This document shows, piece after piece, positions 1 through 64,000 of a DNA stretch of 64,000 nucleotides. The number at the start of each line of letters is the position of its first letter. Positions within the stretch are counted from its first letter, which is position 1. The notes beneath the pieces are model-generated. The model ran no database searches and was not told the DNA's origin. It saw only the letters and a list, made by a program, of their open reading frames with translations. Origin of the DNA: Alphaproteobacteria bacterium (lineage in GTDB: Bacteria > Pseudomonadota > Alphaproteobacteria > DSM-16000 > Inquilinaceae); contig JANQSN010000013.1 in NCBI GenBank assembly GCA_028284045.1, forward strand, positions 1 through 64,000, given 5' to 3'. The position numbers and the translations under genes are program-made.

Positions 1-1
1 C

Positions 2-82
2 GCCATCCGCGAAGCCATCGACGCCATCACATCAAACGACGCCAGAAGCTTCTTCACCGCATGCGGCTATGAACCGGAATAA
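2..82 (+). mobile_element. IS630-family transposase, C-terminal fragment (cut by window start)
   Basis: The open frame enters from the left edge and ends at TAA 80-82, giving 26 residues that finish in a SFFTACGYEPE-like tail. IS630-type DDE transposases often end with a short helix rich in Ala and Asp followed by FF..CGY, and this matches. Only the tail is visible, so catalytic residues and whether the element is intact cannot be judged. The next gene's stop lies 40 bases further on, so the right end of the element must lie within about 83-121, but no terminal repeat can be set without the left end. The family call rests on the tail alone. Confidence 0.5.
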
Positions 83-121
83 TGCGAATCCGCTCTAGAT
101 CGGGCGTCTTTCGGCAGCCTG

Positions 122-1120
122 TTAGAGAGCGCTGACGGGCTCGAACAGGGCCGGATCGAGGCGGAACTGCCAGCCGTCCACCCCCTCGGCCAGGTCCGCG
201 GCCGTGGCGGCGGCCGCCGCCGTCGCCCCGGGCGCGGTGCCCGCCGCGATGGCGACCCAGAGTGCGGCGGCCCCTTCGCCTACCTCGGCACCGGCCTCGA
301 CGATGGTGATCGACAGCCCGTCCTCGGTGACGAAACCCAGGCGGAAGGCGGTCTCGCCGTCGGGCACGGTGCCGGACCGAACGTCGAGCCAGGCGAGGCT
401 TTGCGGCAGGGCCGCCAGCGCTGCCGCGCCGTCGCCGTCGATCGCGGCACCGTCGGCCTCGAACGCGGCGTCCCCGCGGTCGCGGTCCAGCCGGACGGGC
501 AGCCGCCCCGGCCGCTCCACGACGATGCGGCGCACCCGGTCCGGTGCCAGGTCGATCGGCGTGCGGTCGAACCAGTCCAGCGGATCGCGCGGCACCGCCG
601 GGATACCGGCAGCCCGCCATGCCCGCGCCTCGAACACCCGGCGGACATAGACCGACGGCTCGACCGCTGCCGCCGGCCGGCCGCCGATCAGCAGCCGGCC
701 GAGCGGGGCGGCGTCCGCTGCCTCGATGTCGACCCGCAAGGCCCGGCTGTCGGGATCGGTGATGTCGGCGACACCGAGCCGCGGGTAGCGCGCCGGCCGG
801 GCGGTCATCGGTGCCACCAGGCGCAACCCCGCCAGCCCGTCCAACGCCGCCGCGACGCGCCGCGGGTCGGCCGGAAAACCGTCCCGCTCCCGCCAGGTCC
901 AGCCGCCCTCGGCGGCGCGGTCGAGGGTCAGGGCGAAACCGGCGCCGGCGATCACGATACGTGTCGCCGCGTCCGGCGCGGCCGCCAAGGCCGGCAGCGC
1001 CGGGGTGCCGACCTGCGCCCGCTCCGGCGCATCGCGCGGCGCATGCACCGCCAGCGCCGCCAAGACCGCCAGCGCGGTCACCGCCGCCAAGGCCAGCAGG
1101 CGGCGCCCGGGCCCGCTCAT
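122..1120 (-). CDS. DUF4340 domain-containing protein
   Basis: 332 residues. There is one N-terminal membrane anchor or signal segment (about residues 7-27), then a periplasm-facing body with repeated beta motifs of the type 'W.W.ERDGFPAD..RV...L..L..L' typical of DUF4340. The start ATG overlaps the stop of the upstream GldG-like gene in an ATGA arrangement, so the two are translationally coupled. DUF4340 genes usually sit last in GldF/GldG-type ABC operons, as here, and the molecular role is unknown. It is the last gene of a four-gene minus-strand operon and ends about 40 bases from an IS630 transposase tail. Confidence 0.85.
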   Translation of the reverse strand: MSGPGRRLLALAAVTALAVLAALAVHAPRDAPERAQVGTPALPALAAAPDAATRIVIAGAGFALTLDRAAEGGWTWRERDGFPADPRRVAAALDGLAGLRLVAPMTARPARYPRLGVADITDPDSRALRVDIEAADAAPLGRLLIGGRPAAAVEPSVYVRRVFEARAWRAAGIPAVPRDPLDWFDRTPIDLAPDRVRRIVVERPGRLPVRLDRDRGDAAFEADGAAIDGDGAAALAALPQSLAWLDVRSGTVPDGETAFRLGFVTEDGLSITIVEAGAEVGEGAAALWVAIAAGTAPGATAAAAATAADLAEGVDGWQFRLDPALFEPVSAL

Positions 1121-2988
1121 GGCGCGCCGGCCCGCCAGCGGCGCAGCACCGCGCCGCCGGCCAGCGCCAGCAGCAGCACCGCCGCCGGCAGCCCCACGAC
1201 ATGACCGAAGCGCACCCAGAAGGCCAGGTCCTCCCCTTCCCGGCGCAGCGCATGCTGCACGCCACGCAGCTCCCGGCGGATGTCGACCAGCCGGCGCCGC
1301 AAATCGGCGAGCGCCGCCGCTTCCGCCGAAGCCGGGTCGGCGGAAGCGGCGCTATCGGCTGCAAGCTGGGCGGCGAGCGCCTCTTCCGCCGTCGCCAGCT
1401 CCGTCAGCAAGCGGGCCTCCGCCGCCCGGGTCTCCGCGTCGATCCGCTGGCTCAGCGCCGCCAAACGCTCAAGCGGCCGCGGGGTTTCCGCCCGACCGCG
1501 CAGGGGCGCCAGGTTGACCGCACCGCGCAGCGCTTCCACGGCATTGACCAGGAAGGCATCGTTGTTGGCGAAGGCGGTGGCGGTCGGCTGACCGTCGACC
1601 TCTGCCACCGCCGCCCACAGCGTGTCGGCCAGCAGGTCGGTATCGGCCACGACAACAATGTCGAGGTCGGTTCGGCTCGCCGCCAGATGCGCCGCGGCCC
1701 CGGCAGCCCCGTCGGGGGGACCGTCGGGAAAGGCACTGACCGCCGGCCCGGTCAGCCGGGCGGCCAGCGTCACCGGCGCCTCGGCGGCCCCAAACCGGTC
1801 GGGCAGGGTGCGCACATCGGTCTCCGCCCGGATCGCGTCCACCGGCACCGTGCCGCCTTCCGCCGTGGTGCGTATCAGCGGCGTCAGGCGCGGGGCCGCC
1901 GGGCCGTCCACCGGGACCGCCGTCAGCGACCCGGCGGTTGCCAGGTTGACGCGGTCGAGCGCGCTGGTGATGGCGTCCGCCTCGGCCATCCCATCGCGCC
2001 CCAGCGACAGCCAGACGATGTTGTCGGCGCGGGCGCCCTGGGGGCCGTCCTGGACCAGCGGCACCGCCCGGCTGGGGTCGGCCGCCACGGCGCCCGGCGC
2101 CAGCGCCACACCCCAGGCGGCGGCGAACGGGCCGAGATCGCTGTTGTTGGGCGCGAAGCGCTCGGCGGCCGGGCGGTGGCGGCGCTCCACCTCCGAATAG
2201 GGATCGACGAAGACGATCGCCCGGCCGCCGTCCAGGAGGAACTGGTCGACGGCGTAGAGGGTGGCCGGCGCCAGGCCGCGCGGCTGCACCAGCAGGAGAA
2301 CGTCGATCGCCGGATCGATGGTCCCGGTATCGGGAGCGATGGGCGCGATGTCGAAGAATTCCGCCAGCCGCTGGACGATCAGCCAGGGGCCGCCGTCTGG
2401 GCCGAACAATTCCAGACGGCCCAGCACGCCGACGCGCGGCCGCTCCGGCACCGCCAGCGCGGCGACCAGCGCCGTCAGGTCGTATTCCAGGGCGCCCGCC
2501 TCCTGCGGGCGGAACAGCGGCACGACCGCCCGGTCGTCAACGCTGTTGTGGGCCACCAGCCCGAGATAGGCGCTGTCGCCGCCGGCCCGCGGTACCGCCA
2601 CCAGCCCCGCCGCCAAGGCGCGGTCCTCCGCCGGGCTGAACGGCGCAGGATCGACGACGCTGAGGCGGATCATCCCACCGGCGGCCACGACATACTCGCC
2701 GATCAGCTCCCCCACCCGGTCGACGAAGGGGCCGAGTGCCGGCTGATCGCGCACCAGATCGGCGGAGCGGTAGAGTGTCAGGTCGATCGGCTCGTCCAGC
2801 GTCGCCAGCACGGCGCGGGTCGCCGGGGCCAGGGTGTAGCGCTTCTCTTCCGTCAGATCGATGCGCCAGCCGGCGGGCAGCGCCAGGATCAGCAGATTGG
2901 CGGCGACGAACAGCACGGTCGCCAGCCCGGCCGCCGGCCAAACCGACGCCGCCAGCCGCGCCAGCGTGCGGCCCCCTCGGCCCCTCAT
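1117..2988 (-). CDS. GldG-like ABC transporter auxiliary (substrate-binding-like) protein
   Basis: 623 residues. An N-terminal membrane helix (about 15-37) is followed by the 'DLTEEKRYTLAPATRAVL' segment characteristic of GldG-family proteins, a long periplasmic ABC_transp_aux-type domain, and a C-terminal helix (about 590-615) with a basic end. In Flavobacterium GldF/GldG work with GldA in gliding; in proteobacteria the same set is an uncharacterised ABC exporter-like system. ATG 2988 was chosen because it begins the GldG motif region. An in-frame GTG at 2997 would overlap the permease stop. It sits between the permease and the DUF4340 gene, and both junctions are within a few bases. Confidence 0.85.
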   Translation of the reverse strand: MRGRGGRTLARLAASVWPAAGLATVLFVAANLLILALPAGWRIDLTEEKRYTLAPATRAVLATLDEPIDLTLYRSADLVRDQPALGPFVDRVGELIGEYVVAAGGMIRLSVVDPAPFSPAEDRALAAGLVAVPRAGGDSAYLGLVAHNSVDDRAVVPLFRPQEAGALEYDLTALVAALAVPERPRVGVLGRLELFGPDGGPWLIVQRLAEFFDIAPIAPDTGTIDPAIDVLLLVQPRGLAPATLYAVDQFLLDGGRAIVFVDPYSEVERRHRPAAERFAPNNSDLGPFAAAWGVALAPGAVAADPSRAVPLVQDGPQGARADNIVWLSLGRDGMAEADAITSALDRVNLATAGSLTAVPVDGPAAPRLTPLIRTTAEGGTVPVDAIRAETDVRTLPDRFGAAEAPVTLAARLTGPAVSAFPDGPPDGAAGAAAHLAASRTDLDIVVVADTDLLADTLWAAVAEVDGQPTATAFANNDAFLVNAVEALRGAVNLAPLRGRAETPRPLERLAALSQRIDAETRAAEARLLTELATAEEALAAQLAADSAASADPASAEAAALADLRRRLVDIRRELRGVQHALRREGEDLAFWVRFGHVVGLPAAVLLLALAGGAVLRRWRAGAP

Positions 2989-2993
2989 CGCCG

Positions 2994-3833
2994 TCACCGG
3001 TGGGCCGTCCGCGCGACCAGGAGGCCGGCAAGCGACAGGAAATAGACGATGACGCTGATCAGGAAGAGCCCGTCGCGCGGGTCGACGACGCCGCGGACCA
3101 TGGCGGCGAACCGCGCCTCCAGCGAGAACCAGCCGAGCAGGGTGACCAGCCGGTCCGGCACCCAGGGCGCGATCAGACCGACCACCGGGGTCGACCCCGG
3201 TGCCGTCAGGGCCAGCGCCACGGCGAAGGCGGCGATGAAGGCGATGACCTGGCTGCGCGTCGCCGCGCTCGCCGCCGTGCCGATCGCCAGATAGGCGCCG
3301 GCCAGAAGCAGGCTGGCGAGATAGCCGGCGGCGATCACCCCGTGGTCGGGGTCGCCCAGCCAGGCGACGGTCAGCCACAGCGGCACGGTCAGCGCCAGCG
3401 CCACGGCCGCCATCAGCCAGGCCGCCAGGAACTTGCCGATAACCGCGCGGGCCGGGCCGATCGGCAGGGTCAGCAGCAGCTCGATGGTGCCGACGCGCCG
3501 GTCCTCCGCCCACAGCCGCATGGCGAAGGCCGGCGCCAGCCAGAGATAGAGCCAGGGATGGAAGCGGAAGAACGGCTCCAGATCGGCGCGCCCACGCTCG
3601 AAGAAGCGGCCAAGCTCGAAGGTGGCGACGGCGCTGGCCAGCAGGAACACCACGATGAAGACGGCAGCGAGCGGCGTGGCCAGGTAGCTCGCCAGTTCCC
3701 GCCCCACCACCGCGCCGATCGGCCGCGCCCAGGCGCGCAACGCCACCGCGGCCCGGCCGATCCGCGCGCCCGGGCCCGCCGCGGCAACCGGCCGGCGGCT
3801 GTAGCGCGTCTTGCGGCGCGCCGGGGCGCTCAT
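2994..3833 (-). CDS. ABC transporter permease (GldF-like, ABC-2 type)
   Basis: 279 residues with about six hydrophobic segments. The first follows a basic cytoplasmic N-terminus (RR/KTR-rich). Between segments one and two is 'RLWAEDRRVGTIELLLTLP', the cytoplasmic coupling motif (E.+.GT.E.LL..P) found in ABC-2 permeases that act with GldG. It probably forms the membrane channel partner of the ATPase encoded just upstream; the ATPase stop and this ATG share four bases. The substrate is unknown. The call to the GldF type rests on the coupling motif and on the adjacent GldG-like and DUF4340 genes. Confidence 0.87.
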   Translation of the reverse strand: MSAPARRKTRYSRRPVAAAGPGARIGRAAVALRAWARPIGAVVGRELASYLATPLAAVFIVVFLLASAVATFELGRFFERGRADLEPFFRFHPWLYLWLAPAFAMRLWAEDRRVGTIELLLTLPIGPARAVIGKFLAAWLMAAVALALTVPLWLTVAWLGDPDHGVIAAGYLASLLLAGAYLAIGTAASAATRSQVIAFIAAFAVALALTAPGSTPVVGLIAPWVPDRLVTLLGWFSLEARFAAMVRGVVDPRDGLFLISVIVYFLSLAGLLVARTAHR

Positions 3834-4633
3834 GCGCCCGACCGATGGCGCCGGCCGGGCGCCGGCCCACCGGCCCCGGTCAGCGCCAGGAAGGCGGCCT
3901 CAAGCGAGCCGCCGCCGACCCGCGCGGCCAGCACCTCCGGCCGGTCGTCGGCGACCAGCCGGCCCGCGGCCAGCACGACGACGCGGTCGCACACCGCGGT
4001 GACCTCGTCCAACGCATGGGTCGACACGATGACCGCCTTGTCGTCCGCCAGGCCGCGAATCGTCCGGCGCACGAGCTGCCGCTGGGCGGGGTCCAGGCCG
4101 TCGGTGGGCTCGTCCAGGATCAGGGCCGGCGGGTCGTGCACCAAGGCGGCGGCCAGGGCGACACGCCGCCGGTAGCCCTTCGACAGGGTGTCGATGCGCT
4201 GGCGCCGCACGGCGTCCAGGCCGGTTAGCGCCACCGCGCCGTCAAGCCGGCGCCGCCGGGCCGCCCCGGTCAGGCCATGCGCCGCGGCGACGAAGCGCAA
4301 CAGCCCCTCCGGCGTCATCTCGCCCCAGGCGGGCGCCCCCTCCGGCAGATAGCCGAGCCGGGCCTGCGCCGCCACCGGCCGCTCCACCACATCGATGCCG
4401 GCGATCGCCGCCCGCCCGGCGCTGGGCGGCAGGAAGCCCGCCACCATGCGCATCGCCGTCGTCTTGCCGGCGCCATTGGGCCCGACCAGACCGACCACCT
4501 CGCCGCGGCCGACGGAGAAGCTGACATCGTCGACGGCCAGCCGGTCGCCGAAGCGGCGGGTCAGGCCCGCCAGGCTGATCAGCGGCGGCTCGGCGTCCGG
4601 CGGCGCCGACGCGATGCGCTGGGAACTCGTCAT
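3830..4633 (-). CDS. ABC transporter ATP-binding protein (GldA-like)
   Basis: 267 residues. All nucleotide-binding motifs are visible: Walker A GPNGAGKTT, signature LSKGYRRRVALA, Walker B ALILDEPTDGLDP and the switch His in VSTHALDE. It energises the permease/GldG pair encoded downstream. ATG 4633 was chosen because it lies about 25 codons before the first conserved strand (ISLAGLTRRFG). Longer in-frame starts would run into the divergent cyclase gene beginning at 4764. It is the first gene of the operon, so the promoter should lie in the 130-base divergent gap 4634-4763. I see no clear -10/-35 pair there. Confidence 0.9.
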   Translation of the reverse strand: MTSSQRIASAPPDAEPPLISLAGLTRRFGDRLAVDDVSFSVGRGEVVGLVGPNGAGKTTAMRMVAGFLPPSAGRAAIAGIDVVERPVAAQARLGYLPEGAPAWGEMTPEGLLRFVAAAHGLTGAARRRRLDGAVALTGLDAVRRQRIDTLSKGYRRRVALAAALVHDPPALILDEPTDGLDPAQRQLVRRTIRGLADDKAVIVSTHALDEVTAVCDRVVVLAAGRLVADDRPEVLAARVGGGSLEAAFLALTGAGGPAPGRRHRSGA

Positions 4634-4763
4634 GCGCCGGCCATCGACTTCGATCACGCTCCGCCAAGGGCGCCCGCGACAACGCCGTCCCTTTGCGGCA
4701 CCATCGCCCTCGTGCGCCCGCCCTGGCAAGCGCCGGCCTGGGCAACCGCAAACGGACGGTCGG

Positions 4764-6500
4764 ATGATCCACCGCCTCAGGCTGGCCAGCGGCCTCATCC
4801 TCCTGGTCTTCGTCGCCGGCCATCTGATCAACCATGCCGCCGGCATCGTCTCGCTCGACGCGATGAATGCCGGCCTGAAATGGACGATCGCCCCCTGGCG
4901 TACCGTGCCGGGGCTGATCCTGCTGGCCGGTGCCTTGGCGGTGCATCTGGCGGCGGCGCTGTGGCAGCTCTACCGCCGCCGCAGCCTGAAGATGCCGGCC
5001 TGGGAGGCGGCGCAGATCCTTCTGGGCTTGGCGATCCCCCTTCTGCTGATCGATCACGTCACGGGCACCCGCGTCGCGGCGGATCTCTACGGGGTGCGCA
5101 CGGACTACGACCTGGTGCTGGCCCACTATTGGGTCTTCGAGCCGGGCGAGCGGGTCGGCCAGATGGTCCTGGTCCTGGTCGCCTGGGGCCACGCCATGGC
5201 CGGCCTGCACTACTGGCTTCGGTTGAAGCGCGGCTATGCCGCCGCGGTCCCGTGGCTGTTCGCCGTGGCGGTCGCCCTGCCGGCGCTGGCGATCGCCGGG
5301 TTCGTCGCCGCCGGCGCGGCGCTGGCCCGGGCGGTTGCAGCGGATCCCGGTCTCGCCCAGGTGATCTTGGACCGCGCGCGCGTCGACCAGGCGGGACCGG
5401 CGCTGGCCACGGTGACGGACGCCGCGACGGCGGGCTACCTGGCGCTGATCGGCCTGGTCGTCGTGGCGCGCATCGCCCGCGGCGTCCTCGACGCGCGGCG
5501 CCGGCGGCCCCAGGTGCATCTGCCGGACGGCCGCACGGCGCCGATCGAACCCGGCGCCAGCGTGCTGGAGGCGCTGCGCCGCGCCGGCGTGCCGCACGCC
5601 GCGGTGTGCGGCGGCCGCGGCCGCTGCTCGACCTGCCGCATCCTGGTCCGCCAGGGGGCCGACGCGCTGGCGCCGCCCGCGGCCCGCGAGGCGCGGGTGC
5701 TGGCGCGCATCGGCGCGCCGGCGGCAGTGCGGCTGGCCTGCCAGGTCGCGCCCACCGCCGACCTCGCCATCCAGCCGCTGCTGCCGCCCGGCGTGCACGC
5801 CCGCGCGGGCGCCGCGCGCCTCGACATGCGCCTCGGTGAGGAGCGCGAGGTGGCGGTACTGTTCGCCGACCTGCGCGGCTTCACCCGCCTTGCCGAACGG
5901 CGCCTGCCCTTCGACGTGGTGTTTTTGTTGAACCGCTGGATGGAAGAGATGGGGCGCGCCGTGGAAGGGTCCGGCGGCCGCATCGACAAGTTCATCGGCG
6001 ACGGCCTGATGGCGCTGTTCGGGGTGCAGCGCGGGGCACCGGACGGCTGCCGGCGGGCGCTCGACGCGACCGCCGCGATGGGCCGCGGGCTGGCGCGGCT
6101 GAACGACGCCCTGGCCGGCGAGCTGCCCGAGCCCTTGCGCATGGGCGTGGGCGTGCATGTCGGCCCGGTGGTGGTGGGCGAGATCGGCTATGGCGAGAGC
6201 CGCGGCCTGACCGCCATCGGCGATGCCGTCAACCTGGCGAGCCGGCTGGAGCAGGCGACGAAGGACCACGGCGTGGAAGCGGTCGTTTCGCTGGCGGTGT
6301 TCGAGCAGGCGGGCCGGCCGGCGCCCGCAACGGCCGCGACGCTGCACGAGATCACCGTGCGCGGCCGCCAAGGCGCCCTGGCGATCGCCGCCGTCGCCCG
6401 CGCCGCCGACCTGGCCGACCCCGGCGGCGCCGTCAGTGAAACGCCGGGAACCGCCGTTCCGCCGACAGGCCGAGCAGCCGCGCCGACAACGCCGCCATGA
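4764..6500 (+). CDS. membrane-ferredoxin-class III adenylate cyclase fusion
   Basis: 578 residues in three parts. Residues 1-245 hold five or six membrane helices with many His residues in or near them (H20, H24, H61, H98, H143, H149), resembling a b-type haem anchor of the succinate dehydrogenase cytochrome kind. Residues 250-340 are a 2Fe-2S ferredoxin domain with Cys282, Cys288, Cys291 and Cys326 (C-x5-C-x2-C...C). Residues 362-500 are a class III cyclase with metal ligands D369 and D413, purine-selecting K409, and transition-state N490 and R494. All are intact, so it is probably active and makes cAMP. The layout implies redox control of second-messenger output. Its 3' end overlaps the convergent acyltransferase gene by 68 bases. 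Confidence 0.88.
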   Translation: MIHRLRLASGLILLVFVAGHLINHAAGIVSLDAMNAGLKWTIAPWRTVPGLILLAGALAVHLAAALWQLYRRRSLKMPAWEAAQILLGLAIPLLLIDHVTGTRVAADLYGVRTDYDLVLAHYWVFEPGERVGQMVLVLVAWGHAMAGLHYWLRLKRGYAAAVPWLFAVAVALPALAIAGFVAAGAALARAVAADPGLAQVILDRARVDQAGPALATVTDAATAGYLALIGLVVVARIARGVLDARRRRPQVHLPDGRTAPIEPGASVLEALRRAGVPHAAVCGGRGRCSTCRILVRQGADALAPPAAREARVLARIGAPAAVRLACQVAPTADLAIQPLLPPGVHARAGAARLDMRLGEEREVAVLFADLRGFTRLAERRLPFDVVFLLNRWMEEMGRAVEGSGGRIDKFIGDGLMALFGVQRGAPDGCRRALDATAAMGRGLARLNDALAGELPEPLRMGVGVHVGPVVVGEIGYGESRGLTAIGDAVNLASRLEQATKDHGVEAVVSLAVFEQAGRPAPATAATLHEITVRGRQGALAIAAVARAADLADPGGAVSETPGTAVPPTGRAAAPTTPP

Positions 6501-7086
6501 AGGCGTCGGGCGACCCGGCGCGCGGCACCGGCTCCCCGATCATCATGTCGCAGAAGAAGGGCACCGGCAGCCAGTCGCCCTTGGGCAGGATGCGCCCGAA
6601 CCCGTGCAGGAAGATCGGGATGATCGGCACCTCGGGATAGCGTTCCGCCAGATAGCCGACCCCCTTCTTCATCGCCGACATCCGTTCCGGCTCGCCGCGC
6701 GTGCCTTCGGGGAAGAGGATCAGGATGTCGCCGCGGTCCAGGGCCTGATAGATCGGCGTGAACGGATCCTCGCCGCGGCCGCGCGAGGCGCCGCGCCGGA
6801 TCAGCAGGATGCCCAGCACATTGCGCGAGAACCAGCCGAAGAAGCCCTTGGAGAAGTAATCTTCAGCCGCGACCGGACGGATCCGGCCGAGCCGGCCCAA
6901 CGGGAACAGCGCCATCAGCGCCAGGGTGTCGGCATGGCTGTTGTGATTGGCCACCAGGATCGCCGGCCCTTCCTCCGGCAGCCGCTCGCGGTGGCGCACA
7001 TTGATGCCGAAGGCGAGCAGCAACAGCGGGTAGACGAACCCGATGAAGAAGGCATAGCGCAAGGCAACCAGCGCGATCCGTCTCAT
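6433..7086 (-). CDS. PlsC-like 1-acylglycerol-3-phosphate O-acyltransferase
   Basis: 217 residues with one N-terminal membrane segment (about 5-25). The acyltransferase motifs are NHNSHAD (the H-x4-D catalytic pair), FPEGTRGE (glycerol-phosphate binding) and a later PIIPI strand. The family moves an acyl group to lysophosphatidic acid or a related lipid at the inner membrane. It lies downstream of a CdsA-like gene on the same strand, separated by 182 bases that carry a palindromic repeat. Together they would carry out consecutive steps of phospholipid synthesis (lyso-PA to PA to CDP-diacylglycerol). A specialised lipid is possible if housekeeping plsC and cdsA exist elsewhere. Confidence 0.85.
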   Translation of the reverse strand: MRRIALVALRYAFFIGFVYPLLLLAFGINVRHRERLPEEGPAILVANHNSHADTLALMALFPLGRLGRIRPVAAEDYFSKGFFGWFSRNVLGILLIRRGASRGRGEDPFTPIYQALDRGDILILFPEGTRGEPERMSAMKKGVGYLAERYPEVPIIPIFLHGFGRILPKGDWLPVPFFCDMMIGEPVPRAGSPDAFMAALSARLLGLSAERRFPAFH

Positions 7087-7133
7087 TCTGCCTCTTGCCC
7101 TTCCTAGCCCCGAGCGTTCGTCGAGGCTCGGGA

Positions 7134-7245
7134 ATCCCTCCCCCTTGATGGGGGAGGGTCAGGGAGGGGGTGATGTCGACGCATATCACGCTCCGCCCAC
7201 TAGACCACTCCCACCCAACCCTCCCCCACCAAGGGGGAGGGCTTC
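7134..7245. repeat. palindromic repeat locus A (two inverted copies)
   Basis: The copies lie at about 7134-7175 and 7206-7245. Each has a core hairpin of CCCTCCCCC, a short loop around TTGATG or CACCAA, and GGGGGAGGG, followed on its inner side by a G-rich or C-rich arm (GGGGGTGATG versus CACTCCCACCC). The two copies face each other, so the locus can also fold as one long stem with a 30-base loop. The same unit occurs at 46501-46694 and 52574-52735. Here it lies between the cdsA-like stop and the plsC-like start, with both genes on the minus strand. Confidence 0.85.
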
Positions 7246-7268
7246 AACCGGATGCGTCGCGACCCCCC

Positions 7269-8219
7269 CTACTGCGCCGTCAGGCTGGCCCAGGACACCA
7301 CCAGCAGAAATGCCGGCGCGGTGAAGGTCAGCCGGTCGATGCGGAACAGCAGCGCACCATGGCCGGGCAGCAGGCTGCCGCTGTCCTGCAGCGCGAGATC
7401 GCGGCGGATCGCCGCGACCACGGCATCGCCGACCGCCCCGGTCAGCCCGACCAATGCCCCGGCCGTCGCCGCCGTCGCCCGATCGAGCCCGGCCAGCCAT
7501 GGCCCCACCGCGCCGGCCAGGACGAAGCAGGCGACCAAACCCAGGACCCCGGCCGCCCAGGCGGCGGGACCCGACGGCTCCCGCCCGTGCCGCGCCGCGC
7601 GGCGCGTCGTGACGATCAGCGCGACCGCCCGCGCCAGCTCCCCCAACAGCACCAGCAGCACCAGCAGCAAGAGCAACCCCGCCCCCTGGGCGCGGTCGGC
7701 CGCCACCGGCTCCACCAGCACCGCCGCCGCCGTGCCGAGCCCGTAGATGGCGGTCATCAAACCCCAGTGCAACGTGCCGGCGGCGCGCACGAAACCGGGC
7801 GTGTCGCCATGGCCGATCATCGCCGCCGGCAACAGCAGCAGCATCAACAACGGCACGAACAGCACGGTGGCCAGCAGCAGCCCCTGGCCGATCAGCACGA
7901 ACTGCACCGGGATCGCCAGATAGGTCCAGAACAGGACCCGCCGGTCGGCGCGGCGCAGCGGGATCAGCGAGAAGAACTCCTTCAACGCCAAGAAACTCAA
8001 GATCGCCAGATAGACCAGTGCCCAGTCGCGGGCAAGCAGCAAGGCCGCGGCGAACAGCGTGATCATCAGGAAGCCGGCGCGCAGACCCCGCGTCAGCCGC
8101 GCGCCGATGCGCGGCCGGCGCCAGCGCAACAGCCCCGCCGCGACCAACGAGGCCGCCAGCAGCAAGGCATAGGTCGCCGCCAGGGCCCAGGCGACATCGA
8201 CGGATGGCAGGGTGATCAC
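7269..8219 (-). CDS. phosphatidate cytidylyltransferase (CdsA-like)
   Basis: 316 residues, eight or nine membrane helices, very Leu/Ala rich. The C-terminal half has the CDP-diglyceride synthase signature in slightly altered form: GD....IRRD...[11 protein letters not shown] (where the family usually has KR....KD....PGHGG) followed by DRLTF. The reaction is CTP plus phosphatidate to CDP-diacylglycerol. The start is uncertain. GTG 8219 gives a first helix directly; a longer ATG start at 8363 would add 48 mostly Gly/Arg/Pro residues encoded by a 12-base tandem repeat and was rejected. The paired PlsC-like gene follows downstream. Confidence 0.82.
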
Positions 8220-8298
8220 GGATGCGCGGAGCCTCGGGGGGCGGCGGGGGCAAGGGGCGGGTCCGGCCGCTATCGAGCCGGCGGGCGGAGACGGCGAG

Positions 8299-8333
8299 CC
8301 ACGCCGCCCGCCACGCCGCCCGCCACACCGCCC
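8299..8333. repeat. 12-base tandem repeat, about 2.9 copies
   Basis: The unit CCACGCCGCCCG is present at 8299-8310 and 8311-8322, and a third, altered copy (CCACACCGCCC) is at 8323-8333. It lies upstream of the cdsA-like gene and outside any accepted coding region. Probably slippage in a GC-rich tract. Confidence 0.8.
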
Positions 8334-8441
8334 ATTGAAACCGGCCGCCCCACCCTGGGGCAAGCCCCCGTCCCAGGTGGCGGCGTTTGGCTGTTATGCA
8401 ACCGCCGGGCAGCGGCGACGTGAAATCGGTTGCGGAAGCGG

Positions 8442-8470
8442 TTGGCACGTCCGTCCGGCATGGATAAGGT
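8442..8470 (+). promoter_or_regulatory. possible sigma70-type promoter for trpBA-accD-folC
   Basis: TTGGCA at 8442-8447 is followed after 17 bases by TAAGGT at 8465-8470, within a locally less GC-rich patch. The distance to the trpB start is about 135 bases. This is pattern reading only; the -10 is a weak match. Confidence 0.3.
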
Positions 8471-8604
8471 GCCGGCCCATCGTGGGTGGCCGATGCGCCG
8501 AACCGGCCTCTCGGCAACCGGCCCGGACGCGAGGGAACGATCCGCCGCGGATCCCCTTGGCGCTGCCCCCGATCGAGACCGTCCAACAATCGGAGCAGGC
8601 TTTC

Positions 8605-9837
8605 GTGACGGCACTATCCGATTCCGCGCCCCTTCCCAACACTTATCGGGGCGGGCCGGACGATCGCGGGCACTTCGGCGCCTATGGCGGCCGCTTCGTC
8701 GCCGAGACGCTGATGCCGCTGATCCTGGAGGTGGAGAAGGCCTATGGCGAGGTCCGCCACAGCCCCGAGTTCCATGCCGAGCTGAAGCACTATCTGACGC
8801 ATTTCGTCGGCCGGCCGAGCCCGCTCTACCTGGCGGAGCGGCTGACCCGGCATTTCGGCGGGGCGCGGATCTACTTCAAGCGCGACGAGCTGAACCACAC
8901 CGGCGCGCACAAGATCAACAACTGCGTCGGCCAGATCCTGCTGGCCCGGATGATGGGCAAGACCCGCATCATCGCGGAGACCGGCGCCGGCCAGCACGGG
9001 GTCGCCACCGCCACGGTATGCGCCCTGTTCGACCTGCCCTGCACCGTCTACATGGGCGAAACCGATATCGCCCGCCAGCAGCCCAACGTGTTCCGCATGA
9101 AGCTGTTGGGCGCGGAGGTGAAACCGGTCGCCTCCGGCAGCCGCACGCTGAAGGACGCGATGAACGAGGCACTGCGCGACTGGGTCTCCAATGTCGACAG
9201 CACCTACTACCTGATCGGCACGGCGGCGGGGCCGCACCCCTATCCGATGATGGTGCGCGACTTCCAATCGGTGATCGGCAAGGAGGTGCGCGACCAGGTG
9301 ATGGCGGCGGAAGGCCGCCTGCCCGACTCGCTGGTCGCCTGCATCGGCGGCGGCTCCAACGCGCTGGGCCTGTTCCATCCGTTCCTGGACGAACCCGGCG
9401 TCGCCATGATGGCGGTGGAGGCTGCCGGCCACGGCCTCGACAGCGGCGCCCATGCGGCCAGCCTGACCGGCGGCCGGCCCGGCGTCCTGCACGGCAACAT
9501 GACCTATCTGCTGCAGACCGACGACGGCCAGATCAACGAGGCGCACTCGATCTCCGCCGGGCTCGACTATCCCGGCATCGGGCCGGAGCATGCCTGGCTG
9601 CACGACACCGGGCGCGTGCAGTATGTCAGCGCCACCGACGACGAGGCGCTGGCCGCCTTCCAGCTCTGCTCGCGCCTGGAAGGCATCATCCCGGCGCTGG
9701 AGCCGGCCCATGCGTTGGCCCATGTGGCGCGCATCGCCGGCGGGCTGCCGGACGACCATGTGCTGGTGATGAACATGTGCGGGCGCGGCGACAAGGACAT
9801 CTTCACCGTCGCCGAAGCGCTGGGAGAGCGGCTGTGA
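8605..9837 (+). CDS. trpB: tryptophan synthase beta chain
   Basis: 410 residues, normal for TrpB. It catalyses the last step of tryptophan synthesis, joining indole and L-serine with pyridoxal phosphate. The PLP lysine is in HTGAHKINN, followed by ETGAGQHG, the phosphate-binding GGGSNA, and the C-terminal MCGRGDKD segment. The GTG at 8605 was chosen because GGAG lies ten bases upstream and it gives the usual short N-terminus before YRGGPD..GHFG.YGGRFV. The stop overlaps the trpA start (GTGA), coupling translation of the two subunits. It heads the trpB-trpA-accD-folC group. Confidence 0.97.
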
Positions 9838-10691
9838 GCGCGCCCGCGATCGCCACCGCGCCGGACGGCCGGATCGAGCGGCGGTTCCGCGCCCTGGCGG
9901 CGGCGGGACGCGGTGCCCTGGTCACCTACGTGACCGCGTCGGACCCGGATTTCGAGACCAGCCGCGCCATTCTTTCCGGCCTGGCGGCGGCCGGCGCCGA
10001 CGTGATCGAGCTTGGCCTGCCCTTCAGCGACCCGATGGCGGACGGCCCGGCGATCCAGCGGGCGAGCCTGCGGGCGCTGGCGAATGGCGGGTCGGCTCGC
10101 ACGACGCTGGACCTCGCCCGCAGCCTGCGCACCCAGGACGCCGACACGCCGCTGATCGTCATGGGCTACTACAACCCGATCCTGGCCTATGGCCTGGAGC
10201 GGTTCGCCGCCGACGCCGCCGGCGCCGGGATCGACGGGCTGATCGTCGTCGACCTGCCGCCGGAGGAGGACGAGGCGCTGCGCGAGGCCGCCGACCGCCA
10301 GGGCCTGCGCATCATCCGCCTGGCGACGCCGACCACCGACGACGATCGTCTGCCGGCGGTGCTCGGCGATGTCGGCGGCTTCCTCTACTATGTCGCGATC
10401 ACCGGCATTACCGGCACGCGCTCCGGCGACACCGCGGCGCTGACCCAGGCCGTCGCCCGGCTGAAGGCTCGGACCGACCTGCCGATCGCCGTCGGCTTCG
10501 GCATCCGCACGCCCGAGCAAGCGGCGGAGATCGTCCGGTTCGCCGATGCTGCGGTGGTCGGCTCGGCGATCGTCGACCGCATCGCGGCGGGCCTGAATGC
10601 CGACGGGCGGCCGGGCGCGGATGTGGTCGACGGCGTGCTCGGCTTCGTGCGCGAGCTTGCGGCGGCCGTCCACGGCGCGCGGGGCGGCTGA
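9834..10691 (+). CDS. trpA: tryptophan synthase alpha chain
   Basis: 285 residues. It cleaves indole-3-glycerol phosphate to indole and glyceraldehyde 3-phosphate; indole passes through the tunnel to TrpB. The catalytic Glu is in [16 protein letters not shown], and the catalytic Asp and its loop are in [23 protein letters not shown] forms the phosphate site. The start is GTG 9834, overlapping the trpB TGA by three bases, with GGGAGAG just upstream inside trpB. accD follows 38 bases later. Confidence 0.97.
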
Positions 10692-10729
10692 CCCGGCCCT
10701 CCCGCGACCCTTCTCGAAGACCCGATCCC

Positions 10730-11719
10730 ATGAACTGGCTGACCAACTTCGTCCGGCCGAAGATCCGGGCGCTGGTGCGCTCCGACGTACCGGACAATCT
10801 GTGGCGCAAATGCCCGGCCTGCGAGGGCATGCTGTTCCACCGCGATCTGGAAGCGTCCTTGCATGTCTGCCAGCATTGCGGCCACCACATGCGCCTGGCG
10901 CCGGAGCGACGGCTGAGCCTGCTGTTCGACGACGGGGTCTTTCAGTCGATCGAGCTGCCGAAGCCGCCGGCCGACCCGCTGCGCTTTCGCGACACCAAGC
11001 GCTATGCCGACCGGCTGAAGGAGGCGCAGGCCCGCACCGGGCGCGCCGACGCCGTTGTGGTGGCGCATGGCCTGGTCGGCGGACAGAACGTGGTGATGGC
11101 GGCCTTCGACTTCGCCTTCCTCGGCGGATCGATGGGCACCGCGGTGGGGGAGGCGATGCTGGCCGCCGCCCAGCTCGCGATGCTGCAGGCCGCCCCCTTG
11201 GTGGTCATCCCGTCCTCGGGCGGCGCGCGCATGCAGGAAGGCGCGCTGTCGCTGATGCAGATGCCGCGCACCGTGATCGCCGTGCAGCAGGTACGCGAGG
11301 CGGGGCTGCCCTACATCGTCATCCTTGCCGACCCGACGACCGGGGGCGTCACTGCCTCCTTCGCCATGCTGGGCGACATCCAGATCGCCGAGCCGGGGGC
11401 GCAGATCGGCTTCGCCGGCGCGCGGGTGATCGAGGAGACGATCCGCGAGACCCTGCCCGCCGGTTTCCAGCGCGCGGAGTATCTGCGCGACCATGGCATG
11501 GTCGACCTGGTGGTGCCGCGGGCCGAGCTGCCGGAGACGTTGCGCCGGGTGATCCGGCTGTTGACCGTGAAGGTCGAGCCGGCGGACGCGGCGGCCCAAG
11601 CGGTCGTCGTCGACGCCGACGCCGCCCCCGGCGATGCCCCGCCGCTGGCGCTGATGCCGCCGGCCGATCCCGACCCGGCGCCCGGCGACGATCCGCCCGC
11701 CGATGCCGCCGGACGATAG
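10730..11719 (+). CDS. accD: acetyl-CoA carboxylase carboxyltransferase subunit beta
   Basis: 329 residues. The N-terminus has the zinc ribbon CPAC...CQHC (about residues 27-49), then a crotonase-fold carboxyltransferase domain with the PSSGGARMQEG oxyanion loop. With AccA it transfers carboxyl from biotin to acetyl-CoA for fatty acid synthesis. The last 45 or so residues are an Asp/Pro/Ala-rich tail outside the core fold. The gene overlaps folC by 17 bases. The trpA-accD-folC order is a long-known proteobacterial arrangement. Confidence 0.97.
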   Translation: MNWLTNFVRPKIRALVRSDVPDNLWRKCPACEGMLFHRDLEASLHVCQHCGHHMRLAPERRLSLLFDDGVFQSIELPKPPADPLRFRDTKRYADRLKEAQARTGRADAVVVAHGLVGGQNVVMAAFDFAFLGGSMGTAVGEAMLAAAQLAMLQAAPLVVIPSSGGARMQEGALSLMQMPRTVIAVQQVREAGLPYIVILADPTTGGVTASFAMLGDIQIAEPGAQIGFAGARVIEETIRETLPAGFQRAEYLRDHGMVDLVVPRAELPETLRRVIRLLTVKVEPADAAAQAVVVDADAAPGDAPPLALMPPADPDPAPGDDPPADAAGR

Positions 11720-13034
11720 CGGACCGGCGACCGCCGCCCGACTGGAGGCGGCGCTGGCGCGGCTGGCCCGGCTGCACCCGAAGATCATCGATCTGTCGCT
11801 GGACCGGCTGGACGGGCTGCTGGCCCGCCTCGGCCGGCCGGAACGGGCACTGGCGCCGGTGGTCCATGTCGCCGGCACCAACGGCAAGGGCTCCACGCTG
11901 GCCTTCATCCGCGCGGGCCTGGAGGCGGCGGGCCGGCGCGTGCATGTCTACACCTCGCCCCATCTCGTGCGCTTCAACGAACGCATCGTCGTCGCGGGCG
12001 AGACCATCGCCGACCGGCCGCTGGCCGACCTGCTGGACCGGGTCGAGCGGATCAACCAAGACCGGCCGATCACCTATTTCGAGGTGACGACGGCCGCCGC
12101 CCTCCTCGCCTTCGCGGAGACGCCGGCCGACAACGTGCTGTTGGAGGTCGGCATGGGCGGCCGCCTCGATGCCACCAACGTCGTCGACCGGCCGGCGGTG
12201 ACCGCGATCACCCGCGTCTCGATGGACCATATGCAGTTTCTTGGGCCGACGCTGGCCGCGATCGCCGCGGAGAAGGCCGGCATCGCCAAGCCGGGCGTAC
12301 CGCTGGTCGTCGGACCGCAGGCGCCCGAGGCCGACGCCGTCATCGCCGCCCACGCCGCCGCCGTCGGCGCGCCCCTGTCCGCGGCGGGCGACGGGCCGGG
12401 CGGCTGGCGGATCGAGCCGGAGGATGGCGGCTTCGTGCGCGTCGATGCGCATGGCCGGCGGCGTTTCGCCGACCCGCCCCTGCCGGGCCGCCACCAACGC
12501 GACAACTTGGGCGTCGCGGTCGGCTGCCTCGACGTCGTCCTCGGCCGGCCGGTCACACCGGCGGAGATCGCCGCCGCCGCGGCGCGGGTGCGCTGGCCGG
12601 GTCGGCTGCAGCGCCTCGACCGCGGGCCGTTGGTCGACCGGCTGCCGTCGGGATGGCGGCTCTGGCTCGACGGCGGCCACAACGACAGCGCCGGCGCGGC
12701 GCTGGCCGACTGGGCCGCCGGCCGGCCGGGATCGGACGCAAGGCCGCTCGTCGTGCTGGCCGGCATGCTGGAGAGCAAGGCGCCGGCGGATTTCCTGCGG
12801 CCTTTGGCGCCCCATGTCGCGGCCCTGGCGGCGATCGCCATCCCCGGCGAGCCGGCGAGCCTGCCGGCCGAAGCGCTGGCCGACCTGGCGCAGGACGCCG
12901 GCATCGCCGCGGTGGCGCCCCACGCCACACCGGACGCGGCCGTCGACTGGCTGGCCGCCCAAGCCGGCGGCGCGGATCTACTGATTACCGGCTCGCTTTA
13001 CCTCGCCGGCCGCATCCTGGCCGACCACGGCTGA
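11703..13034 (+). CDS. folC: bifunctional folylpolyglutamate synthase / dihydrofolate synthase
   Basis: 443 residues. It has the Mur-ligase-type P-loop HVAGTNGKGST (about residues 54-64), the TSPHLVRFNERI motif, EVGMGGRLDATN, SMDHMQFLG, and a C-terminal domain beginning around WPGRLQRL. It adds glutamate to dihydropteroate or to tetrahydrofolate in the cytoplasm. ATG 11703 lies within the end of accD (17-base overlap), so expression is probably coupled to accD. There is no separate promoter and no oddity in the active-site motifs. Confidence 0.96.
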   Translation: MPPDDSGPATAARLEAALARLARLHPKIIDLSLDRLDGLLARLGRPERALAPVVHVAGTNGKGSTLAFIRAGLEAAGRRVHVYTSPHLVRFNERIVVAGETIADRPLADLLDRVERINQDRPITYFEVTTAAALLAFAETPADNVLLEVGMGGRLDATNVVDRPAVTAITRVSMDHMQFLGPTLAAIAAEKAGIAKPGVPLVVGPQAPEADAVIAAHAAAVGAPLSAAGDGPGGWRIEPEDGGFVRVDAHGRRRFADPPLPGRHQRDNLGVAVGCLDVVLGRPVTPAEIAAAAARVRWPGRLQRLDRGPLVDRLPSGWRLWLDGGHNDSAGAALADWAAGRPGSDARPLVVLAGMLESKAPADFLRPLAPHVAALAAIAIPGEPASLPAEALADLAQDAGIAAVAPHATPDAAVDWLAAQAGGADLLITGSLYLAGRILADHG

Positions 13035-13182
13035 GCGGCCTGGCATTCCCGGCGACGGCGCCATAGGCTGGTGGCGCCCGCCATCGATCAACTTCGGTAA
13101 CGATCTCGCGCGGTCGATCATCGGATGGAGCCGAGGGCGGGGCATTTGGGCCGGCCCGAACTGCGAGATCTTGAGTAGACCT

Positions 13183-13791
13183 ATGACCCTGTCCGACGGC
13201 ACCGCGGGCGATCCGTTCGAGCGGTTCATCGATCACCTGAACGGCCTGGACCTGGTGCCGGGCGCCATCGGCGAAGGCGACACCGCCCCGGACTTCCTGT
13301 TGGGATCGCCGGACGGCGCACTGGTCGGGCTCGGCGAGCTGCTGGCCGAGGGGCCGGTCGTCCTCAGCTTCATTCGCGGCGAATGGTGCCCGGCCTGCCA
13401 GCAGGAGATGCGCGCGCTGGCCGACGCCCATGACGCGATCCGCGCGGCGGGCGCCAAGCTGGTCGCCGTCACGCCGGAAACCGGCACGCCGGCCGCCCGG
13501 ATGCGGCGCGACCAGCGCTTGCCCTTCGCCGTGCTGTGCGACATCGATCTGGGGGTAGCGCTGGCCTACGGCCTGGTCTTCCGCCTGACCGACGAGATGC
13601 GCGCGGTCTACGCCCAAGCCGGCTACAACCTGCCGGTGCAGCAGCAGCATGACGGCTGGCTGCTGCCGATCCCGGCGACCTATGTGATCGACCGGGACGG
13701 CATCGTGCGCGCCGCCCACATCGACGCGAACTACCACAACCGCATGTCCGCCCCGGCGATCCTGTCAGCCCTCGCCGGCCTCGCCGGCTAG
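13183..13791 (+). CDS. peroxiredoxin-like protein (AhpC/TSA family)
   Basis: 202 residues. It has a thioredoxin fold with 'SFIRGEWCPACQQEM', a CxxC at about residues 66-69, where the first Cys would be the peroxidatic one; later 'ATYVIDRDGIVRAAHID' is the usual strand-turn of the family. ATG 13183 (MTLSDG) was preferred to a TTG twelve bases upstream. No partner reductase is adjacent. The 3' end overlaps the convergent LysR gene by 27 bases. The CxxC could also allow thiol-disulfide exchange, so the peroxidase role is inferred. Confidence 0.82.
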   Translation: MTLSDGTAGDPFERFIDHLNGLDLVPGAIGEGDTAPDFLLGSPDGALVGLGELLAEGPVVLSFIRGEWCPACQQEMRALADAHDAIRAAGAKLVAVTPETGTPAARMRRDQRLPFAVLCDIDLGVALAYGLVFRLTDEMRAVYAQAGYNLPVQQQHDGWLLPIPATYVIDRDGIVRAAHIDANYHNRMSAPAILSALAGLAG

Positions 13792-14670
13792 CGCTGCCTG
13801 CCAGTCGCGCGAGCGTGCCAGACGCACGAACAGGTCGGTCGGCGGGTTGAAGGGCCGGCCGGCGACGGTCACCAGGGACAACACCGCCGGCACTTCCAGA
13901 TCGGCGAGCGGCCGGACCGCCACCCCCGGCGGCGTCGCCACGCCCTCCACCACCGCCGCGCCGAAGCCCCCGGCGACCAGGGCCAGGGACTGCGCCTCGC
14001 CGTCCGCGCTGTGCGCCCATTGGGCCGCCACGCCGGCGGCGGCCAGCGCCGCCTTCAGCCGGCGGGTCGCCACGGCCTCCGGCCGGTCGATCAAGGGCAT
14101 ATCGGCCAGCCGCGCCAGCGGCACGCGCGCCAGCGTCGCCAACGGATGGTCCGGCGCCACCGCCAACGATGCCGCGCGCCGCAACAGCGGCCAGGCGCGC
14201 AGCCGCTCCGGCACCGCGTCGGGCGGACCGTCCAGCACGGCCACCGAGATCGCGCCATCCTCCAGCCGCTCGATCAACGCGGGGCCCGGGGCCGCCGCCA
14301 GCCGGACGCGGAAATCGCCGAGCCGCCGGCGCATCTCCGCCAACGGCGCGAGCAGCCGGTCGGCCGGCAGGTTCGGCGCCAAGCCGAGCCCGAGGTCGCG
14401 CGCATCGTCGTCGAGGAACGACCGCGCCTGCAGGCGCGCCGCCTCCGACGCGCGCAAGGTGTCCTCCAGGAAGGGCATGACCGAATGGCCGAAGCGCGTG
14501 AGCTGGGCGCCGGAGGCATCGCGATCGAACAGCGTGCCGCCAAGCTCGTCCTCCAGCCGGCGGATCGACCGGGTCAAGGCCGGTTGGGTGACGTTGCAGT
14601 GATCGGCCGCGCGCGTCAGGCTGCCCTGCGAGGCCGCCGCCAGGAAATAGCGGATCTGCTGGAAATCCAT
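13765..14670 (-). CDS. LysR-family transcriptional regulator
   Basis: 301 residues. The N-terminal winged helix-turn-helix (about 1-60: FQQIRYFLAAASQGSLTRAA, then VTQPALTRSIRRLE) is followed by a substrate-binding-like effector domain. ATG 14670 gives the canonical LysR N-terminus. It is divergent from the DsbA-fold isomerase gene (184-base gap), the usual arrangement of a LysR regulator with its target, so that gene is the likely target. The effector is unknown. A TCT/AGA inverted repeat lies in the gap (see 14755-14768). Confidence 0.92.
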   Translation of the reverse strand: MDFQQIRYFLAAASQGSLTRAADHCNVTQPALTRSIRRLEDELGGTLFDRDASGAQLTRFGHSVMPFLEDTLRASEAARLQARSFLDDDARDLGLGLAPNLPADRLLAPLAEMRRRLGDFRVRLAAAPGPALIERLEDGAISVAVLDGPPDAVPERLRAWPLLRRAASLAVAPDHPLATLARVPLARLADMPLIDRPEAVATRRLKAALAAAGVAAQWAHSADGEAQSLALVAGGFGAAVVEGVATPPGVAVRPLADLEVPAVLSLVTVAGRPFNPPTDLFVRLARSRDWQAALAGEAGEG

Positions 14671-14754
14671 CCGTCGGCCCTGTCGATTCGGGGGACCACC
14701 CCTCGGGCGCCGAAGGAACGTTAGATCATCTTCGACCGCGGCGATATCGTCCCG

Positions 14755-14768
14755 CATCTGCGAAGATG
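14755..14768. promoter_or_regulatory. possible LysR-type operator
   Basis: CATCT, then GCGA, then AGATG forms a 5-4-5 inverted repeat within the divergent gap between the LysR gene and the isomerase gene. LysR boxes are usually short inverted repeats of this kind. Placement fits, but there is no comparative support. Confidence 0.3.
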
Positions 14769-14854
14769 TCCCAAATCATATGTTCGTGCAGGCCGGGCGA
14801 TCACCGGCCGGGCGAGGCGGTACGCCCGCCGCAGGCAAGGGGAGACCCGCCCGG

Positions 14855-15457
14855 ATGGCGCTTCAGTTCTGGTTCGAGTTCGCCAGCACCTATTCCTATC
14901 TGTCGGCGATGCGGGTGGCGGCGGTGGCCAGTGCCCGCGGCGTGGCCGTCGACTGGCAGCCTTTCCTGCTGGGCCCGATCTTCGCGCGGCAGGGTTGGAC
15001 GACCTCACCGTTCAACCTCTTCGCCGAGAAGGGCCGCCACATGTGGCAGGACATGGCCCGGCAGAGCGCGCGCTACGGCCTGGCCTTCCGCCGGCCGAGC
15101 GATTTCCCGCGCAACGGGCTGACCGCCGCGCGCATCGCCTGCGCGGCCCGCGCCGAACCCTGGTTGCCCGATTTCGTGCGCGGGGTCTTCGCCGCCAATT
15201 TCGTCGAGGATCGCGACGTTGCGGATCGCGCCGTGCTGGCGGACATCCTGGAAGGCCTGGACGGCGCCGGCACGGCATGGATCGACCGGGCTGGCACCCC
15301 TGAGGCGAAGGCCGCCCTCCGAGAGCAGAGCCGTCGGGCCGACGCCCTGGGGCTGTTCGGCGCCCCCAGCTTCATCGTCGACGGCGCACTGTTCTGGGGC
15401 GACGACCGCCTCGACCAAGCCGTCGACGCCGCGGCGGGTACCGCCGACGGCCGTTAG
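14855..15457 (+). CDS. DsbA-fold 2-hydroxychromene-2-carboxylate isomerase-like protein
   Basis: 200 residues. 'FWFEFASTYSYLSA' near the N-terminus has Ser where thiol oxidoreductases have CxxC, as in HCCA isomerases and kappa glutathione transferases. The C-terminus has 'LFGAPSFIVDGALFWGDDRLDQ', the family's cis-Pro loop and helix. Known members isomerise 2-hydroxychromene-2-carboxylate in naphthalene degradation, using glutathione. No aromatic-degradation genes lie nearby, so the substrate is open. The start is well supported by AAGGGGAGA upstream. Probably controlled by the divergent LysR protein. Confidence 0.85.
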   Translation: MALQFWFEFASTYSYLSAMRVAAVASARGVAVDWQPFLLGPIFARQGWTTSPFNLFAEKGRHMWQDMARQSARYGLAFRRPSDFPRNGLTAARIACAARAEPWLPDFVRGVFAANFVEDRDVADRAVLADILEGLDGAGTAWIDRAGTPEAKAALREQSRRADALGLFGAPSFIVDGALFWGDDRLDQAVDAAAGTADGR

Positions 15458-15459
15458 CG

Positions 15460-15987
15460 CTACGCGGCCGGCGTCAGCGACGCCTTCAGCCGGCCCATGG
15501 CGCGGTGCAGCCGGACCTTGGCGGCAGCATCGGTCAGACCCAGCGCCGCCGCCGTCTCTGCCGTGGAGTAGCCGGCCAGCTTGCGGTAGCGGATCACCGC
15601 CCGGTCGTCGGCCGACAGGCGCGCCAGATGGCGCTGCAGGAAGCGGGCCTGGTCCCGGCTGACCGCCGCCGCCTCCGGATCGATGGCCCGGTCGTCCGCC
15701 CGCTCCGCCACCGCGTCCAGCGGCTCCACCGGGCCGCGGCGCCGCCGGCTGCGCAGGCGCATCAGCGCCTCGTTGACCGTGATCCGGTAGAGCCAGGTGA
15801 ACAGGCTCGACCGGCCGTCGAAGCTGTCGACATGGTTGAGCGCGCGGATCAACGCGTCCTGCACGCAATCCTCCGCCTCGTGATCGTCGTTCAGCACGCG
15901 CCGCGCCACCGCCACCAGCCGGTCGCGCCGCTCTACCGAAACCGCCGCGACCGCCGCCGCGTCCGCCTTGATCGTCTGAAGGGTCAT
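15460..15987 (-). CDS. ECF-type RNA polymerase sigma factor
   Basis: 175 residues. Region 2 (about 25-90) contains DCVQDALIRALNH and FTWLYRITVNEALMRLRSRRR; region 4 (about 120-170) contains YSTAETAAALGLTDAAAKVRLHRAMGRLK. There is no extracytoplasmic or SnoaL-like extension. No recognisable anti-sigma gene (zinc-binding or RskA-like) is adjacent. The nearest co-directional gene upstream encodes a small four-helix membrane protein, separated by 185 bases. It ends two bases from the convergent isomerase stop. The regulon is unknown. Confidence 0.9.
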   Translation of the reverse strand: MTLQTIKADAAAVAAVSVERRDRLVAVARRVLNDDHEAEDCVQDALIRALNHVDSFDGRSSLFTWLYRITVNEALMRLRSRRRRGPVEPLDAVAERADDRAIDPEAAAVSRDQARFLQRHLARLSADDRAVIRYRKLAGYSTAETAAALGLTDAAAKVRLHRAMGRLKASLTPAA

Positions 15988-16172
15988 CGCCGGTCCAGCT
16001 CCTCTGCCTTGCCTGCCTGTTGGTTTCCGGGGGCGACCGATCGTCGGTGCCGGGGGGAACCTTGGCGCAAGGGGTGCGAGACGCGGTCATGCCGATGGGG
16101 CCGCCGGCCATAACCGGCGGGCATGCCCTCGCGGGGCAGGACGGCGATGTCCGGTAGCGAAGAGCGGCCGGG

Positions 16173-16604
16173 TCAGCGGGCCCGGCGACGGCGCGCCCGG
16201 CCGAACCACCAATCGGCGACGCCCAGCACGACGGCCGCATAGGCGGCAAGGAAGGCGACGGCGGCGCCGATGGCCGCCGGCTCTGCGGCGAAGGCAAGCA
16301 GCCAACCGCCCGCCGCCGGCGCGCCCTCGCCGAGGACCTCGCCCGCCTCCGACAAGGCATAGGCGGGGAAGATGAGGTAGAGACCGCCGATCGGGAACAG
16401 GCCGGGCAGGTCGTCGGTCAGGCTGCAGGCCAGCACCCCGGCAACCAGCACCGCCAGGAGGCCGAGCAGGTAGTTCGGCCCCGCCGCGCTGCCGGCCAGG
16501 TCGGCCAGGCTGAGGGCTTGGTCCTGCCACGCCAGAAAAGGCAGGAACAGGCCGGCACCCATCGCCGCCGCCACCGCCATACCGATCAGGCCGTTCACCC
16601 GCAT
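16173..16604 (-). CDS. small integral membrane protein, unknown function
   Basis: 143 residues with about four membrane helices (roughly 5-25, 45-65, 70-88 and 105-130) and a very basic C-terminal tail (RARRRRAR), which would sit in the cytoplasm. I do not recognise a family. The coding pattern and start (ATG, Met-Arg-Val-Asn before the first helix) look real. It is divergent from serC (189-base gap) and upstream of the ECF sigma gene on the same strand. A role as membrane partner of the sigma factor is possible but there is no motif evidence. Confidence 0.6.
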
Positions 16605-16715
16605 CGCGACCCCCGCCAACCCGACGACACCGCGCGTCCGTCCAGCGCGCCGGAAGACTCTAGAGCGCCGGCTCCCAGTCAGCCAGCACCGATCGGGCCT
16701 CGCGCCCTTTGCCAG

Positions 16716-16743
16716 TTGACGGACCGGCGGTCGGGCGTAAGGT
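16716..16743 (+). promoter_or_regulatory. possible promoter of serC-serA
   Basis: TTGACG at 16716-16721 and TAAGGT at 16738-16743 are separated by 16 bases. The position is about 50 bases before the serC ATG. The -35 is close to consensus, the -10 weak. Confidence 0.4.
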
Positions 16744-16793
16744 CTGCGCCCGCACGCGCCGGACTTCCCGACCGTCCCAACCGGAACCGACCC
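16732..16793 (+). promoter_or_regulatory. candidate structured serC leader
   Basis: CGGGCG at 16732-16737 pairs with CGCCCG at 16747-16752 around a nine-base loop, and a second possible stem (GGAC with GTCC, with CCGG/CCGG outside it) follows before the serC start. A structured 'serC motif' RNA upstream of serC is known from alphaproteobacteria and is made of two adjacent hairpins. I cannot confirm that this sequence matches its conserved positions. The first stem also overlaps the proposed -10, so the promoter and RNA readings are in partial conflict. Confidence 0.25.
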
Positions 16794-17966
16794 ATGGCCC
16801 AGCCGACGGAACGGCCCGCCCGCCCCTTCTTCTCTTCCGGCCCCTGCGCCAAGCGGCCGGGCTGGAGCGCTGACCGCCTGGCGGGCGCACTGGTCGCCCG
16901 CTCGCACCGCGCCGGCCCGGCCAAGGCCCGGCTGGCGGAGGTGATCGACCGCTCGCGCGCGCTTCTGGGCATGCCCGACGACTTCCGCCTGGCGATCGTG
17001 CCCGGCTCCGACACCGGTGCCTTCGAGATGGCCATGTGGTCGCTGCTCGGCGCCCGCGGCGCCGACCTCCTGGCCTGGGAGAGCTTCGGCGAAGGCTGGG
17101 TGAGCGATGCGGTCAAGCAGCTCCGCCTGGCCGATACGCGGGTGCTCGACGCGGCCTATGGCGAGTTGCCGGACCTCCGCACCGTCGACTTCGCGCGCGA
17201 CGTGGCGCTGACCTGGAACGGCACGACGTCGGGCGTGCGGGTGCCGGACGGCGACTGGATCCCCGCCGACCGGGAAGGCCTGGTGCTGGCCGACGCGACC
17301 TCCGCCGTGTTCGCCATGGACATCCCCTGGGACAAGCTGGATGCCGTCTCCTGGTCCTGGCAGAAGGTGCTGGGCGGCGAGGCGGCGCACGGCATGCTGG
17401 CGCTGGGGCCGCGCGCCGTCGAACGGCTGTGCACCTACACCCCGCCCTGGCCGCTGCCCAAGCTGTTCCGGATGACCAAGAGCGGCCAGCCCATCGAGGG
17501 GCTGTTCCGCGGCGAGACCATCAACACCCCGTCGATGCTGGCGGTGGAGGATGCGCTGGACGCGCTCGCCTGGGCCGAGGACATCGGCGGCCTGCCCTCC
17601 CTGATCGCCCGCAGCCAAGCCAATCTCGCCGCCGTCACCGACTGGGTGTCGGGCAGCGCCTGGGCCGGCTTCCTCGCCGCCCGGCCGGAGATCCGCTCGT
17701 CCACCTCGATCTGCCTCAAGCTCGCCGATCCCTGGGCCGCCGGCCTCGACCCCGCGGCCCAGGCGGCCCTGGCGAAGGCGATGGTGTCGCGGTTGGAGCG
17801 CGAAGGCGTCGCCTACGACATCAACGCCTACCGCGACGCGCCGCCGGGCCTGCGCCTGTGGGGCGGCGCCACGGTGGACAGCGCCGACATGGCGCGGCTG
17901 CTGCCCTGGCTCGACTGGGCCTACGACCAGGCCAAGGCCGCCCAGACGGCCGCCACCGCCCCCTGA
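16794..17966 (+). CDS. serC: phosphoserine aminotransferase
   Basis: 390 residues, the length of the alphaproteobacterial SerC type. It converts 3-phosphohydroxypyruvate and glutamate to phosphoserine and 2-oxoglutarate; related roles exist in PLP synthesis. The PLP lysine is in [19 protein letters not shown] and [11 protein letters not shown] form the cofactor site. ATG 16794 gives the typical '[18 protein letters not shown]' opening. serA follows after 22 bases, so the first two steps of the phosphorylated serine pathway are one transcription unit. serB is not in the window. Confidence 0.96.
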
Positions 17967-17988
17967 CCCTCTTCGAGGACCCCTGCCG

Positions 17989-19581
17989 ATGCCCGCCAAG
18001 CCCCGCGTGCTCATCGCCGACAAGATGAGCCCGGCCGCCGCCGCCGTCTTCCGCACGCGCGGGGTCGACTGCGACGAACGCACGGATCTGAGCCCGGAGG
18101 AACTGAAGGCCACGCTGGGCGACTATGACGGGCTGGCGATCCGCTCCGCCACCAAGGCGACCGGCGACGTGCTGGCCGCGCCCGGCCGGCTGAAGGTGAT
18201 CGGCCGCGCCGGGATCGGCGTCGACAATGTCGACGTGCCGGCGGCCACGGCGCAGGGCATCGTGGTGATGAACACGCCCTTCGGCAACGCCATCACCACG
18301 GCGGAGCACGCGCTGGCGATGATGCTCGCGCTCGCCCGCCAGATCCCCCAGGCCAACGCCTCGACCCATGCCGGCAAGTGGGAGAAGTCCCGCTTCATCG
18401 GCGTGGAACTGACCGGCAAGACGCTGGGCCTGATCGGCTGCGGCAATATCGGCTCGATCGTCGCGGAGCGCGCGCGCGGGCTGAAGATGCGGGTGATCGC
18501 CCACGACCCCTTCCTATCGGCGGAGCGGGCGCGCGACATCGGCGTGGAGCGGGTGGAGCTGGCCGAGCTTTACCGCCGCGCCGACCTGATCAGCCTGCAT
18601 GTGCCTAAGACCGACAGCACCGCCGGCATGATCAACGCCGCCGCGCTGGCGCAGATGAAGCCGGGCGTGCGCCTGGTCAACTGCGCGCGCGGCGGGCTGA
18701 TCGTCGAGGCCGACCTGAAGGCCGCACTGGATGCCGGCGACGTGGCGGGTGCGGCGCTCGACGTCTTCGCGGAGGAGCCGGCGCGCGACAACCCGCTGTT
18801 CGGCCATCCGCGCGTCGTCTGCACGCCGCATCTCGGCGCGTCGACCACCGAGGCGCAGGAGAACGTGGCGCTGCAGGTGGCCGAGCAGATGGCCGACTAC
18901 CTGACCACCGGCGCCGTCGCCAATGCGCTGAACATGCCCTCCGTCACCGCGGAGGAGGCGCCGATCCTCGGGCCCTATCTCAGGCTGGCCGAGCAGCTCG
19001 GCGCCTTCGCCGGCCAGATCACCGAAACCGGGATCAGCGCGGTGGAGCTGGAGTACGCGGGCCATGTGGCAACGCTGAACACGCGGCCGATTACGGCGGT
19101 CGCGCTGGCCGGGCTGATGCGCCCGGTGCTGGAGACCGTCAACATGGTCTCCGCACCGGCGCTGGCGAAGGAGCGCGGCATCCATATCAGCGAGGTGAAG
19201 CGCGAGCAGGCCGGCGGCTTTCAGACCACCTTCCGGCTGACCGTGGAGACCGAGCGGCGGCGGCGTTCGGTCGCCGGCACGCTGTTCGACGGCCAGCGGC
19301 CGCGCCTGGTGGAGATCGAAGGCGTGCCGCTGGAGGCGGAAGCCAGCGAGAACATGCTGTTCCTGCGCAATCTCGACCGGCCGGGACTGATCGGCCGGCT
19401 GGGCAGCGTGCTCGGCGAGGCCGGGGTCAACATCGCCAGCTTCCATCTCGGCCGGCAGGCGCAAGGCGAAGAAGCCGTGGCTCTGGTCGCGATTGACGAG
19501 CCGTTGCCCGACGACGTCATGCAAACCGTTTGCAGCCTGCCCAACGTCGTCTCGCTTAAGGCGTTGAAGCTGCCGGTGTAA
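17989..19581 (+). CDS. serA: D-3-phosphoglycerate dehydrogenase
   Basis: 530 residues, the long SerA type. The NAD-binding domain has GLIGCGNIGSIVAERA; catalytic residues lie in NCARGGLIVE (Arg), FAEEPARDNPL (Glu) and CTPHLGAST (His). An intervening allosteric substrate-binding domain precedes a C-terminal ACT domain (FLRNLDRPGLIGRLGSVL...NIASFHLGR), which suggests serine feedback inhibition. It oxidises 3-phosphoglycerate to 3-phosphohydroxypyruvate. GAGGA sits upstream of the ATG. A GC-rich hairpin (GCCGCCTGCGGC) directly after the stop may end transcription. Confidence 0.97.
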   Translation: MPAKPRVLIADKMSPAAAAVFRTRGVDCDERTDLSPEELKATLGDYDGLAIRSATKATGDVLAAPGRLKVIGRAGIGVDNVDVPAATAQGIVVMNTPFGNAITTAEHALAMMLALARQIPQANASTHAGKWEKSRFIGVELTGKTLGLIGCGNIGSIVAERARGLKMRVIAHDPFLSAERARDIGVERVELAELYRRADLISLHVPKTDSTAGMINAAALAQMKPGVRLVNCARGGLIVEADLKAALDAGDVAGAALDVFAEEPARDNPLFGHPRVVCTPHLGASTTEAQENVALQVAEQMADYLTTGAVANALNMPSVTAEEAPILGPYLRLAEQLGAFAGQITETGISAVELEYAGHVATLNTRPITAVALAGLMRPVLETVNMVSAPALAKERGIHISEVKREQAGGFQTTFRLTVETERRRRSVAGTLFDGQRPRLVEIEGVPLEAEASENMLFLRNLDRPGLIGRLGSVLGEAGVNIASFHLGRQAQGEEAVALVAIDEPLPDDVMQTVCSLPNVVSLKALKLPV

Positions 19582-19822
19582 TGCGGGCAGCCGCCTGCGG
19601 CGCGGCGATTGAACCCTTGTTCCGCCTGTCCGCGTCCCGCACAGTGGCGGGGCTGCGGCGACAGGGAGGAAATGGCGGTCCAATGCGCCATCGAAGGGTC
19701 GTCCGCGGCGGGCGGCGGTGTTGAGCGGCCAAGATCGCAAGACGCAGACGCCCAACGACAATCGGCGCGCGCTCCCGGGATGGGGGCTCAACGATCATGG
19801 ACCGCCCCACAAGGACTGCCCG

Positions 19823-20014
19823 ATGGACAGCGAATCGCCCATTCAGCTCAGCTCGATCGAAGCGCGCGTGCTGATCCAGGCCGCGGAGCTGGCGCTCGAT
19901 CACGACCGCCAGGCCAGCGTCTTCTATGCCGAGCACAAATCGGCCCTGCGCCGCGCCGTTCGCAAGATCGAAGACGCGCTGGGGACTTGCCCGGAGATTG
20001 CCGAGAGCGACTGA
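19823..20014 (+). CDS. small hypothetical protein, 63 residues
   Basis: The ATG at 19823 has AAGGA six bases upstream, a better ribosome-binding site than most genes here. The product is mostly helical and acidic at both ends, with a basic middle (HKSALRRAVRKIEDAL). No membrane segment or Cys motif is seen and I do not recognise a family. It lies between serA and the convergent histidine kinase and is followed by a 27-bp hairpin. Probably real, on the start signal and amphipathic composition. Confidence 0.55.
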   Translation: MDSESPIQLSSIEARVLIQAAELALDHDRQASVFYAEHKSALRRAVRKIEDALGTCPEIAESD

Positions 20015-20069
20015 TCGCCGGCGCGGCCGAGCCTGCAAGACCGGCGCGCGTAGGGGCTCACCCGAACCC

Positions 20070-20128
20070 GACTGCCTCCCACCCGTCATGCCCGCACGCG
20101 ATGCGGGCATGACGGGTGGGAGGCAGTC
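20070..20128. repeat. perfect 27-bp inverted repeat, 5-base loop
   Basis: The arms 20070-20096 and 20102-20128 are exact reverse complements with loop CGCGA. The inner part, ATGCCCGCA/TGCGGGCAT, resembles a motif common in dispersed palindromic repeats of alphaproteobacteria, and a half-copy (GTGCGGGCATGACA) recurs about 60 bases on, near 20180. It lies between convergent genes. It may act as a bidirectional terminator although no T-run follows. Confidence 0.9.
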
Positions 20129-20247
20129 GTCTTGGCGCCCTCGCTCAACCCCATTCGCTCAACCGGACAGCCGTGCATCAAGTGCGGGCATGACAAGCCT
20201 TTGGGGGCGTAGAGAGGACCAACGGAGAAGGCGGCGGACGCCGTCCC

Positions 20248-21804
20248 TCAGATCGGGCGGCCGAGCCGGCGGCCCGGCGGCAGCGCGGGATCGCTGGCCG
20301 GCAGGGTCACGGTGATGGTGGTGCCGCGGCCCGGCTCGCTGTCGATGGTCATGCGCCCGTTGAGATAACCGACCAGCCGCCGGCAGATGGCGAGACCCAG
20401 GCCGAGGCCGTCGGCGGCGTGCAGCGGGGAATGGGCAGGGCGCTCGAACGCTTCCTCCACCCGGGCCAGCGCCTCCGGCTCGATGCCGCGGCCGGTGTCG
20501 CGGATGATCACCAGCGTCTCCGCCGCCTCGCCGACCACCGCAACCTCCACCCGGCCGCCGCGATGGGTGTACTTGATCGCGTTGTCGATCAGGTTGTGCA
20601 GCACACGCCGCAGCGCCGGTTCGTCGCCGGCGACCGGCCTCGGCGAGTCGTCCAGGGTCAGCACCAGTTCCACACCCGCCTCTGTCGCCTTGTCGGCGAA
20701 GGCGTCGACGGCGAGCTGGGCCTCTCGGTCGACCCGGATGCGCAGCGACTCCAGCATCGCCGCGTCGCTCTGCAGCGCGGAAAAATCCAAAATCTCGCCG
20801 ATCAGCTTGAACAGGCGCAGCGCGCTGACATGGATATCGCGGGCGTAGTTGGCGTAGCGGGTATCGCCGACCGGTCCGTGCAGCTCCGACTTCAGCACCT
20901 CCGCGAAGCCGATGATGGCGTTCAGCGGCGTACGCAGCTCATGGCTCATCGAGGCCAGGAACCGGCCCTTCGACAGGCTGCTCTCCCGCGCGTCGATCAG
21001 CGCGCGTTCCAGCTCCTCGTTCTGGTCGCGCAGCGTGGTCAGCGCCTGGCTCAACCGCAGCTCCGACCGGTGGGCGCGCTGCAGCGTGGCGATCTGGTGG
21101 GAGATGTCGGTGCCGCTGCCGCGATAGCCGAGGAACGCGCCGCTGTCCTGGTCGAACACCGGCACGCCGCTGACCAGATGCGTCAGCGTCGAGCCGTCCG
21201 GCCGCTCGATGACGAAGTCGAGATCGCGGAACGGCTGGCGGGACCGGAACACGGCCAGCTCGCTCAGCCGTTCGGCGTCCTGCTCGACCAGGCGGCCCAG
21301 CGTGCCGAGATCCTTGCCGAGCAGCGAGACCGTCGGCCGGCCGAGCATCGCGCCCAAGCGGTCGGAGACGAAGGTCAGCTCCCCCGACGCCGTCACCTCC
21401 CACACCCAGTCGGCCGCGCAGGACAGGAAGTCGCGCAGCCGCTCCTCCGCCTGATGGGCGCGCTCGATGCGGTCGACCCAGGCGGTGATGTCGTCGACCA
21501 GCACGATGAACAGGGCATCGCTGCCCGACGTCGTCGCCAGCGGCAGGCAGGTCAGGTCGACCGCGCCATGTTCCTCGTCCAGCGTGACGCGGGCGCACAT
21601 CAGCCCGCCGCCATTGGTGCGCGCCAGCGCGTCGCCGACCTGGGCGCGGAAGGCGGCGAGCCGGCCGTTGCTCTCGTCCTCCAGATCGGCGATCTGCAGA
21701 AGCTGGCGGAACGGCCCGTTGGAGAACAGAAGGTTGGCGCCCGCGTCGAGGATCGTCAGCGGCGGCATGGCGATATCGAGCAGCCGGGCGACGTCGCCGC
21801 TCAT
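20248..21804 (-). CDS. PAS-domain sensor histidine kinase (hybrid receiver absent)
   Basis: 518 residues, no membrane helix, so probably cytosolic. Two PAS-like regions (about 15-120 and 125-250; the second has 'GYRGSGTDISHQ') lead by a coiled coil to HisKA with SMSHELRTPLNAIIG and an HATPase domain with NLIDNAIKYTHRGG, DTGRGIE and GLGLGLAICRRL. The ATG at 21804 was chosen because GGGGAGGG lies just upstream. A longer in-frame ATG at 21888 would overlap the upstream DUF2336 gene and add a low-complexity stretch. The partner regulator is not adjacent. Confidence 0.9.
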   Translation of the reverse strand: MSGDVARLLDIAMPPLTILDAGANLLFSNGPFRQLLQIADLEDESNGRLAAFRAQVGDALARTNGGGLMCARVTLDEEHGAVDLTCLPLATTSGSDALFIVLVDDITAWVDRIERAHQAEERLRDFLSCAADWVWEVTASGELTFVSDRLGAMLGRPTVSLLGKDLGTLGRLVEQDAERLSELAVFRSRQPFRDLDFVIERPDGSTLTHLVSGVPVFDQDSGAFLGYRGSGTDISHQIATLQRAHRSELRLSQALTTLRDQNEELERALIDARESSLSKGRFLASMSHELRTPLNAIIGFAEVLKSELHGPVGDTRYANYARDIHVSALRLFKLIGEILDFSALQSDAAMLESLRIRVDREAQLAVDAFADKATEAGVELVLTLDDSPRPVAGDEPALRRVLHNLIDNAIKYTHRGGRVEVAVVGEAAETLVIIRDTGRGIEPEALARVEEAFERPAHSPLHAADGLGLGLAICRRLVGYLNGRMTIDSEPGRGTTITVTLPASDPALPPGRRLGRPI

Positions 21805-21865
21805 CGCGCCCTCCCCCCGCCGCGAACCGGCGGCGACGCCTGTGCCTGCGCGGGCCCGAAGCGGC

Positions 21866-23047
21866 TCATCGGGCGAGTCCGGGGCCATCGGCGGTCACCG
21901 TCTCGGAAAGGCGGACACGGTCCATGCGCTCGACGGCGTCGAGATAATCCGGGTGACGCCGCCAGAAGGCCAGCATCCGCTGCGCGCGATCCGGCCGGGT
22001 CTGCTCGAACAACGTCATCAGCGATTCCAGGCGCCGCGGCGCCACCGTCGCCCCGCCGCGTCCGCCCGACGACATCAGCAGGTAGAGCGTGCCGAAATCG
22101 GAACGTTCGATCCGGCAGGCACGGCAGAGGATCGCCAGGCTCTCACCGTCGCCGTCCAGCACGATCCGCCGGGCGACCGGCGACGGCAGCCGGGCGAACC
22201 GCGCCAGCGCCTCCACGAACACCGGGACCCGGCCGGTGCGCAACAGCCGGATCAGCAGCGCCGGCGTCACGCGCTCCTGCTCACCCAGCGAGGTTGCCAG
22301 CCGCCCGGCGGCGATCCCCAACCCCTCGCCGCTGCCGGCCGCGGGGGGCGGCCGCTCGGCCAGATCGAGGCTGGAGCCTTCCAGCGCGTCGTCGAGGTCC
22401 TCGTGACGGATCGGAAAGCGCTGCAGGATGAACCGGCGCAGCGCCGCACCGACATGCCAGTAGAGCTTCATCGCCAGCCCCGCCGGCAGGTCGGCGCGCG
22501 ACAGCAGCGGGCGTTGGAAGCGGTCGACATGCTGCGCTTCCGCGACGAGATAGTGCATCGCCGCATCGGACAGCGTGGCGGAGGCATTGCCCAACAGGCC
22601 CTCGATGACATCGCCGTCGCCGGTCGCCACCAGGGCGTCGCTGACCGCCGCACTCAAAGACTGGCGCAGCGCGATGGCCAAGTGGTGCTCGCGCCCCCGT
22701 TGGCGAATCACCTCGATCAGGTCGGGATCGCGCATCACCTCGCTGTGCATCAGGATCGGCCGGGCGATCTCGATATCGTCGTTGGCGAGCAGGGTGACCA
22801 GCTCGCGCGGCGCCTCGTCGATTCGGGACAGCCGCTCCGCGACTTCGCGGCGTACGGCCATCTCTACTTCCTGGACGAGATCACCAAGTATTCCGACGAT
22901 CAGCGATCGTTCACGATCGCTCAGCCGCGCGTCATCGCGCAGGAAAAGATCGCAGACACTTTCGAACAACAACTCACGGCTCTCGCGGCGCCTGTCTTGC
23001 GCGAGATTAAGCAGGTCCACGATCCCATCGTCGTCTTCCAGGGCCAT
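21866..23047 (-). CDS. DUF2336 domain-containing protein
   Basis: 393 residues, largely helical. It has repeated 'VRREVAERLSRIDEAPRELVTLLANDDIEIARPIL' style units of the HEAT-like kind seen in DUF2336 proteins, followed by 'LSDAAMHYLVAEAQ' and a C-terminal 'RACRIERSDFGTLYLLMSS' segment. The family is largely confined to alphaproteobacteria; the function is unknown, and members often neighbour signalling genes. Here it lies 61 bases upstream of a histidine kinase gene on the same strand, so co-transcription is likely and a scaffold or regulatory role in that pathway is plausible. Confidence 0.87.
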   Translation of the reverse strand: MALEDDDGIVDLLNLAQDRRRESRELLFESVCDLFLRDDARLSDRERSLIVGILGDLVQEVEMAVRREVAERLSRIDEAPRELVTLLANDDIEIARPILMHSEVMRDPDLIEVIRQRGREHHLAIALRQSLSAAVSDALVATGDGDVIEGLLGNASATLSDAAMHYLVAEAQHVDRFQRPLLSRADLPAGLAMKLYWHVGAALRRFILQRFPIRHEDLDDALEGSSLDLAERPPPAAGSGEGLGIAAGRLATSLGEQERVTPALLIRLLRTGRVPVFVEALARFARLPSPVARRIVLDGDGESLAILCRACRIERSDFGTLYLLMSSGGRGGATVAPRRLESLMTLFEQTRPDRAQRMLAFWRRHPDYLDAVERMDRVRLSETVTADGPGLAR

Positions 23048-23382
23048 ACGCCCGGCACTCCGTCACGACCCCCTGTGCGGTGCAACCGTTCGCACCGGGT
23101 TTCGCTGGTGTCGGGGCAGCCACGCCGCTCGGTGCCGCGGCCGCCGACGATGCTGCCCCGCAGCGGCCGAATCAATAGAACCGTGTCGGTTTACCGGAAT
23201 CCTGTAAAGGGTGATCTGCTAAAAAGTGTCGATCATTCCAGGTCGGCGCGATCGCAAGGACTCGTGACCGGTCGATCCATGAACTTCGAGGGCGCAGGGC
23301 TTGCGCCTTATCTGAGACCTGTCGCCTGGCGCACAATCATATATCGACTCGACCGTGGGACGTCGGCCCACAATTGGCGAGA
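23048..23382. other. 335-base intergenic region upstream of the DUF2336 gene
   Basis: No gene was found. The stretch 23175-23382 is visibly richer in A and T than its surroundings (for example CTAAAAAGTG and CAATCATATATCG). It holds the likely promoter of the DUF2336-kinase pair, but I could not fix a -35/-10 pair. It also follows the end of the pentapeptide gene of the kai/tre run, so it marks the end of that run. Confidence 0.5.
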
Positions 23383-23988
23383 TTAGCTCTTCGGATTGGG
23401 CAAAACGCAGCCCAGCACAGCATGCAGTGTCACCGGATCGATGATGCAGCCGCGAAGATTGGCGCGCCACAGGTCGGCCCCGTCGAGGACGGCGCCGATG
23501 AAACGGCTATCGCGCAGGTCGCTGTCGGACAGATCGGCCTCGGTCAGCCGTGCCCCGGTGAAGTCGGCACCGATCATCGTCGCCGCGGACAGGTTGGTGC
23601 GCTCCAGGACCGCTCCGGCGAAGCCGACGCCCGTCAGATCGGCCTGCGAGAGATCGGCATCCGTCAGATCGACGCCGGTAAGGTCAAGCTCGCTCAAGTC
23701 CAAGCCGGACAGATCGGCGCGCCGGCCGTCCGCCTCGCCGCGCAGCCAGGCATGGTGGCCGGCCAGCGCGCGCAGCAGATGGCGCCGCTTCGCCGACTGG
23801 TCCTTCGCCTCTTCCGCTTCGGCGGTGCTGCGGTCGACGATGCGGGTGTTGCTGGGCAGCCGCGCGCACAGATAGCGCACGCGAAGCTGACGCCGGGCCT
23901 CCTGCTCGCTCTTGGCGACGATCTCGCCGATCTCGGGCGGGGCGCCGGGATGCAAACGCAGCTCGTAGAGATAGGTGTGGGCAGTCAT
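23383..23988 (-). CDS. pentapeptide-repeat protein
   Basis: 201 residues. Residues 1-90 are a mixed domain (TYLYELRLHPGAPP..., then a helical KDQSAKRRHLLRALAGHH). About residues 92-185 are roughly eighteen tandem five-residue units of the A(D/N)LxX type, such as ADLSG LDLSE LDLTG VDLTD, which form a right-handed square beta-helix. The domain serves in protein binding, as in DNA-gyrase mimics, but no target can be named. ATG 23988 was preferred over an upstream ATG at 24054. It is the last gene of the co-directional kai/tre run, 72 bases after the degenerate regulator. Confidence 0.85.
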   Translation of the reverse strand: MTAHTYLYELRLHPGAPPEIGEIVAKSEQEARRQLRVRYLCARLPSNTRIVDRSTAEAEEAKDQSAKRRHLLRALAGHHAWLRGEADGRRADLSGLDLSELDLTGVDLTDADLSQADLTGVGFAGAVLERTNLSAATMIGADFTGARLTEADLSDSDLRDSRFIGAVLDGADLWRANLRGCIIDPVTLHAVLGCVLPNPKS

Positions 23989-24060
23989 CGCACCGGGGTG
24001 TGGCTGGAGGGAGGGGAGGCACCGGCCGGCAGGCGCGCCGGCGCGGCCGGCCAACGAGCG

Positions 24061-24870
24061 CTACAACAGGAAGTGGTAGCTGAGCGCGGCGGCGAGGTCG
24101 TCGCCGAAGCGCTCGTTCTTGCGGATCACCGGGATGTGCTGGGGCAACGTGTTCAGCGTCTCGTTGCCCTTCGACAGGCTGGTGATCACGGCCACGGGAA
24201 TGTTGCGGGTTTCCGGCATGTGGGTCAGCGCCATGGCGAGATCCAACCCCGACAGGCCGGGCATCACCGCGGAGATGATCATCATGTCGGGCTTGGTGTG
24301 CACCGCATGCTCCAGGGCGGCGACGGTCGAGGTGCACAGGCCGACCCGATAGCCGCAGGCCTGCAGCTCGCGCGCGACGAACCGGGTCTGGGCGCCGTGC
24401 AGCATAACCAGCATGACCTCGACGGCGCGGATCTCGATTTCGTCGAAATCCTTCTCGCGCGGCCGCGCCGGCAGCGTCCGGACGATCTCCGCCGGGTTGC
24501 TGTCGGTGGAGATGGCGCCTTCGCCGATGTCGCTGATCGTATCGAGATAGATGCGGATGTCGCCGACCCGCGCCGCCGTCAGGGCATCGATGGCGGAGGT
24601 GTAGTCCTCCAACCGGGCCGCCACCACCTCCAGCAGCGTCAGGCCGAAGTTATGGGCCTGACCCTTGATGGCGAAGGCGAACCGGCGGATCGGGTCGAGC
24701 GGCGCCTCCTCGTTCAAGCCGTCGGCCAAGCCGCGCGCACCGTCGACGGTGTCGGCGACGAAATCGCCCATCATGTTCTGGACGAGGCCCAGCGCGGCGC
24801 CGGCGTAGATGCCCTGAGAGACGGTGGTAACGGCCATGGCAGAGGTTCCGGATGCAACCTTCGATGGCAT
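24061..24870 (-). CDS. degenerate response-regulator protein with HPt-like N-terminal region
   Basis: 269 residues. About 60-115 is helical with 'FAIKGQAHNFGL' (His73), similar to a histidine-phosphotransfer helix. About 150-265 is a receiver-like fold: VEVMLVMLHGAQ, then PDMMIISAVMPGLSGLDLA, then IPVAVITSLSKG. The normal phospho-acceptor Asp is Ser200, and the acidic pair after the first strand is also lost (LHGA). It therefore cannot take phosphate at the usual place and probably works by binding. The start is uncertain, with a second ATG at 24837. It lies 78 bases after treY on the same strand. Confidence 0.75.
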   Translation of the reverse strand: MPSKVASGTSAMAVTTVSQGIYAGAALGLVQNMMGDFVADTVDGARGLADGLNEEAPLDPIRRFAFAIKGQAHNFGLTLLEVVAARLEDYTSAIDALTAARVGDIRIYLDTISDIGEGAISTDSNPAEIVRTLPARPREKDFDEIEIRAVEVMLVMLHGAQTRFVARELQACGYRVGLCTSTVAALEHAVHTKPDMMIISAVMPGLSGLDLAMALTHMPETRNIPVAVITSLSKGNETLNTLPQHIPVIRKNERFGDDLAAALSYHFLL

Positions 24871-24948
24871 GAGCGGGATCGCGAGCGGCCAACGATCGCT
24901 CCCCGCCGGTTAAGGATTGGATAATGGCGCCGCCGGGTCGGCGGGCCG

Positions 24949-27936
24949 TCAGCCCCCGGCGGGCTCGGAGATCAGGACAGCCACCGGCAGCCGGGCCAGC
25001 AGATCGGCGACCCGCAGCCGCTCCGCGACGCCGTGGCGGCTCGCCGTCAGGCAATCGGTCAGCGCGCCGCCCACCGTGACGGCTTCCGGCAGGACGACGG
25101 CGGTGTCGCCCCAAGCGGTCGCCGGCACCAGCGGCAAATCGCCGTCGCCGATCAGCCCGGCCACCAGCCGCGGTACCACGACGACCAGCACCGTCGTGTC
25201 GATCACCCGGGCGAAGGCGACCACCCGGTCGCCCTGGGCACCTACTACCTCCAACGGTTCGTAGTCGCCGTCGGTGAAGACCAACGGGGCCTCGCGGCGC
25301 AGCCGCAACAGGCGCGACAGGATGAAGGTCTTCAGCCGGCCGTCGCGCCACTGGCCCAGGAGCCGCGCCAGATCGGCGTCGTAGATCGGCCCTTCCAACG
25401 CGGCCAGCGTCTCGCAGCGCTGGGCGAAGTCCACCGGCCGCCGGTTGTCCGGGTCGACCAGCGAAAGATCCCAAAGCTCGGTGCCCTGATAGAGATCCGG
25501 GATGCCGGGCACGGTCATCTTCAACGCGGTCTGCACCAAGCCGTTCAACGCCCCCGGGGCGGCGATCGTCGCCTCGAAGCGCGACACGTCGGCAAGAAAG
25601 GACGCGCTGCGCGCCGGGTCCAGCACGGCGCGCACGAAGCCTTCCACCGCGTCCTCGTAGTCCGCATTCGGCAGCGTCCAGGACGACACCAGCTTCGCCT
25701 CGCGCACCGCCTTGATCATGTATTGCACCAGCCGGTCGGCGTAGGCGGCCAGCGCGGCCGGATCGGCATCGCCCTGGCCCAGCGGCCAGGCGCCGACCAG
25801 GACCTGATAGAACAGGTACTCGTCGTTGCGCGTCGGCCAGACCTCGTCGCCGCTCTGCCGGCGCTTCGCCGCGTTCAGCTCCATCCAGCGGTCGACGCGG
25901 GCCGACCATTCCGCGGCATGCTCGGTGATCGCGTCGATGCGCACGCGGGTGTCCTCGCCGCGCTTGTGGTCATGGGTCGCGGTCGCCAGCAGCGTATAGG
26001 GGTGGTGGCGCAGCCGGTCCTGGTTCAGCCGATGGAAGGCGGCGACGGAGATGCCGAAGCGGCCCGGCTCGCCGCCGACCTCGTTCAGCGACACCAGGCG
26101 GTAGTAGCGGTAGAAGGCGGTGTCCTCGATCGCCTTGGCCATCACCGGACCGGTGAACTGCTGAAACTTCATCGCGGTCTTCAGAACTTCCCGACGGCGG
26201 TAGCCGGACCCGCGCTCGCGCGCCAGATCGGTCGTCAGCACCGCATGGAGGAAGTTCAGCACGCCGGGATCGCCGGTCCGCCCCACCATCTCCCGCCGCG
26301 CCCGGGCGAAGGCCCAGTCGAGATCGCGCCGATCTTCCTCCGTCACCCCGCGGTCGCTGATATAGGTGCGGTAGACGGGGAAATGCGACACCACGCTGAC
26401 CAGCGCCTCCTTCACGCCGGGCAGCGTGAAGTCGCGGGTCAGCCAGGATTGCCGCGCCAGCTCGTGCAGGTCGGAGGCGAGAACGGTGAACTCGCTGGCC
26501 AGGATCGTACCCACGACCTGGCGCTTGGCGGCCAGCGCCACCTGCTCCAGATCGCTCGGCTGGCCGAGCACCCGCTCATAGAGCTGCGTCATCGGCTGTT
26601 CCGCCGCGGGATCGACGAACAGCCCGTTCAGGAGGTTCATCACCTCATAGCCGGTGGTGCCGTCGATCGGCCAATCCGGGCGCAGCCGCTCGTGCCGGGC
26701 GAGGATCTTCTCCACCAGCAGGTAGAAGGGATGGGTGCGCTCGCGCAGCGTCAGCCCGCCCCCGACCGCGGCTCCCCGCGCAGCCGGCCCCCGCGCGACC
26801 GGCAGGGTGGCGCCGATCTCGCGCTGCATGACCAGATAGGCGGCGCGGTCTTGCAGCTTGCGGCAATAGGCTTCCGGGTCGAACAGCCCGTCGGTGTGGT
26901 CGAGCCGCAGGCCGTGGATGCGCCCTTCGGCGATCAGCCGGAAGACGAGCTGATGGGCGACCTCGAACAGGTCGTCGCGCTCCATGCGCAAGCCCGCCAG
27001 GTCGTTGATGTCGAAGAACCGGCGATAGTTGATCTCCGCCGTGGCGACCCGCCAATAGGCCAGGCGGTAGGACTGGCGCTCCAACAGGCGGTGCAGGCCG
27101 CGCAGGCTGGGCGGATCGCCGGGCGTGCCGTTGACCTGCGCCAGCGCCTCGGTAATCGCCGCCAGGATACCGACATCGGCGGCGGTCAGCCGGGCCAGCC
27201 GGGCCTTCAGCGCGTCGGCCCGGCGATGCACGACCGCCTGCTGGCGCACCGACCGGCGGTTGGGCCGGAGTGCGGCGAACTCCGCGATCAGCGCGCCCAG
27301 CGCGTCCGACGGCGCGGCCAGGCGCTCGCGCGCCGCCCGCAGCAGGGCCGGATAGTCGCGCAGCGCCAGCGGGAAGCGGTGTTCCCAATAGCGCATGTCG
27401 AAGCTGCCGCGGTCGCCGTCATAGGCCAGGCGGAGCTGGCCGCTCTCCAACACGATGCCGTAGTGATCGCCGAGGAACGGCACCAGCACCTTGCCGCGCA
27501 GGCTCGGCTCCGCCGGCGACCAGTCGATGTCGAAGAAGCCGGCGAAGGGGCTGGCCTGGCCCCATTCCAGCACATCCAGCCACCACGGATTGTCGGACCC
27601 GCCGACGCCCATATGGTTGGGCACGAAATCGGCGATCAGCCCCATCGACTGCTCGGCCAGCGCATCGCCGAGCCGGGCGAAGCTGTCGGCGGTGCCGATC
27701 TCCGGATTGAGGCGGTTGTGATCGGTGATGTCGTAGCCGTGGGTCGACCCCGCGCGGGCGGTCAGGAAGGGCGAGGCGTAGACATGGCTGATGCCGAGGC
27801 GCGCCAGATAGGGCACCAGGTCGGCCGCGTCGTCGAAGGTGAAGCTGCGGTTGAGCTGCAGGCGGTAGGTCGCCCGCGGCACCGCCGGCGGACCGTCGCG
27901 CGCCGGCGCGGCGGAGGTTCCGTCGTCAGGCGTCAT
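24949..27936 (-). CDS. treY: malto-oligosyltrehalose synthase
   Basis: 995 residues, long for TreY. It turns the reducing-end alpha-1,4 bond of glycogen-derived maltodextrins into an alpha,alpha-1,1 bond. Visible features are ATYRLQLNRSFTFDDAA..PYLARLGISHVYASP at the start, HGYDITDHNRLNPEIG, the nucleophile region GLRLDHTDGLFDPEAY, LLVEKIL with the general-acid Glu, and TATHDHKRGEDTR with the third acid. The ATG at 27936 is preceded by TGAGGGA. treZ ends ten bases upstream, so TreY and TreZ are made from one message and together release free trehalose. Confidence 0.95.
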   Translation of the reverse strand: MTPDDGTSAAPARDGPPAVPRATYRLQLNRSFTFDDAADLVPYLARLGISHVYASPFLTARAGSTHGYDITDHNRLNPEIGTADSFARLGDALAEQSMGLIADFVPNHMGVGGSDNPWWLDVLEWGQASPFAGFFDIDWSPAEPSLRGKVLVPFLGDHYGIVLESGQLRLAYDGDRGSFDMRYWEHRFPLALRDYPALLRAARERLAAPSDALGALIAEFAALRPNRRSVRQQAVVHRRADALKARLARLTAADVGILAAITEALAQVNGTPGDPPSLRGLHRLLERQSYRLAYWRVATAEINYRRFFDINDLAGLRMERDDLFEVAHQLVFRLIAEGRIHGLRLDHTDGLFDPEAYCRKLQDRAAYLVMQREIGATLPVARGPAARGAAVGGGLTLRERTHPFYLLVEKILARHERLRPDWPIDGTTGYEVMNLLNGLFVDPAAEQPMTQLYERVLGQPSDLEQVALAAKRQVVGTILASEFTVLASDLHELARQSWLTRDFTLPGVKEALVSVVSHFPVYRTYISDRGVTEEDRRDLDWAFARARREMVGRTGDPGVLNFLHAVLTTDLARERGSGYRRREVLKTAMKFQQFTGPVMAKAIEDTAFYRYYRLVSLNEVGGEPGRFGISVAAFHRLNQDRLRHHPYTLLATATHDHKRGEDTRVRIDAITEHAAEWSARVDRWMELNAAKRRQSGDEVWPTRNDEYLFYQVLVGAWPLGQGDADPAALAAYADRLVQYMIKAVREAKLVSSWTLPNADYEDAVEGFVRAVLDPARSASFLADVSRFEATIAAPGALNGLVQTALKMTVPGIPDLYQGTELWDLSLVDPDNRRPVDFAQRCETLAALEGPIYDADLARLLGQWRDGRLKTFILSRLLRLRREAPLVFTDGDYEPLEVVGAQGDRVVAFARVIDTTVLVVVVPRLVAGLIGDGDLPLVPATAWGDTAVVLPEAVTVGGALTDCLTASRHGVAERLRVADLLARLPVAVLISEPAGG

Positions 27937-27946
27937 CGGCGGTCCC

Positions 27947-29803
27947 TCAGCGCTCGGCCGGCTGGTCTTCGATCAGCGCCAATACCGACCAGGCCGGCAG
28001 GTACCCGGCCTCGCAGTCGCCCAAGAGGCCCGATCCGCTCTGATAGACCGGCCGCCCCATCGGCCGGCGGCAGCCGTCGCTGCGCGTCGCGGCCAGATTG
28101 GTCACCAGATGCAGGCGCGGGCCGTCCGGCCCGGCGGGCCAGGTGACGGTCAGCCCGCACACCCCCCAGCGGGTGGCCGTGGCGGTGCCGGGCCGGATCC
28201 GGGGGATCAGCGGCACGACCTCCGCACGCCGCACGGCCAACAGGCGGCGGTAGACGTCCAGCCAGGCCTGCGGGCCCGGCATCGAGGCCGTCGGCCAATC
28301 GAGCCTGGAGGCGGCGAAGGTGGTCTCCGCGTTCGGGTCGGGGATGCGCTCCCGGCTTGCCGGATCGGCGAATTCCGGGAAGCGCCCGAATTCCCGACGC
28401 CGGCCGTTGCGCACGGCGTCGGCCAGCGCATCGTGGAAGTCGCAGAAGTAGAGGAAGGGCTGCGTCGCCCCCCATTCCTCCCCCATGAACAGGAGCGGGA
28501 TCGCCGGCGACAGCAGTAGGGCCGCCGCCACCGCCTGCGCCGTCTCCGGCGGCACCAGCCGGGCCAGGCGGTCGCCCCAGGCGCGGTTGCCCACCTGGTC
28601 GTGGTTCTGGGCGAAGGCGACGAAGCCGTCGGGCGGCAGATGGGCCGACGGCTCGCCCCGACGCGCCCCGTCATGGAAGGCGGAGCGGTCGCCCTGATAG
28701 ACGAAGCCCTGCGTCAGGGCGCGGCCCAGCAGGCTTGCGGGATCCTTCTGGTAGTCGGCGTAGTAGCCCCCGGCCTCGCCGGTGCCCAGGACGTGGAAGA
28801 CGTGGTGGATGTCGTCGTTCCACTGGGCGGTGAAGGCCCGCGGGGCCGCCGGCCGCCCCGCCTTGGCCGGCAGACGGTCGAGGAACCGCGCCTCGTTGGC
28901 GTCGTTCTCCAGCACCAGATGGGCCCGGCGGCCGGGCGACAGCCGGGCACGCACCGTCTCGCCCAACTCGTCGAGGATGTGGCGCGCGCTCTCGTCGCGG
29001 ATCGCATGCACCGCGTCGAAGCGCAGCCCGTCGAAGCGGTACTCCTCCAACCAGTAGAGCGCGTTCTCGATGTAGAAGTCGCGCACCGGCCGGCGCGAGA
29101 AGTCGATGGCCGCGCCCCAGGGTGTGTCGAACCGGTCGGTGAAGAAACCCGGCGCATAGGTGTGCAGGTAGTTTCCGTCCGGCCCGAAATGATTGTAGAC
29201 GACGTCGAGAAACATCATCAGCCCGCGGGCATGCGCCTCGTCGACCAGCGTCTTCAGGCTCTCCGGCGACCCGTAGGCGCGATCGGGCGCGAACATCAAG
29301 ACGCCGTCATAGCCCCAGTTCCGCCGCCCCGGGAAATCGGCCACCGGCATCAGCTCGACCGCCGTGACGCCGAGGCCGGCCAGGTGGTCGAGCCGCCGCC
29401 GCACGCCGTCGAAGCTGCCGTCCTCGCTGAAGGTGCCGGCGTGCAGCTCGTAGAGGACGGTCTCCTCCCAGGGACGGCCGGTCCAGCCGCGGGTCTGCCA
29501 GCGCATCGCCCGCGGGTCGACCACCACGCTCGGCCCATGGGCGTCGTCGGCCTGGGCGCGCGATGCCGGGTCCGGCACCTCAAGCCCGTCGTCGAGGCGG
29601 TAGCGGTAGCGGCTGCCGGCCCGTGCGGCCGCCGTGGTCAGGGAGAACCAGCCGTCGCCCTCCGACTCCAGCGCCAGCGGGGCGGCGTCGTCCAGCACCA
29701 GCTTCGGCGCCTTCTGGGCCGGCGCCCAGAACCGGAAGCGCACGCGGCCGTCGCGCTCGATTTCCGCGCCGAACGACAGCTTGAAGGCGTGGGTCTCGGT
29801 CAT
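27947..29803 (-). CDS. treZ: malto-oligosyltrehalose trehalohydrolase
   Basis: 618 residues. An N-terminal beta domain (FGAEIERDGRVRFRFWAPAQ) precedes the GH13 barrel with ELHAGTFSEDGSFDGV, FLDVVYNHFGPDGNY, the nucleophile in GLRFDAVHAI, the Glu in LVLENDANEA and the third acid in AFAQNHDQVGNRAWGDR. It hydrolyses the bond next to the trehalose unit made by TreY. ATG 29803 was chosen since it opens the beta domain; an upstream in-frame extension would overlap the GH13 gene. Gene order from the promoter is GH13, treZ, treY, with 65- and 10-base gaps. Confidence 0.95.
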   Translation of the reverse strand: MTETHAFKLSFGAEIERDGRVRFRFWAPAQKAPKLVLDDAAPLALESEGDGWFSLTTAAARAGSRYRYRLDDGLEVPDPASRAQADDAHGPSVVVDPRAMRWQTRGWTGRPWEETVLYELHAGTFSEDGSFDGVRRRLDHLAGLGVTAVELMPVADFPGRRNWGYDGVLMFAPDRAYGSPESLKTLVDEAHARGLMMFLDVVYNHFGPDGNYLHTYAPGFFTDRFDTPWGAAIDFSRRPVRDFYIENALYWLEEYRFDGLRFDAVHAIRDESARHILDELGETVRARLSPGRRAHLVLENDANEARFLDRLPAKAGRPAAPRAFTAQWNDDIHHVFHVLGTGEAGGYYADYQKDPASLLGRALTQGFVYQGDRSAFHDGARRGEPSAHLPPDGFVAFAQNHDQVGNRAWGDRLARLVPPETAQAVAAALLLSPAIPLLFMGEEWGATQPFLYFCDFHDALADAVRNGRRREFGRFPEFADPASRERIPDPNAETTFAASRLDWPTASMPGPQAWLDVYRRLLAVRRAEVVPLIPRIRPGTATATRWGVCGLTVTWPAGPDGPRLHLVTNLAATRSDGCRRPMGRPVYQSGSGLLGDCEAGYLPAWSVLALIEDQPAER

Positions 29804-29868
29804 CTCGATCCAGCTCGATGCAAGGGCGGCAGGGGACGCCGGACGGCGTCCTCGGGTCGGGACGGACG

Positions 29869-31191
29869 CTAATCGGATACGAACAGACGCAGGCTGAGCG
29901 GCGGGACGGTCAGCGTCGCATGGTCGTCGAGCCGCGTCACCGGCATACCCGGCGTACGCTCGGCGAAGCGGGCCGGGTCGCCCGCGGCCGCGAGATCGCC
30001 CAGCGAGAGGGTCGCCGGGGCGTCGCAATCGGGATTGACCAGCGTCAGGACGGCGGCGGCGCCGTCTGGGCCGGCCTCCGGGCGGATGTCCTCGCCGGCA
30101 ACCCGCAGAAGCGCCAAGACGGGGCCGTCCGGCGGGCCGATCGATGCCTGCGCGCCCTCTACATTCAAGGTCGCCACAGACGCCTTCAGCGCGTTGGCCT
30201 CCGCCACGAAGCCGGTCAGGTCGAAGGCCGCCTGGTCGGCCTCCGCCGCCCAGTCCGACGGCCGGCTGTCGACGACATGCGGCTTGCGGCGGAAGCCGTA
30301 CTCATAGCCCATCGGCAGCATCACGCCGGATGAGAACAACACGGCGAAGAGATAGCGCAGGCAATAGTGACGCTCGATCTGGCCGGGCTCGACCTCGCCG
30401 ATATCGGTCGCCAGGCGCTCGGTGTCATGGCTTTCCGGAAAGGCGATCGACGGCGCGATGGTACGGAAGGCCGCGTATTGCTCCAACAGCCAGGGGTCGC
30501 GGAAATTCCACCATTTCGCGCTGTTGAACAGATAGTCGAAACCGGCGCCGGCCAGCGCCGCCACCTCCTCCGGCGTGCAGCCCAGCGTCTCCGCGGCGAA
30601 CAGGCAGTCCGGCCGGCGCCGCCGGGCATGCGCGATCAGCGGCTGCCACACCGCTGCCGGCACCTGATAGGCGGCATCGCAGCGGAACCCGCGGATGCCG
30701 CGGTCGAGCGCCCAGTCGAGATAGGCCTGCCAATGCGCCACCAGCGCGTCGGCAACCTCCGCGCGGGCATAGTCCAGCTCCGCCAAGTCGCCCCAGATCG
30801 TCACGTTGTCCGGGTCGTCGGGGTCGACAGCGCGCGGCGAGTAGAGTGCGCCGTCCGCATCGCGGCGATACCAGTCGGGGTGCGCGTCGGCGAGCAGCGC
30901 ATCCTTTGCCGTGTGGTTGATCACCAAGTCGATCATCACCGACAGGCCGGCCGCCTCGGCCGCCCGGACGAAGCCGTCGACGGCCGCATCCATCGGCGTG
31001 CCGTCGTCGATCACCGCATGCAGCCGGCCCATGTCCTTGATGGCATAGAGGCTGCCGGAGAACCCGGCATAGTGGAACGGGTTGACGTAGATCCAGTCGA
31101 ACCGCATGCGGGCGATGCGCGCGACATGCTCGCCCCAGTGCGGCACCGGGCCCGCCAGCAGCGGGAACAGATTGTAGATGCGCGGCCCCAT
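29869..31191 (-). CDS. GH13 alpha-amylase-family enzyme, stand-alone
   Basis: 440 residues, short for GH13. It opens with RIYNLFPLLAGPVPHW and WIYVNPFHYAGFSGSLYAI. Catalytic motifs are GFRCDAAYQVP (nucleophile Asp), LFAAETLGCT (acid/base Glu) and FPESHDTERL (third acidic residue), and LVINHT precedes them. The C-terminal beta domain is short. As I recall, the same opening occurs in a GH13 module fused to GlgE-like maltosyltransferases in some alphaproteobacteria; here it stands alone. It could debranch, transfer or hydrolyse maltodextrins and so feed TreY/TreZ (no treX is seen). The exact reaction cannot be read from the sequence. Confidence 0.8.
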   Translation of the reverse strand: MGPRIYNLFPLLAGPVPHWGEHVARIARMRFDWIYVNPFHYAGFSGSLYAIKDMGRLHAVIDDGTPMDAAVDGFVRAAEAAGLSVMIDLVINHTAKDALLADAHPDWYRRDADGALYSPRAVDPDDPDNVTIWGDLAELDYARAEVADALVAHWQAYLDWALDRGIRGFRCDAAYQVPAAVWQPLIAHARRRRPDCLFAAETLGCTPEEVAALAGAGFDYLFNSAKWWNFRDPWLLEQYAAFRTIAPSIAFPESHDTERLATDIGEVEPGQIERHYCLRYLFAVLFSSGVMLPMGYEYGFRRKPHVVDSRPSDWAAEADQAAFDLTGFVAEANALKASVATLNVEGAQASIGPPDGPVLALLRVAGEDIRPEAGPDGAAAVLTLVNPDCDAPATLSLGDLAAAGDPARFAERTPGMPVTRLDDHATLTVPPLSLRLFVSD

Positions 31192-31279
31192 GGCTCTGTT
31201 CGGCGCTCCTCGGCGTAACGGTCACTGTTCCTTCGTGGCCGGATCCGCAAAGGGGACCCGCCGCCGCCGCCTCGGGCGC

Positions 31280-33205
31280 CTACGATCCGAGGTCGCTCAG
31301 CACCCGCTCCGCGGGAAAGACGAGCCGCGCGGTGGTGCCCTCGCCCGGCCGGCTGACCAGGTCGACGGTGCCGCCATGCAGATCCATGAAGGCCTTGGTG
31401 ATCGGCAGACCGAGCCCGGTGCCCCGGTGGCGCACGCCGTCGCTGGCGCGCACCTGGACGAAGGGCAGGAAAGCCTTCTCAAGATCCGTCGCGGTCATCC
31501 CGCGGCCGGTGTCGGCGACCTCGATCCCGAGCGACGCCTCGTCGGCCAGTCCGGCGCGGACGGTGACCTGGCCACCGGCATCGGTGAACTTCAACGCGTT
31601 GGACAACAGGTTCAGCAGGGCCTGGCGCACCGCGCGCTCGTCCGCGCGCAGCATCGGCAGGGTCGGCGGCAGGTCCAGCACAACCTGGATGGATCGCTCG
31701 TCCGCCCGCATCCGCAGCATGCGCACGTCGTCCGTGATGATCCGCCGGATATCGACGATACCTTCGGCCAAGTCGTAGCGGCCCGCCTCGATCTTCGCCA
31801 TGTCCAGGATGTCGGCGATGATCTCCAGCAACAGCTTGCCCGACAGCCTGATGTCGCGGGCGTATTCGCGGTAGCGCGGCGCCAGCTCGTCGCCGAGCAT
31901 GCGGCCCTCGATCATCTCCGCGAAGCCGATGATGGCGTTCAGCGGCGTGCGCAGCTCGTGGGTCATGCTGGCCAAGAAGTCGCTCTTGGCCCGGTTGGCC
32001 ACCTCCGACTCGCGCTTGGCCGTCAACAGCTCCAGCTCGCTCGCCTTGCGCTCGCTGATGTCGGTGACCAGCACCAGCGTCAGGGGCTGGATCGGCCGCA
32101 CCGCGTCGACCTGGGGGGCAGGCATCTGCGAGACGGTGACGTCGACCGGCAGGGTGCGGCCGGCGAGGCCGACCGCCCGCATCTCCCGCCGCTTGGCCAG
32201 GTCGTCGGGATCGCCCGCAGCGCAGTAGCCGTCGAGGAAGCTGCGCTCCGGCCCGAGATCGTGCCGCGCGTGGAACAGCCGCTTGATCGCCAGGCCGGCC
32301 AACCGCTCCGGGCCCGCCTCGAACAGCCGCTCCGCGGCCGGATTGGCCCAGACGATGCGGCCTTCCCGATCGATCGCCACCAGCGCGTCGACCATCGCCG
32401 CCATCAGCGCCCGACCCTGGCGGTAGAGCGCCAAGAACCCTTCCAGCGAGGCATCGGGCGGCGTTACGTCGCGGATCGAGACCAGCTTCTCGCCCGCCCC
32501 CAGCCATCTCAGCGGCGACAGGCGCATCTCCACGATCCGGCGCGCGCCGGCGCCGGCGACATCCAGCTCGATGGCGTCGCCGCCGCTGAGCGGTTGCCCG
32601 AAGGCGCTGCCGGTCAGGCCGGCGCGCGGCCGACCCAACAGATCCGCCGCCTTGGCATTGCACAGGCGGATGGTGCCGGTGCGGTCGATGACCAGCAGGC
32701 CGTCGGGGCTCAGCGCCACGAGGCCTTCCAGCGCATCCTCCGAATCCGTGATCCGGGCCGCAAGCGCCCGGCGTTCGACGTCGCCGCGCCGTTCCCGGAT
32801 CAGCCGGCAGACCAGGCGGCCCGCCAGCGGATTCGCCAGGTCCTCCAGGCTGAGGCACTCGTCCGCGCCCAACCCGATCGCCGTGGAGCGGGCTACCGCA
32901 TCGCCCGGCGGGACGACGGCCAGCACCACCGGTTCAATCCCCGGCCGGCGGGCCATCTCCAGCCGCTTCGCCATGGCGGCGGCATCGAAGGGGGCGGCAA
33001 TCACCTGCGCCACGACGGGCAGACCGGACGCCGTCGCGGCGGGATCGGCAAGGCACCAGGGCATGCCGTCCAGCAGCGCGCCGAGCGCGGCGGCCAGCCG
33101 GGTCCGCGTCTCACCATCGGTGGTGACGATCTGCACGATCCCATCGGCCGCGCCACGGCTGCCAGGTTGGGCCGGTTCGTCGTCCACGGTCAGGGTATCG
33201 ACCAT
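31280..33205 (-). CDS. PAS-domain histidine kinase of the kaiB-kaiC cluster
   Basis: 641 residues, soluble. Residues 22-140 resemble a receiver without usable phospho-acceptor residues (pseudo-receiver). PAS domains lie at about 155-250 and 265-390 (the second has VAIDREGRIVWANPAAERLF). HisKA carries His416 in SMTHELRTPLNAIIG; the HATPase domain has NLLSNALKFTDAGG, VADTGRGM and GTGLGLPITKAF. It begins 19 bases after kaiC ends. Cyanobacterial SasA reads KaiC through an N-terminal KaiB-like domain; this kinase has none, so it must couple in another way. Confidence 0.9.
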   Translation of the reverse strand: MVDTLTVDDEPAQPGSRGAADGIVQIVTTDGETRTRLAAALGALLDGMPWCLADPAATASGLPVVAQVIAAPFDAAAMAKRLEMARRPGIEPVVLAVVPPGDAVARSTAIGLGADECLSLEDLANPLAGRLVCRLIRERRGDVERRALAARITDSEDALEGLVALSPDGLLVIDRTGTIRLCNAKAADLLGRPRAGLTGSAFGQPLSGGDAIELDVAGAGARRIVEMRLSPLRWLGAGEKLVSIRDVTPPDASLEGFLALYRQGRALMAAMVDALVAIDREGRIVWANPAAERLFEAGPERLAGLAIKRLFHARHDLGPERSFLDGYCAAGDPDDLAKRREMRAVGLAGRTLPVDVTVSQMPAPQVDAVRPIQPLTLVLVTDISERKASELELLTAKRESEVANRAKSDFLASMTHELRTPLNAIIGFAEMIEGRMLGDELAPRYREYARDIRLSGKLLLEIIADILDMAKIEAGRYDLAEGIVDIRRIITDDVRMLRMRADERSIQVVLDLPPTLPMLRADERAVRQALLNLLSNALKFTDAGGQVTVRAGLADEASLGIEVADTGRGMTATDLEKAFLPFVQVRASDGVRHRGTGLGLPITKAFMDLHGGTVDLVSRPGEGTTARLVFPAERVLSDLGS

Positions 33206-33224
33206 CGCCGCAGCCGCGCCCGGT

Positions 33225-34730
33225 TCAGCCGGTGGTCAGCCGGGCGACGCCGGGTCCGTACATCGGATTGCCGGCGAGGATACCGTTGATGTTGTAGAAC
33301 GGCTCCGCGACATGCATGCCGGAGGCGTCGATGTTGAACTCGCGGATGTTCTTGTCGTGCATCGACCCGCGCATCTTCAGCACGGTGATGCCGCGGCGCA
33401 TCTGGCCGTCCATCTCCACATAGCGCAGCAGGATGATGCTGTCGGTGATGGTCGAGATATGCGCCTCGGTGACCGAGGTGCCGCCCAGCAAGGTCGGCGT
33501 GGTCGCGGTAAACAGCCCGGCGATCTCCTGATGCTTGATGAAGGAGGTCAGGCTGATGACGAACTCGCGGAAACCCCGGGGCGTCGCCACCCGCTCCAGC
33601 GCCGACAGGCTGTCGATCGCCACCCGGTTGGGCCGGAACCGCTCGATCGCCGCGCGCATGCGCACCAGATGGTCTTCCAGCCCCATCACCTCCGGATAGA
33701 GGCAGACGACCTCCAGGACGCCGTCGGCCTCCATCTTCGCGAAGTCGATGCCCCAGCCGCTGGCGTTGCGGAAGAGCTGCTCGCGGCTCTCCTCGAAGGC
33801 GAAGACCATGGACCGCTCGCCCTCGCTGGCACCGCCCGCCAGGAAATGCGTGACGATCAGGGTCTTGCCGGTGCCGGTGGCGCCGGACACCAGAATGACG
33901 CTGTCGCGGAAGAAGCCGCCGCCGCACATCCGGTTGATCTCGTCCACGCCACAGGAGATCCGGACGTTGGAGGAGCGCTGCTTGAGCTGGATCGCCGACA
34001 GCGGAATGACGGTCACGCCGTATTCCGGCTGGATGGTCAGCGGATACTCACCCTTCTGGTGATAGGCGCCGCGGAACTTCAGGATCTCGATGGTGCGGCG
34101 GCGCTTCTCCTCTTCCAGCGCGTTGCGCAGGATGACGACGTTGTCGGTGACGAACTCCTCCACGCCGTAGCGGGCGATCGACCCGTACTCGCCGTTGCGC
34201 TCCGCCGTCATCACCGTGGTGACCGAGCGGCGCTTCAGCGCCGACGCGATGCGGAACAGCTCGCCGCGGATCAGGGTCTCGTCCTGGAAGCGGGAGAACA
34301 CAGCGCCGAGACTGTCCAGAGCCAGCCGGCGCGCGTCGATCTTGTCGATGGCGTATTCCACCCGCGTCAGCAGACCGGCGAGGTCGTAGCGGCCGACCAC
34401 CGCGACGTTGTGATCGGAGAGCTGCGGCGAGGCGTCGACGAAGATCCATTTGCCGGCGGCCTCCCAGGCGGGGATGTCCCAGCCGAAGCTCGCCATGTTG
34501 ACGCGGATGTCCTCCGGCGCTTCCTCGAAGGTGACGAAGACGCCGGGCTGGTCGAAGGCGGTGATGCCCGTGGCCAGGAACTGGCAGGCGAACAGCGTCT
34601 TGGCGCTGCCGGCCGTGCCGGCCACCAGGGTCGTGCGGTTCTCCGGCAACCCGCCATTGGCGATCTCGTCGAAGCCGGGAATGCCCGTGGCCATCTTGCC
34701 GATCGAGCGCAGTATCTCTCGACTGCTCAT
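33225..34730 (-). CDS. kaiC: KaiC-family tandem ATPase
   Basis: 501 residues, close to cyanobacterial KaiC (519). There are two RecA-like domains. CI has P-loop GTAGSAKT (38-45) and catalytic Glu pair 69-70. CII has P-loop GATGTGKT (283-290) and Glu pair 313-314. The CII segment TEAHISTITDS keeps a Ser-Thr pair (426-427) at the place of Ser431-Thr432, the phosphorylated residues of Synechococcus KaiC, followed by MRGSMHDKNIREF. ATG 34730 gives the standard short N-terminus. kaiB ends 17 bases upstream and no kaiA-like gene is present. Expected activities are ATP hydrolysis and autophosphorylation with KaiB binding. Confidence 0.93.
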   Translation of the reverse strand: MSSREILRSIGKMATGIPGFDEIANGGLPENRTTLVAGTAGSAKTLFACQFLATGITAFDQPGVFVTFEEAPEDIRVNMASFGWDIPAWEAAGKWIFVDASPQLSDHNVAVVGRYDLAGLLTRVEYAIDKIDARRLALDSLGAVFSRFQDETLIRGELFRIASALKRRSVTTVMTAERNGEYGSIARYGVEEFVTDNVVILRNALEEEKRRRTIEILKFRGAYHQKGEYPLTIQPEYGVTVIPLSAIQLKQRSSNVRISCGVDEINRMCGGGFFRDSVILVSGATGTGKTLIVTHFLAGGASEGERSMVFAFEESREQLFRNASGWGIDFAKMEADGVLEVVCLYPEVMGLEDHLVRMRAAIERFRPNRVAIDSLSALERVATPRGFREFVISLTSFIKHQEIAGLFTATTPTLLGGTSVTEAHISTITDSIILLRYVEMDGQMRRGITVLKMRGSMHDKNIREFNIDASGMHVAEPFYNINGILAGNPMYGPGVARLTTG

Positions 34731-34747
34731 GCCTTGCCTTCCTGCCC

Positions 34748-35029
34748 TCACATCTCGCCCTGGCCGAGGCCCAGGGCATCGCTGACCGCCTGCATATCGG
34801 ACAGATCGCCGATCACCCGGCGCATCGGCGGCGGCGCCACCTTGATCAGGGTCGGCGTGGCCAGCAGGTTCTCCTCTTCCGCCACCTCGGGACGGCTGAG
34901 GATGTCGATGACTTCCAGGTCGCACGCCACGGCATTCGGCTGAGACAGGAGCCGACGCACATTGGCCAGCGCCTGTTCAGACCGGGTCGTCTGACCGCTT
35001 AGGTAAAGCCGCAGAACGACGGCGGCCAT
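34748..35029 (-). CDS. kaiB: KaiB-family protein
   Basis: 93 residues, the size of KaiB (about 100). LRLYLSGQTTRSEQAL, LEVIDILSRPEVAEEENLLATPTL and PPPMRRVIGDLSD match the thioredoxin-like, fold-switching KaiB family closely. ATG 35029 has AGGAG seven bases upstream; a longer in-frame start at 35209 lacks family similarity. It is first in the run kaiB-kaiC-kinase-GH13-treZ-treY. In cyanobacteria KaiB binds the phosphorylated CII-CI state of KaiC; in KaiA-less bacteria it can reset or modulate KaiC. The upstream region carries a possible stress-type promoter. Confidence 0.93.
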   Translation of the reverse strand: MAAVVLRLYLSGQTTRSEQALANVRRLLSQPNAVACDLEVIDILSRPEVAEEENLLATPTLIKVAPPPMRRVIGDLSDMQAVSDALGLGQGEM

Positions 35030-35341
35030 CTGCTGCTCCTTCGCCGGCTGGGCGACGGGCTGGGGCGGAATGCCCTGGACCCGCGCCGGCACCCGCCTTG
35101 CGCTTGCCTCGACCCGTAAGTCTCTTGAGATATCCGAACGGTGGCGGATCGACGTCGGTCCGCAAACCCCCGGAGAACGTGGACCCCTGCGAACATAGGA
35201 CAGTGTCAAAATGGCTGTAAAGCACGCCTGGCCAAGCCATGGCTGCGCGGCGGACTGGCCAGCCCCGGGCCGGCGCTGTCATGATGGGGTAAAGGTCGGC
35301 GGGTTGGCTGGGGGTTGGACCCTGCTTTTTGGGAGAAGGCG
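35030..35341. other. 312-base divergent region upstream of kaiB
   Basis: It contains no convincing gene. On the minus strand it holds a GGACC-N16-CGTT element (35161 down to 35137) facing kaiB. On the plus strand GGGAGAAGG at 35331-35339 serves the secreted-protein gene. A TTGACA on the minus strand (35209-35204) has no -10 at normal spacing. Confidence 0.5.
35137..35161 (-). promoter_or_regulatory. possible EcfG-type general-stress promoter of kaiB
   Basis: Read on the minus strand it is GGACC, 16 bases, CGTT. The alphaproteobacterial EcfG consensus is GGAAC, 16 or 17 bases, CGTT, so there is one mismatch in the -35 half. It sits about 108 bases before the kaiB start. Chance occurrence cannot be ruled out in GC-rich DNA. 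Confidence 0.3.
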
Positions 35342-35803
35342 ATGGCGCGCCGGCAGCCGGGATTGAGCATGCGACCGCCGAGGGCCGCGGCATTGGCCGT
35401 CTGGGCGGGCCTGGCCAGCCTGGCGGGCTTGGCCAGCCTGGCGGGCCTCCCCGCGCCGGCGGCGGCGGACACCGACCTGGAGGCCTTCGTCGCCGACGGC
35501 GCCGTTGCGCTCAGCCAGGCCGCCGTCGCCGAGCTGTTCTCCGACACCACCTTCTACGGCGAGGTCTGGACCGCCTATTACGGTCCCGACGGCCGAAAGA
35601 TCACGGTGGTCGCCGGCCGGACGATCGAGCGGCGCTGGTGGGTGGAGGACGACGGCACCGTCTGCCAGACCCTCAACCGCAGCGAGGAGACCGCCTGCGG
35701 GCCGGCCTTCTACGAGCGCGACGGCACCTATCGGTCGTTCAACGCCGACGGGTCGGTGCGGGTGACCTTCACCGCGGCGCCGGGGAATCCGGAGGGTCTT
35801 TAG
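35342..35803 (+). CDS. secreted small hypothetical protein
   Basis: 153 residues. The first 50 or so form a signal peptide: basic MARRQPGLSMRPPR, a hydrophobic core with an imperfect ASLAGL repeat, and a PAPAAA cleavage region. The mature part (about 100 residues) has FYGEVWTAYYGPDGRKI, RRWWVEDDGTVCQTL and ETACGPAFYERDG, with two Cys that could form a disulfide. It looks like a small periplasmic beta protein; I do not recognise the family with certainty. The start has a strong GGGAGAAGG. The 3' end overlaps the convergent MFS gene by 35 bases. Confidence 0.72.
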   Translation: MARRQPGLSMRPPRAAALAVWAGLASLAGLASLAGLPAPAAADTDLEAFVADGAVALSQAAVAELFSDTTFYGEVWTAYYGPDGRKITVVAGRTIERRWWVEDDGTVCQTLNRSEETACGPAFYERDGTYRSFNADGSVRVTFTAAPGNPEGL

Positions 35804-37091
35804 GCGCCGGCTCGGTCCGCGGATCGAGCTTGGAGAGCTGCGGGCTCGTGGCGTGGATGTTGACGAAGCGCGGCCGTTCCGGCGGCGGCTGCGGCGCACG
35901 GCGGGTCATGCGCCAGGCGACGAACCCGCCCATCGCCAGGGCGACCGTCGCGGCATAGAAGAACAACGCGTCCGGCCCGAGCCAGTCCATGAAGGCCGAC
36001 GCCACCGGCGGGCCGATCACCGAGCCGACTGCCCAGGTCAACAGCAGCGTGCTGGCCAGCGCCACCCGATCCTCCGACCGCACGCGGTCGTTGGCATGGG
36101 CCACGATCACCGCGAAGATCGACAGCGACAGCGCGCCCCAGGCGGCGAACAGGCCGACCACCAGGCGATGGTCGTTCGGCCCGACCACCGCGATCAGCAG
36201 CGACACGGCCGCCACCGCAACGCCGGTCAGCGCGATCACCAGGCGCCGGTCCAGCCGGTCCGACAGCCAGCCCATCGGCCACTGCAGGACCAGGCTGCCG
36301 AACTGCAGCGCCGCCATGGCGGCGGCCGCCTCGCCGGCGGTGAGACCGATGCGCACGCCGTAAACCGGACCCAGATTGATCACCGCGGCGTTCAGCGCGC
36401 CGACGCAGAACACGCCGATCGCGGCGGCCGGAGCGAGCCGGTAGAAGTCGGTGAGCCGCATGGTGGCGACCCGCGGCACCTTCGGTGTCGGTGCCCGCGT
36501 CACCGCCATCGGGATCAGGCAGAGCGAGTAGGCCGCGCTGCCCAGCATGATGAAGACCAGGCTTTCGATATCGCCGGCCAACAACGCGAACTGGCCGGCC
36601 ACCACCGCCAGCCGGCCGACGATCATGTAGACGGCCATGATGGTACCGCGATGCGCGCTGGGCGCCCGGTCGTTCAGCCAGCTCTCCAACACGGTGAACA
36701 GGGCCGCGGTGGCGAGCCCGTGGACCGCGCGCAGGCCGATCCACAGCACCGGGTCGAGCGCGATGGGAAAGGCCAGCGTGGCCGCGGCGGCCAGTGCCGC
36801 GGCGGCAGCGAAGACGCGGATATGGCCGACCCGGGCGATCATCCGCGACACCGTCAGGCAGCCGAGGATGAAGCCGAGCGAGAATCCGGCGGCCATCAGG
36901 CCGACATCGCTCGCCGCGAACCCGGCCGACGCCAGCCGCAGCGGCAGATAGATGCCCAGAAGGCCGTGGGCGACGTTCAGGATGCCGGCGCCGAACAGCA
37001 CCGAGAGGACGGACGGAAACGACCGCCGGAGCGGCGCATACTCCGCCTCGGCACCGGCTGCCTCGCCCGCGCCACGCCCGTCTTGCGTCAT
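35769..37091 (-). CDS. MFS transporter
   Basis: 440 residues with twelve predicted membrane helices. The MFS motif between helices 2 and 3 appears as GCLTVSRMIARVGHIRVFA, and an equivalent WLSDRLDRRLVIA lies in the second half. A cytoplasmic C-terminal tail of about 45 residues is charged. The layout resembles the YcaD-like group of drug/sugar-type carriers, but the substrate cannot be predicted. It overlaps the convergent secreted-protein gene and stands alone on its strand; the hemerythrin gene downstream on the same side is also minus strand. Confidence 0.88.
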   Translation of the reverse strand: MTQDGRGAGEAAGAEAEYAPLRRSFPSVLSVLFGAGILNVAHGLLGIYLPLRLASAGFAASDVGLMAAGFSLGFILGCLTVSRMIARVGHIRVFAAAAALAAAATLAFPIALDPVLWIGLRAVHGLATAALFTVLESWLNDRAPSAHRGTIMAVYMIVGRLAVVAGQFALLAGDIESLVFIMLGSAAYSLCLIPMAVTRAPTPKVPRVATMRLTDFYRLAPAAAIGVFCVGALNAAVINLGPVYGVRIGLTAGEAAAAMAALQFGSLVLQWPMGWLSDRLDRRLVIALTGVAVAAVSLLIAVVGPNDHRLVVGLFAAWGALSLSIFAVIVAHANDRVRSEDRVALASTLLLTWAVGSVIGPPVASAFMDWLGPDALFFYAATVALAMGGFVAWRMTRRAPQPPPERPRFVNIHATSPQLSKLDPRTEPAPKDPPDSPAPR

Positions 37092-37262
37092 CTCGCCCCG
37101 CGATCCGGCCCGGTGCGCCCCTCAACCGCGCCAGCCATAGCATGGGCGCGATGGCGCCCACGACGGCCATCTGCGCATGCCTGACGGCCGGCGAGGGACG
37201 GCGCCGGTGCGATCGAAAGGGGTCTTGAGCGGGGCTGTCCTGGGTCGGAGCCCGTGCCCCGA

Positions 37263-37670
37263 TCAGGCGGTCAGCCGCTCCTGCTCGCGGCAGGCCACGG
37301 CGATCTGCTGGTCGGCGTTGTTGACGTGGTCGACGAACCAGTTGTGCAGCCAGTCGACGAGCGCCCGATCCGCCGGCCGCTGGCCCGCGGACACCGCACG
37401 AATGACCAGTCGCAGCTCGCGCAGCAGCGCGTCGTGGTCGAATTTGTGCTGGACGAGCCCGGCGAAGCGGATACGCCGCATGAACTGCTCCTCGCGGCAG
37501 AAATGCTCGCTCGACGCTGTGAGAATGTCGTTCAGCACCAGCAAGACCTGATCCCGCGGCCGGTGGTTGACGATCGTCTCGTCCAGTTCGTTGACCAGGT
37601 GAACGATGTGGGCATGGTCGCTGTCGAGCGGCGCAATTCCCAGTTTTAATTCGGCAGACCAACTCGCCAT
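37263..37670 (-). CDS. bacteriohemerythrin
   Basis: 135 residues, the single-domain length. Diiron ligands are visible in order: His in DSDHAHIVHL, His and Glu in EHFCREEQ, HKFDH (H-x3-H), and HVNNAD (H-x4-D). It binds oxygen at a non-haem diiron site and may deliver or sense O2 or NO. ATG 37670 (MASWSAELKLGI) gives the standard start with W and the first ligand helix. There is 171 bases to the next gene on either side and no signalling partner is adjacent. A TGC-rich inverted motif lies about 235 bases upstream. Confidence 0.9.
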   Translation of the reverse strand: MASWSAELKLGIAPLDSDHAHIVHLVNELDETIVNHRPRDQVLLVLNDILTASSEHFCREEQFMRRIRFAGLVQHKFDHDALLRELRLVIRAVSAGQRPADRALVDWLHNWFVDHVNNADQQIAVACREQERLTA

Positions 37671-37904
37671 AATCGACGTCCTCGACACGGAATGACAACG
37701 GGCGCACGCGGGCAAAGACCCATCGTTCCGCGCACAATAGCGCAGAAGTTGTTTCCAGCCGGCTAACGCCACCGCGGGAGACCTGAGGACCAGCGAACGG
37801 GCGACCTCAGCGATGCGCGCGACGGCGTGTCGGGACACGCCGCCGATACTCCAATGAATCAGGTTAAGCCCGAGCGCGGGAAAGATAACCCTTGAAACCA
37901 CATA

Positions 37905-37922
37905 TTGCAGTGCAGCATTGCA
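37905..37922. promoter_or_regulatory. TGC-rich imperfect palindrome
   Basis: TTGCAGTGCAGCATTGCA has three TGCA/TGC units and nearly symmetric ends. It resembles the TGC-rich sites bound by PhaR-type regulators in alphaproteobacteria, but no polyhydroxyalkanoate gene is near. It lies between the xerC stop and the hemerythrin start. Confidence 0.25.
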
Positions 37923-37961
37923 CGCCGCGCCGAGCTGATCACCGGCGCCTCGCCGGACTGG

Positions 37962-38993
37962 CTAGCGCCGCCGCGCGCGGGGATGGGCGGTGGCGTGGAC
38001 GGCGGCGAGCTGGCCGGCATCGACCCGGGTGTAGCGCTGGGTGGTGCTAAGCGAGGCGTGGCCCAGCAGCTCCTGAATGGTCCTGAGATCGCCGCCGCCG
38101 GCCAGCAGATGGGTCGCGAAGCTGTGGCGCAGCGCGTGCGGCGTCGTGCCCGGCGGAAGCTGCAGCGCATCGGCGATACGCCGCATCTGCCGCTCCGCCA
38201 CCGCGGGGTTCAGCCGCCCGCCGCGCTGGCCGCGGAACAGCGGCGCGGCGTCGCCCGCCAACGCCTGGCCGAGATAGGGGCACGCCGTCCGATAGGCGTC
38301 GACCGCCGCGGCGACGGCCGGCAGGACCGGCACCAGTCGCTGCTTGTTGCCCTTGCCGCGCACCCGCAGCGTAGCGGCCGAGCCGGCCGGCCAGTCGGCC
38401 TCGTCCAGCGCCAAGGCTTCGCCCAGCCGCAGCCCGCCGCCATAGAGCAGGGCGACCAGGGCGCGGTCGCGCAGGCCCACCCAGTCCGGCGCCGACCCGG
38501 CGGTCGCCAGGTCCGGCGCCTCGGCGACCACGCTCAGCGCGTCGGCCGGCGCGATCGCCCTGGGCAATGGCTGCTGGCGGCGCGGCATGGCCAGCGCGTC
38601 GACCGCCGGATTGTGCAGGACACCCGACCGGTCGAGCCAGCCGAACAGGCTGCGCAACGCCGACAGCCCGCGCGCCCGGCTGGCGGCCGTGACGCCGCCG
38701 GCGGCCCGGGCGGCCAGCCAGGCGCGAAACGCACCGGGCCCCGCCGCAGCCAACGCATCCAGCCCCGGCCGCGCGCCCTCATGGTCGCGCAGGAAGGTCA
38801 GGAAAGCCCAGACATCGCCGAGATAGGCGCGCACGGTATGCGCCGACAGCCGCCGTTCCCCGGCCAGCCAGCGATGCCAGCGCGCCACCTGATCGGCGAG
38901 GTCGGGCCGCGCGATCGCCGGGTCAGCCACCGGATCGGCCGCCAGATCGGCCGGCGCGTCGTCATCGGCGATGGCCGGTCCGCGATCGCTCAC
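37962..38993 (-). CDS. xerC: tyrosine recombinase XerC/XerD type
   Basis: 343 residues. A SAM-like core-binding domain (about 30-130) precedes a catalytic domain with the full tyrosine-recombinase set: Arg in [12 protein letters not shown], Lys in [22 protein letters not shown] (His and Arg), the second His in [11 protein letters not shown], and the nucleophile Tyr in QRYT. Its expected job is resolution of chromosome dimers at dif. Position beside a DUF484 gene and near priA fits chromosomal XerC rather than a phage integrase. No dif site was found in the window. Confidence 0.93.
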
Positions 38994-39020
38994 GACCCAA
39001 GCCCGCGTAGCGGCGATCGA

Positions 39021-39809
39021 TCAATAGCCGCGGATGAGCGCCTGGCGCAGCGCATGTTCGACGACGCGGCCGAGGAAGGCGAGCATGTCGGTGCGCATGC
39101 CCGGATCGAACATCTCCGCCCGCCGGCTGCCCAGCGCCAGCAAGGCCGGCGGCGACGGCGACCCGATATCCAGGCGGACCAGCGCCTCGCTGCCGACTAG
39201 GCCGAAGCCGGGGCCGTAGATCCGCTGGTCGCCTTCGCTGACCGCGCGCAGGCGGATCGACTGGCCGTCCAACAGCCGGCCGACGGCGCCGGAGGCAACC
39301 AGGCGCACGCCATCGGGGCAGCGCGGCACCGCCGACCGGTCGTCGATCTCCACCACCACTTGCGCGATGTCGATGTCGAGCAGCATGGTCAGGTCGCAGC
39401 TCACCGTGTTGACGAGCTGCTCCAGCGTGCCGGCCTCCAGCAGCGCCAGCACGGCGCGGTGCACCCGGCCCTGGATCGCCGCGTTGGCCCGGGTGGTATC
39501 GATGATCTCGCGCTGCTGGGCCTTTAGATGGTCGATGTCCCCCCGTAACCTGCCGACCAGGTAGTTCGACAGGTCGAGCGCGCCGTCGGGCCGGCGCACC
39601 GCCATGCCGGGCAGGCCCGCCCATAGGTCAGGGTGATCGAGGATGAAGCGCGCCAGAAACTCCGGATCGTCGGTGAGGAAGCGGCGCACCGCCGCGGGGT
39701 CGAGCGCGCCGCCGGGCGTTCCCGGCGCCGGGGCGGCCGCGGGCGAGGCGGCGGCGGTACCCGGCCCGCCGGCCGACCGCCCGTCGTCCCTGGTTCGCCT
39801 TTTGCCCAT
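39021..39809 (-). CDS. DUF484 family protein
   Basis: 262 residues. A Pro/Ala-rich N-terminal 35 residues is followed by 'AVRRFLTDDPEFLARFILDHPDLWAGL', the DUF484 opening, then a coiled stretch (DIDHLKAQQREIIDTTRANAA) and a GAF-like domain ending 'FLGRVVEHALRQAL'. The family's function is unknown. In many proteobacteria the gene directly precedes xerC, as here (27-base gap, same strand), suggesting joint expression. ATG 39809 was chosen; it starts 102 bases from the divergent priA start. Confidence 0.9.
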   Translation of the reverse strand: MGKRRTRDDGRSAGGPGTAAASPAAAPAPGTPGGALDPAAVRRFLTDDPEFLARFILDHPDLWAGLPGMAVRRPDGALDLSNYLVGRLRGDIDHLKAQQREIIDTTRANAAIQGRVHRAVLALLEAGTLEQLVNTVSCDLTMLLDIDIAQVVVEIDDRSAVPRCPDGVRLVASGAVGRLLDGQSIRLRAVSEGDQRIYGPGFGLVGSEALVRLDIGSPSPPALLALGSRRAEMFDPGMRTDMLAFLGRVVEHALRQALIRGY

Positions 39810-39911
39810 GCGCCGGCTCCGCCCCTCGTTGCGCGGCCGGCTCGACCGCCGGCGATTCGCTCGGCGCCAGTCTATCGAATGCTTGGTCGGTGCACCACTT
39901 CGGCGGCGACC

Positions 39912-42209
39912 GTGACCACCGCGCGCGACACGGCGACGCCGGACACCGGAAATCGGGCCGGCGAACCGGCCGGCGGAAATCGGGCCGGCGAACCGGCCGG
40001 CGGCGAAGCGATCAGCCGCTTCGCGCCGGGCGACCGGGTCGGCGTGCTGACGCCGGTGCCGCTGCCGCGGTCCGGCCGCTTGGACTATCTCGTGCCGCCG
40101 GGCCTGCACCTTCGGCCGGGCGATCTGGTCGCCGTGCCGCTGGGCGGCCGCCAGGTCGACGGTTGCGTCTGGGGACCGGGCGACGACGCGGCGGTGCCGG
40201 CCGACAAGCTGCGCTGCGTCCTGGCGCGCCATGATGCCCCACCCCTGCCGGCGGTCACCCGGCGCTTCGTCGACTGGGTCAGCGGCTATTGCCTGAGCGC
40301 CCCGGGCGCCGTGCTGCGCATGGCGATGAGCGTGCCGGCGGCCCTGGAACCGGCGCGCCCGCTGACCGCCTATCGCCCGGCCGACCCGCCCCCGGACGCG
40401 CCCGGCAAGGCCCTGACCGCGACTCGGCGTCGGGTGCTGGCGCTGCTTGCCGACCGGCCGCCGGACACCGCCGCGGCGATTGCCCAGGCCGCCGGATGCG
40501 GCACGGGCGTGATCCGCCAGATGGCCGAGCTGGGCCTCCTGGAGGCAGTCGACCTGCCCGGCGACCCGCCGCTGCCCGTGCCCGACCCGCACCGCGCCGG
40601 CCCCCTGCTGACCGAGGCGCAAGCGCAAGCGGCGACCGAGATCGCCGACCGCGCCCGCGGCGGCGGCTTCTCCGTCACGCTGCTCGACGGGGTCACCGGG
40701 TCCGGCAAGACCGAGGTCTATTTCGAGGCGGTGGCCGCGGCGCTGGCCGCCGGCGGCCAGGTGCTGGTGCTGCTGCCGGAAATCGCGCTAACCGGTCAGT
40801 GGCTCGACCGCTTCGCCCGCCGCTTCGCCGCCCCGCCGACCGCCTGGCACTCGGAGGTCTCGTCGGCCCGCCGGCGCCAGGCCTGGCGGGCAGTCGCGGA
40901 AGGCCGGGCGCGCGTCGTGGTCGGCGCCCGATCGGCCCTCTTCCTGCCGTTTGCCGACCTCCGGCTGATCGTCGTCGATGAGGAGCACGAGAGCGCCTTC
41001 AAGCAGGAAGACGGGGTGCTCTACCACGCCCGCGACATGGCCGTGGTGCGCGGCCAGCTCGGCGGCATCGCCGTGGTGCTCGCCTCGGCGACCCCATCCT
41101 TGGAGACGCTGACGAATGTCGAGGCGGGGCGCTATGGCCGCGTGGTGCTGCCGCAGCGCCATGGCGGGGCCTCCATGCCGGCGGTGGCCGCCGTCGATCT
41201 GATCCGCGACCGGCCGGCGGTCGGCCAGTACCTGGCGCCGCCGCTGGTGCGCGCGGTGGCGGAGACCCTGGACGCCGGCGAGCAGGCGATGCTGTTCCTC
41301 AACCGCCGCGGCTATGCGCCGCTAACCGTCTGCCGGTCCTGCGGCGAGCGCATCGCGTGCAACGACTGTGACGCCTGGATGGTCGACCACCGGCTGCTGG
41401 GCCGCCTGGTTTGCCACCATTGCGGCGCCACCCGGCCGCGGCCGCGCATCTGCCCGGCCTGCGGCGAGGCCGACAGCCTGATCGCCTGCGGTCCCGGCGT
41501 GGAGCGCATCGCGGAGGAGGTCGACCGCGTGCTACCGGCCGCGCGCTGGCTGATCGTCACCTCCGACACGGTTGCCGGACCGGCCCAGGCGGAGGCCCTG
41601 ATGCGCGAGGTGGCGGCGGGCACGGTCGATGTCCTGATCGGCACGCAGCTTCTCGCCAAGGGTCACCATTTCCCGAAGCTGACGCTGGTCGGCGTGGTCG
41701 ACGCCGATCTCGGGCTGGCCGGCGGCGACCTGCGCGCGGCGGAACGGACCTTCCAATTGCTGCACCAGGTGGCGGGCCGCGCCGGCCGGGAGGATCGGCC
41801 GGGCCGCGTGCTGCTGCAGACCCACGATCCGTCGACGCCGGTGATCGACGCGCTGGTGGCCGGCGACCGCGATGGCTTTCTGGCGGTGGAGGCGGCGGGC
41901 CGCCGGCTCGGCGGCTGGCCGCCCTATGGCCGGCTGGCCGGCATCGTGGTCAGCGCCGCCGATGCCCAGACCGCCGACCGCCTGGCCGCGGACCTCGCGC
42001 GCCGGGCGCCATCGCAAGACGGCATCACCGTGCTCGGGCCGGCCCCGGCGCCGTTCGCCGTGCTGCGCGGCCGGCACCGCCGCCGCCTGCTGGTCAAGGC
42101 CGGCCGGCGCAGCCCGCTGCACGCCTACTTGCGCGATTGGCTGTCGCCGGTGGCGACGCCCGGCTCGGCCCGGATCACCGTCGACGTCGATCCGTACAGT
42201 TTTGTCTGA
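39912..42209 (+). CDS. priA: primosomal protein N' (replication-restart helicase)
   Basis: 765 residues from GTG 39912. The 3'-DNA-binding domain begins near VGVLTPVPLPRSGRLDYLVP. Superfamily 2 helicase motifs include GVTGSGKTEVY (Walker A), VVDEEHE (DEAH-like) and SATPSLETL. Two zinc sites are seen in CRSCGERIACNDCDAW and CHHCGATRPRPRICPACGE. PriA reloads the replisome at stalled forks. The start is weakly supported: the residues before the conserved domain hold two exact copies of a nine-residue unit (see 39950-40003), so the true start may lie downstream, for example near the SRFAPGD segment. Confidence 0.94.
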   Translation: MTTARDTATPDTGNRAGEPAGGNRAGEPAGGEAISRFAPGDRVGVLTPVPLPRSGRLDYLVPPGLHLRPGDLVAVPLGGRQVDGCVWGPGDDAAVPADKLRCVLARHDAPPLPAVTRRFVDWVSGYCLSAPGAVLRMAMSVPAALEPARPLTAYRPADPPPDAPGKALTATRRRVLALLADRPPDTAAAIAQAAGCGTGVIRQMAELGLLEAVDLPGDPPLPVPDPHRAGPLLTEAQAQAATEIADRARGGGFSVTLLDGVTGSGKTEVYFEAVAAALAAGGQVLVLLPEIALTGQWLDRFARRFAAPPTAWHSEVSSARRRQAWRAVAEGRARVVVGARSALFLPFADLRLIVVDEEHESAFKQEDGVLYHARDMAVVRGQLGGIAVVLASATPSLETLTNVEAGRYGRVVLPQRHGGASMPAVAAVDLIRDRPAVGQYLAPPLVRAVAETLDAGEQAMLFLNRRGYAPLTVCRSCGERIACNDCDAWMVDHRLLGRLVCHHCGATRPRPRICPACGEADSLIACGPGVERIAEEVDRVLPAARWLIVTSDTVAGPAQAEALMREVAAGTVDVLIGTQLLAKGHHFPKLTLVGVVDADLGLAGGDLRAAERTFQLLHQVAGRAGREDRPGRVLLQTHDPSTPVIDALVAGDRDGFLAVEAAGRRLGGWPPYGRLAGIVVSAADAQTADRLAADLARRAPSQDGITVLGPAPAPFAVLRGRHRRRLLVKAGRRSPLHAYLRDWLSPVATPGSARITVDVDPYSFV
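39950..40003. repeat. 27-base direct repeat inside the priA 5' end
   Basis: Two exact copies, 39950-39976 and 39977-40003, in frame with priA and encoding NRAGEPAGG twice. Each copy also holds a short CCGGC/GCCGG palindrome. A length that is a multiple of three keeps the reading frame open, consistent with this part being translated or at least tolerated. Confidence 0.9.
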
Positions 42210-42236
42210 AACATCAGAATTTTCTGTGTATCGAGG

Positions 42237-42944
42237 CTACGGCTTGCCGATGCCGAGGAACCAGAAGCTGTACCCCCAGGCACCGTAGCTGCTGGTGGTC
42301 ACCCCGTTCGCCGCATCGGCGGCGTAGCTGTCGCGGCCGGGTGTGGCGATCACGGTCACCCCGCCGCCACCCGGGCCGATCGCCCCGGCATGCCGGGCGG
42401 CGGTGCACAGCGCGCTGTCGTCGGTGTAGGGGCCGGCCCCCCAGACGGTGCCCACCGCCGCGCCCGGCGGGCAGGTGCACGACAGAGGTGCGGGATCGTC
42501 GCGATGGCCGACGAAGCTGTCCGGGCAGGGCGGGCCGGGCGGCGGCGGCAGCGCACCGGTGCTGGGCACGAAGGTGAAGCTGGCACCCCATTCCCCCCAG
42601 TCGGCGGACGCGATGCCGTGGCGGCTGGAGGCGGGATAGCCCGCCTGGCCGGGCGCGGCATAGACGATCACCGGCCCGCCGCCCGGTCCGATCATCCCGG
42701 CATGGCGGGCCGCGGCGCAGATGCTGCTGTCGTCGGTATAGATGTCGGTGCCCCACACCGACCCGGTGATCTGGCCCGGGGCGCATTGGCAGTCGAGGAC
42801 CGCGGTCCCCACCGACTGGCCCACCGACTGAAAGGTCGCCGGGCAGGCCTCCGCCGCCGGCTTGGGCTGGGCCGATCCGTCGGACGTCCCCATCGCGGCG
42901 ATCCCAACCGCCGCCATCGCCGCTAGCCTGCCGATCCGCATCAT
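42237..42944 (-). CDS. secreted protein with two LCCL domains
   Basis: 235 residues. There is a signal peptide (about 1-25, ending near GSAQ). Two repeats of about 95 residues follow, each with Cys-x-C-x-PG, a GSVWGTDIYTDDSSICAAARHAGMI or GTVWGAGPYTDDSALCTAARHAGAI segment, a GPGGGPV strand, a Y-x8-NGV/HGI-x-S turn and a W-G/W-x2-SF end. These are LCCL domain features, each with four Cys. A Pro-rich linker joins the copies. LCCL is best known from animal extracellular proteins; the bacterial role is unclear, perhaps envelope carbohydrate or lipid binding. It is convergent with priA. Confidence 0.85.
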   Translation of the reverse strand: MMRIGRLAAMAAVGIAAMGTSDGSAQPKPAAEACPATFQSVGQSVGTAVLDCQCAPGQITGSVWGTDIYTDDSSICAAARHAGMIGPGGGPVIVYAAPGQAGYPASSRHGIASADWGEWGASFTFVPSTGALPPPPGPPCPDSFVGHRDDPAPLSCTCPPGAAVGTVWGAGPYTDDSALCTAARHAGAIGPGGGGVTVIATPGRDSYAADAANGVTTSSYGAWGYSFWFLGIGKP

Positions 42945-43018
42945 CCTTTCGCCGCCCCTGCCCTGCCGATAAGGTAAGGTAACTTACCAGCAGCCGGGGC
43001 GGCGGTGAACCGGGCTGG

Positions 43019-44017
43019 CTACATGAACAGCCGCTCGCCCTCCATCCCCTCGTAGAGGTCGGCGACGAACTCGCCATAGCCGTTGAACAGCCGGGTCGGC
43101 ACCTCGCGGTCTTCGCCGATCAGCCGTTCCGTCGCCTGCGACCAGCGCGGATGCGGCACCTCCGGGTTCACATTCGCCCAGAAGCCGTACTCGCTGCCCT
43201 GGATCTCCTCCCAGAAGCTGACCGGCCGCTCCTCGGTGAAGGTGATGCGGACGATCGACTTCGCCGACTTGAACCCGTATTTCCACGGCAGCGCGATCCT
43301 GAGCGGCGCGCCGTTCTGCTGGGGCACCGGTTGGCCGTAGAGGCCGGTGACCATGAAGGCGAGGTCGTTGGTCGCCTCTTCGATGGTCAGGCCCTCGATA
43401 TAGGGCCAGGGATACCAGAACTGCCGGAAGCCCGGCGCGTCGGCGAAGGTCTCCTGAAAGGTCTCCAGGCGGATGTACCGGGCGGAGCCGAGCGGGCGGG
43501 CATAGTCCACCAGCGCCTTCATCGCGAAGCCCGACCACGGCACCGTCATCGCCCAGGCTTCCACGCAGCGCAGACGGTAGACCCGCTCCTCCAACGGCAT
43601 GGTGCGGATCAGGGTATCGATGTCGACGGACCGCTCCTCCTCCACCAGGCCGTCGAAGGTGACGGTCCAGGGGCGGATCGGCAGCGACCGGGCGGCGCGC
43701 CAGATCTGCTTGTGGGAGCCGAACTCGTAGAAATTGTTGTAGGTCGCGACGGTGCGATAGTCGCTCAGCGGCCGCTCCACCGTGTAGGTGTCGTTGCGGG
43801 CCACCGGATAGAGGTCGGCCGTCGGGTCGTCCTCCGGCGCGTAGCTTTCCGTCTCCGCCCGCGCCGCGCCGGGACCGACAAGGCCGGCGGCCAGCGCCCC
43901 GGCGCCCGCGATGGTGCGGGCGGCACCGCCGATGAACCGGCGCCGGTCGAGATAGGCCGCCTCCGGCGTCACCGCCGCCTCCGGCAGCTCCCAGCCGCGC
44001 TTCACCCTGATCAGCAT
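43019..44017 (-). CDS. msrP: protein-methionine-sulfoxide reductase catalytic subunit
   Basis: 332 residues. A twin-arginine signal (DRRRFIGGAARTIAGAG, cleavage near AARA) shows folded export with the molybdopterin cofactor. The SUOX-fold body has the molybdenum-ligating Cys in RLRCVEAWAMTVPWSGF and the family's conserved TATYNNFYEFG and NGAPLRIALPWKYGFKSAKS stretches. It reduces methionine sulfoxide in periplasmic proteins. It normally works with the haem membrane subunit MsrQ, whose gene is usually next door; I do not find msrQ in the window. ATG 44017 was chosen (MLIRVKRGW); a GTG start 14 codons earlier is less typical. Confidence 0.93.
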   Translation of the reverse strand: MLIRVKRGWELPEAAVTPEAAYLDRRRFIGGAARTIAGAGALAAGLVGPGAARAETESYAPEDDPTADLYPVARNDTYTVERPLSDYRTVATYNNFYEFGSHKQIWRAARSLPIRPWTVTFDGLVEEERSVDIDTLIRTMPLEERVYRLRCVEAWAMTVPWSGFAMKALVDYARPLGSARYIRLETFQETFADAPGFRQFWYPWPYIEGLTIEEATNDLAFMVTGLYGQPVPQQNGAPLRIALPWKYGFKSAKSIVRITFTEERPVSFWEEIQGSEYGFWANVNPEVPHPRWSQATERLIGEDREVPTRLFNGYGEFVADLYEGMEGERLFM

Positions 44018-44237
44018 GGTCGTCGACGGCTCCTTCGTTGTTTCGGCCGATCGGACCATAAGGGTCGCGCGCGCTCCGCGAAAATCAACAGATGGTGACG
44101 GGAAACGGTGACGGCAGACGGTGACCGGCGACCGATCGTCACGAGTCGGTCACACAAGGCGTTGCCGGCCGCCGCGGCCTCCGCCATGATCGCGGTCCAC
44201 CCGCCTCATCCGATCCCCATCCCGGAGGGCCGGCCCG

Positions 44238-45404
44238 ATGGACACCCGGACCGAACCCGAGATCGCCGACACCGGCTCCCGGATGCGCCTCGCCGTCGGA
44301 TTGATGAGCGGCACCAGCATGGACGGCATCGATGCCGCGCTGCTGACCGGCGACGGGAAGCGGATCGACGCGCTCGGCCCCTCGCTGACGCTGCCCTACC
44401 GGCCGCGCCTGCGCCGGCGGCTGGCCGGCCTGGTGGCGGCGGGGGAGCGGGCCGATCCCGCCGCCGTCGCCGCGGTGGAGGCGGAGCTGACCGACGGCCA
44501 TGGCGAGGCGGTGGAGCGCCTGCTGACCGAGGCCGGGGTCGACCGGGCGGCCGTCGCCGTCGTCGGCTTTCCCGGCCACACCCTATACCACCGCCCCGAC
44601 CCGGCACGGCGGCCCGGCGTCGGCAAGACCCGCCAGATCGGCGATGCCACGCGGCTGGCCCGCCTGACCCGGCTGCCGGTGGTCGGCGATTTCCGCTCCG
44701 CCGACGTCGCCGCCGGGGGGGAGGGCGCACCGCTCGCCCCGGTCTTCCACGCCGCCTTGGCGGAGACGGTGGCCGAACGGCCGCTCGCGGTGCTCAATAT
44801 CGGCGGTGTGGCCAATATCACGGTCATCGACGGGGATTCCGGCGGCGGCACGGCGGCGCTGAGCGCCTTCGACACCGGGCCCGGCAACGGACCGCTGGAC
44901 GACTGGGTGGCCGAGACGACGGACGAGACCTGCGACCGCGACGGCCGGTTGAGCGCCGCCGGCACCGCGGACGCCGCACGCGTCGCGGCGGCGCTGGCCG
45001 ACCACTATTACACCCGTCGTCCGCCGAAATCCCTCGACCGGCAGGACTTCACGGCCGCCGCCGCCGCGGGGCTCGCCCCGGCGGACGGGGCGCGCACGCT
45101 GGTGGAGATCGTCGCCGCCAGCGTCGCCGCAGCGATGCCCCATCTCGTGCGCCGGCCGTCCCGCTGGCTGGTTACCGGCGGCGGGCGGCTGAACCCGACG
45201 ATCCTGGCCGCGCTGACGGTCCGCCTCGGCGCGCCGGTGGAGCCGATCGAGGCGATCGGCTGGTCCGGCGACGCGGTGGAGGCGCAGGCCTTCGCCCATA
45301 TGGCGCTGCGCCACTTGGCGGGCCTGCCGATCAGCTTTCCCGGCACGACGGGCGTGCCCGCCCCGCTGCCGGGCGGCCGGCTCAACGCACCGCCCGACCC
45401 CTGA
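44238..45404 (+). CDS. anmK: anhydro-N-acetylmuramic acid kinase
   Basis: 388 residues. An ASKHA-fold sugar kinase with the opening phosphate loop VGLMSGTSMDGIDAAL, the second motif VLNIGGVANITVI, and FDTGPGNGPLDDWV. It cleaves the 1,6-anhydro ring and phosphorylates anhMurNAc from wall turnover to MurNAc-6-phosphate, the substrate of MurQ encoded 2 kb away. GGAGG lies upstream of the ATG. The serine hydrolase gene follows after 29 bases on the same strand. Confidence 0.95.
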   Translation: MDTRTEPEIADTGSRMRLAVGLMSGTSMDGIDAALLTGDGKRIDALGPSLTLPYRPRLRRRLAGLVAAGERADPAAVAAVEAELTDGHGEAVERLLTEAGVDRAAVAVVGFPGHTLYHRPDPARRPGVGKTRQIGDATRLARLTRLPVVGDFRSADVAAGGEGAPLAPVFHAALAETVAERPLAVLNIGGVANITVIDGDSGGGTAALSAFDTGPGNGPLDDWVAETTDETCDRDGRLSAAGTADAARVAAALADHYYTRRPPKSLDRQDFTAAAAAGLAPADGARTLVEIVAASVAAAMPHLVRRPSRWLVTGGGRLNPTILAALTVRLGAPVEPIEAIGWSGDAVEAQAFAHMALRHLAGLPISFPGTTGVPAPLPGGRLNAPPDP

Positions 45405-45433
45405 GCCGGCCGCAACCCTGAGAGACGACGGCG

Positions 45434-46483
45434 ATGACCGTGGCGACGATTGCGGACGAACCGGGCCGGCTGGCGACGCTGGCCGACCATGCCTTCGCCC
45501 CCGTGGCCGCGGCGGTTGAGGCCGGCGCGATCCCCGGCGCCACGCTGGGCTTGGTCACCGCCGATGGCGGACGGGCCGTGCGACTAGGCGGGCGCGCGGC
45601 GATCGTGCCGTCGCCGCGGCCGGTCGGGCGGTCCACCTGGTGGGACATCGCCTCGCTGACCAAGGTGCTGCTGACCGCCCCGGCGGCCTTGCGCCTGGTG
45701 GAGACCGGGGAGGCCGACCTGGACGACCCGCTGGCACGCCACCTGCCGGATCTCGGCCAGTATCAGTCGCCCGCACCCGTGCGTCTGGTGACCTTGCGCG
45801 ACTGCCTGGCGCATCGCAGCTTCCTGCCGGCGGTGGCCCCGATCTACACCTGGGACAGCGATCCCGACCGGCTGCGCGGGCGCATCCTGCAGCATGACTG
45901 GGGCAGCGACCGCGGCGCGCCGCCGGTCTATTCCGACATCAACTACATCCTGTTGGGCCTAGTGCTGGAGCGCCGGCTCGGCCACCGGCTGGACGCGATG
46001 ACGCTGCCGGCCGGCCTCGCCTTCGGCGCTCGGGCGGAAGAGGCGGCGGCGACGGAGGGCTGCCCGTGGCGCGGGCGCGTGCTGGCCGGGGAGGTGCATG
46101 ACGAGAACGCCTATGCGCTGGCCGGCGCGGCGGGCCATGCTGGCCTGTTCGCCACCATCGACGGGGTGCTGGACGGTGCCCTGCGCTTGCTCGCCCGCAC
46201 CGCGATGAGCGGCGCGGCGTTCGCGGAGATGACCGCCGACCAGGGCAACGGCCGCGCCCTCGGGTGGGAGCGCCGGCACCCCGGCTGGACCGGCGGCAGC
46301 CTGGCCAGCGACCGGGCGGTCGGCCATACCGGCTTCACCGGTGTCGGCCTGTGGCTGGACCCGCGGCGCGGCATCGCCTGGTCGCTGCTGACCAACCGGG
46401 TGCACCCGACCCGTCACCGCGAGACCGGCATCATGGATCTGCGCCGCGCCGTCTCCAACATCGTCCTCGCCGGCGCGGCGTAG
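45434..46483 (+). CDS. serine hydrolase, class C beta-lactamase fold
   Basis: 349 residues. SxxK is SLTK (Ser74, Lys77), the second motif is YSD at 166-168 where class C enzymes have YxN (YSD is also seen in esterase-like relatives), and the third is HTG in VGHTGFTG. No signal peptide is seen, so it is probably cytosolic. Linked to anmK and near murQ, it recalls the beta-lactamase-fold gene found in the murQ cluster of Bacillus subtilis. A role in trimming wall fragments is inferred. Antibiotic hydrolysis is not supported. Confidence 0.85.
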   Translation: MTVATIADEPGRLATLADHAFAPVAAAVEAGAIPGATLGLVTADGGRAVRLGGRAAIVPSPRPVGRSTWWDIASLTKVLLTAPAALRLVETGEADLDDPLARHLPDLGQYQSPAPVRLVTLRDCLAHRSFLPAVAPIYTWDSDPDRLRGRILQHDWGSDRGAPPVYSDINYILLGLVLERRLGHRLDAMTLPAGLAFGARAEEAAATEGCPWRGRVLAGEVHDENAYALAGAAGHAGLFATIDGVLDGALRLLARTAMSGAAFAEMTADQGNGRALGWERRHPGWTGGSLASDRAVGHTGFTGVGLWLDPRRGIAWSLLTNRVHPTRHRETGIMDLRRAVSNIVLAGAA

Positions 46484-46500
46484 GGTCAGTCGACACTCAA

Positions 46501-46694
46501 AGGCCCCTCCCCCTTGATGGGGGAGGGTTCGGGTGGGGGTGATGGCGCCGCAGCTCGCAGTCTACGGCTGTCACCTCGCATCGCGACATCCGCGCTCACT
46601 CGATGGCACCGTCGACGGGGTGCACTTTCCTCCGTCTGTCCCACCGATATGGATCACCCCCACCCAACCCTCCCCCATCAAGGGGGAGGGCTTC
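46501..46694. repeat. palindromic repeat locus B (two inverted copies)
   Basis: Copies at 46501-46543 and 46653-46694 are almost exact reverse complements over about 40 bases (core CCTCCCCCTTGATGGGGGAGG, then GGGTGGGGGTGAT), separated by about 109 bases. The locus fills the gap between the convergent serine hydrolase and murQ genes. Same family as 7134-7245 and 52574-52735. Confidence 0.9.
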
Positions 46695-46742
46695 AGAAGA
46701 GCGCGCGGATGATGGTCGACGGATCTCGGACCATGCGCGCCA

Positions 46743-47624
46743 TCAGCCCGCCTCGTCCAGCGCGCGGCGCAGGCTGCCGGCGGCGGCGGCGAGCAGCGCC
46801 GTGGCCCGGTCCGGCGGGACGCCGCGGGCGATCAGTACCGCGGGCTTGACCCGGCCGCCGGCGGCCTGCAGGGCTGTGACCGCGGCATCCCCATCGACGC
46901 CGGCCAGCCGCTCCACCAACAGCCGGCTGCGCTTCACCAGCTTGGTATTGGTCGCCTCCACCCCGACCATCAGCCCGTCATGCACACCGCCGAGACGCGC
47001 CATCACCGTCGAGGATAGCACGGTCAGCGCGATACGCTGGGCGGTGCCGGCCATCATGCGGGTCGACCCGGCGATCGCCTCCGCCCCGGTCGCCAAGGCC
47101 AAGGGCAGCTCCACCGCGTGCAGCAGCACGGAGGCCGGCACATTGGCGATGCCGACGGTCAGCGCGCCGGCGCGCCGCGCTGTTTCCGCCGCCGCCAGGG
47201 TGTAGGGGGTGGCGCCGCTGGCGCTGACGGCGATCAGCGCGTCGCCGGGGCCGAGGCCGGCCTCGCCGACCGACGCCGCGGCGGCTTCGCGATCATCCTC
47301 CGCTCCCTCTTGCGCGCGCAACAGCGCCGCCTCGCCGCCGGCCATCAGGAAGACCAGCCGGTCGGCCGGCCAGCCGAAGGTGGGCGTCAGCTCCGCCCCG
47401 TCCTGCACCGCCAGCCGGCCAGAGGTCCCCGCGCCGGCATAGGCAAGCCGCCCACCGGTCGAAAGCCGCTCGGCCAGGGCGTCGGCGATGGCGCCGATCG
47501 CCGACGCCTGGTTCAGCGCCACGGCGGCCGCGGCGGCCTGGCCCTCCAGCAGATGCCGCGCGATCTCCGCCGCCGGCCAGGTGTCCAGCCCGCGGCTGCG
47601 CGGCGACCAGTCTTCCGTCGACAT
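46743..47624 (-). CDS. murQ: N-acetylmuramic acid 6-phosphate etherase
   Basis: 293 residues. A SIS domain with GGRLAYAGAGTSGRLAVQDG (substrate phosphate loop), ELTPTFGWP, and ISVSASGATPYTLAA. AIAGSTRMMAGTAQRIALTVL and VEATNTKL are typical of the family. It cleaves the lactyl ether of MurNAc-6-P to GlcNAc-6-P and D-lactate, which NagA (encoded at 48398) then deacetylates. ATG 47624 begins MSTEDWSPRSRGLDTW, the normal opening. Convergent with the anmK-hydrolase pair. The LysE gene ends 14 bases upstream on the same strand. Confidence 0.95.
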   Translation of the reverse strand: MSTEDWSPRSRGLDTWPAAEIARHLLEGQAAAAAVALNQASAIGAIADALAERLSTGGRLAYAGAGTSGRLAVQDGAELTPTFGWPADRLVFLMAGGEAALLRAQEGAEDDREAAAASVGEAGLGPGDALIAVSASGATPYTLAAAETARRAGALTVGIANVPASVLLHAVELPLALATGAEAIAGSTRMMAGTAQRIALTVLSSTVMARLGGVHDGLMVGVEATNTKLVKRSRLLVERLAGVDGDAAVTALQAAGGRVKPAVLIARGVPPDRATALLAAAAGSLRRALDEAG

Positions 47625-47638
47625 CGCCGCGCCGCCCG

Positions 47639-48268
47639 CTAGCGATCCGTCGCCAGCCGCAGCCCGAGCGCGCAGAACAGCGACCCGGCGGCGACATCCA
47701 ACGCGCGGCGTGCCCGGCCCAACACGGTCGCCACCGGCCGGAGATGGACCAAGCAGGCGACCAACGCATACCAGCCGCCGGCGATCACCACGACGGCGGC
47801 GACGACCAGCGCCTGGAACCAGAGGGGCGCGGCGGGCGGCAGGGCGGCGGCGAACAGGCTGGTGAAGAAGACGGCCGCCTTGGGGTTGGCGAGATCGACG
47901 ATCAAGCCGCGGCGGAACGCTTGGCCGGCGGTCATCGCCGCCCGCGCCACCGGCGGATCGCCGGCGCCCGATCGCCAGGTCGAGACGATCAGAATGAGGC
48001 CGATGGTCATCAGGAAGACCGCACCGGCGACCTTCACGATCTGATAGAGCCAACCCGCGGTCTGGAACAGAAGGCTGAGGCCGGTCAGGCTCGCGGTCGC
48101 CCAGATCGCCGTGCCGACCGTGATGCCGGCAACGACCATCAGCGCCCGCCCCCGGCCTTGCGTCGCCGCGGTGTAGCTGGTCGCCAGGAAGTTCGGCCCC
48201 GGGCTCAGCACCGTCACACTCCAGACGCCGAGCACGGCGACCAGGCTGGTCCAAAGGCTTAGGGTCAT
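47639..48268 (-). CDS. LysE-family translocator
   Basis: 209 residues, six membrane helices. The family's N-terminal motif is VLSPGPNFLATSYTAATQGR, followed by GITVGTAIWATAS and, in the middle, FRRGLIVDLANPKAAVFF. LysE/RhtB proteins export amino acids or similar small molecules. It shares a strand with murQ, 14 bases apart, so they are probably co-transcribed. That could point to export of a recycling by-product, but the link is only positional. Confidence 0.88.
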   Translation of the reverse strand: MTLSLWTSLVAVLGVWSVTVLSPGPNFLATSYTAATQGRGRALMVVAGITVGTAIWATASLTGLSLLFQTAGWLYQIVKVAGAVFLMTIGLILIVSTWRSGAGDPPVARAAMTAGQAFRRGLIVDLANPKAAVFFTSLFAAALPPAAPLWFQALVVAAVVVIAGGWYALVACLVHLRPVATVLGRARRALDVAAGSLFCALGLRLATDR

Positions 48269-48397
48269 CGGCCTCTCCGCGCACAGGCGAGGGTTGCGGG
48301 GCGCGCGCACCGGCGTTCTTGCGCCGTGCCGGCCCGGCGATCAAGCATGGCGCACGCCCGACCCGCCGCCCACCCGCGCACAGGACCGTCACGAGCG

Positions 48398-49540
48398 ATG
48401 ATCGAGACCCTGATCGGCCCCCGCGTCTTCGATGGGCAGCGCCTGCTGCCCGCCGGCACGGGGGTCGCGCTGTTGGGCGGCAAGATCGCCGCGGTCGGCG
48501 CCCCGCCGCCGGATAGTCGAACAGTCAGGCTGGACGGCGGCGTGCTGGCCCCCGGCTTCATCGACCTTCAGGTCAACGGCGGCGGCGGCATGCTGTTCAA
48601 CGATGCGCCCACGGCCGAGGCCGCAGCCCGGATCGCCGCCGCCCACCGGCGCTTCGGCACCACGAGCCTGCTGGCGACGCTGATCAGCGACGACGCAACG
48701 ACGACGGAGGCCGCCATCGGCGCGGTGGAAGCCGCGCTCGCCGCCGGCGCGCCCGGCGTGCTGGGCCTGCATCTGGAGGGGCCGTTCCTCGACACCGCCC
48801 GCCGCGGCGTCCACCTGGCCGACCGGCTGCGCGGCACGGACGCCGGCCTGGTGGACCGGCTCTGCGCCGCGCGCATCGGCTGCCGGCTGATCACCGTCTC
48901 GCCCAACCAGGTGCCACCCGCCGTGATCGGCGCGCTGACCGAGGCCGGCGTGACCGTCGCGCTCGGCCATACGGAGGCCGACTACGACACCGCCGTCGCC
49001 GCGTTCGACGCCGGCGCCCGCGGCGTCACCCATCTGTTCAACGCGATGTCGCAACTGGGCTCGCGGGAACCGGGGATGGTCGGCGCGGCGCTCGACCGCG
49101 ACGACGTGTGGTGCGGGCTGATCGTCGATGGCCACCATGTCCACCCGGCATCGCTGCGCCTGGCGGTCCGCGCCAAGCCGGCGGGGGGCGCCTTGCTGGT
49201 CACCGACGCCATGCCGCCGGTGGGCGCCGCGGAGGGCGGCGGGTTCACGCTGCAGGGCGAGACGATCGGCGTGGTCGATGGCGTGTGCCGCGCGGCGGAC
49301 GGACGGCTTGCCGGCTCGGCCCTGGATATGGCGACCGGCGTGGCCAACCTGGTCCGGCGGGTCGGGCTGCCGCTGGAGGAGGCGTTGCGTATGGCCTCCC
49401 GCTACCCCGCGGCGGCCATCGGCCTTGCCGACAGCCATGGCCGGCTGACCCCGGGCATGGCGGCCGACTTGGTCTGGCTCGACGACGATCTTGCCGTCCG
49501 CGCCACCTGGATCGCCGGCGCGGGCGAGTTCTACGACTGA
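48398..49540 (+). CDS. nagA: N-acetylglucosamine-6-phosphate deacetylase
   Basis: 380 residues. An amidohydrolase with FIDLQVNGGGGMLFND, the metal-binding Glu in LHLEGPFLDTARRGVH, His in LGHTEADYD and GVTHLFNAMSQL, the catalytic Asp in LVTDAMPPVG, and LAGSALDMA. It deacetylates GlcNAc-6-P to GlcN-6-P, next after MurQ. ATG 48398 starts 129 bases from the divergent LysE gene. No nagB or glmS-like isomerase gene is nearby. The 3' end overlaps the convergent lipoprotein gene by ten bases. Confidence 0.95.
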   Translation: MIETLIGPRVFDGQRLLPAGTGVALLGGKIAAVGAPPPDSRTVRLDGGVLAPGFIDLQVNGGGGMLFNDAPTAEAAARIAAAHRRFGTTSLLATLISDDATTTEAAIGAVEAALAAGAPGVLGLHLEGPFLDTARRGVHLADRLRGTDAGLVDRLCAARIGCRLITVSPNQVPPAVIGALTEAGVTVALGHTEADYDTAVAAFDAGARGVTHLFNAMSQLGSREPGMVGAALDRDDVWCGLIVDGHHVHPASLRLAVRAKPAGGALLVTDAMPPVGAAEGGGFTLQGETIGVVDGVCRAADGRLAGSALDMATGVANLVRRVGLPLEEALRMASRYPAAAIGLADSHGRLTPGMAADLVWLDDDLAVRATWIAGAGEFYD

Positions 49541-50592
49541 GGCGGCGGCCGGGCGGAGACGATGGCCGCCTCCCCCGGCGCCAGCACCAGCGCGTCGACC
49601 GGCACCGCGCGCACGCGGATATCCGCCGCCCCATCGGGGCCGATCCGCCCGCTGCCCTCGGCCAGGAGCCGCCAGGCCGGCCGCGGCAGGCCCTGCACCG
49701 GGCGGGCCGGCATCGCCGCCTCGCCCGGCGGCCGGACCAGAACCGTGACGTCGGCGAAGCGGCGCCGGTAGATCCCGTCGCCGCCGCTGTCCAGGGCGTC
49801 GATCTCGCGGGCCAGCGGTGCGTATTGCAGGGGCATCGGGACCGCCAAGGCCGGCGGATAGGCGGGCGCCACCGGCGCCGGCAGGGCAAGATAGGTAGTC
49901 TGACCGCGCACCAGCAGATAGCTCGCCACCGCGAATCCGAGATCCGCCGACGCCTCGGCAGCGACATCCAGCACCACCGCCTGGCCGCGCCGGGCGGCCG
50001 CCAACGCCTGGTTCATCTGGCGCCGCCACAGATCGCCGTCATGCGGTCGGCCGGTCGCATCCAGCGCGAAGCCGGCAATGCGGATACCGTCGGCGCCCGC
50101 CACCGTCCCCGCCCCCGCCGGCGCCAGGGTCAGCCGGTCGAGCGCCCAGAAGCCCGGGCGCGCCGCCCGCGCCGCGGCCAGTTGCGGCGGCGTCAGCGCG
50201 CTGGCGCCGACATGGAAGGGTGCTACCGCCGCGATCGCCGCCGGCGTCGCCGGGGTGGGGCCGGCCAGCACCGACAACACCCCCGCCCCGCGCGGCCAGC
50301 CACGAGCGCCCTCAGGCCGCCGGCTGGCCGGATCGGGCCGACGGCCGAAGGTGACCGGGACCGTCACACCGGTGACCGCGCCGAAGCCAACCCCGCCGCT
50401 GCCGACGGACACGCCGACGGCGCTGCCGGTCACCGGCACCGTGCCGTAGCCGAGGCCGATCCCGCCGCCACCGGTACCCGCCCCGGCGCCGACGACGCAG
50501 CCACCGAGCATCAGCGCCGCCGCCAAAACGAGCGCCAGGGCGCGCCGCGGGTGCGGGGGTGCGCCCGAGAGTCGCAAGTCTGTGTCGGTCAT
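49531..50592 (-). CDS. hypothetical lipoprotein
   Basis: 353 residues. The signal ends in a lipobox, LMLGGC, followed by a Gly-rich linker (GAGAGTGGGGIGLGYG). The mature protein has an N-terminal 'TVPVTGSAVGVSVGSGGVGF' repeat-like region, a helical part (TPPQLAAARAARPGFWALD), and two beta-rich segments (QAVVLDVAAEASADLGFAV, ADVTVLVRPPG). I do not recognise a family. It should be anchored in the outer membrane or the periplasmic face. The start is ATG 50592; a longer frame to 50757 would place the signal internally. Confidence 0.7.
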   Translation of the reverse strand: MTDTDLRLSGAPPHPRRALALVLAAALMLGGCVVGAGAGTGGGGIGLGYGTVPVTGSAVGVSVGSGGVGFGAVTGVTVPVTFGRRPDPASRRPEGARGWPRGAGVLSVLAGPTPATPAAIAAVAPFHVGASALTPPQLAAARAARPGFWALDRLTLAPAGAGTVAGADGIRIAGFALDATGRPHDGDLWRRQMNQALAAARRGQAVVLDVAAEASADLGFAVASYLLVRGQTTYLALPAPVAPAYPPALAVPMPLQYAPLAREIDALDSGGDGIYRRRFADVTVLVRPPGEAAMPARPVQGLPRPAWRLLAEGSGRIGPDGAADIRVRAVPVDALVLAPGEAAIVSARPPPQS

Positions 50593-50813
50593 GGCGGCCG
50601 GCCGTCTCCCGATCTCGGCCGCGGCCTTGCACACGAGGCCGCCGCGCCGGTTGTCGATCCCGCCCGGCGTCACCATAAAACACCCAATCGGGCGGCAATA
50701 CGGCACCCAATGACCGGCGACCCAAAAGACCGGCATGGTCGACCCCGCGCGATGCACGCGCGTCCCGACCGGCCGATCCGGTTCGCAAGACGCCTAACGG
50801 GAGGCGAAGAGAC

Positions 50814-52538
50814 ATGAGCGAGACCGCCGCGGTCGACGATCGCGAGACCGCACCGGCGCGGCCCTGGCTGGCCGGCTATCCCGAGGGCGTCGACTGGCAT
50901 CAGCCCTTGGAACCGCGCACGCTGCCGGCCGTCTTCGAGGATGCCGCCCGGCGCTTCGCCGACCGCCCCGCCTTCGACTTCCTGGGGCGGCGCCAGACCT
51001 ACGGGGCCTTGGCCCGCCAGGTCGATGCCACCGCGGCCGGGCTGGTCCGCCTCGGCATCGCCAAGGGCACGCGGGTCGGGCTGATGCTGCCCAACTCCCC
51101 CTTCTACCCGATGGCCTTCTTCGCCGTGCTGAAGGCCGGCGGCGTCGTGGTCAACCTGAACCCGCTGCATGCGCGCGAGCAGCTTCGCGCCGAGATCGCC
51201 GATGCCGGCGTCAGCGTGCTGGTGACGGTCGATCTCGCCGCGCTGTCCGACAAGGCGGTGGCCCTGCTCGACGACGACGGGCCGCTCGACACGGTTCTGG
51301 TCGGCCGCTTCGCCGGCGCCCTGCCCTGGCTGAAGAGCGTCGCCTTCCAGTTCCTCAAGAGCCGGGAGATCGCCAAGCTGCCGGCCGATGCGCGCGTCGT
51401 ACCGTTCGAGCGGGTGACCGCACCCGGTCCGGCGGTCGACTTCCCGGCGATCGCGCCGGACGACCTGGCGGTGCTGCAGTTCACCGGCGGCACCACCGGC
51501 ACGCCCAAGGCGGCGATGCTGAGCCATGCCAACGTCACCATCAACGCCGCCCAGGCGGCCGCCTGGTTCGTCGGCGCGCAACCGGGCGACGAGCGGCTGT
51601 TGGCCGTGCTGCCCTTCTTCCACGTCTTCGCCATGACCGTCGGCTTCGTCATGGCGGTGGAGCTGGGGGTGGAGATCGTCGCCCTGCCGCGCTTCGACAT
51701 CGACCAGGTGATGAAGACCGTCGCCCGGCGCAAGATCACGCTGCTGCCCGGCGTGCCGACCATCTTCAACGCCATCTCCCAGCACCCCAAGCGCGACCGC
51801 TACGACCTGTCCTCGGTGCGGCTGTGCATCTCCGGGGGGGCGGCCCTGCCCCTGGAGGTCAAACAGACCTTCGAGCGGCTGACCGGCTGCACGCTCTTCG
51901 AGGGCTACGGCCTGACGGAGGCCTCGCCGGTGGTGAGCTGCAATCCGGTCAAGGGCAACAACAAGCCCGGCTCCATCGGCCAGCCGATCCCCGGCACCGA
52001 TATCCGCATCCAGTCCATGGAAGACGCAAGCGTGCTGGGCCTGGGCGAGCGCGGCGAGGTCTGCGTACGCGGCCCCCAGGTGATGCGCGGCTACTGGAAC
52101 CGCGAGGAGGAGAACGCCCAGACCCTGGCCGATGGCTGGCTGCGCACCGGCGATGTCGGGGTGATGGACGAAGAGGGCTACGTCTTCATCGTCGACCGGA
52201 TCAAGGACCTGATCATCACCAACGGCTACAACGTCTATCCGCGCACGGTGGAGGAGGCGGTCTACCAGCACCCTGCCATCGCCGAATGCTGCGTCGCCGG
52301 GGTGCCGGATGCGGCACGCGGCGAGGCGGTGAAGGTCTATGCGTCCCTGAAGCCGGGCATCGGCAGCCTGACCTTGGAGGAGCTGCGCGGCTTCCTGGAC
52401 GACAAGCTGTCGCCGATCGAGCAGCCGCGCCATCTGGAGGTCCGCGACGTCCTGCCACGCACGCTGATCGGCAAGCTGTCGCGCAAGGCGCTGAAGGACG
52501 AAGAGGCGGCACGCCGCGGCGACGGATCACCGGGCTAG
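50814..52538 (+). CDS. fadD: long-chain fatty-acid-CoA ligase
   Basis: 574 residues. ANL-superfamily motifs: the P-loop FTGGTTGTPKAAMLSH, the adenylate site GYGLTEASPVVSCNP, and GDVGVMDEEGYVFIVDRIKDLIITNGYNVYP with the hinge. The C-terminal Lys is in LIGKLSRKALKDEE. It activates fatty acids to acyl-CoA through an acyl-adenylate. The ATG is well supported by GGGAGG upstream. The 221-base region before it separates it from the divergent lipoprotein gene. Repeat locus C follows its stop. No beta-oxidation genes are adjacent. Confidence 0.93.
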   Translation: MSETAAVDDRETAPARPWLAGYPEGVDWHQPLEPRTLPAVFEDAARRFADRPAFDFLGRRQTYGALARQVDATAAGLVRLGIAKGTRVGLMLPNSPFYPMAFFAVLKAGGVVVNLNPLHAREQLRAEIADAGVSVLVTVDLAALSDKAVALLDDDGPLDTVLVGRFAGALPWLKSVAFQFLKSREIAKLPADARVVPFERVTAPGPAVDFPAIAPDDLAVLQFTGGTTGTPKAAMLSHANVTINAAQAAAWFVGAQPGDERLLAVLPFFHVFAMTVGFVMAVELGVEIVALPRFDIDQVMKTVARRKITLLPGVPTIFNAISQHPKRDRYDLSSVRLCISGGAALPLEVKQTFERLTGCTLFEGYGLTEASPVVSCNPVKGNNKPGSIGQPIPGTDIRIQSMEDASVLGLGERGEVCVRGPQVMRGYWNREEENAQTLADGWLRTGDVGVMDEEGYVFIVDRIKDLIITNGYNVYPRTVEEAVYQHPAIAECCVAGVPDAARGEAVKVYASLKPGIGSLTLEELRGFLDDKLSPIEQPRHLEVRDVLPRTLIGKLSRKALKDEEAARRGDGSPG

Positions 52539-52573
52539 GCTATCCTGCATCGGCGGTCATCGTCGGAACCGCG

Positions 52574-52735
52574 TTCAAGCCCTGCCCCTCGATGGGGAGG
52601 GTTGAGTGGGGGTGATCCGCGTCGGTGGAAGCGCCGGATGAAGAAACGCGCTGTCGATGGCGCCAATGGATGGCCGCCGACGGCGGGCGGCACCATCACC
52701 CCCACCCTAACCCTCCCCCATCCAGGGGGAGGGAA
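52574..52735. repeat. palindromic repeat locus C (two inverted copies)
   Basis: Copies at about 52574-52616 and 52695-52735 with the same core as loci A and B (GCCCCTCGATGGGGAGGG and CCCTCCCCCATCCAGGGGGAGGG) and inner arms GTGGGGGTGAT / ATCACCCCCAC. The spacer is about 78 bases. It lies between convergent fadD and a lipoprotein gene. This copy is the most diverged of the three (one C:G pair shorter in the left core). Confidence 0.87.
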
Positions 52736-52755
52736 ACTCCGAAATTCGAATCAGC

Positions 52756-53982
52756 CTAGCCCAGGGGTGGGCAGCCGGCGGCGTCCAGGGCCTCCGTGAA
52801 GCCCGCCGGATCGATGATCAGCCCCTGCGGCCCCGTGGTCCGGACGATGCGGACCGTCAGCGGCCGGCCGGCGGTCAACGCTTGGCGGGCGAGGAAGGCC
52901 GTCTCCGCATCGCCGACGGCCCAGCCCGACGGCGTCAGGTCGAGGCGCGCCAAGCCGCTGCCCGTCGTCACCACCACCGCCGCCGCGCCCGCCAAGCCGC
53001 CGCGCGGGCGGCTGCCGTCGCCGATCAGGGTCAACCCGTCGGCGTCGAGGCGCAGGCTGTCGAAGGCCGCCCCCACGACCCGGGCGGCCACCCGGCAGTC
53101 CGCCGGCTCGGCCCCCGGCACCGCCCGCCAGGTCATCGCCGGCGGCACCGTCGCTGCCTGCGTCGGCGCGGCGGCGCCGTCCGCCGGCGCCGGTTGCGGC
53201 GTGTCGGTGGTTTCGATCGGCGCGGCCGCCTCGTCGCCTGCCGCCTCATCGGCCGGCGGAGGCTCACCGGAGATTGCGTCCGGCACGTCCGGGGCCGCCG
53301 CTTCGGGCCCCTCGGCTTCGGGCTCTTCAGAGGGGGGCGGCGGGGCCGGCGGCAGCGCGGCGGCATCGCGCGCCGGATCCGCCCGGTCGGCGACCGGGAA
53401 CTCGTAGAGCCGCTCCGGCGGCGGTGCGCCGACCGGACGCAGCGAGGCCAAGAAGTTGCGCACCTCGCGGGTCGGATAGCGCGGCTCCGTCCCCGCCGTC
53501 TGCAGCACCAGGATGGATTGCGGCCCCTCGACGATCAGGTACTCGTCGCGCACCCGTCCAAAACTGGTCAACAGGCTGCCGCTGACCCGCACGGCGGGCC
53601 CCGGCGCATCGTCGACCGGGGTGATGACGGCGTCGTCATATTGCTCTGCGTAACCCGGTGCCAGCATCGCCGCGGTCAGGTCCGCCGGCTCGCGCGGGGC
53701 GCATTCCGCGCGGGTCATGAACACCGAGGTGCGCACCGTCGCCTGGGGATGGGCGGTGTCGCCGCTGCGCACCAGGGCGAATTCCGGCCGGCCGGGGAAG
53801 CTGACGGTGAAGTCGCAGAAGGGCGGCGGGAACAGCCCGGCGCGGCCCACAAAGTACTCCTCGCGCGCCTCCCCGCAGGCGGACAGCACCCCGCACAGAC
53901 CCAGTACCGCCAGCGCGGCGCGGCGACGATAGGGCGGGCGCCGCCGCGCGGCGGGCACGGTGACGCGGATCGGGTCGGACAT
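52756..53982 (-). CDS. hypothetical lipoprotein with Pro/Glu-rich linker
   Basis: 408 residues. A basic start (RRRPPYRRR), hydrophobic segment and lipobox LSACG give a lipoprotein. A first beta-rich domain (about 35-185; FCDFTVSFPGRPE...) is joined by a roughly 100-residue Pro/Glu/Ala-rich linker (about 190-290) to a C-terminal domain (about 295-405) with DCRVAARVVGAAF and two Cys. The linker suggests it spans part of the periplasm. I do not recognise a family. It is convergent with fadD and lies 121 bases downstream of dgcA on the same strand. Confidence 0.72.
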   Translation of the reverse strand: MSDPIRVTVPAARRRPPYRRRAALAVLGLCGVLSACGEAREEYFVGRAGLFPPPFCDFTVSFPGRPEFALVRSGDTAHPQATVRTSVFMTRAECAPREPADLTAAMLAPGYAEQYDDAVITPVDDAPGPAVRVSGSLLTSFGRVRDEYLIVEGPQSILVLQTAGTEPRYPTREVRNFLASLRPVGAPPPERLYEFPVADRADPARDAAALPPAPPPPSEEPEAEGPEAAAPDVPDAISGEPPPADEAAGDEAAAPIETTDTPQPAPADGAAAPTQAATVPPAMTWRAVPGAEPADCRVAARVVGAAFDSLRLDADGLTLIGDGSRPRGGLAGAAAVVVTTGSGLARLDLTPSGWAVGDAETAFLARQALTAGRPLTVRIVRTTGPQGLIIDPAGFTEALDAAGCPPLG

Positions 53983-54103
53983 CCGAGGGCTCTCAATCCG
54001 GTTACGGGAAATCGCGGCGGTCGGGCGACGCGCGGGCGATCTTCGGCATCCGCCCGATGCGGCGCAACCCCGCCGATGCGGCAACCGCCTCTGCCCGCGC
54101 CGA

Positions 54104-55114
54104 TCAGCCCCACAGCGCCGGCGCCGCCGGCTGGATGGTCGATCCCTGAAAGACCAATCCCGGTTCGCGGTCCTGCGCCAGCAGAAGCGGCCCGTCGAGG
54201 TCGACCAGCGCCGCCCCGTCCGCCAGCAGCAAGGCCGGCGCCATCGCGAGCGAGGTTGCGACCATGCAGCCGACCATGATGCCCAGGCCGCGCGCCTCGG
54301 CCGCCGCCTTCAGCGCCAGCGCCTCGGTCAGCCCGCCGGTCTTGTCCAGCTTGATGTTGACGGCGTCGTAGCGCCGGGCCACCCGGTCGAGGGTCGCCCG
54401 GTCGTGCACGCTCTCGTCGGCGACCAAGGCAACCGGCCGGTCGAGGCCCTCCAGATCCGCGTCCTGATCGGCGGGCAGCGGCTGTTCGACCATGTCGACG
54501 CCCAGCGCCGCCAGCGCCGCCAAGCGGTTGGCCAGCGCGGTGCGGTCGCCCGGGGCCCATCCTTCATTGGCGTCGATCATCAGCCGCGCGGCCGGCGCGT
54601 TGGCGCGCACCGCCCGCACCCGGTCGAGGTCGCCTTCGCCGCCCAGCTTGATCTTCAAGATCGGCCGGTCGGCTTCGGCGCGCGCCGCCGCCCCCATCGC
54701 CTCCGGCGTGTCGAGGCTGATGGTGAAGGCGGTGGTGACGGACCGCGGCGCGGGCAGATCGGCCAGCGCATGGACCGGCTGGCCCGCCATCTTCGCCTCC
54801 AGGTCCCACAACGCGCAGTCGACGGCGTTGCGCGCGGCGCCGGGCGGCAGCCGGGTCTGCAGGTCGGCGCGGTCCAGGCCGTCGCCGACCGCGTCGGCCA
54901 GCCGGCGGAGTTGGGCCAAGGTCTCCGCCACGGTTTCGCCATATCGTGCGTACGGCACCGATTCGCCGCGGCCCAGGGCACCGTCGGCGGTCACCTCGAC
55001 CACAACCACATGGGCCTGTGTGCGGCTGCCGCGTGAAATCGAAAACCGCCCCTTCAGCGGCCACTTCTCTTCCTGGATGCTGAAAATGCGCGCCATCAAC
55101 TTATGGTCATTCAT
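54104..55114 (-). CDS. dgcA: N-acetyl-D-glutamate racemase
   Basis: 336 residues. Enolase superfamily, dipeptide-epimerase-like. Catalytic lysines lie in LKIKLGGEGD and NIKLDKTGG, metal ligands in RLMIDANEGW, MVEQPLPADQD and LVADES. DgcA converts N-acetyl-D-glutamate to the L-form in the D-glutamate route in which DgcN makes the acetyl compound. The call over an L-Ala-D/L-Glu epimerase rests on the presence of a DgcN-type gene 3.1 kb upstream on the same strand, so it is an inference. ATG 55114 was chosen; ATG 55096 is also in frame. Confidence 0.82.
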   Translation of the reverse strand: MNDHKLMARIFSIQEEKWPLKGRFSISRGSRTQAHVVVVEVTADGALGRGESVPYARYGETVAETLAQLRRLADAVGDGLDRADLQTRLPPGAARNAVDCALWDLEAKMAGQPVHALADLPAPRSVTTAFTISLDTPEAMGAAARAEADRPILKIKLGGEGDLDRVRAVRANAPAARLMIDANEGWAPGDRTALANRLAALAALGVDMVEQPLPADQDADLEGLDRPVALVADESVHDRATLDRVARRYDAVNIKLDKTGGLTEALALKAAAEARGLGIMVGCMVATSLAMAPALLLADGAALVDLDGPLLLAQDREPGLVFQGSTIQPAAPALWG

Positions 55115-55254
55115 GTTTCGGCGGAGATTGAGCGAGATCGCGACAGTATGATTGCCTTCCTGCCGCAGGACCGCTTTAGTCGATATTCAATAGGTTACGA
55201 CATGGGTGTTGTGCAACGGCGCCTGACCGACCGAAGAGAACCGATACAACGGGG

Positions 55255-55701
55255 ATGATGTTCACCATGACCGATCCGTCCGAGCACGCCGAGGGAAGAA
55301 CGCGCGCCAAGCGATGGATCATGCGCGACGACGGGCCGCATCCGGTCGACATGCATGTCGGCCAACGGCTGCGCATGCGCCGCACCCTGTTGGGCATGAG
55401 CCAGGAGATGCTGGCGGAGCGGCTGGGCATCTCGTTCCAGCAGCTCCAGAAATACGAGAAGGGCAGCAACCGGTTGAGCGCCAGCCGGCTGCACGAGTTG
55501 GCGCGCATGCTCGACGTGCCGGTCTCCTTCTTCTTCGACGACCTGCCCAGCGACGGCGCCCCGACCGCCCAGCCGCCGACCGATCCATTGATCAAGCGAG
55601 AAAGCCTTGAGCTGGTCCGTGCCTATTACGACATTCCCGACCCGAAAATTCGCCAACAGTTAGTAGAACTTATTCGGCTTCTCGGCTTGGACGACGGCTG
55701 A
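55255..55701 (+). CDS. XRE-family helix-turn-helix regulator
   Basis: 148 residues. A charged N-terminal 35 residues is followed by an HTH_XRE domain (about 36-90: VGQRLRMRRTLLGMSQEMLAERLGISFQQLQKYEKGSNRLSAS in pieces) and 'MLDVPVSFFFDDLP'. The C-terminal tail has 'LVRAYYDIPDPKIRQQLVELIRLL'. This form is common in alphaproteobacteria. It is divergent from dgcA across a 140-base gap, so it could regulate it. Start uncertain: ATGs at 55255, 55258 and 55267. Confidence 0.9.
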   Translation: MMFTMTDPSEHAEGRTRAKRWIMRDDGPHPVDMHVGQRLRMRRTLLGMSQEMLAERLGISFQQLQKYEKGSNRLSASRLHELARMLDVPVSFFFDDLPSDGAPTAQPPTDPLIKRESLELVRAYYDIPDPKIRQQLVELIRLLGLDDG

Positions 55702-55805
55702 CGCCGAAAGTTCGCAGACCGACCAGTTTGTCCCTGCCCCGACCCTTCGCTTTCGTGTAGAGAACACATGAGAGCAGAAGAACAAGAAGGGAGGGGCGGT
55801 CGGTC

Positions 55806-56027
55806 ATGGCAAACGGCATCATTCGGGGTCCTTACGCACCGCCCTTCTTCGGCACCGCCTCCAAGACGCCGGACTGCGCCTCGGAAGAGGTCGAGTTCAA
55901 GCTGGCCCTGACGGGCGCCGCCGCGCAGCTGCGCGCGGCGACCGCCTCGCTGGCCGCCCCCTACGACGTCCAGCTTCTCAACACGGCAAAGTTGCTGGAG
56001 GCGATGGCCGGCGAGGCCGAGGCCTGA
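55806..56027 (+). CDS. small hypothetical protein, 73 residues
   Basis: The ATG is preceded by GGGAGG (about 55790-55795) and a purine-rich tract, a strong start. The first 20 residues (MANGIIRGPYAPPFFGTA) are followed by an Ala-rich amphipathic helix of about 45 residues with an acidic end. There is no membrane segment and one Cys. I do not recognise it. It follows the XRE gene by 104 bases and may be its co-transcribed partner or stand alone. Confidence 0.6.
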   Translation: MANGIIRGPYAPPFFGTASKTPDCASEEVEFKLALTGAAAQLRAATASLAAPYDVQLLNTAKLLEAMAGEAEA

Positions 56028-56142
56028 AGGACTCGTGCCGGCGAGCCACTGACGTGACTCGCCTCATGTTCCTCAATCGCCGGCGGGCCCGTGCGGGCCC
56101 TTGGCTTTCGCGCCCAATAGGGCGCGGCGCCTCAACGGCGCA

Positions 56143-56180
56143 ACCAAAGAGCCGATGAATAACGTCATCGGCTCTTTGGT
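56143..56180. terminator. perfect 16-bp hairpin, possible terminator
   Basis: ACCAAAGAGCCGATGA (56143-56158) pairs with TCATCGGCTCTTTGGT (56165-56180) around loop ATAACG. It lies 22 bases past the minus-strand pseudoazurin stop and 116 bases past the plus-strand small gene, so it could serve either. No T-run follows on either side. Confidence 0.55.
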
Positions 56181-56202
56181 ATTGGAGACGGCCGGGGCTG
56201 GT

Positions 56203-56703
56203 TCACGCCGACAGCCAGCCATTCGCCTCCGCTTCCGCCCAGATCTCGTTCCAGACCTGGGCCGCCAGGCCGGCATGCTGCACGCTGCGCGCCGCGTCGA
56301 GATTGTCGAACATGCCGTCGCCCTCGACGACGATCAGCCCGACCATGCCCATCGCGTGGTGCGGCAGGCAGTGATAGCCGTAGAAGCCCGGCTGCCGCAG
56401 CGTCACCGTGATCTCCTGGTTCATCTGACCGATCCAGCCTTCCGCACCGTCCGGCAGCATCCCGTCGGTGGTCTGGCTGTTATGGGCCGGATCGGTCAGC
56501 ACGAACGTAACCTGGTCGCCCGGCTGGATGCGCAGAAGCTGCGGGTAGAACACCATCACCTTGCCCGGGTTCTCCGGATGGACGTTCAGCATCTGCACCT
56601 CGTGGACCGTGCCCTGGGCCAGGCCGTGCGATGAGACAAGCGCAGCCCCGGTGGCCGTGGCGGCGGTGATCAGGACGGTGCGGCGGGTGAACAACGCTGA
56701 CAT
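56203..56703 (-). CDS. pseudoazurin (type 1 copper protein)
   Basis: 166 residues. A Tat-like signal (TRRTVLITAATATG, cleavage near GLAQ) leads into the cupredoxin domain: VHEVQMLNVHPENPG at the start, the copper ligands His in DPAHNSQTTDGM, and Cys, His, Met in YHCLPHHAMGM. It is a periplasmic electron carrier, in many species for denitrification enzymes. No nitrite or nitrous-oxide reductase is in the window, so the partner is unknown. A C-terminal extension of about 40 residues follows the copper domain. Confidence 0.9.
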   Translation of the reverse strand: MSALFTRRTVLITAATATGAALVSSHGLAQGTVHEVQMLNVHPENPGKVMVFYPQLLRIQPGDQVTFVLTDPAHNSQTTDGMLPDGAEGWIGQMNQEITVTLRQPGFYGYHCLPHHAMGMVGLIVVEGDGMFDNLDAARSVQHAGLAAQVWNEIWAEAEANGWLSA

Positions 56704-56822
56704 GGCGTATCCTCGTGGTCAGGGTCGCGACGCTTCGGCGCGACGGCGAAGCGTCGCCATCCTCTCCCCGTAAGAAATGATATTAACTCTCATTCTCATC
56801 CACAAGGCGTCGCCGGTGCGGA

Positions 56823-57299
56823 TCACGGGCCGAGAGACTTGCGCATGGCGAGGTTGGTGAGGGCGACGCCGCCTCGCTCGACGCGCTGTTCGCGCTGAAC
56901 GGTCCAGCCATGGGCCGCGAAGAAGGCCCGGGCGGCCAGACTGGCGTCGGTCGTGAGTGTGGATAGGCGGTCCGCGGCAGCGCGACGTTCCAGCGCCGCC
57001 ATCAGCGACGATCCCACGCCAAGGCGCATATGGTCCGGCGAGACGAAGCTGAGATCGACATGGCCCGAACGCGTCAGTGTCATGAAGCCGACCGGCGCAC
57101 CCTCCCGCACCGCCACCAGGACGGTCTGCCCGGCCAGCCGCTCCGCCCACACCGCCGGCGCCGGCAATCCGGGCGCCCAGGCCGCGCGCTGTTCGGCGGT
57201 GTAGTGCGCCGCCGCACCGCGGTGGACGGCATCGTAGAAGATGGCCGCCAGCGCCGGATAGTCCTCCGGCCGTCCCTCGCGCACGCTAGTGACCGACAT
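56823..57299 (-). CDS. GNAT-family N-acetyltransferase
   Basis: 158 residues. 'REGRPEDYPALAAIFYDAVHRGAA' opens the fold; the acetyl-CoA site is at LSFVSPDHMRLGVGSSLMAALERRAAADRLSTLTTD, and RAFFAAHGWTV is the usual end-strand. The substrate is unknown; a ribosomal or small-amine target is possible. The ATG at 57299 begins MSVTSVREG. It is 119 bases from the pseudoazurin start and is the last GC-rich gene before the AT-rich island at 57300. Confidence 0.85.
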   Translation of the reverse strand: MSVTSVREGRPEDYPALAAIFYDAVHRGAAAHYTAEQRAAWAPGLPAPAVWAERLAGQTVLVAVREGAPVGFMTLTRSGHVDLSFVSPDHMRLGVGSSLMAALERRAAADRLSTLTTDASLAARAFFAAHGWTVQREQRVERGGVALTNLAMRKSLGP

Positions 57300-57338
57300 G
57301 ATGCCTTAAATCTTGAGTGATCCCGGTGAACGGATCTG

Positions 57339-57367
57339 TTGACGCACTTCGCTGGTAACAGGATAAT
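57339..57367 (+). promoter_or_regulatory. near-consensus sigma70 promoter
   Basis: TTGACG (57339-57344), 17 bases, GATAAT (57362-57367). It matches consensus better than any other site in the window and reads toward the AT-rich gene at 57548, about 180 bases downstream. A long 5' leader would result. Confidence 0.6.
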
Positions 57368-57547
57368 TCTACGCTTCTCTCACACCTAACGTGGATTCCT
57401 TGGGTCTTTTTATCGTTTCTTGTAGACTGGCTATCCGGGCATCTACGAGCTCTGAAATCCTGAACCATGGATACACCGACACATCGATGCGGCCGGCGAG
57501 CAAGTAAACACCCTTAACCTAAAAAAACTAAGATTGAGATAGCCCGA

Positions 57548-58156
57548 ATGCCAGATAAAACAGAAATCTCATTCGCAATCATCTATTTCCAAACTGTCGG
57601 TATTATTTATTCTGTATCACTTTTTGGAGGATTCGGCCTGAATTTCGCCGACTATGCGGAAATCGACGATTTCATATTTGCTTCATTCAAAGAACCGATT
57701 CTGTTCATTATGTCTATTGTCATTGTTATGTGTTCTTTATATGTATCAAGACGTCGAAATCAGATTGTCGCTCTCGCAATACCTGTTATAACTGCTGCTT
57801 TCTTCGGTTTTTTGACTTCTTATCTCGTGATAAATTGCCAAAAATCAATGCTTCTTTCAAATACGGGAGCATTGGTTGAGGTTCATTTTATCCCTGACAC
57901 TGTAGAAACGCTGGAAGGTGATGATGACAGATTTGAAAGTGTTTATATGATTGCTAGTGCCGGTGATCTTTTTTTCTTCTTTGACAGATTTCTTCATAAA
58001 GAAGCAGGATGCGTGAACAGCACAATTATCATACCTCGAAATAACATCACTAGAATTGCCAGAGTCCCGAACGTTGTTGACTCGCTGCGCAAAAGATCCG
58101 TGTGCCAATCGTCTATTGAAAACAGTGGAAACTCCGATATCACATCACCGAACTAA
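57548..58156 (+). CDS. AT-rich membrane protein of probable foreign origin
   Basis: 202 residues. Three hydrophobic segments (about 12-30, 50-68 and 75-95) are followed by a soluble part of about 105 residues with acidic (EGDDDRFES) and basic stretches and several Cys. Counting by hand, its first 240 bases are about 32-42% G+C against about 70% around it, and codon use is A/T-ending unlike its neighbours, so recent transfer is likely. No family recognised. The start lacks a strong ribosome-binding site (GAGAT eleven bases upstream). It lies between the GNAT gene and dgcN. Confidence 0.7.
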   Translation: MPDKTEISFAIIYFQTVGIIYSVSLFGGFGLNFADYAEIDDFIFASFKEPILFIMSIVIVMCSLYVSRRRNQIVALAIPVITAAFFGFLTSYLVINCQKSMLLSNTGALVEVHFIPDTVETLEGDDDRFESVYMIASAGDLFFFFDRFLHKEAGCVNSTIIIPRNNITRIARVPNVVDSLRKRSVCQSSIENSGNSDITSPN

Positions 58157-58220
58157 AGAAGCTAAATTATCCAAATCGGGCATATTGATCAGATACCCGA
58201 AAAAAGAAGCCGCGCAATCG

Positions 58221-59219
58221 TCACCCCAACCGGTCGATCAGCGCGTCGGTGCCGTCCTTCAGCGGGTCGACGCAGGGCATCTGGTGCCGGTCCGACAGCT
58301 CGCCCTTCAGCCGATCGGCCGCCGCGCCGTCCAGCGCCGAGGTGTTGCAGGCGATGCCGATCACCTTGGCGTCGGGATGGGTCAGCCGCGCGCACTGCTC
58401 GTTGAAGGCGATGCAGTCGCCGACATCCGGCACCTGGTGGCCCGGCACGCCGCGCATATGCGGCCGCCCGGGCTCGTGGCACATGATCAGCGCTTCGGCC
58501 TGCGCGCCGTGCACCAGCCCCATCGACACGCCGGCGAAGGAGGGGTGGAACAGCGATCCCTGCCCCTCGACGATGTCCCAATGATCGGGATCGTTGGCCG
58601 GCGACAGCCATTCCACCGCGCCGGAAATGAAATCGGCGATCACCGCGTCGACCGACACGCCCTCCCCGGCGATCAGGATGCCGGTCTGGCCGGTCGCCCG
58701 GAAGTCCGCCGCCATCCCGCGGGCGCGCATGTCGCGCTCCAGCGCCAGCGAGGTGAACATCTTGCCGACAGAGCAGTCGGTTCCGACGGTCAACAGCCGC
58801 CGGCCGGTCCGCGGCGCGCCCGTGCCGACCTCGAAGTCGCGCGAGGGATGGCGCACGTCGAACAGGCGCCGGCCCTCCAGCTTGGCGAACTCCGCCACCG
58901 CGGGCAGGTCGACCAGCTTCTGGTGCAGGCCGCTGGCGATGTCCATGCCAAGCTCCAGCGCCCGCACCATCACCTCCTGCCAGGCCGGCGCGATGCGCCC
59001 GCCGCGATTGGCCACGCCGATCACCAGCGTGCGCGCACCGGCCGCCGCCGCCGCCTCCAGGCTGAGGTCCGGCAACCCCAGATCGGCCTGGCAGCCGGTC
59101 ATGCGGTACTGCCCCAGACACCAGTTGCGGCGCCATTGAGCGATCCCGTGCGCCGTCTTGGCGGCCAACAGGTCGTGGGCGTCCCCGAGGAACAGAAGAT
59201 AGGGATGGTCGATCGACAT
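58221..59219 (-). CDS. dgcN: N-acetyltransferase DgcN (DUF1611)
   Basis: 332 residues. The N-terminal DUF1611_N domain (YLLFLGDAHDLLAAKTAHGIAQW) and the C-terminal domain with the P-loop-like LLTVGTDCSVGKMFTSLALE are both present, with GQTGILIAGEGVSVDAVIADF, WDIVEGQGSLFHPSFAGVS and MCHEPGRPHMRG. DgcN acetylates D-glutamate, which DgcA then racemises. ATG 59219 was chosen. dgcA lies 3.1 kb further along the same strand; the two are usually adjacent. It is divergent from the ispZ-like gene (206-base gap). Confidence 0.88.
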   Translation of the reverse strand: MSIDHPYLLFLGDAHDLLAAKTAHGIAQWRRNWCLGQYRMTGCQADLGLPDLSLEAAAAAGARTLVIGVANRGGRIAPAWQEVMVRALELGMDIASGLHQKLVDLPAVAEFAKLEGRRLFDVRHPSRDFEVGTGAPRTGRRLLTVGTDCSVGKMFTSLALERDMRARGMAADFRATGQTGILIAGEGVSVDAVIADFISGAVEWLSPANDPDHWDIVEGQGSLFHPSFAGVSMGLVHGAQAEALIMCHEPGRPHMRGVPGHQVPDVGDCIAFNEQCARLTHPDAKVIGIACNTSALDGAAADRLKGELSDRHQMPCVDPLKDGTDALIDRLG

Positions 59220-59425
59220 GGGAGCGGCGGCCGGCACAACGGTTGCGGTCGCGCCAGGAGATGCCGCAAGCGCCGACCTCTTGCCAAGCGAATTCGCCGG
59301 TCCGGACACACACCCGAAGGCCCGCGCGCGACAGGGCACCCGACGCACCCTATATAGTGCCGGTGCCCCTGGGGGCCGGTGCGTCAACGCCACCGCCTCC
59401 CGCCACGCCCGCGGACCCCGGATCC

Positions 59426-60079
59426 ATGACCGAAACGACCAAGTCCGAGCCCGAGACCGACGCCGCCGCAAGCCCACCCGGCACGGCGGACGCGTCGCCC
59501 TTCTTGCGCCTGGCGCTGGAGGCAGGGCCGCTGGTGGTCTTCTTCGTCACCAACAACCTTTACGGCATCATGATCGGCACCGGCGCCTTCATGGCAGCGA
59601 CCGCGGTGTCGCTGGCGCTGTCGCTGCGGCTGGAAGGCCGGGTGCCGCTGATGCCGCTGGTCGGCGCGGTGTTCGTGCTGATCTTCGGCGGGCTGACGCT
59701 GGTGCTCGACGACGACCTGTTCATCAAGCTGAAGCCGACGGTGGTGAACTGCCTGTTCGCGTCGATCCTGTTCGCCGGGCTGGCGACCGGCCGGTCGCTC
59801 CTGAAGCTATTGATGGGCAGCCTGCTGGCGCTCGACGAGGCCGGGTGGCGCAAGCTGACCTGGCGCTGGGCCTTCTTCTTCGTCGCCCTGGCGATCTTGA
59901 ACGAGATCGTCTGGCGCAATTTCTCCACGGATTTCTGGGTCAACTTCAAGGTGTTCGGCCTTATGCCCCTGTCGCTGCTGTTCGGCGCCGCGCAGATCCC
60001 GCTGATCATGCGCCATCAACTGCCCGAGGGACCGGCGGCCCCGGCGGCCCCTGCAGCGCCGGACAGCCGGGACCGGTGA
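59426..60079 (+). CDS. inner-membrane septation protein, IspZ/YciB family
   Basis: 217 residues. Five to six helices with the family motifs ALEAGPLVVFFVTNNLYGIM near the start, DDDLFIKLKPTVVNCLFA, and AFFFVALAILNEIVWRNFSTDFWVNFKVFG. A charged N-terminus (TETTKSEPETD) and an Ala/Pro-rich C-terminus extend the core. YciB contributes to envelope integrity and septation. ATG 59426 was chosen. The next gene starts within its stop (GTGA), so the two are translationally coupled. Confidence 0.92.
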   Translation: MTETTKSEPETDAAASPPGTADASPFLRLALEAGPLVVFFVTNNLYGIMIGTGAFMAATAVSLALSLRLEGRVPLMPLVGAVFVLIFGGLTLVLDDDLFIKLKPTVVNCLFASILFAGLATGRSLLKLLMGSLLALDEAGWRKLTWRWAFFFVALAILNEIVWRNFSTDFWVNFKVFGLMPLSLLFGAAQIPLIMRHQLPEGPAAPAAPAAPDSRDR

Positions 60080-61524
60080 CCGGCCGGCCGGCGGCGACCG
60101 GCATGGCGGCGGCCGATCCGGCGGGTCTTGCCGACCGGCTGGCCCGGCTGGGCGACACGACGCGCGACCTCGCCCGCGCGGCCTTCGAGGACACGGTGCG
60201 CATCGGCGTCACCGGGCTGTCGCGCGCGGGCAAGACCGTCTTCCTGACCAGCCTGGTCCACAACCTCATCCATGGCGGCCGCCTGGCCGCCCTCAGCGCC
60301 GCTGCGGAAGGCCGGCTGATCGCCGCGATGCTGCGCCCGCAGCCCGATCCGGCGATGCCCCGCTTCGACTACGAGGCGCATCTCGCCGCCCTGGCGGGCG
60401 ATCCGCCGGCCTGGCCGGACAGCACCCGGCGGTCGAGCCAGCTCCGGCTGTCGCTCAGCTACCGGCCGGGCAACTTCCTGGTCCGCCAGTTCCGCGGCCA
60501 GGCGGTCTTGAACCTGGACCTCGTCGACTATCCCGGGGAATGGCTGTTCGACCTGGCGCTGTTGGGGCAGAGCTATGCCGACTGGTCGGCGGAGGTGCTG
60601 GCGGATTGCCGGCGCCCGCCGCGCGCCCGACTGGCCGCCGACTGGGTGGCGCTGGTCGACGCCACGAATGCCGGCGCGGCCGCCGACGACGCGACCATGC
60701 GCCAGGCGGCGGCGGCCTACACCGCCTATCTGACGGCGGCGCGCGACGCGGGCACCGGGCTCAGCCGCCTCGGCCCCGGGCGCTTCGTCAGCCCGGGCGA
60801 GCTGGCCGGCTCGCCGATGCTGGCCTTCGCCCCGCTGGCGCTACCCACCGGCGGCCGGGCGCGCCGCGGCAGCCTGTGGGCGGCGATGCAGGACCGGTAC
60901 GACCTCTACCGCGACCGCGTGGTGCGGCCGTTCTTCCGCGACCACTTCGCGCGCATCGACCGCCAGATCGTGCTGGTCGACGTGCTGACGGCGCTGAACC
61001 ACGGTCAGGCCGCGGTCGCCGATCTCGGCGCCGGGCTCAACCGCCTGCTGAAGGCCTTCCGCCCGGGCCGCAACAGCCTGCTGTCGGCGCTGACCGGGCG
61101 GCGGGTGGAGACGGTGGTGTTCGCCGCCACCAAGGCCGACCACCTGCCGGCCGACCAGCACGACCGTCTCGCCGATCTGCTGCGCCGGCTGTTGTTCGAG
61201 CGGATCAACCAGGCCGCGTTCCAGGGGGCAGCGGTGTCGACGCTGGCGCTCGCCGCGCTGCGCGCCACCCGCCAGACCCGCGCCCGCCTCGACGGCGCGA
61301 TGGTCGAGTGTCTCACCGGCCACACGCTGGCCGACGGCCGGGAGGTCGTCGCCTGGCCGGGGGAAATCCCCGCCCGCCCGCAGGACATCCCGGCCGACGG
61401 CGGCACGCTGGTCGACATCCGCGCGTTCCGCCCACCGCCGGGCGCGCCCGGGGATGCGCGCGGCATGGCGCATCTTCGCCTCGACCACGCGCTGGACCGG
61501 CTGATCGGAGACCGCCTGGCATGA
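60076..61524 (+). CDS. ycjX: YcjX-family GTPase-like protein
   Basis: 482 residues. A P-loop GLSRAGKTVFLTSLVHNLI opens the body, with LDYPGEW-like 'LVDYPGEWLFDLALL' as Walker B and 'FAATKADHLPADQHDRL' as the G4-like motif. YcjX proteins are cytosolic, DUF463 family, usually encoded next to YcjF, and tied to envelope stress in enterobacteria. The start is GTG 60076 (overlap with the ispZ-like stop); an alternative is ATG 60103. ycjF follows with an ATGA overlap. Confidence 0.9.
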   Translation: MTGRPAATGMAAADPAGLADRLARLGDTTRDLARAAFEDTVRIGVTGLSRAGKTVFLTSLVHNLIHGGRLAALSAAAEGRLIAAMLRPQPDPAMPRFDYEAHLAALAGDPPAWPDSTRRSSQLRLSLSYRPGNFLVRQFRGQAVLNLDLVDYPGEWLFDLALLGQSYADWSAEVLADCRRPPRARLAADWVALVDATNAGAAADDATMRQAAAAYTAYLTAARDAGTGLSRLGPGRFVSPGELAGSPMLAFAPLALPTGGRARRGSLWAAMQDRYDLYRDRVVRPFFRDHFARIDRQIVLVDVLTALNHGQAAVADLGAGLNRLLKAFRPGRNSLLSALTGRRVETVVFAATKADHLPADQHDRLADLLRRLLFERINQAAFQGAAVSTLALAALRATRQTRARLDGAMVECLTGHTLADGREVVAWPGEIPARPQDIPADGGTLVDIRAFRPPPGAPGDARGMAHLRLDHALDRLIGDRLA

Positions 61525-62564
61525 CCGGACCGACCCCAAAGCCGCGACCACCCAAACCGGGGCCCCGCGTGCTGGCACCGGACGACCCGGCGATCGTCGC
61601 CGCGCCGCCGCCGCGCGAGGACGCCGCCGTTGCCGAGACCCCGACCGCGGACGGCCATCGGTTTGCGAAGGGGCAGACCCGGTCGGGACTGCGCCTGGGC
61701 GCGCTGGCGCTGATCGCGGCGGGCAGCCTGATCCTCGCCGGCCTGGCCGTCGACACGGTGTGGACGATCGAGGCGATGATCGCCCGCGCCCCGCTGATCG
61801 GCTGGCCGATGGCCGGCCTCGCCGCGCTGCTGCTGGCAGCGCTGGCCGGCCTGGCGGCGCGCGAGGTGGCGGCACTCGCCCGCCTCGACCGACTGACGGG
61901 GCTGCAGGCGACGGCCCGCAGTGCCGTGGCGACCCCGGCCGCCGACACGGCGGAGGCGACGCTGGCAGGGCTGGAGAGGCTCTACGCCGGCCGCGCCGAC
62001 CTCGCCTGGGCGCTCGGCCGCTATCGCGAGCGCCGGGAGGACGCGGTCGACCCGCTCGACCGGCTGGCCTTGTTCGAGGCGGAGGTGCTGGTCCCGCTGG
62101 ACCGCCGCGCCGTCGACGCGGTGGCGAAGAGCGCCGGCACCACGGCGGTGTTCACCACCCTCAGCCCCTTCGTCGCCGTCGACATGGTGGTGACCGGCTG
62201 GCGGAACCTGCGCCTGGTGCGCGAGATCGCCGTGCTCTACGGCGGGCGCCCGGGGCTGGCCGGCGCGGTCGCCGTGATCCGCCGCATCGTCGTCTCCATC
62301 GCGCTGACCGGCGGGCTGGAGGCGAGCGACGGCGTGATCGGCCAGACGCTGGGCGGCGGGCTGGCCGGGCGGGTGTCCGCCCGGCTCGGCCAGGGCGTGG
62401 TCAACGGCCTGCTGACCGCGCGCATCGGCCTCGGCGCGATCACCTCGGTACGGCCGATGCCCTTCGTGCGGGCGCGGCCGGCCCGGCTGGCCGATATGGG
62501 CCGGGCGATCGCCGAGCGCCTCAGCCTGCGGCTGAGTGCCGCCGAGCGGACCGGCGACCGCTAA
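61521..62564 (+). CDS. ycjF: YcjF-family membrane protein (DUF697)
   Basis: 347 residues. A Pro-rich cytosolic N-terminus (about 1-60), two helices (about 65-85 and 90-112), then a long soluble part with 'LYAGRADLAWALGRYRERREDAVDP' and the DUF697-type C-terminal segment 'AVDAVAKSAGTTAVFTTLSPFVAVDMVVTGWRNLRLVREIAVLYGG' (in pieces) ending in a helix-rich tail. Function unknown; partner of YcjX, with which it is coupled by ATGA. About 135 non-coding bases follow before the next gene. Confidence 0.9.
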   Translation: MTGPTPKPRPPKPGPRVLAPDDPAIVAAPPPREDAAVAETPTADGHRFAKGQTRSGLRLGALALIAAGSLILAGLAVDTVWTIEAMIARAPLIGWPMAGLAALLLAALAGLAAREVAALARLDRLTGLQATARSAVATPAADTAEATLAGLERLYAGRADLAWALGRYRERREDAVDPLDRLALFEAEVLVPLDRRAVDAVAKSAGTTAVFTTLSPFVAVDMVVTGWRNLRLVREIAVLYGGRPGLAGAVAVIRRIVVSIALTGGLEASDGVIGQTLGGGLAGRVSARLGQGVVNGLLTARIGLGAITSVRPMPFVRARPARLADMGRAIAERLSLRLSAAERTGDR

Positions 62565-62579
62565 CCCCACCGAGGGTTC

Positions 62580-62599
62580 GTAGATTCTACAGAATCTAC
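62580..62599. promoter_or_regulatory. 9-2-9 inverted repeat upstream of the sulfite oxidase gene
   Basis: GTAGATTCT, AC, AGAATCTAC: a perfect 9-bp inverted repeat with a two-base spacer, AT-rich in a GC-rich setting. It lies 16 bases after the ycjF stop and 103 bases before the downstream start. The symmetry and spacing fit a dimeric regulator site; the regulator is unknown. It could also be a weak hairpin ending ycjF. Confidence 0.45.
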
Positions 62600-62701
62600 A
62601 GCGGGAAATTGGTGTTGCCGCCCTCTCTAAAATGCTTCTAACCTTTTTCCAACGGGGAATACCCCGACAACGAAAAGAATGGATGAGGAGGCCCCCAGAT
62701 C

Positions 62702-64000
62702 ATGCCGCGCGACGCGCAATCCACGCCCGCCGACACCACCCCGACCGGCGCGCACACCACCCTTTCCGACCTCTACGCCGCCGATCCGGTGGCGGCCGAC
62801 CGCCGGTTGTTCGGGCGCATCGCCTATCCCGACCGGCGCGGCTTCCTGCAAGGCGCCGGCCTGGCGGCCATGGCGGCGGCCGTCGGCGCGCATATCCCCT
62901 TCCACCGCTTCATGCCGTCGGGTCTGGTGCCGGCGGCGCTGGCCCAGACCGGCGAGACCATGCTGCTGGATGGCAAGGACGGTCTGATCGTCCTGAACGA
63001 GCGGCCGATCAATGCGGAGACGCCGCCGCATCTGCTGGACGACGACATCACGCCGGCCGCCCGCTTCTTCGTGCGCAACAACGGCCTGGTGCCCCAGGCG
63101 GCGATCGACGGCAATGCCGACGGCTGGACGCTGACCATCGACGGCCATGTCGACAATCCGCTCAGCCTCAGCCTCGACGCGCTGCGCAACGACTACGAGG
63201 CGGTGACGCTGTCGCTGCAGCTCGAATGCGGCGGCAACGGCCGGTCGTTCTTCCAGCCCGGCGCCTCGGGCAATCAGTGGACCTTCGGCGCCATCGGCAA
63301 TGCGGAGTGGACGGGCGTGCGGCTCAGCGACCTGCTGAATGCCGCGGGCGTGCGCGACGGCGCGGTCTATACCGGCCATTACGGCGCCGACACCCATCTG
63401 TCGGGCGACCCGGCGCAGATCCCGATCTCCCGCGGGGTGCCGATCGACAAGGCGATGGAAGAGCACACGCTGGTCGCCTTCGCCATGAACGGCCAGGACA
63501 TCCCGCCGCTGCACGGCTTCCCCTTGCGGGTCGTGGCGCCGGGCTGGCCCGGGTCGTGCTCGCAGAAATGGCTGACCCGCATCGAGGTGCGCGACGTCGT
63601 CCATGACGGGCCGAAGATGGGCGGCTACTCCTACCGCGTGCCACGTACCCCGGTCGCGCCGGGCGTCGAGGTGCCGGAAGAGGACATGGTGATCATCGAG
63701 AGCATGCCGGTGAAGTCGCTGATCACCGCGCCGCAGACCGGGGCGCCGGTGATCGCCGGGGAGGCGTTGGCGGTGCGCGGCCATGCCTGGGCCGGCGACA
63801 ACGCGGTCACGGCGATGCATGTCTCGCTGGACTTCGGCCAGACCTGGCAGGAGGCGGAACTCGACGCGCCGGCCAACCGCTTCGCCTGGCAGCGCTGGCG
63901 GGCGGCGGTGACACCGCCGACGGAGGGCTATTACGAGGTCTGGGCGCGCGCCACCGACGATGCCGGGCGCCAGCAGCCGGCGGATGTGCCGGGCTGGAAC
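62702..64000 (+). CDS. sulfite-oxidase-family molybdenum enzyme (3' end outside window)
   Basis: 433 residues visible, incomplete at the right edge. A twin-arginine-like signal (DRRGFLQGAGLAAMAAAVGAH) shows Tat export. The molybdenum Cys is in SLQLECGGNGRSFF. 'FFVRNNGLV', GVPIDKAMEEHTLVAFAMNGQ, LHGFPLRVVAPGWPG and KWLTRIEVRD are typical of the sulfite oxidase/SorA domain, followed by a dimerisation domain. It oxidises sulfite or a similar thio-compound. A cytochrome partner often follows but lies beyond the window. GAGGAGG ten bases upstream fixes the start. Confidence 0.9.
   Translation, partial: MPRDAQSTPADTTPTGAHTTLSDLYAADPVAADRRLFGRIAYPDRRGFLQGAGLAAMAAAVGAHIPFHRFMPSGLVPAALAQTGETMLLDGKDGLIVLNERPINAETPPHLLDDDITPAARFFVRNNGLVPQAAIDGNADGWTLTIDGHVDNPLSLSLDALRNDYEAVTLSLQLECGGNGRSFFQPGASGNQWTFGAIGNAEWTGVRLSDLLNAAGVRDGAVYTGHYGADTHLSGDPAQIPISRGVPIDKAMEEHTLVAFAMNGQDIPPLHGFPLRVVAPGWPGSCSQKWLTRIEVRDVVHDGPKMGGYSYRVPRTPVAPGVEVPEEDMVIIESMPVKSLITAPQTGAPVIAGEALAVRGHAWAGDNAVTAMHVSLDFGQTWQEAELDAPANRFAWQRWRAAVTPPTEGYYEVWARATDDAGRQQPADVPGWN

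Follow-up and report, generated by a model that had tools for sequence, protein, structure and literature searches.

A CyaC-type gene beside an ABC operon

The window, the whole 64,000-nucleotide stretch of alphaproteobacterial DNA analysed here, carries on its forward strand (4764..6500) an open reading frame of 578 amino acids encoding a CyaC-type adenylate cyclase. The translated reading frame, Pfam and the homologue alignment divide it into a six-helix membrane domain (6TM; residues 1-245, 4764..5498), a 2Fe-2S ferredoxin domain (Fer2; residues 254-331, 5523..5756) and a class IIIb adenylate cyclase catalytic domain (residues 360-505, 5841..6278). A preliminary description of the locus had placed an adenylate cyclase, a 2Fe-2S ferredoxin and a membrane anchor in one chain, and Pfam together with 110 homologues bears this out, domain order included. 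The genome encodes 12 cyclase domains, and among the matches listed this protein is the only full-length match to all three domains.

We take 4764 as the likely start of the gene, because a longer in-frame start at 4395 would add sequence that is not coding-like and would overlap an antisense ABC ATPase gene; GC by codon position is 0.80/0.52/0.93 and coding-like over 4764-6419, versus 0.65/0.74/0.85 in the rejected upstream extension. At the other end, the final ~27 residues (6420-6500) are unconserved, and the gene overlaps a convergent acyltransferase gene (6433-7086, reverse strand; Pfam) by about 70 bases. Further downstream lie a convergent gene for a CTP_transf_1 protein (Pfam) and, beyond it, trp and accD/folC genes that were annotated by eye.

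Upstream, a divergent operon on the reverse strand, assigned by Pfam, begins with a GldA-like ABC ATPase (ABC_tran, 3830..4600, its upstream start uncertain) and continues with a GldF-like ABC-2 permease (ABC2_membrane_2, 2994..3833), a GldG-like ABC auxiliary protein (ABC_transp_aux and DUF7088, 1117..2925, start provisional) and, as its last gene, a DUF4340 protein (122..1120). The adjoining ABC system that had been pointed out in the preliminary description is thus real, and it recurs: a divergent ATPase and permease pair lies directly upstream of 18 of the 104 homologues that have enough upstream sequence. These 18 are spread over several separate branches of the family tree, a pattern that could reflect either an old linkage often lost or a functional tie.

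Conserved residues and predicted folds of the three domains

Near-full-length homologues were found by profile search in approximately 104 of 385 genomes of the class, as counted from the search listing, and all conservation counts given below refer to an alignment of 110 full-length proteins. The three-domain architecture is not a product of chance, since these 110 homologues retain its His, Cys and catalytic residues.

The membrane domain of the window protein contains H20, H24, H61, H98 and H143 as well as H121 and H149. H61, H98 and H143, together with W141, are kept in 110/110 homologues, and H20 in all 106 alignment rows that cover the position; H24 is nearly invariant, being replaced in two homologues, and H121 and H149 vary freely. 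The 'His-rich' anchor of the preliminary description accordingly reduces, on this alignment, to four invariant His and a nearly invariant fifth, with H121 and H149 falling away. We infer that H20, H61, H98 and H143 are the haem ligands.

Two rows from annotated records were left out of the structure prediction. The modelled membrane domain is of high confidence (pLDDT 96.8, pTM 0.90); the full-length model (mean pLDDT 90.1, pTM 0.68) is confident within domains and less certain in how they are placed relative to one another. The membrane-domain model aligned with Wolinella succinogenes FrdC (1qlb_C) at Z 14.1 and 3.3 A over 194 residues and with the cytochrome b of Chloroflexus succinate dehydrogenase at Z 11.5, the next family being cytochrome b561 at Z 7.0. 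Foldseek by itself placed FrdC at rank 11 with E 3.1, and the clear match came only from a second structural aligner. As modelled, then, the domain clearly has a dihaem FrdC-like fold, with a match far above unrelated folds. The aligned ranges of model and FrdC begin at 1 and 25, respectively, which brings H20 close to FrdC residue 44, a position that we take to be a haem ligand in the Wolinella protein.

Likeness to the dihaem b558 subunits of complex II is weak in sequence. Against sdhC_b558 (TIGR02046) the membrane domain scored 15.3 bits, below the curated cut-off of 96; the same profile touched 26 of 79 family members, with a best E of 9e-4, and searching the sequences of solved structures with a membrane-domain profile turned up no relative. 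True dihaem b558 subunits are almost absent from the phylum as sampled. The window domain thus has the fold and four His in common with Wolinella fumarate reductase FrdC and the SdhC b558 family, but those are respiratory subunits, whereas the window protein is not and is fused to a ferredoxin and a cyclase.

Six-helix cyclase anchors of other clusters have been proposed as ligand receptors (PMC4821796), and the domain might by the same token bind some lipid or another small molecule as its ligand, after the manner of Rv1625c-type and CqsS-type anchors, with its haem ligands as relics. We regard this as very improbable: the four His do not vary even among very divergent members, the predicted fold is like that of dihaem FrdC, haem is reported in Sinorhizobium meliloti CyaC (PMC10463352), and Beltz 2016 sets the cluster of membrane cyclases that has this architecture, cluster 1, apart from the other clusters (PMC4821796).

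The ferredoxin domain is recognized by Pfam Fer2 over residues 254-331 (E 4e-9, above cut-off) and also matches the fdx_isc profile. Its four Cys (C282, C288, C291 and C326), kept in 110/110 homologues, follow the pattern C-x5-C-x2-C-x34-C, the adrenodoxin/Isc-type spacing, in agreement with the fdx_isc match.

Pfam Guanylate_cyc covers residues 360-505 (E 7e-18, above cut-off), and the cyclase-domain model matches cyanobacterial CyaC 1wc0 with a TM of 0.83 of the target. The metal-binding Asp residues D369 and D413 are present, as are the adenine-reading K409 and T483, the Lys/Thr pair that a class IIIb adenylate cyclase should have, and N490 and R494. Sequence and alignment therefore agree with the earlier claim that the four ferredoxin Cys, Cys282 included, and the metal- and base-reading residues of the cyclase are all there. 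D369, D413, T483, R494 and H465 are kept in 110/110 homologues; the loss of K409 in 13/110 and of N490 in 8/110 could be taken to mean that the cyclase is degenerate or inactive and that its output is something other than cAMP. For the window protein, which retains D369, K409, D413, T483, N490 and R494, we give that reading almost no credence.

Separately, nine members (L037, L038, L040, L054, L055, L059, L063, L095 and L099) have Gln, Ala or Ser in place of the adenine-reading Lys, and some of them also have His or Ser in place of Asn490. Judged from these substitutions, members with a changed Lys may have an altered substrate or have lost activity.

Kinship with S. meliloti CyaC and a probable redox-to-cAMP route

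The architecture is that of cluster 1 of the membrane cyclases, in which a six-helix anchor that resembles SdhC/FrdC and has four His is followed by a ferredoxin and then a class IIIb cyclase; two haems were predicted for this cluster (Beltz 2016, PMC4821796). All defining features of that cluster, represented by R. palustris Q132R4, are common to the window protein, compared here by description.

Using the annotated cyaC of S. meliloti strain Ak57 (CP090106.1, L043:5971-7644) as reference, we found 42.8% identity over 549 amino acids, distributed as 36% in the membrane domain, 55% in the ferredoxin and 51% in the cyclase. Domain order, all haem-ligand His, the ferredoxin Cys and the cyclase residues of S. 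meliloti CyaC (SMc01818) match the window protein, which is longer by its ~27 non-conserved C-terminal residues. Because of this identity and the matching of every ligand and catalytic residue, the window protein belongs, by every sequence feature tested, to the S. meliloti CyaC family. FastTree places S. meliloti CyaC with proteins from Shinella and Phyllobacterium, apart from the window protein. The neighbours also differ, with the gldAFG-like ABC operon at the window gene versus the TetR regulator CycR at S. meliloti cyaC, where CyaC is reported to form a complex with CycR and Clr; no CycR (TetR) gene was found among the window neighbours identified by Pfam. In Ak57, insertion sequences separate cyaC from a nearby regulator gene of rutR type (TetR family), a position that agrees with the published SMc01819-SMc01818 neighbourhood (Klein 2023, PMC10463352).

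S. meliloti CyaC binds two b haems, whose oxidation or reduction by ubiquinone changes cyclase activity; oxidation by quinone can activate the enzyme, which is drawn with a [2Fe-2S] cluster (Klein 2023, PMC10463352). The redox-to-cAMP design proposed for the window protein has therefore already been published for its family and is not new. Work by Wissig in 2019 is said to have found a binuclear iron-sulfur cluster in purified S. meliloti CyaC, and His mutants reportedly lose both haem and activity. The view in the preliminary description that no mechanism was known is out of date, because the haem content of the family was predicted in 2016 (PMC4821796) and tested in 2019.

Following this precedent, we consider it highly probable that the window protein, as a relative of S. 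meliloti CyaC, is a homodimeric, quinone-sensing dihaem-b/2Fe-2S class III adenylate cyclase. Two b-type haems in the six-helix domain, held by H20, H61, H98 and H143, would be oxidized and reduced by the ubiquinone pool; the haem redox state would be conveyed through the 2Fe-2S ferredoxin domain to the cyclase, a class III homodimer; oxidation would activate the cyclase, a sign taken from S. meliloti; and the cAMP produced would act on CRP-type regulators to signal an oxidized quinone pool. The residue sets and domain architecture can be read directly from the sequence and the FrdC-like fold from the model, and haem and cluster binding, the quinone response and its sign would carry over by analogy. 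Homology also lends support to the first and last protein steps of this route, and eight matches to the cNMP-binding family in the genome are possible cAMP receptor candidates. The earlier suggestion of a redox input from haem or quinone through the iron-sulfur cluster to the cyclase thus has, as far as the redox input goes, good support from the homology with S. meliloti CyaC; the step in which electrons pass from haem to cluster and set the output, with the cluster on the electron path, we only infer, as we do the genes that would respond in this organism.

As a CyaC relative, the window protein extends a known redox-to-cAMP switch and touches a question for the whole family, namely whether the iron-sulfur cluster is an electron relay or a domain coupler. 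Most class III cyclases signal through coupling helices, and here too the haems might sense the quinone pool and pass the signal on by helix movement, the 2Fe-2S domain being a structural coupler or a separate second sensor (of oxidative damage, say, or of iron status). Two soluble relatives, described below, have Fer2 fused to a cyclase with no haem domain, so Fer2 can act without the membrane part, and redox sensing in S. meliloti CyaC has been assigned to the haems (Klein 2023, PMC10463352). In complex II, however, a dihaem domain of the same kind works beside an iron-sulfur subunit; the invariance of the four Cys fits a retained cluster and does not distinguish relay from coupler. We put the chance of a non-relay role at somewhat under even.

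Sensor modules with other arrangements

A class-wide search recovered four genomes from two alphaproteobacterial families (G075, G758, G168 and G925) that encode the membrane and ferredoxin module without the cyclase. Three copies are complete, at 380-386 amino acids, whereas in G758 the contig ends before the N-terminus is reached; the module retains its four Cys and its haem His, and H24 is replaced by Leu in the three copies in which it can be read. At all four loci the next gene encodes an MscS-type channel and overlaps the sensor stop codon by four bases (ATGA or GTGA), the channel domains being confirmed by Pfam in G075 and G168 and read by eye as close look-alikes in G758 and G925. Two pairs lie on the forward strand (L125:2420-3580, with the downstream gene running to 5505, and L132:2-976, followed by 973-2940) and two on the reverse strand (L126:3613-2471, followed by a gene running to 270, and L131:4674-3517, followed by 3520-1214).

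Their gene order suggests that such a pair may form a redox-gated channel, which, if true, would represent a novel type of redox control. A narrow literature search found nothing on a ferredoxin/MscS pairing, and we know of no description of a cyclase-less sensor coupled to an MscS-type channel. More broadly, we raise as a tentative idea, one we rate as less likely than not, that the dihaem and ferredoxin part is a portable quinone-sensing module wired in at least four genomes to a non-cAMP output, the MscS-coupled and possibly redox-gated channel, and that in the lineage of the window the signal may act on the recurring gldAFG-like operon.

The two soluble relatives differ in their makeup. 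One (L129:1714-3219, forward strand) is a chain with two CDGSH motifs, Fer2, a class III cyclase and Rieske domains, its gene being flanked by apparent guaB and guaA genes; a narrow search of the literature found no account of a CDGSH-Rieske cyclase. The other (L130:2996-4006, forward strand) is a ferredoxin-cyclase fusion with no membrane domain, from a genome that also has the full-length CyaC type. Elsewhere, the sensor and cyclase parts occupy two open reading frames with a 4-base overlap (L127:2320 onward), and in another case (L128:1893-3493) two reading frames are separated by a break within the cyclase; these split genes could represent either gene fission or a frameshift.

Follow-up and report, generated by a model that had tools for sequence, protein, structure and literature searches.

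A KaiBC-type gene module joined to glycogen-to-trehalose genes in an alphaproteobacterium

KaiB and KaiC form the core of the cyanobacterial clock, and to our knowledge the outputs of KaiBC modules outside cyanobacteria are mostly unknown. The 64,000-nucleotide stretch of alphaproteobacterial DNA analysed here (hereafter the window) raises the question of what such a module may control, as its kaiB and kaiC genes head a co-directional run that includes the enzymes for making trehalose from glycogen. The position of this block hints that the timer's job could be the management of a stress sugar, judging from gene neighbourhood. In transcription order, the block contains:

34748..35029, minus strand: kaiB, 93 aa, with ATG at 35029 (Pfam KaiB, E 1.7e-23)
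33225..34730, minus strand: kaiC, 501 aa, two-domain with a short C-terminal tail (NCBIfam circ_KaiC, PDB alignment and motif census)
31280..33205, minus strand: HK1, with a receiver-like N-terminus, KaiC-associated PAS, second PAS, HisKA and HATPase
29869..31191, minus strand: GH13 alpha-glucan enzyme, 440 aa
27947..29803, minus strand: treZ, malto-oligosyltrehalose trehalohydrolase (TIGR02402, 692.1 bits)
24949..27936, minus strand: treY, malto-oligosyltrehalose synthase (TIGR02401, 989 bits)
24061..24870, minus strand: HptREC, Hpt-like helical domain plus pseudo-receiver (weak Hpt and Response_reg matches)
23383..23988, minus strand: pentapeptide-repeat protein, 201 aa (Pfam Pentapeptide, E 1.4e-26)
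21866..23047, minus strand: DUF2336 protein, co-directional and conserved in the block of relatives
20248..21888, minus strand: HK2, PAS histidine kinase, conserved in the block of relatives

The initial annotation had described the first eight of these genes, and profile matches and ORF coordinates bore out both their order and their strand, while the seven intergenic gaps (17, 19, 88, 65, 10, 78 and 72 bases) were reproduced from ORF coordinates and start codons. The block extends further than had been annotated, through the DUF2336 gene and then the second histidine kinase, HK2, whose ORF overlaps the DUF2336 gene. The DUF2336 protein scored 153.7 bits against the NCBIfam model SpbR, below the cut-off of 400.

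The profile search found a single KaiB match in the genome, and this KaiB-family protein adjoins a KaiC which scored 635.8 bits against circ_KaiC (cut-off 546.25) and is the sole protein of the genome with two full KaiC-domain matches, the other three of five matches being partial. By alignment and motif census, KaiC retains both catalytic Glu pairs (TFEE and FEES) and the phosphosite stretch TEAHIST. Its CII P-loop reads GATGTGKT and its CI P-loop GTAGSAKT, with an Ala before the Lys that is also present in 26 of 40 KaiC rows (two rows being without data). Retention of the Glu pairs and of TEAHIST supports the explanation to which we give about an even chance, namely that KaiBC acts as an energy-state timer co-expressed with the glycogen-to-trehalose enzymes, in a block inherited in two genera. 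The KaiBC hourglass timer of Rhodobacter sphaeroides, which is set by the ATP-to-ADP ratio (PMC10076222), points the same way.

TreZ and TreY both scored above their cut-offs (538.8 and 498.65, respectively), this TreY being the only one of its genome above the cut-off, and the GH13 protein keeps the usual Asp, Glu and Asp of GH13 in four genomes. The window's operon contains no GlgX/TreX debranching enzyme, this different GH13 being found instead. When treZY surroundings were compared in 11 of the 13 genomes with TreY from the order (all except G003 and G006), the GH13 gene was seen to occupy the place upstream of treZ that is held by glgX in G007, G011, G012 and G016, with glgX lying downstream of treY in G001, G002 and G005. 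GlgX of the window's genome (1052.5 bits, cut-off 640.9) is encoded on another contig, C6, where malQ, glgX, glgB and a treS-maltokinase gene stand together, each over at least one curated cut-off. This grouping speaks for an alternative with the same wiring and a different purpose, a carbon-store cycle in which treZY, together with malQ, glgX, glgB and treS/maltokinase, would interconvert glycogen and trehalose under KaiBC timing, on a diel or a feast-famine schedule. Defluviicoccus genomes, for which both trehalose pathways are described and which mostly also have kaiC and kaiB (PMC9041414), fit such a cycle too, which we regard as possible but unlikely.

A synteny check, proposed with the initial annotation, found the kaiBC–treZY neighbourhood conserved in two other species of the family. 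The order kaiB–kaiC–GH13–treZ–treY–HptREC–pentapeptide–DUF2336–kinase is also present in G009 and G010, two species of another genus, where no kinase separates kaiC from GH13; the G010 block is split within kaiC, where each of two contigs ends, and its linkage rests on these contigs. Recurrence of the same order in two other species indicates that the arrangement is more than chance; a KaiBC-type module is indeed physically joined to glycogen-to-trehalose genes. TreY and TreZ are 65-67% identical across the two genera, and the pentapeptide-repeat protein is 57% and 56% identical in G009 and G010, respectively. In a tree of 58 KaiC rows (G000, the window's genome, G006 and G007 each being entered twice), the three species with the block formed a clade with support of 100/99, with G007 just outside. 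The TreZ tree grouped the window with G009, G010 and G014 (96/96); in the TreY tree the position of the window was left unresolved. We also searched the G009 contig (62.8 of its 63.0 kb) with the window's ORFs of 90 aa or more (tblastn, E up to 1e-15, more than 60 aligned residues). The matches are confined to one stretch, which begins with serC-serA (16.5 kb) and ends with an MFS gene (37.2 kb), and none of the ORFs beyond it is matched.

Both the shared order with its KaiC clade and the confinement of matches to this stretch support co-expression. However, the conserved stretch also contains serC, serA and the MFS gene, which have no evident tie to trehalose, and in G009 the kinase is missing and the kaiC–GH13 gap is 191 bases. 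These points count against co-expression and favour the view that kaiBC and GH13-treZY are incidental neighbours, joined once and kept by descent, each with its own promoters and roles, as do the absence of the kinase from two of the three blocks and the restriction of the linkage to one family. Incidental neighbours would nevertheless have to have kept their order across two genera at the above TreY/TreZ identity, with nothing matching outside the stretch, and would fit poorly with the tight co-directional spacing in the window; we consider this explanation plausible, if somewhat doubtful.

The kinase helps to separate older from newer parts of the block. The domain type of the first PAS of HK1 occurs directly downstream of kaiC in 21 of the 34 KaiC loci with room for it, and the arrangement of kaiBC followed by a protein with an HK1-type PAS is found in many phyla. 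The kaiBC-PAS-protein unit is thus old and the trehalose genes are the newer attachment, a history which is consistent with co-expression. As annotated initially, a kinase does belong to the linked cluster in the window, but it is neither constant, being absent from that position in two of the three species, nor generic. The receiver-like assignment of its N-terminus draws on alignment and on a predicted receiver-like strand-helix order for residues 23-125 (pLDDT about 50-85, low to moderate confidence). The acceptor Asp column of the alignment does not hold Asp, the matches listed in structural searches with this N-terminus were taken up by PAS domains, so that the assignment has no structural match behind it, and some other members of the KaiC-associated PAS protein group are without any receiver. 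A search for the HK1 N-terminus in 18 genomes, including 12 of the family's 17 (all but G001, G003, G004, G005 and G010), gave matches in nine, several of them weak and PAS-only; the best match in G009 was 33% identical and lay on a different contig.

HptREC had been annotated as a degenerate regulator, and it has indeed lost its acceptor positions, with Phe at the Hpt His position and Ser at the acceptor Asp position. It proved, however, to belong to a widespread alphaproteobacterial pseudo-receiver family, present in 45 of 385 genomes of the class, whose co-occurrence with KaiB (4/13 genomes, p 0.053) or TreY (5/33, p 0.57) is not significant; on the same counts we rejected HptREC as a substitute for KaiA. 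Identity with PhyR was also rejected, as Foldseek superposed PhyR chains at 13.6-15.4 Å over both domains and 5 of 18 family rows keep a His at the Hpt position. The cyanobacterial clock uses pseudo-receivers for protein contacts, and the modelled HptREC structure shows a receiver fold, 119 residues of it aligning with DivK at 2.3 Å (Z 17.0), which would suit a post-translational switch in which KaiC binds or phosphorylates GH13, TreZ, TreY or HptREC, or in which HK1 and HK2 signal via HptREC. The conserved interleaving of signalling and enzyme genes fits such a switch as well, but HptREC mostly occurs without KaiB or TreY, its acceptor positions are lost in the window and HK1 is missing from two of three blocks, all of which make it very unlikely.

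Co-expression, on the other hand, finds support in the transcriptional layout of the window. Gaps within the run measure 10-88 bases, no minus-strand terminator-like site was found between kaiB and treZ, and a scan of 15.5 kb for promoter-like sites gave a single match, located upstream of kaiB, where 0.8 were expected. Against co-expression, the sequence upstream of kaiB is hardly conserved between the two genera, and the window's block has no EcfG-, RpoH- or RpoN-like pattern on its minus strand. Footprinting upstream of kaiB and GH13 gave nothing informative. Two loose EcfG-like matches in G009 both fall within coding sequence. Between kaiC and GH13, G009 and G010 have an RpoN-like match in common, a pattern which appears twice in the 64-kb window when both strands are counted.

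The linkage is real in relatives but lineage-restricted: of the 19 sampled genomes that have KaiB as well as TreY, it was found in three, which belong to one family, in a hand count that includes many drafts, whose contig ends can hide linkage. In the class sample, KaiB and TreY co-occur (7/13 vs 26/372, p 2e-5), which is consistent with co-expression, whereas the linkage count and the lack of significance in the phylum sample (9/36 vs 54/348, p 0.16) and in the order (7/7 vs 6/10, p 0.10) count against it; none of these p values is corrected for kinship. The grouping had been unfamiliar at initial annotation, and we found no description of it in searches of open-access PMC papers, preprints excluded.

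On the co-expression reading, the inherited kaiB-kaiC-PAS-kinase unit would be an hourglass-type timer set by ATP/ADP state, which came to stand ahead of a GH13-treZ-treY operon in an ancestor shared by the two genera, and the joined block would have been retained while the surrounding gene order changed. Transcription would most likely begin upstream of kaiB and continue past kaiBC into the genes for the trehalose enzymes; timer and stress sugar might thus be made together upon a change in energy state, starvation or osmotic conditions. KaiC could then tune the duration of that state, through HK1 in the window's species and through something acting in trans in the other genus. A more specific proposal, that KaiBC is a dedicated compatible-solute timer in which an energy- or time-dependent state sets the timing of glycogen conversion to trehalose, seems to us rather improbable; if true, a non-cyanobacterial clock module would gain a defined, genetically linked metabolic output. 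The position of kaiBC, with or without the kinase gene, 88-191 bases ahead of GH13-treZ-treY makes these enzymes a concrete, assayable candidate output, for which blocks with and without HK1 offer a natural built-in comparison.

Among known systems, the block resembles the hourglass timer of Rhodobacter (Cereibacter) sphaeroides (PMC10076222) in that kaiB adjoins a two-domain kaiC and kaiA is absent from their side, and differs from it in that trehalose genes follow kaiBC. The window's KaiC shares about 38.6% identity with the KaiCs of Cereibacter plasmids and, with 501 aa, has no long C-terminal extension; every plasmid KaiC relative is less than 60% identical to it. As in Ramlibacter and other non-cyanobacterial kaiC-kinase units, a signalling protein, often a kinase, follows kaiC, the Ramlibacter kinase also having a receiver-like N-terminus; the Ramlibacter unit is without kaiB and, in the parts of the paper available, no trehalose genes are mentioned beside its kaiC (PMC3164672), whereas the window has both. 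Defluviicoccus likewise combines kaiB, kaiC and treYZ in one genome, but the accessible text (PMC9041414) does not mention the kaiBC–treYZ linkage seen in the window. Finally, treZ is followed by treY as in the GlgX(TreX)-TreZ-TreY operon, from which the window differs in having another GH13 in the place of glgX and kaiBC upstream.

All eight genes named in the initial annotation were found at their places on the minus strand of the window by Pfam and NCBIfam searches, and the recomputed gaps equal those claimed there (17, 19, 88, 65, 10, 78 and 72 bases). KaiB, KaiC, a PAS-HisKA-HATPase kinase (HK1), a GH13 protein, TreZ and TreY scored above the cut-offs of these libraries, which also identified a pentapeptide protein; both the Hpt and the receiver matches of HptREC, an Hpt-like and pseudo-receiver protein, were weak. 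The co-directional run extends past the edge previously drawn, through a DUF2336 gene and then a second kinase, HK2. In the source genome (4.32 Mb, 63 contigs) KaiB has a single match, this KaiC alone shows two full KaiC-domain matches, and just one TreY exceeds its cut-off.

Mapping of kaiB-kaiC-treZY synteny, proposed in the initial annotation, showed that the order recurs in G009 (JANQIX010000108.1) and G010 (JANQQD010000002.1), two species of one other genus of the same family. G009 carries kaiB, kaiC, GH13, treZ, treY, HptREC, pentapeptide, DUF2336 and then HK2, ordered and oriented as in the window, and G010 has the gene order of G009, with a contig break within kaiC; HK1 is absent between kaiC and GH13 in both. 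At window positions 20248-23047 the DUF2336 gene overlaps a PAS histidine kinase ORF, a pair kept in both species. The title of the G010 record, Anaerolineae, looks wrong: the collection assigns this genome to the window's family, and its KaiC is almost the same as an alphaproteobacterial relative's.

When window ORFs of at least 90 aa were compared by tblastn (E ≤1e-15, more than 60 aligned residues) with 62.8 of the 63.0 kb of the G009 contig, matches were confined to the stretch between serC-serA at 16.5 kb and an MFS gene at 37.2 kb, with none for ORFs outside it, and the block is therefore an island of kept order on this contig. The island also carries genes without evident ties to trehalose.

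KaiB is found in 7 and TreY in 13 of the order's 17 genomes in the collection. The nearest KaiC beyond these three genomes is that of G007 (JAAAOG010000074.1), in which kaiBC and then a PAS protein, with no kinase domain in the 270 residues scanned, lie on one contig and glgX-treZ-treY on a different one. In G014, GH13, treZ and treY stand together on a contig that stops just past treY, and no kaiBC match was found within the 6 kb of contig upstream. KaiB and TreY lie within 15 kb of each other only in the source genome and G009 among 385 class genomes (above cut-off, 13 with KaiB, 33 with TreY and 7 with both) and only in the source genome among 384 phylum genomes (36, 63 and 9), giving 3 linked of 19 genomes having both when order, class and phylum samples are pooled. 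Co-occurrence, uncorrected for kinship, had p values of 2e-5 in the class and, neither significant, 0.16 in the phylum and 0.10 in the order. A set of 38 close KaiC loci was taken from titled records spanning many phyla, including the truncated G010 contig and several other short contigs; treY flanked one of them, that of G009 itself.

The window KaiC has GATGTGKT, both Glu pairs and TEAHIST, and in its CI P-loop Ala precedes Lys, as in 26 of 40 rows. Its best PDB sequence match is 8zn5 (709 bits), followed by other full-length KaiC chains (565-597 bits) and a second group at about 336-340 bits. The N-terminal 262 residues of HK1 align to proteins encoded directly behind kaiC in many phyla, in which a receiver-like domain often precedes the PAS; the acceptor Asp of the receiver is not retained in HK1. 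A PAS of this type, in many cases preceded by a receiver-like domain, follows kaiC within 2.5 kb on the same strand at 21 of the 34 loci (of 38) where the contig extends 1.2 kb or more past kaiC, and appears to be a common output adaptor of KaiC. What lies behind this PAS varies across loci L020-L057 (GGDEF in L031 and, in G001, a kinase at L064 by Pfam; others by eye). Two kaiB-kaiC pairs lie in tandem at 9691-13327 of L038, titled Candidatus Helarchaeota archaeon, possibly a binning error. Since proteins with this PAS also stand behind kaiC in G001, G006 and G007, parsimony suggests that the kaiB-kaiC-PAS protein arrangement is ancestral, and the absence of the kinase in G009 and G010 would be a loss.

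The GH13 protein partially matches alpha-amylases and GlgE, and the usual Asp, Glu and Asp are conserved in four genomes. At eight unlinked treZY loci of the family, glgX adjoins treZY in seven (upstream of treZ in G007, G011, G012 and G016, downstream of treY in G001, G002 and G005), the eighth, G014, having GH13; the source genome's GlgX lies on contig C6 with MalQ, GlgB and a TreS-maltokinase. We infer that GH13 may supply maltodextrins for TreY.

No terminator-like site was found on the minus strand from kaiB to treZ, and one promoter-like match, a number at chance level, lies upstream of kaiB. Upstream regions show little conservation between the two genera, and the kaiC-GH13 gap in G009 is 191 bases. 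The block may plausibly be co-transcribed in the window; for G009 this is less certain.

The HptREC gene of the block is as follows:
24061-24870, minus strand, Hpt and pseudo-receiver family
Its model has a receiver fold (against DivK, Z 17.0, 2.3 A over 119 residues), and 16 of the 18 rows examined carry Ser at the acceptor site; the Hpt His is retained in 5 of the 18 and is Phe in the window, G009 and G010. The family occurs in 45 of the 385 class genomes, mostly at loci without the block's genes, and its co-occurrence with KaiB or TreY there is not significant.

The available portions of the literature searched held no report of kaiBC-treZY linkage, and treZ, treY and kaiC appeared together there for Defluviicoccus only, whose genomes have both gene sets, the linkage being unmentioned in the available text (PMC9041414). 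A functional link of KaiBC to trehalose, as the initial annotation proposed, would be plausible. In other papers, kaiC-kinase units are described in Ramlibacter (PMC3164672), the R. sphaeroides kinase belongs to the kaiBC operon (PMC5520375), an ATP/ADP mechanism is described for KaiBC of R. sphaeroides (PMC10076222) and R. palustris KaiC is summarised (PMC10128053). The kaiBC-trehalose grouping is real and kept in a small clade; the module itself is already known, and the variant is new.
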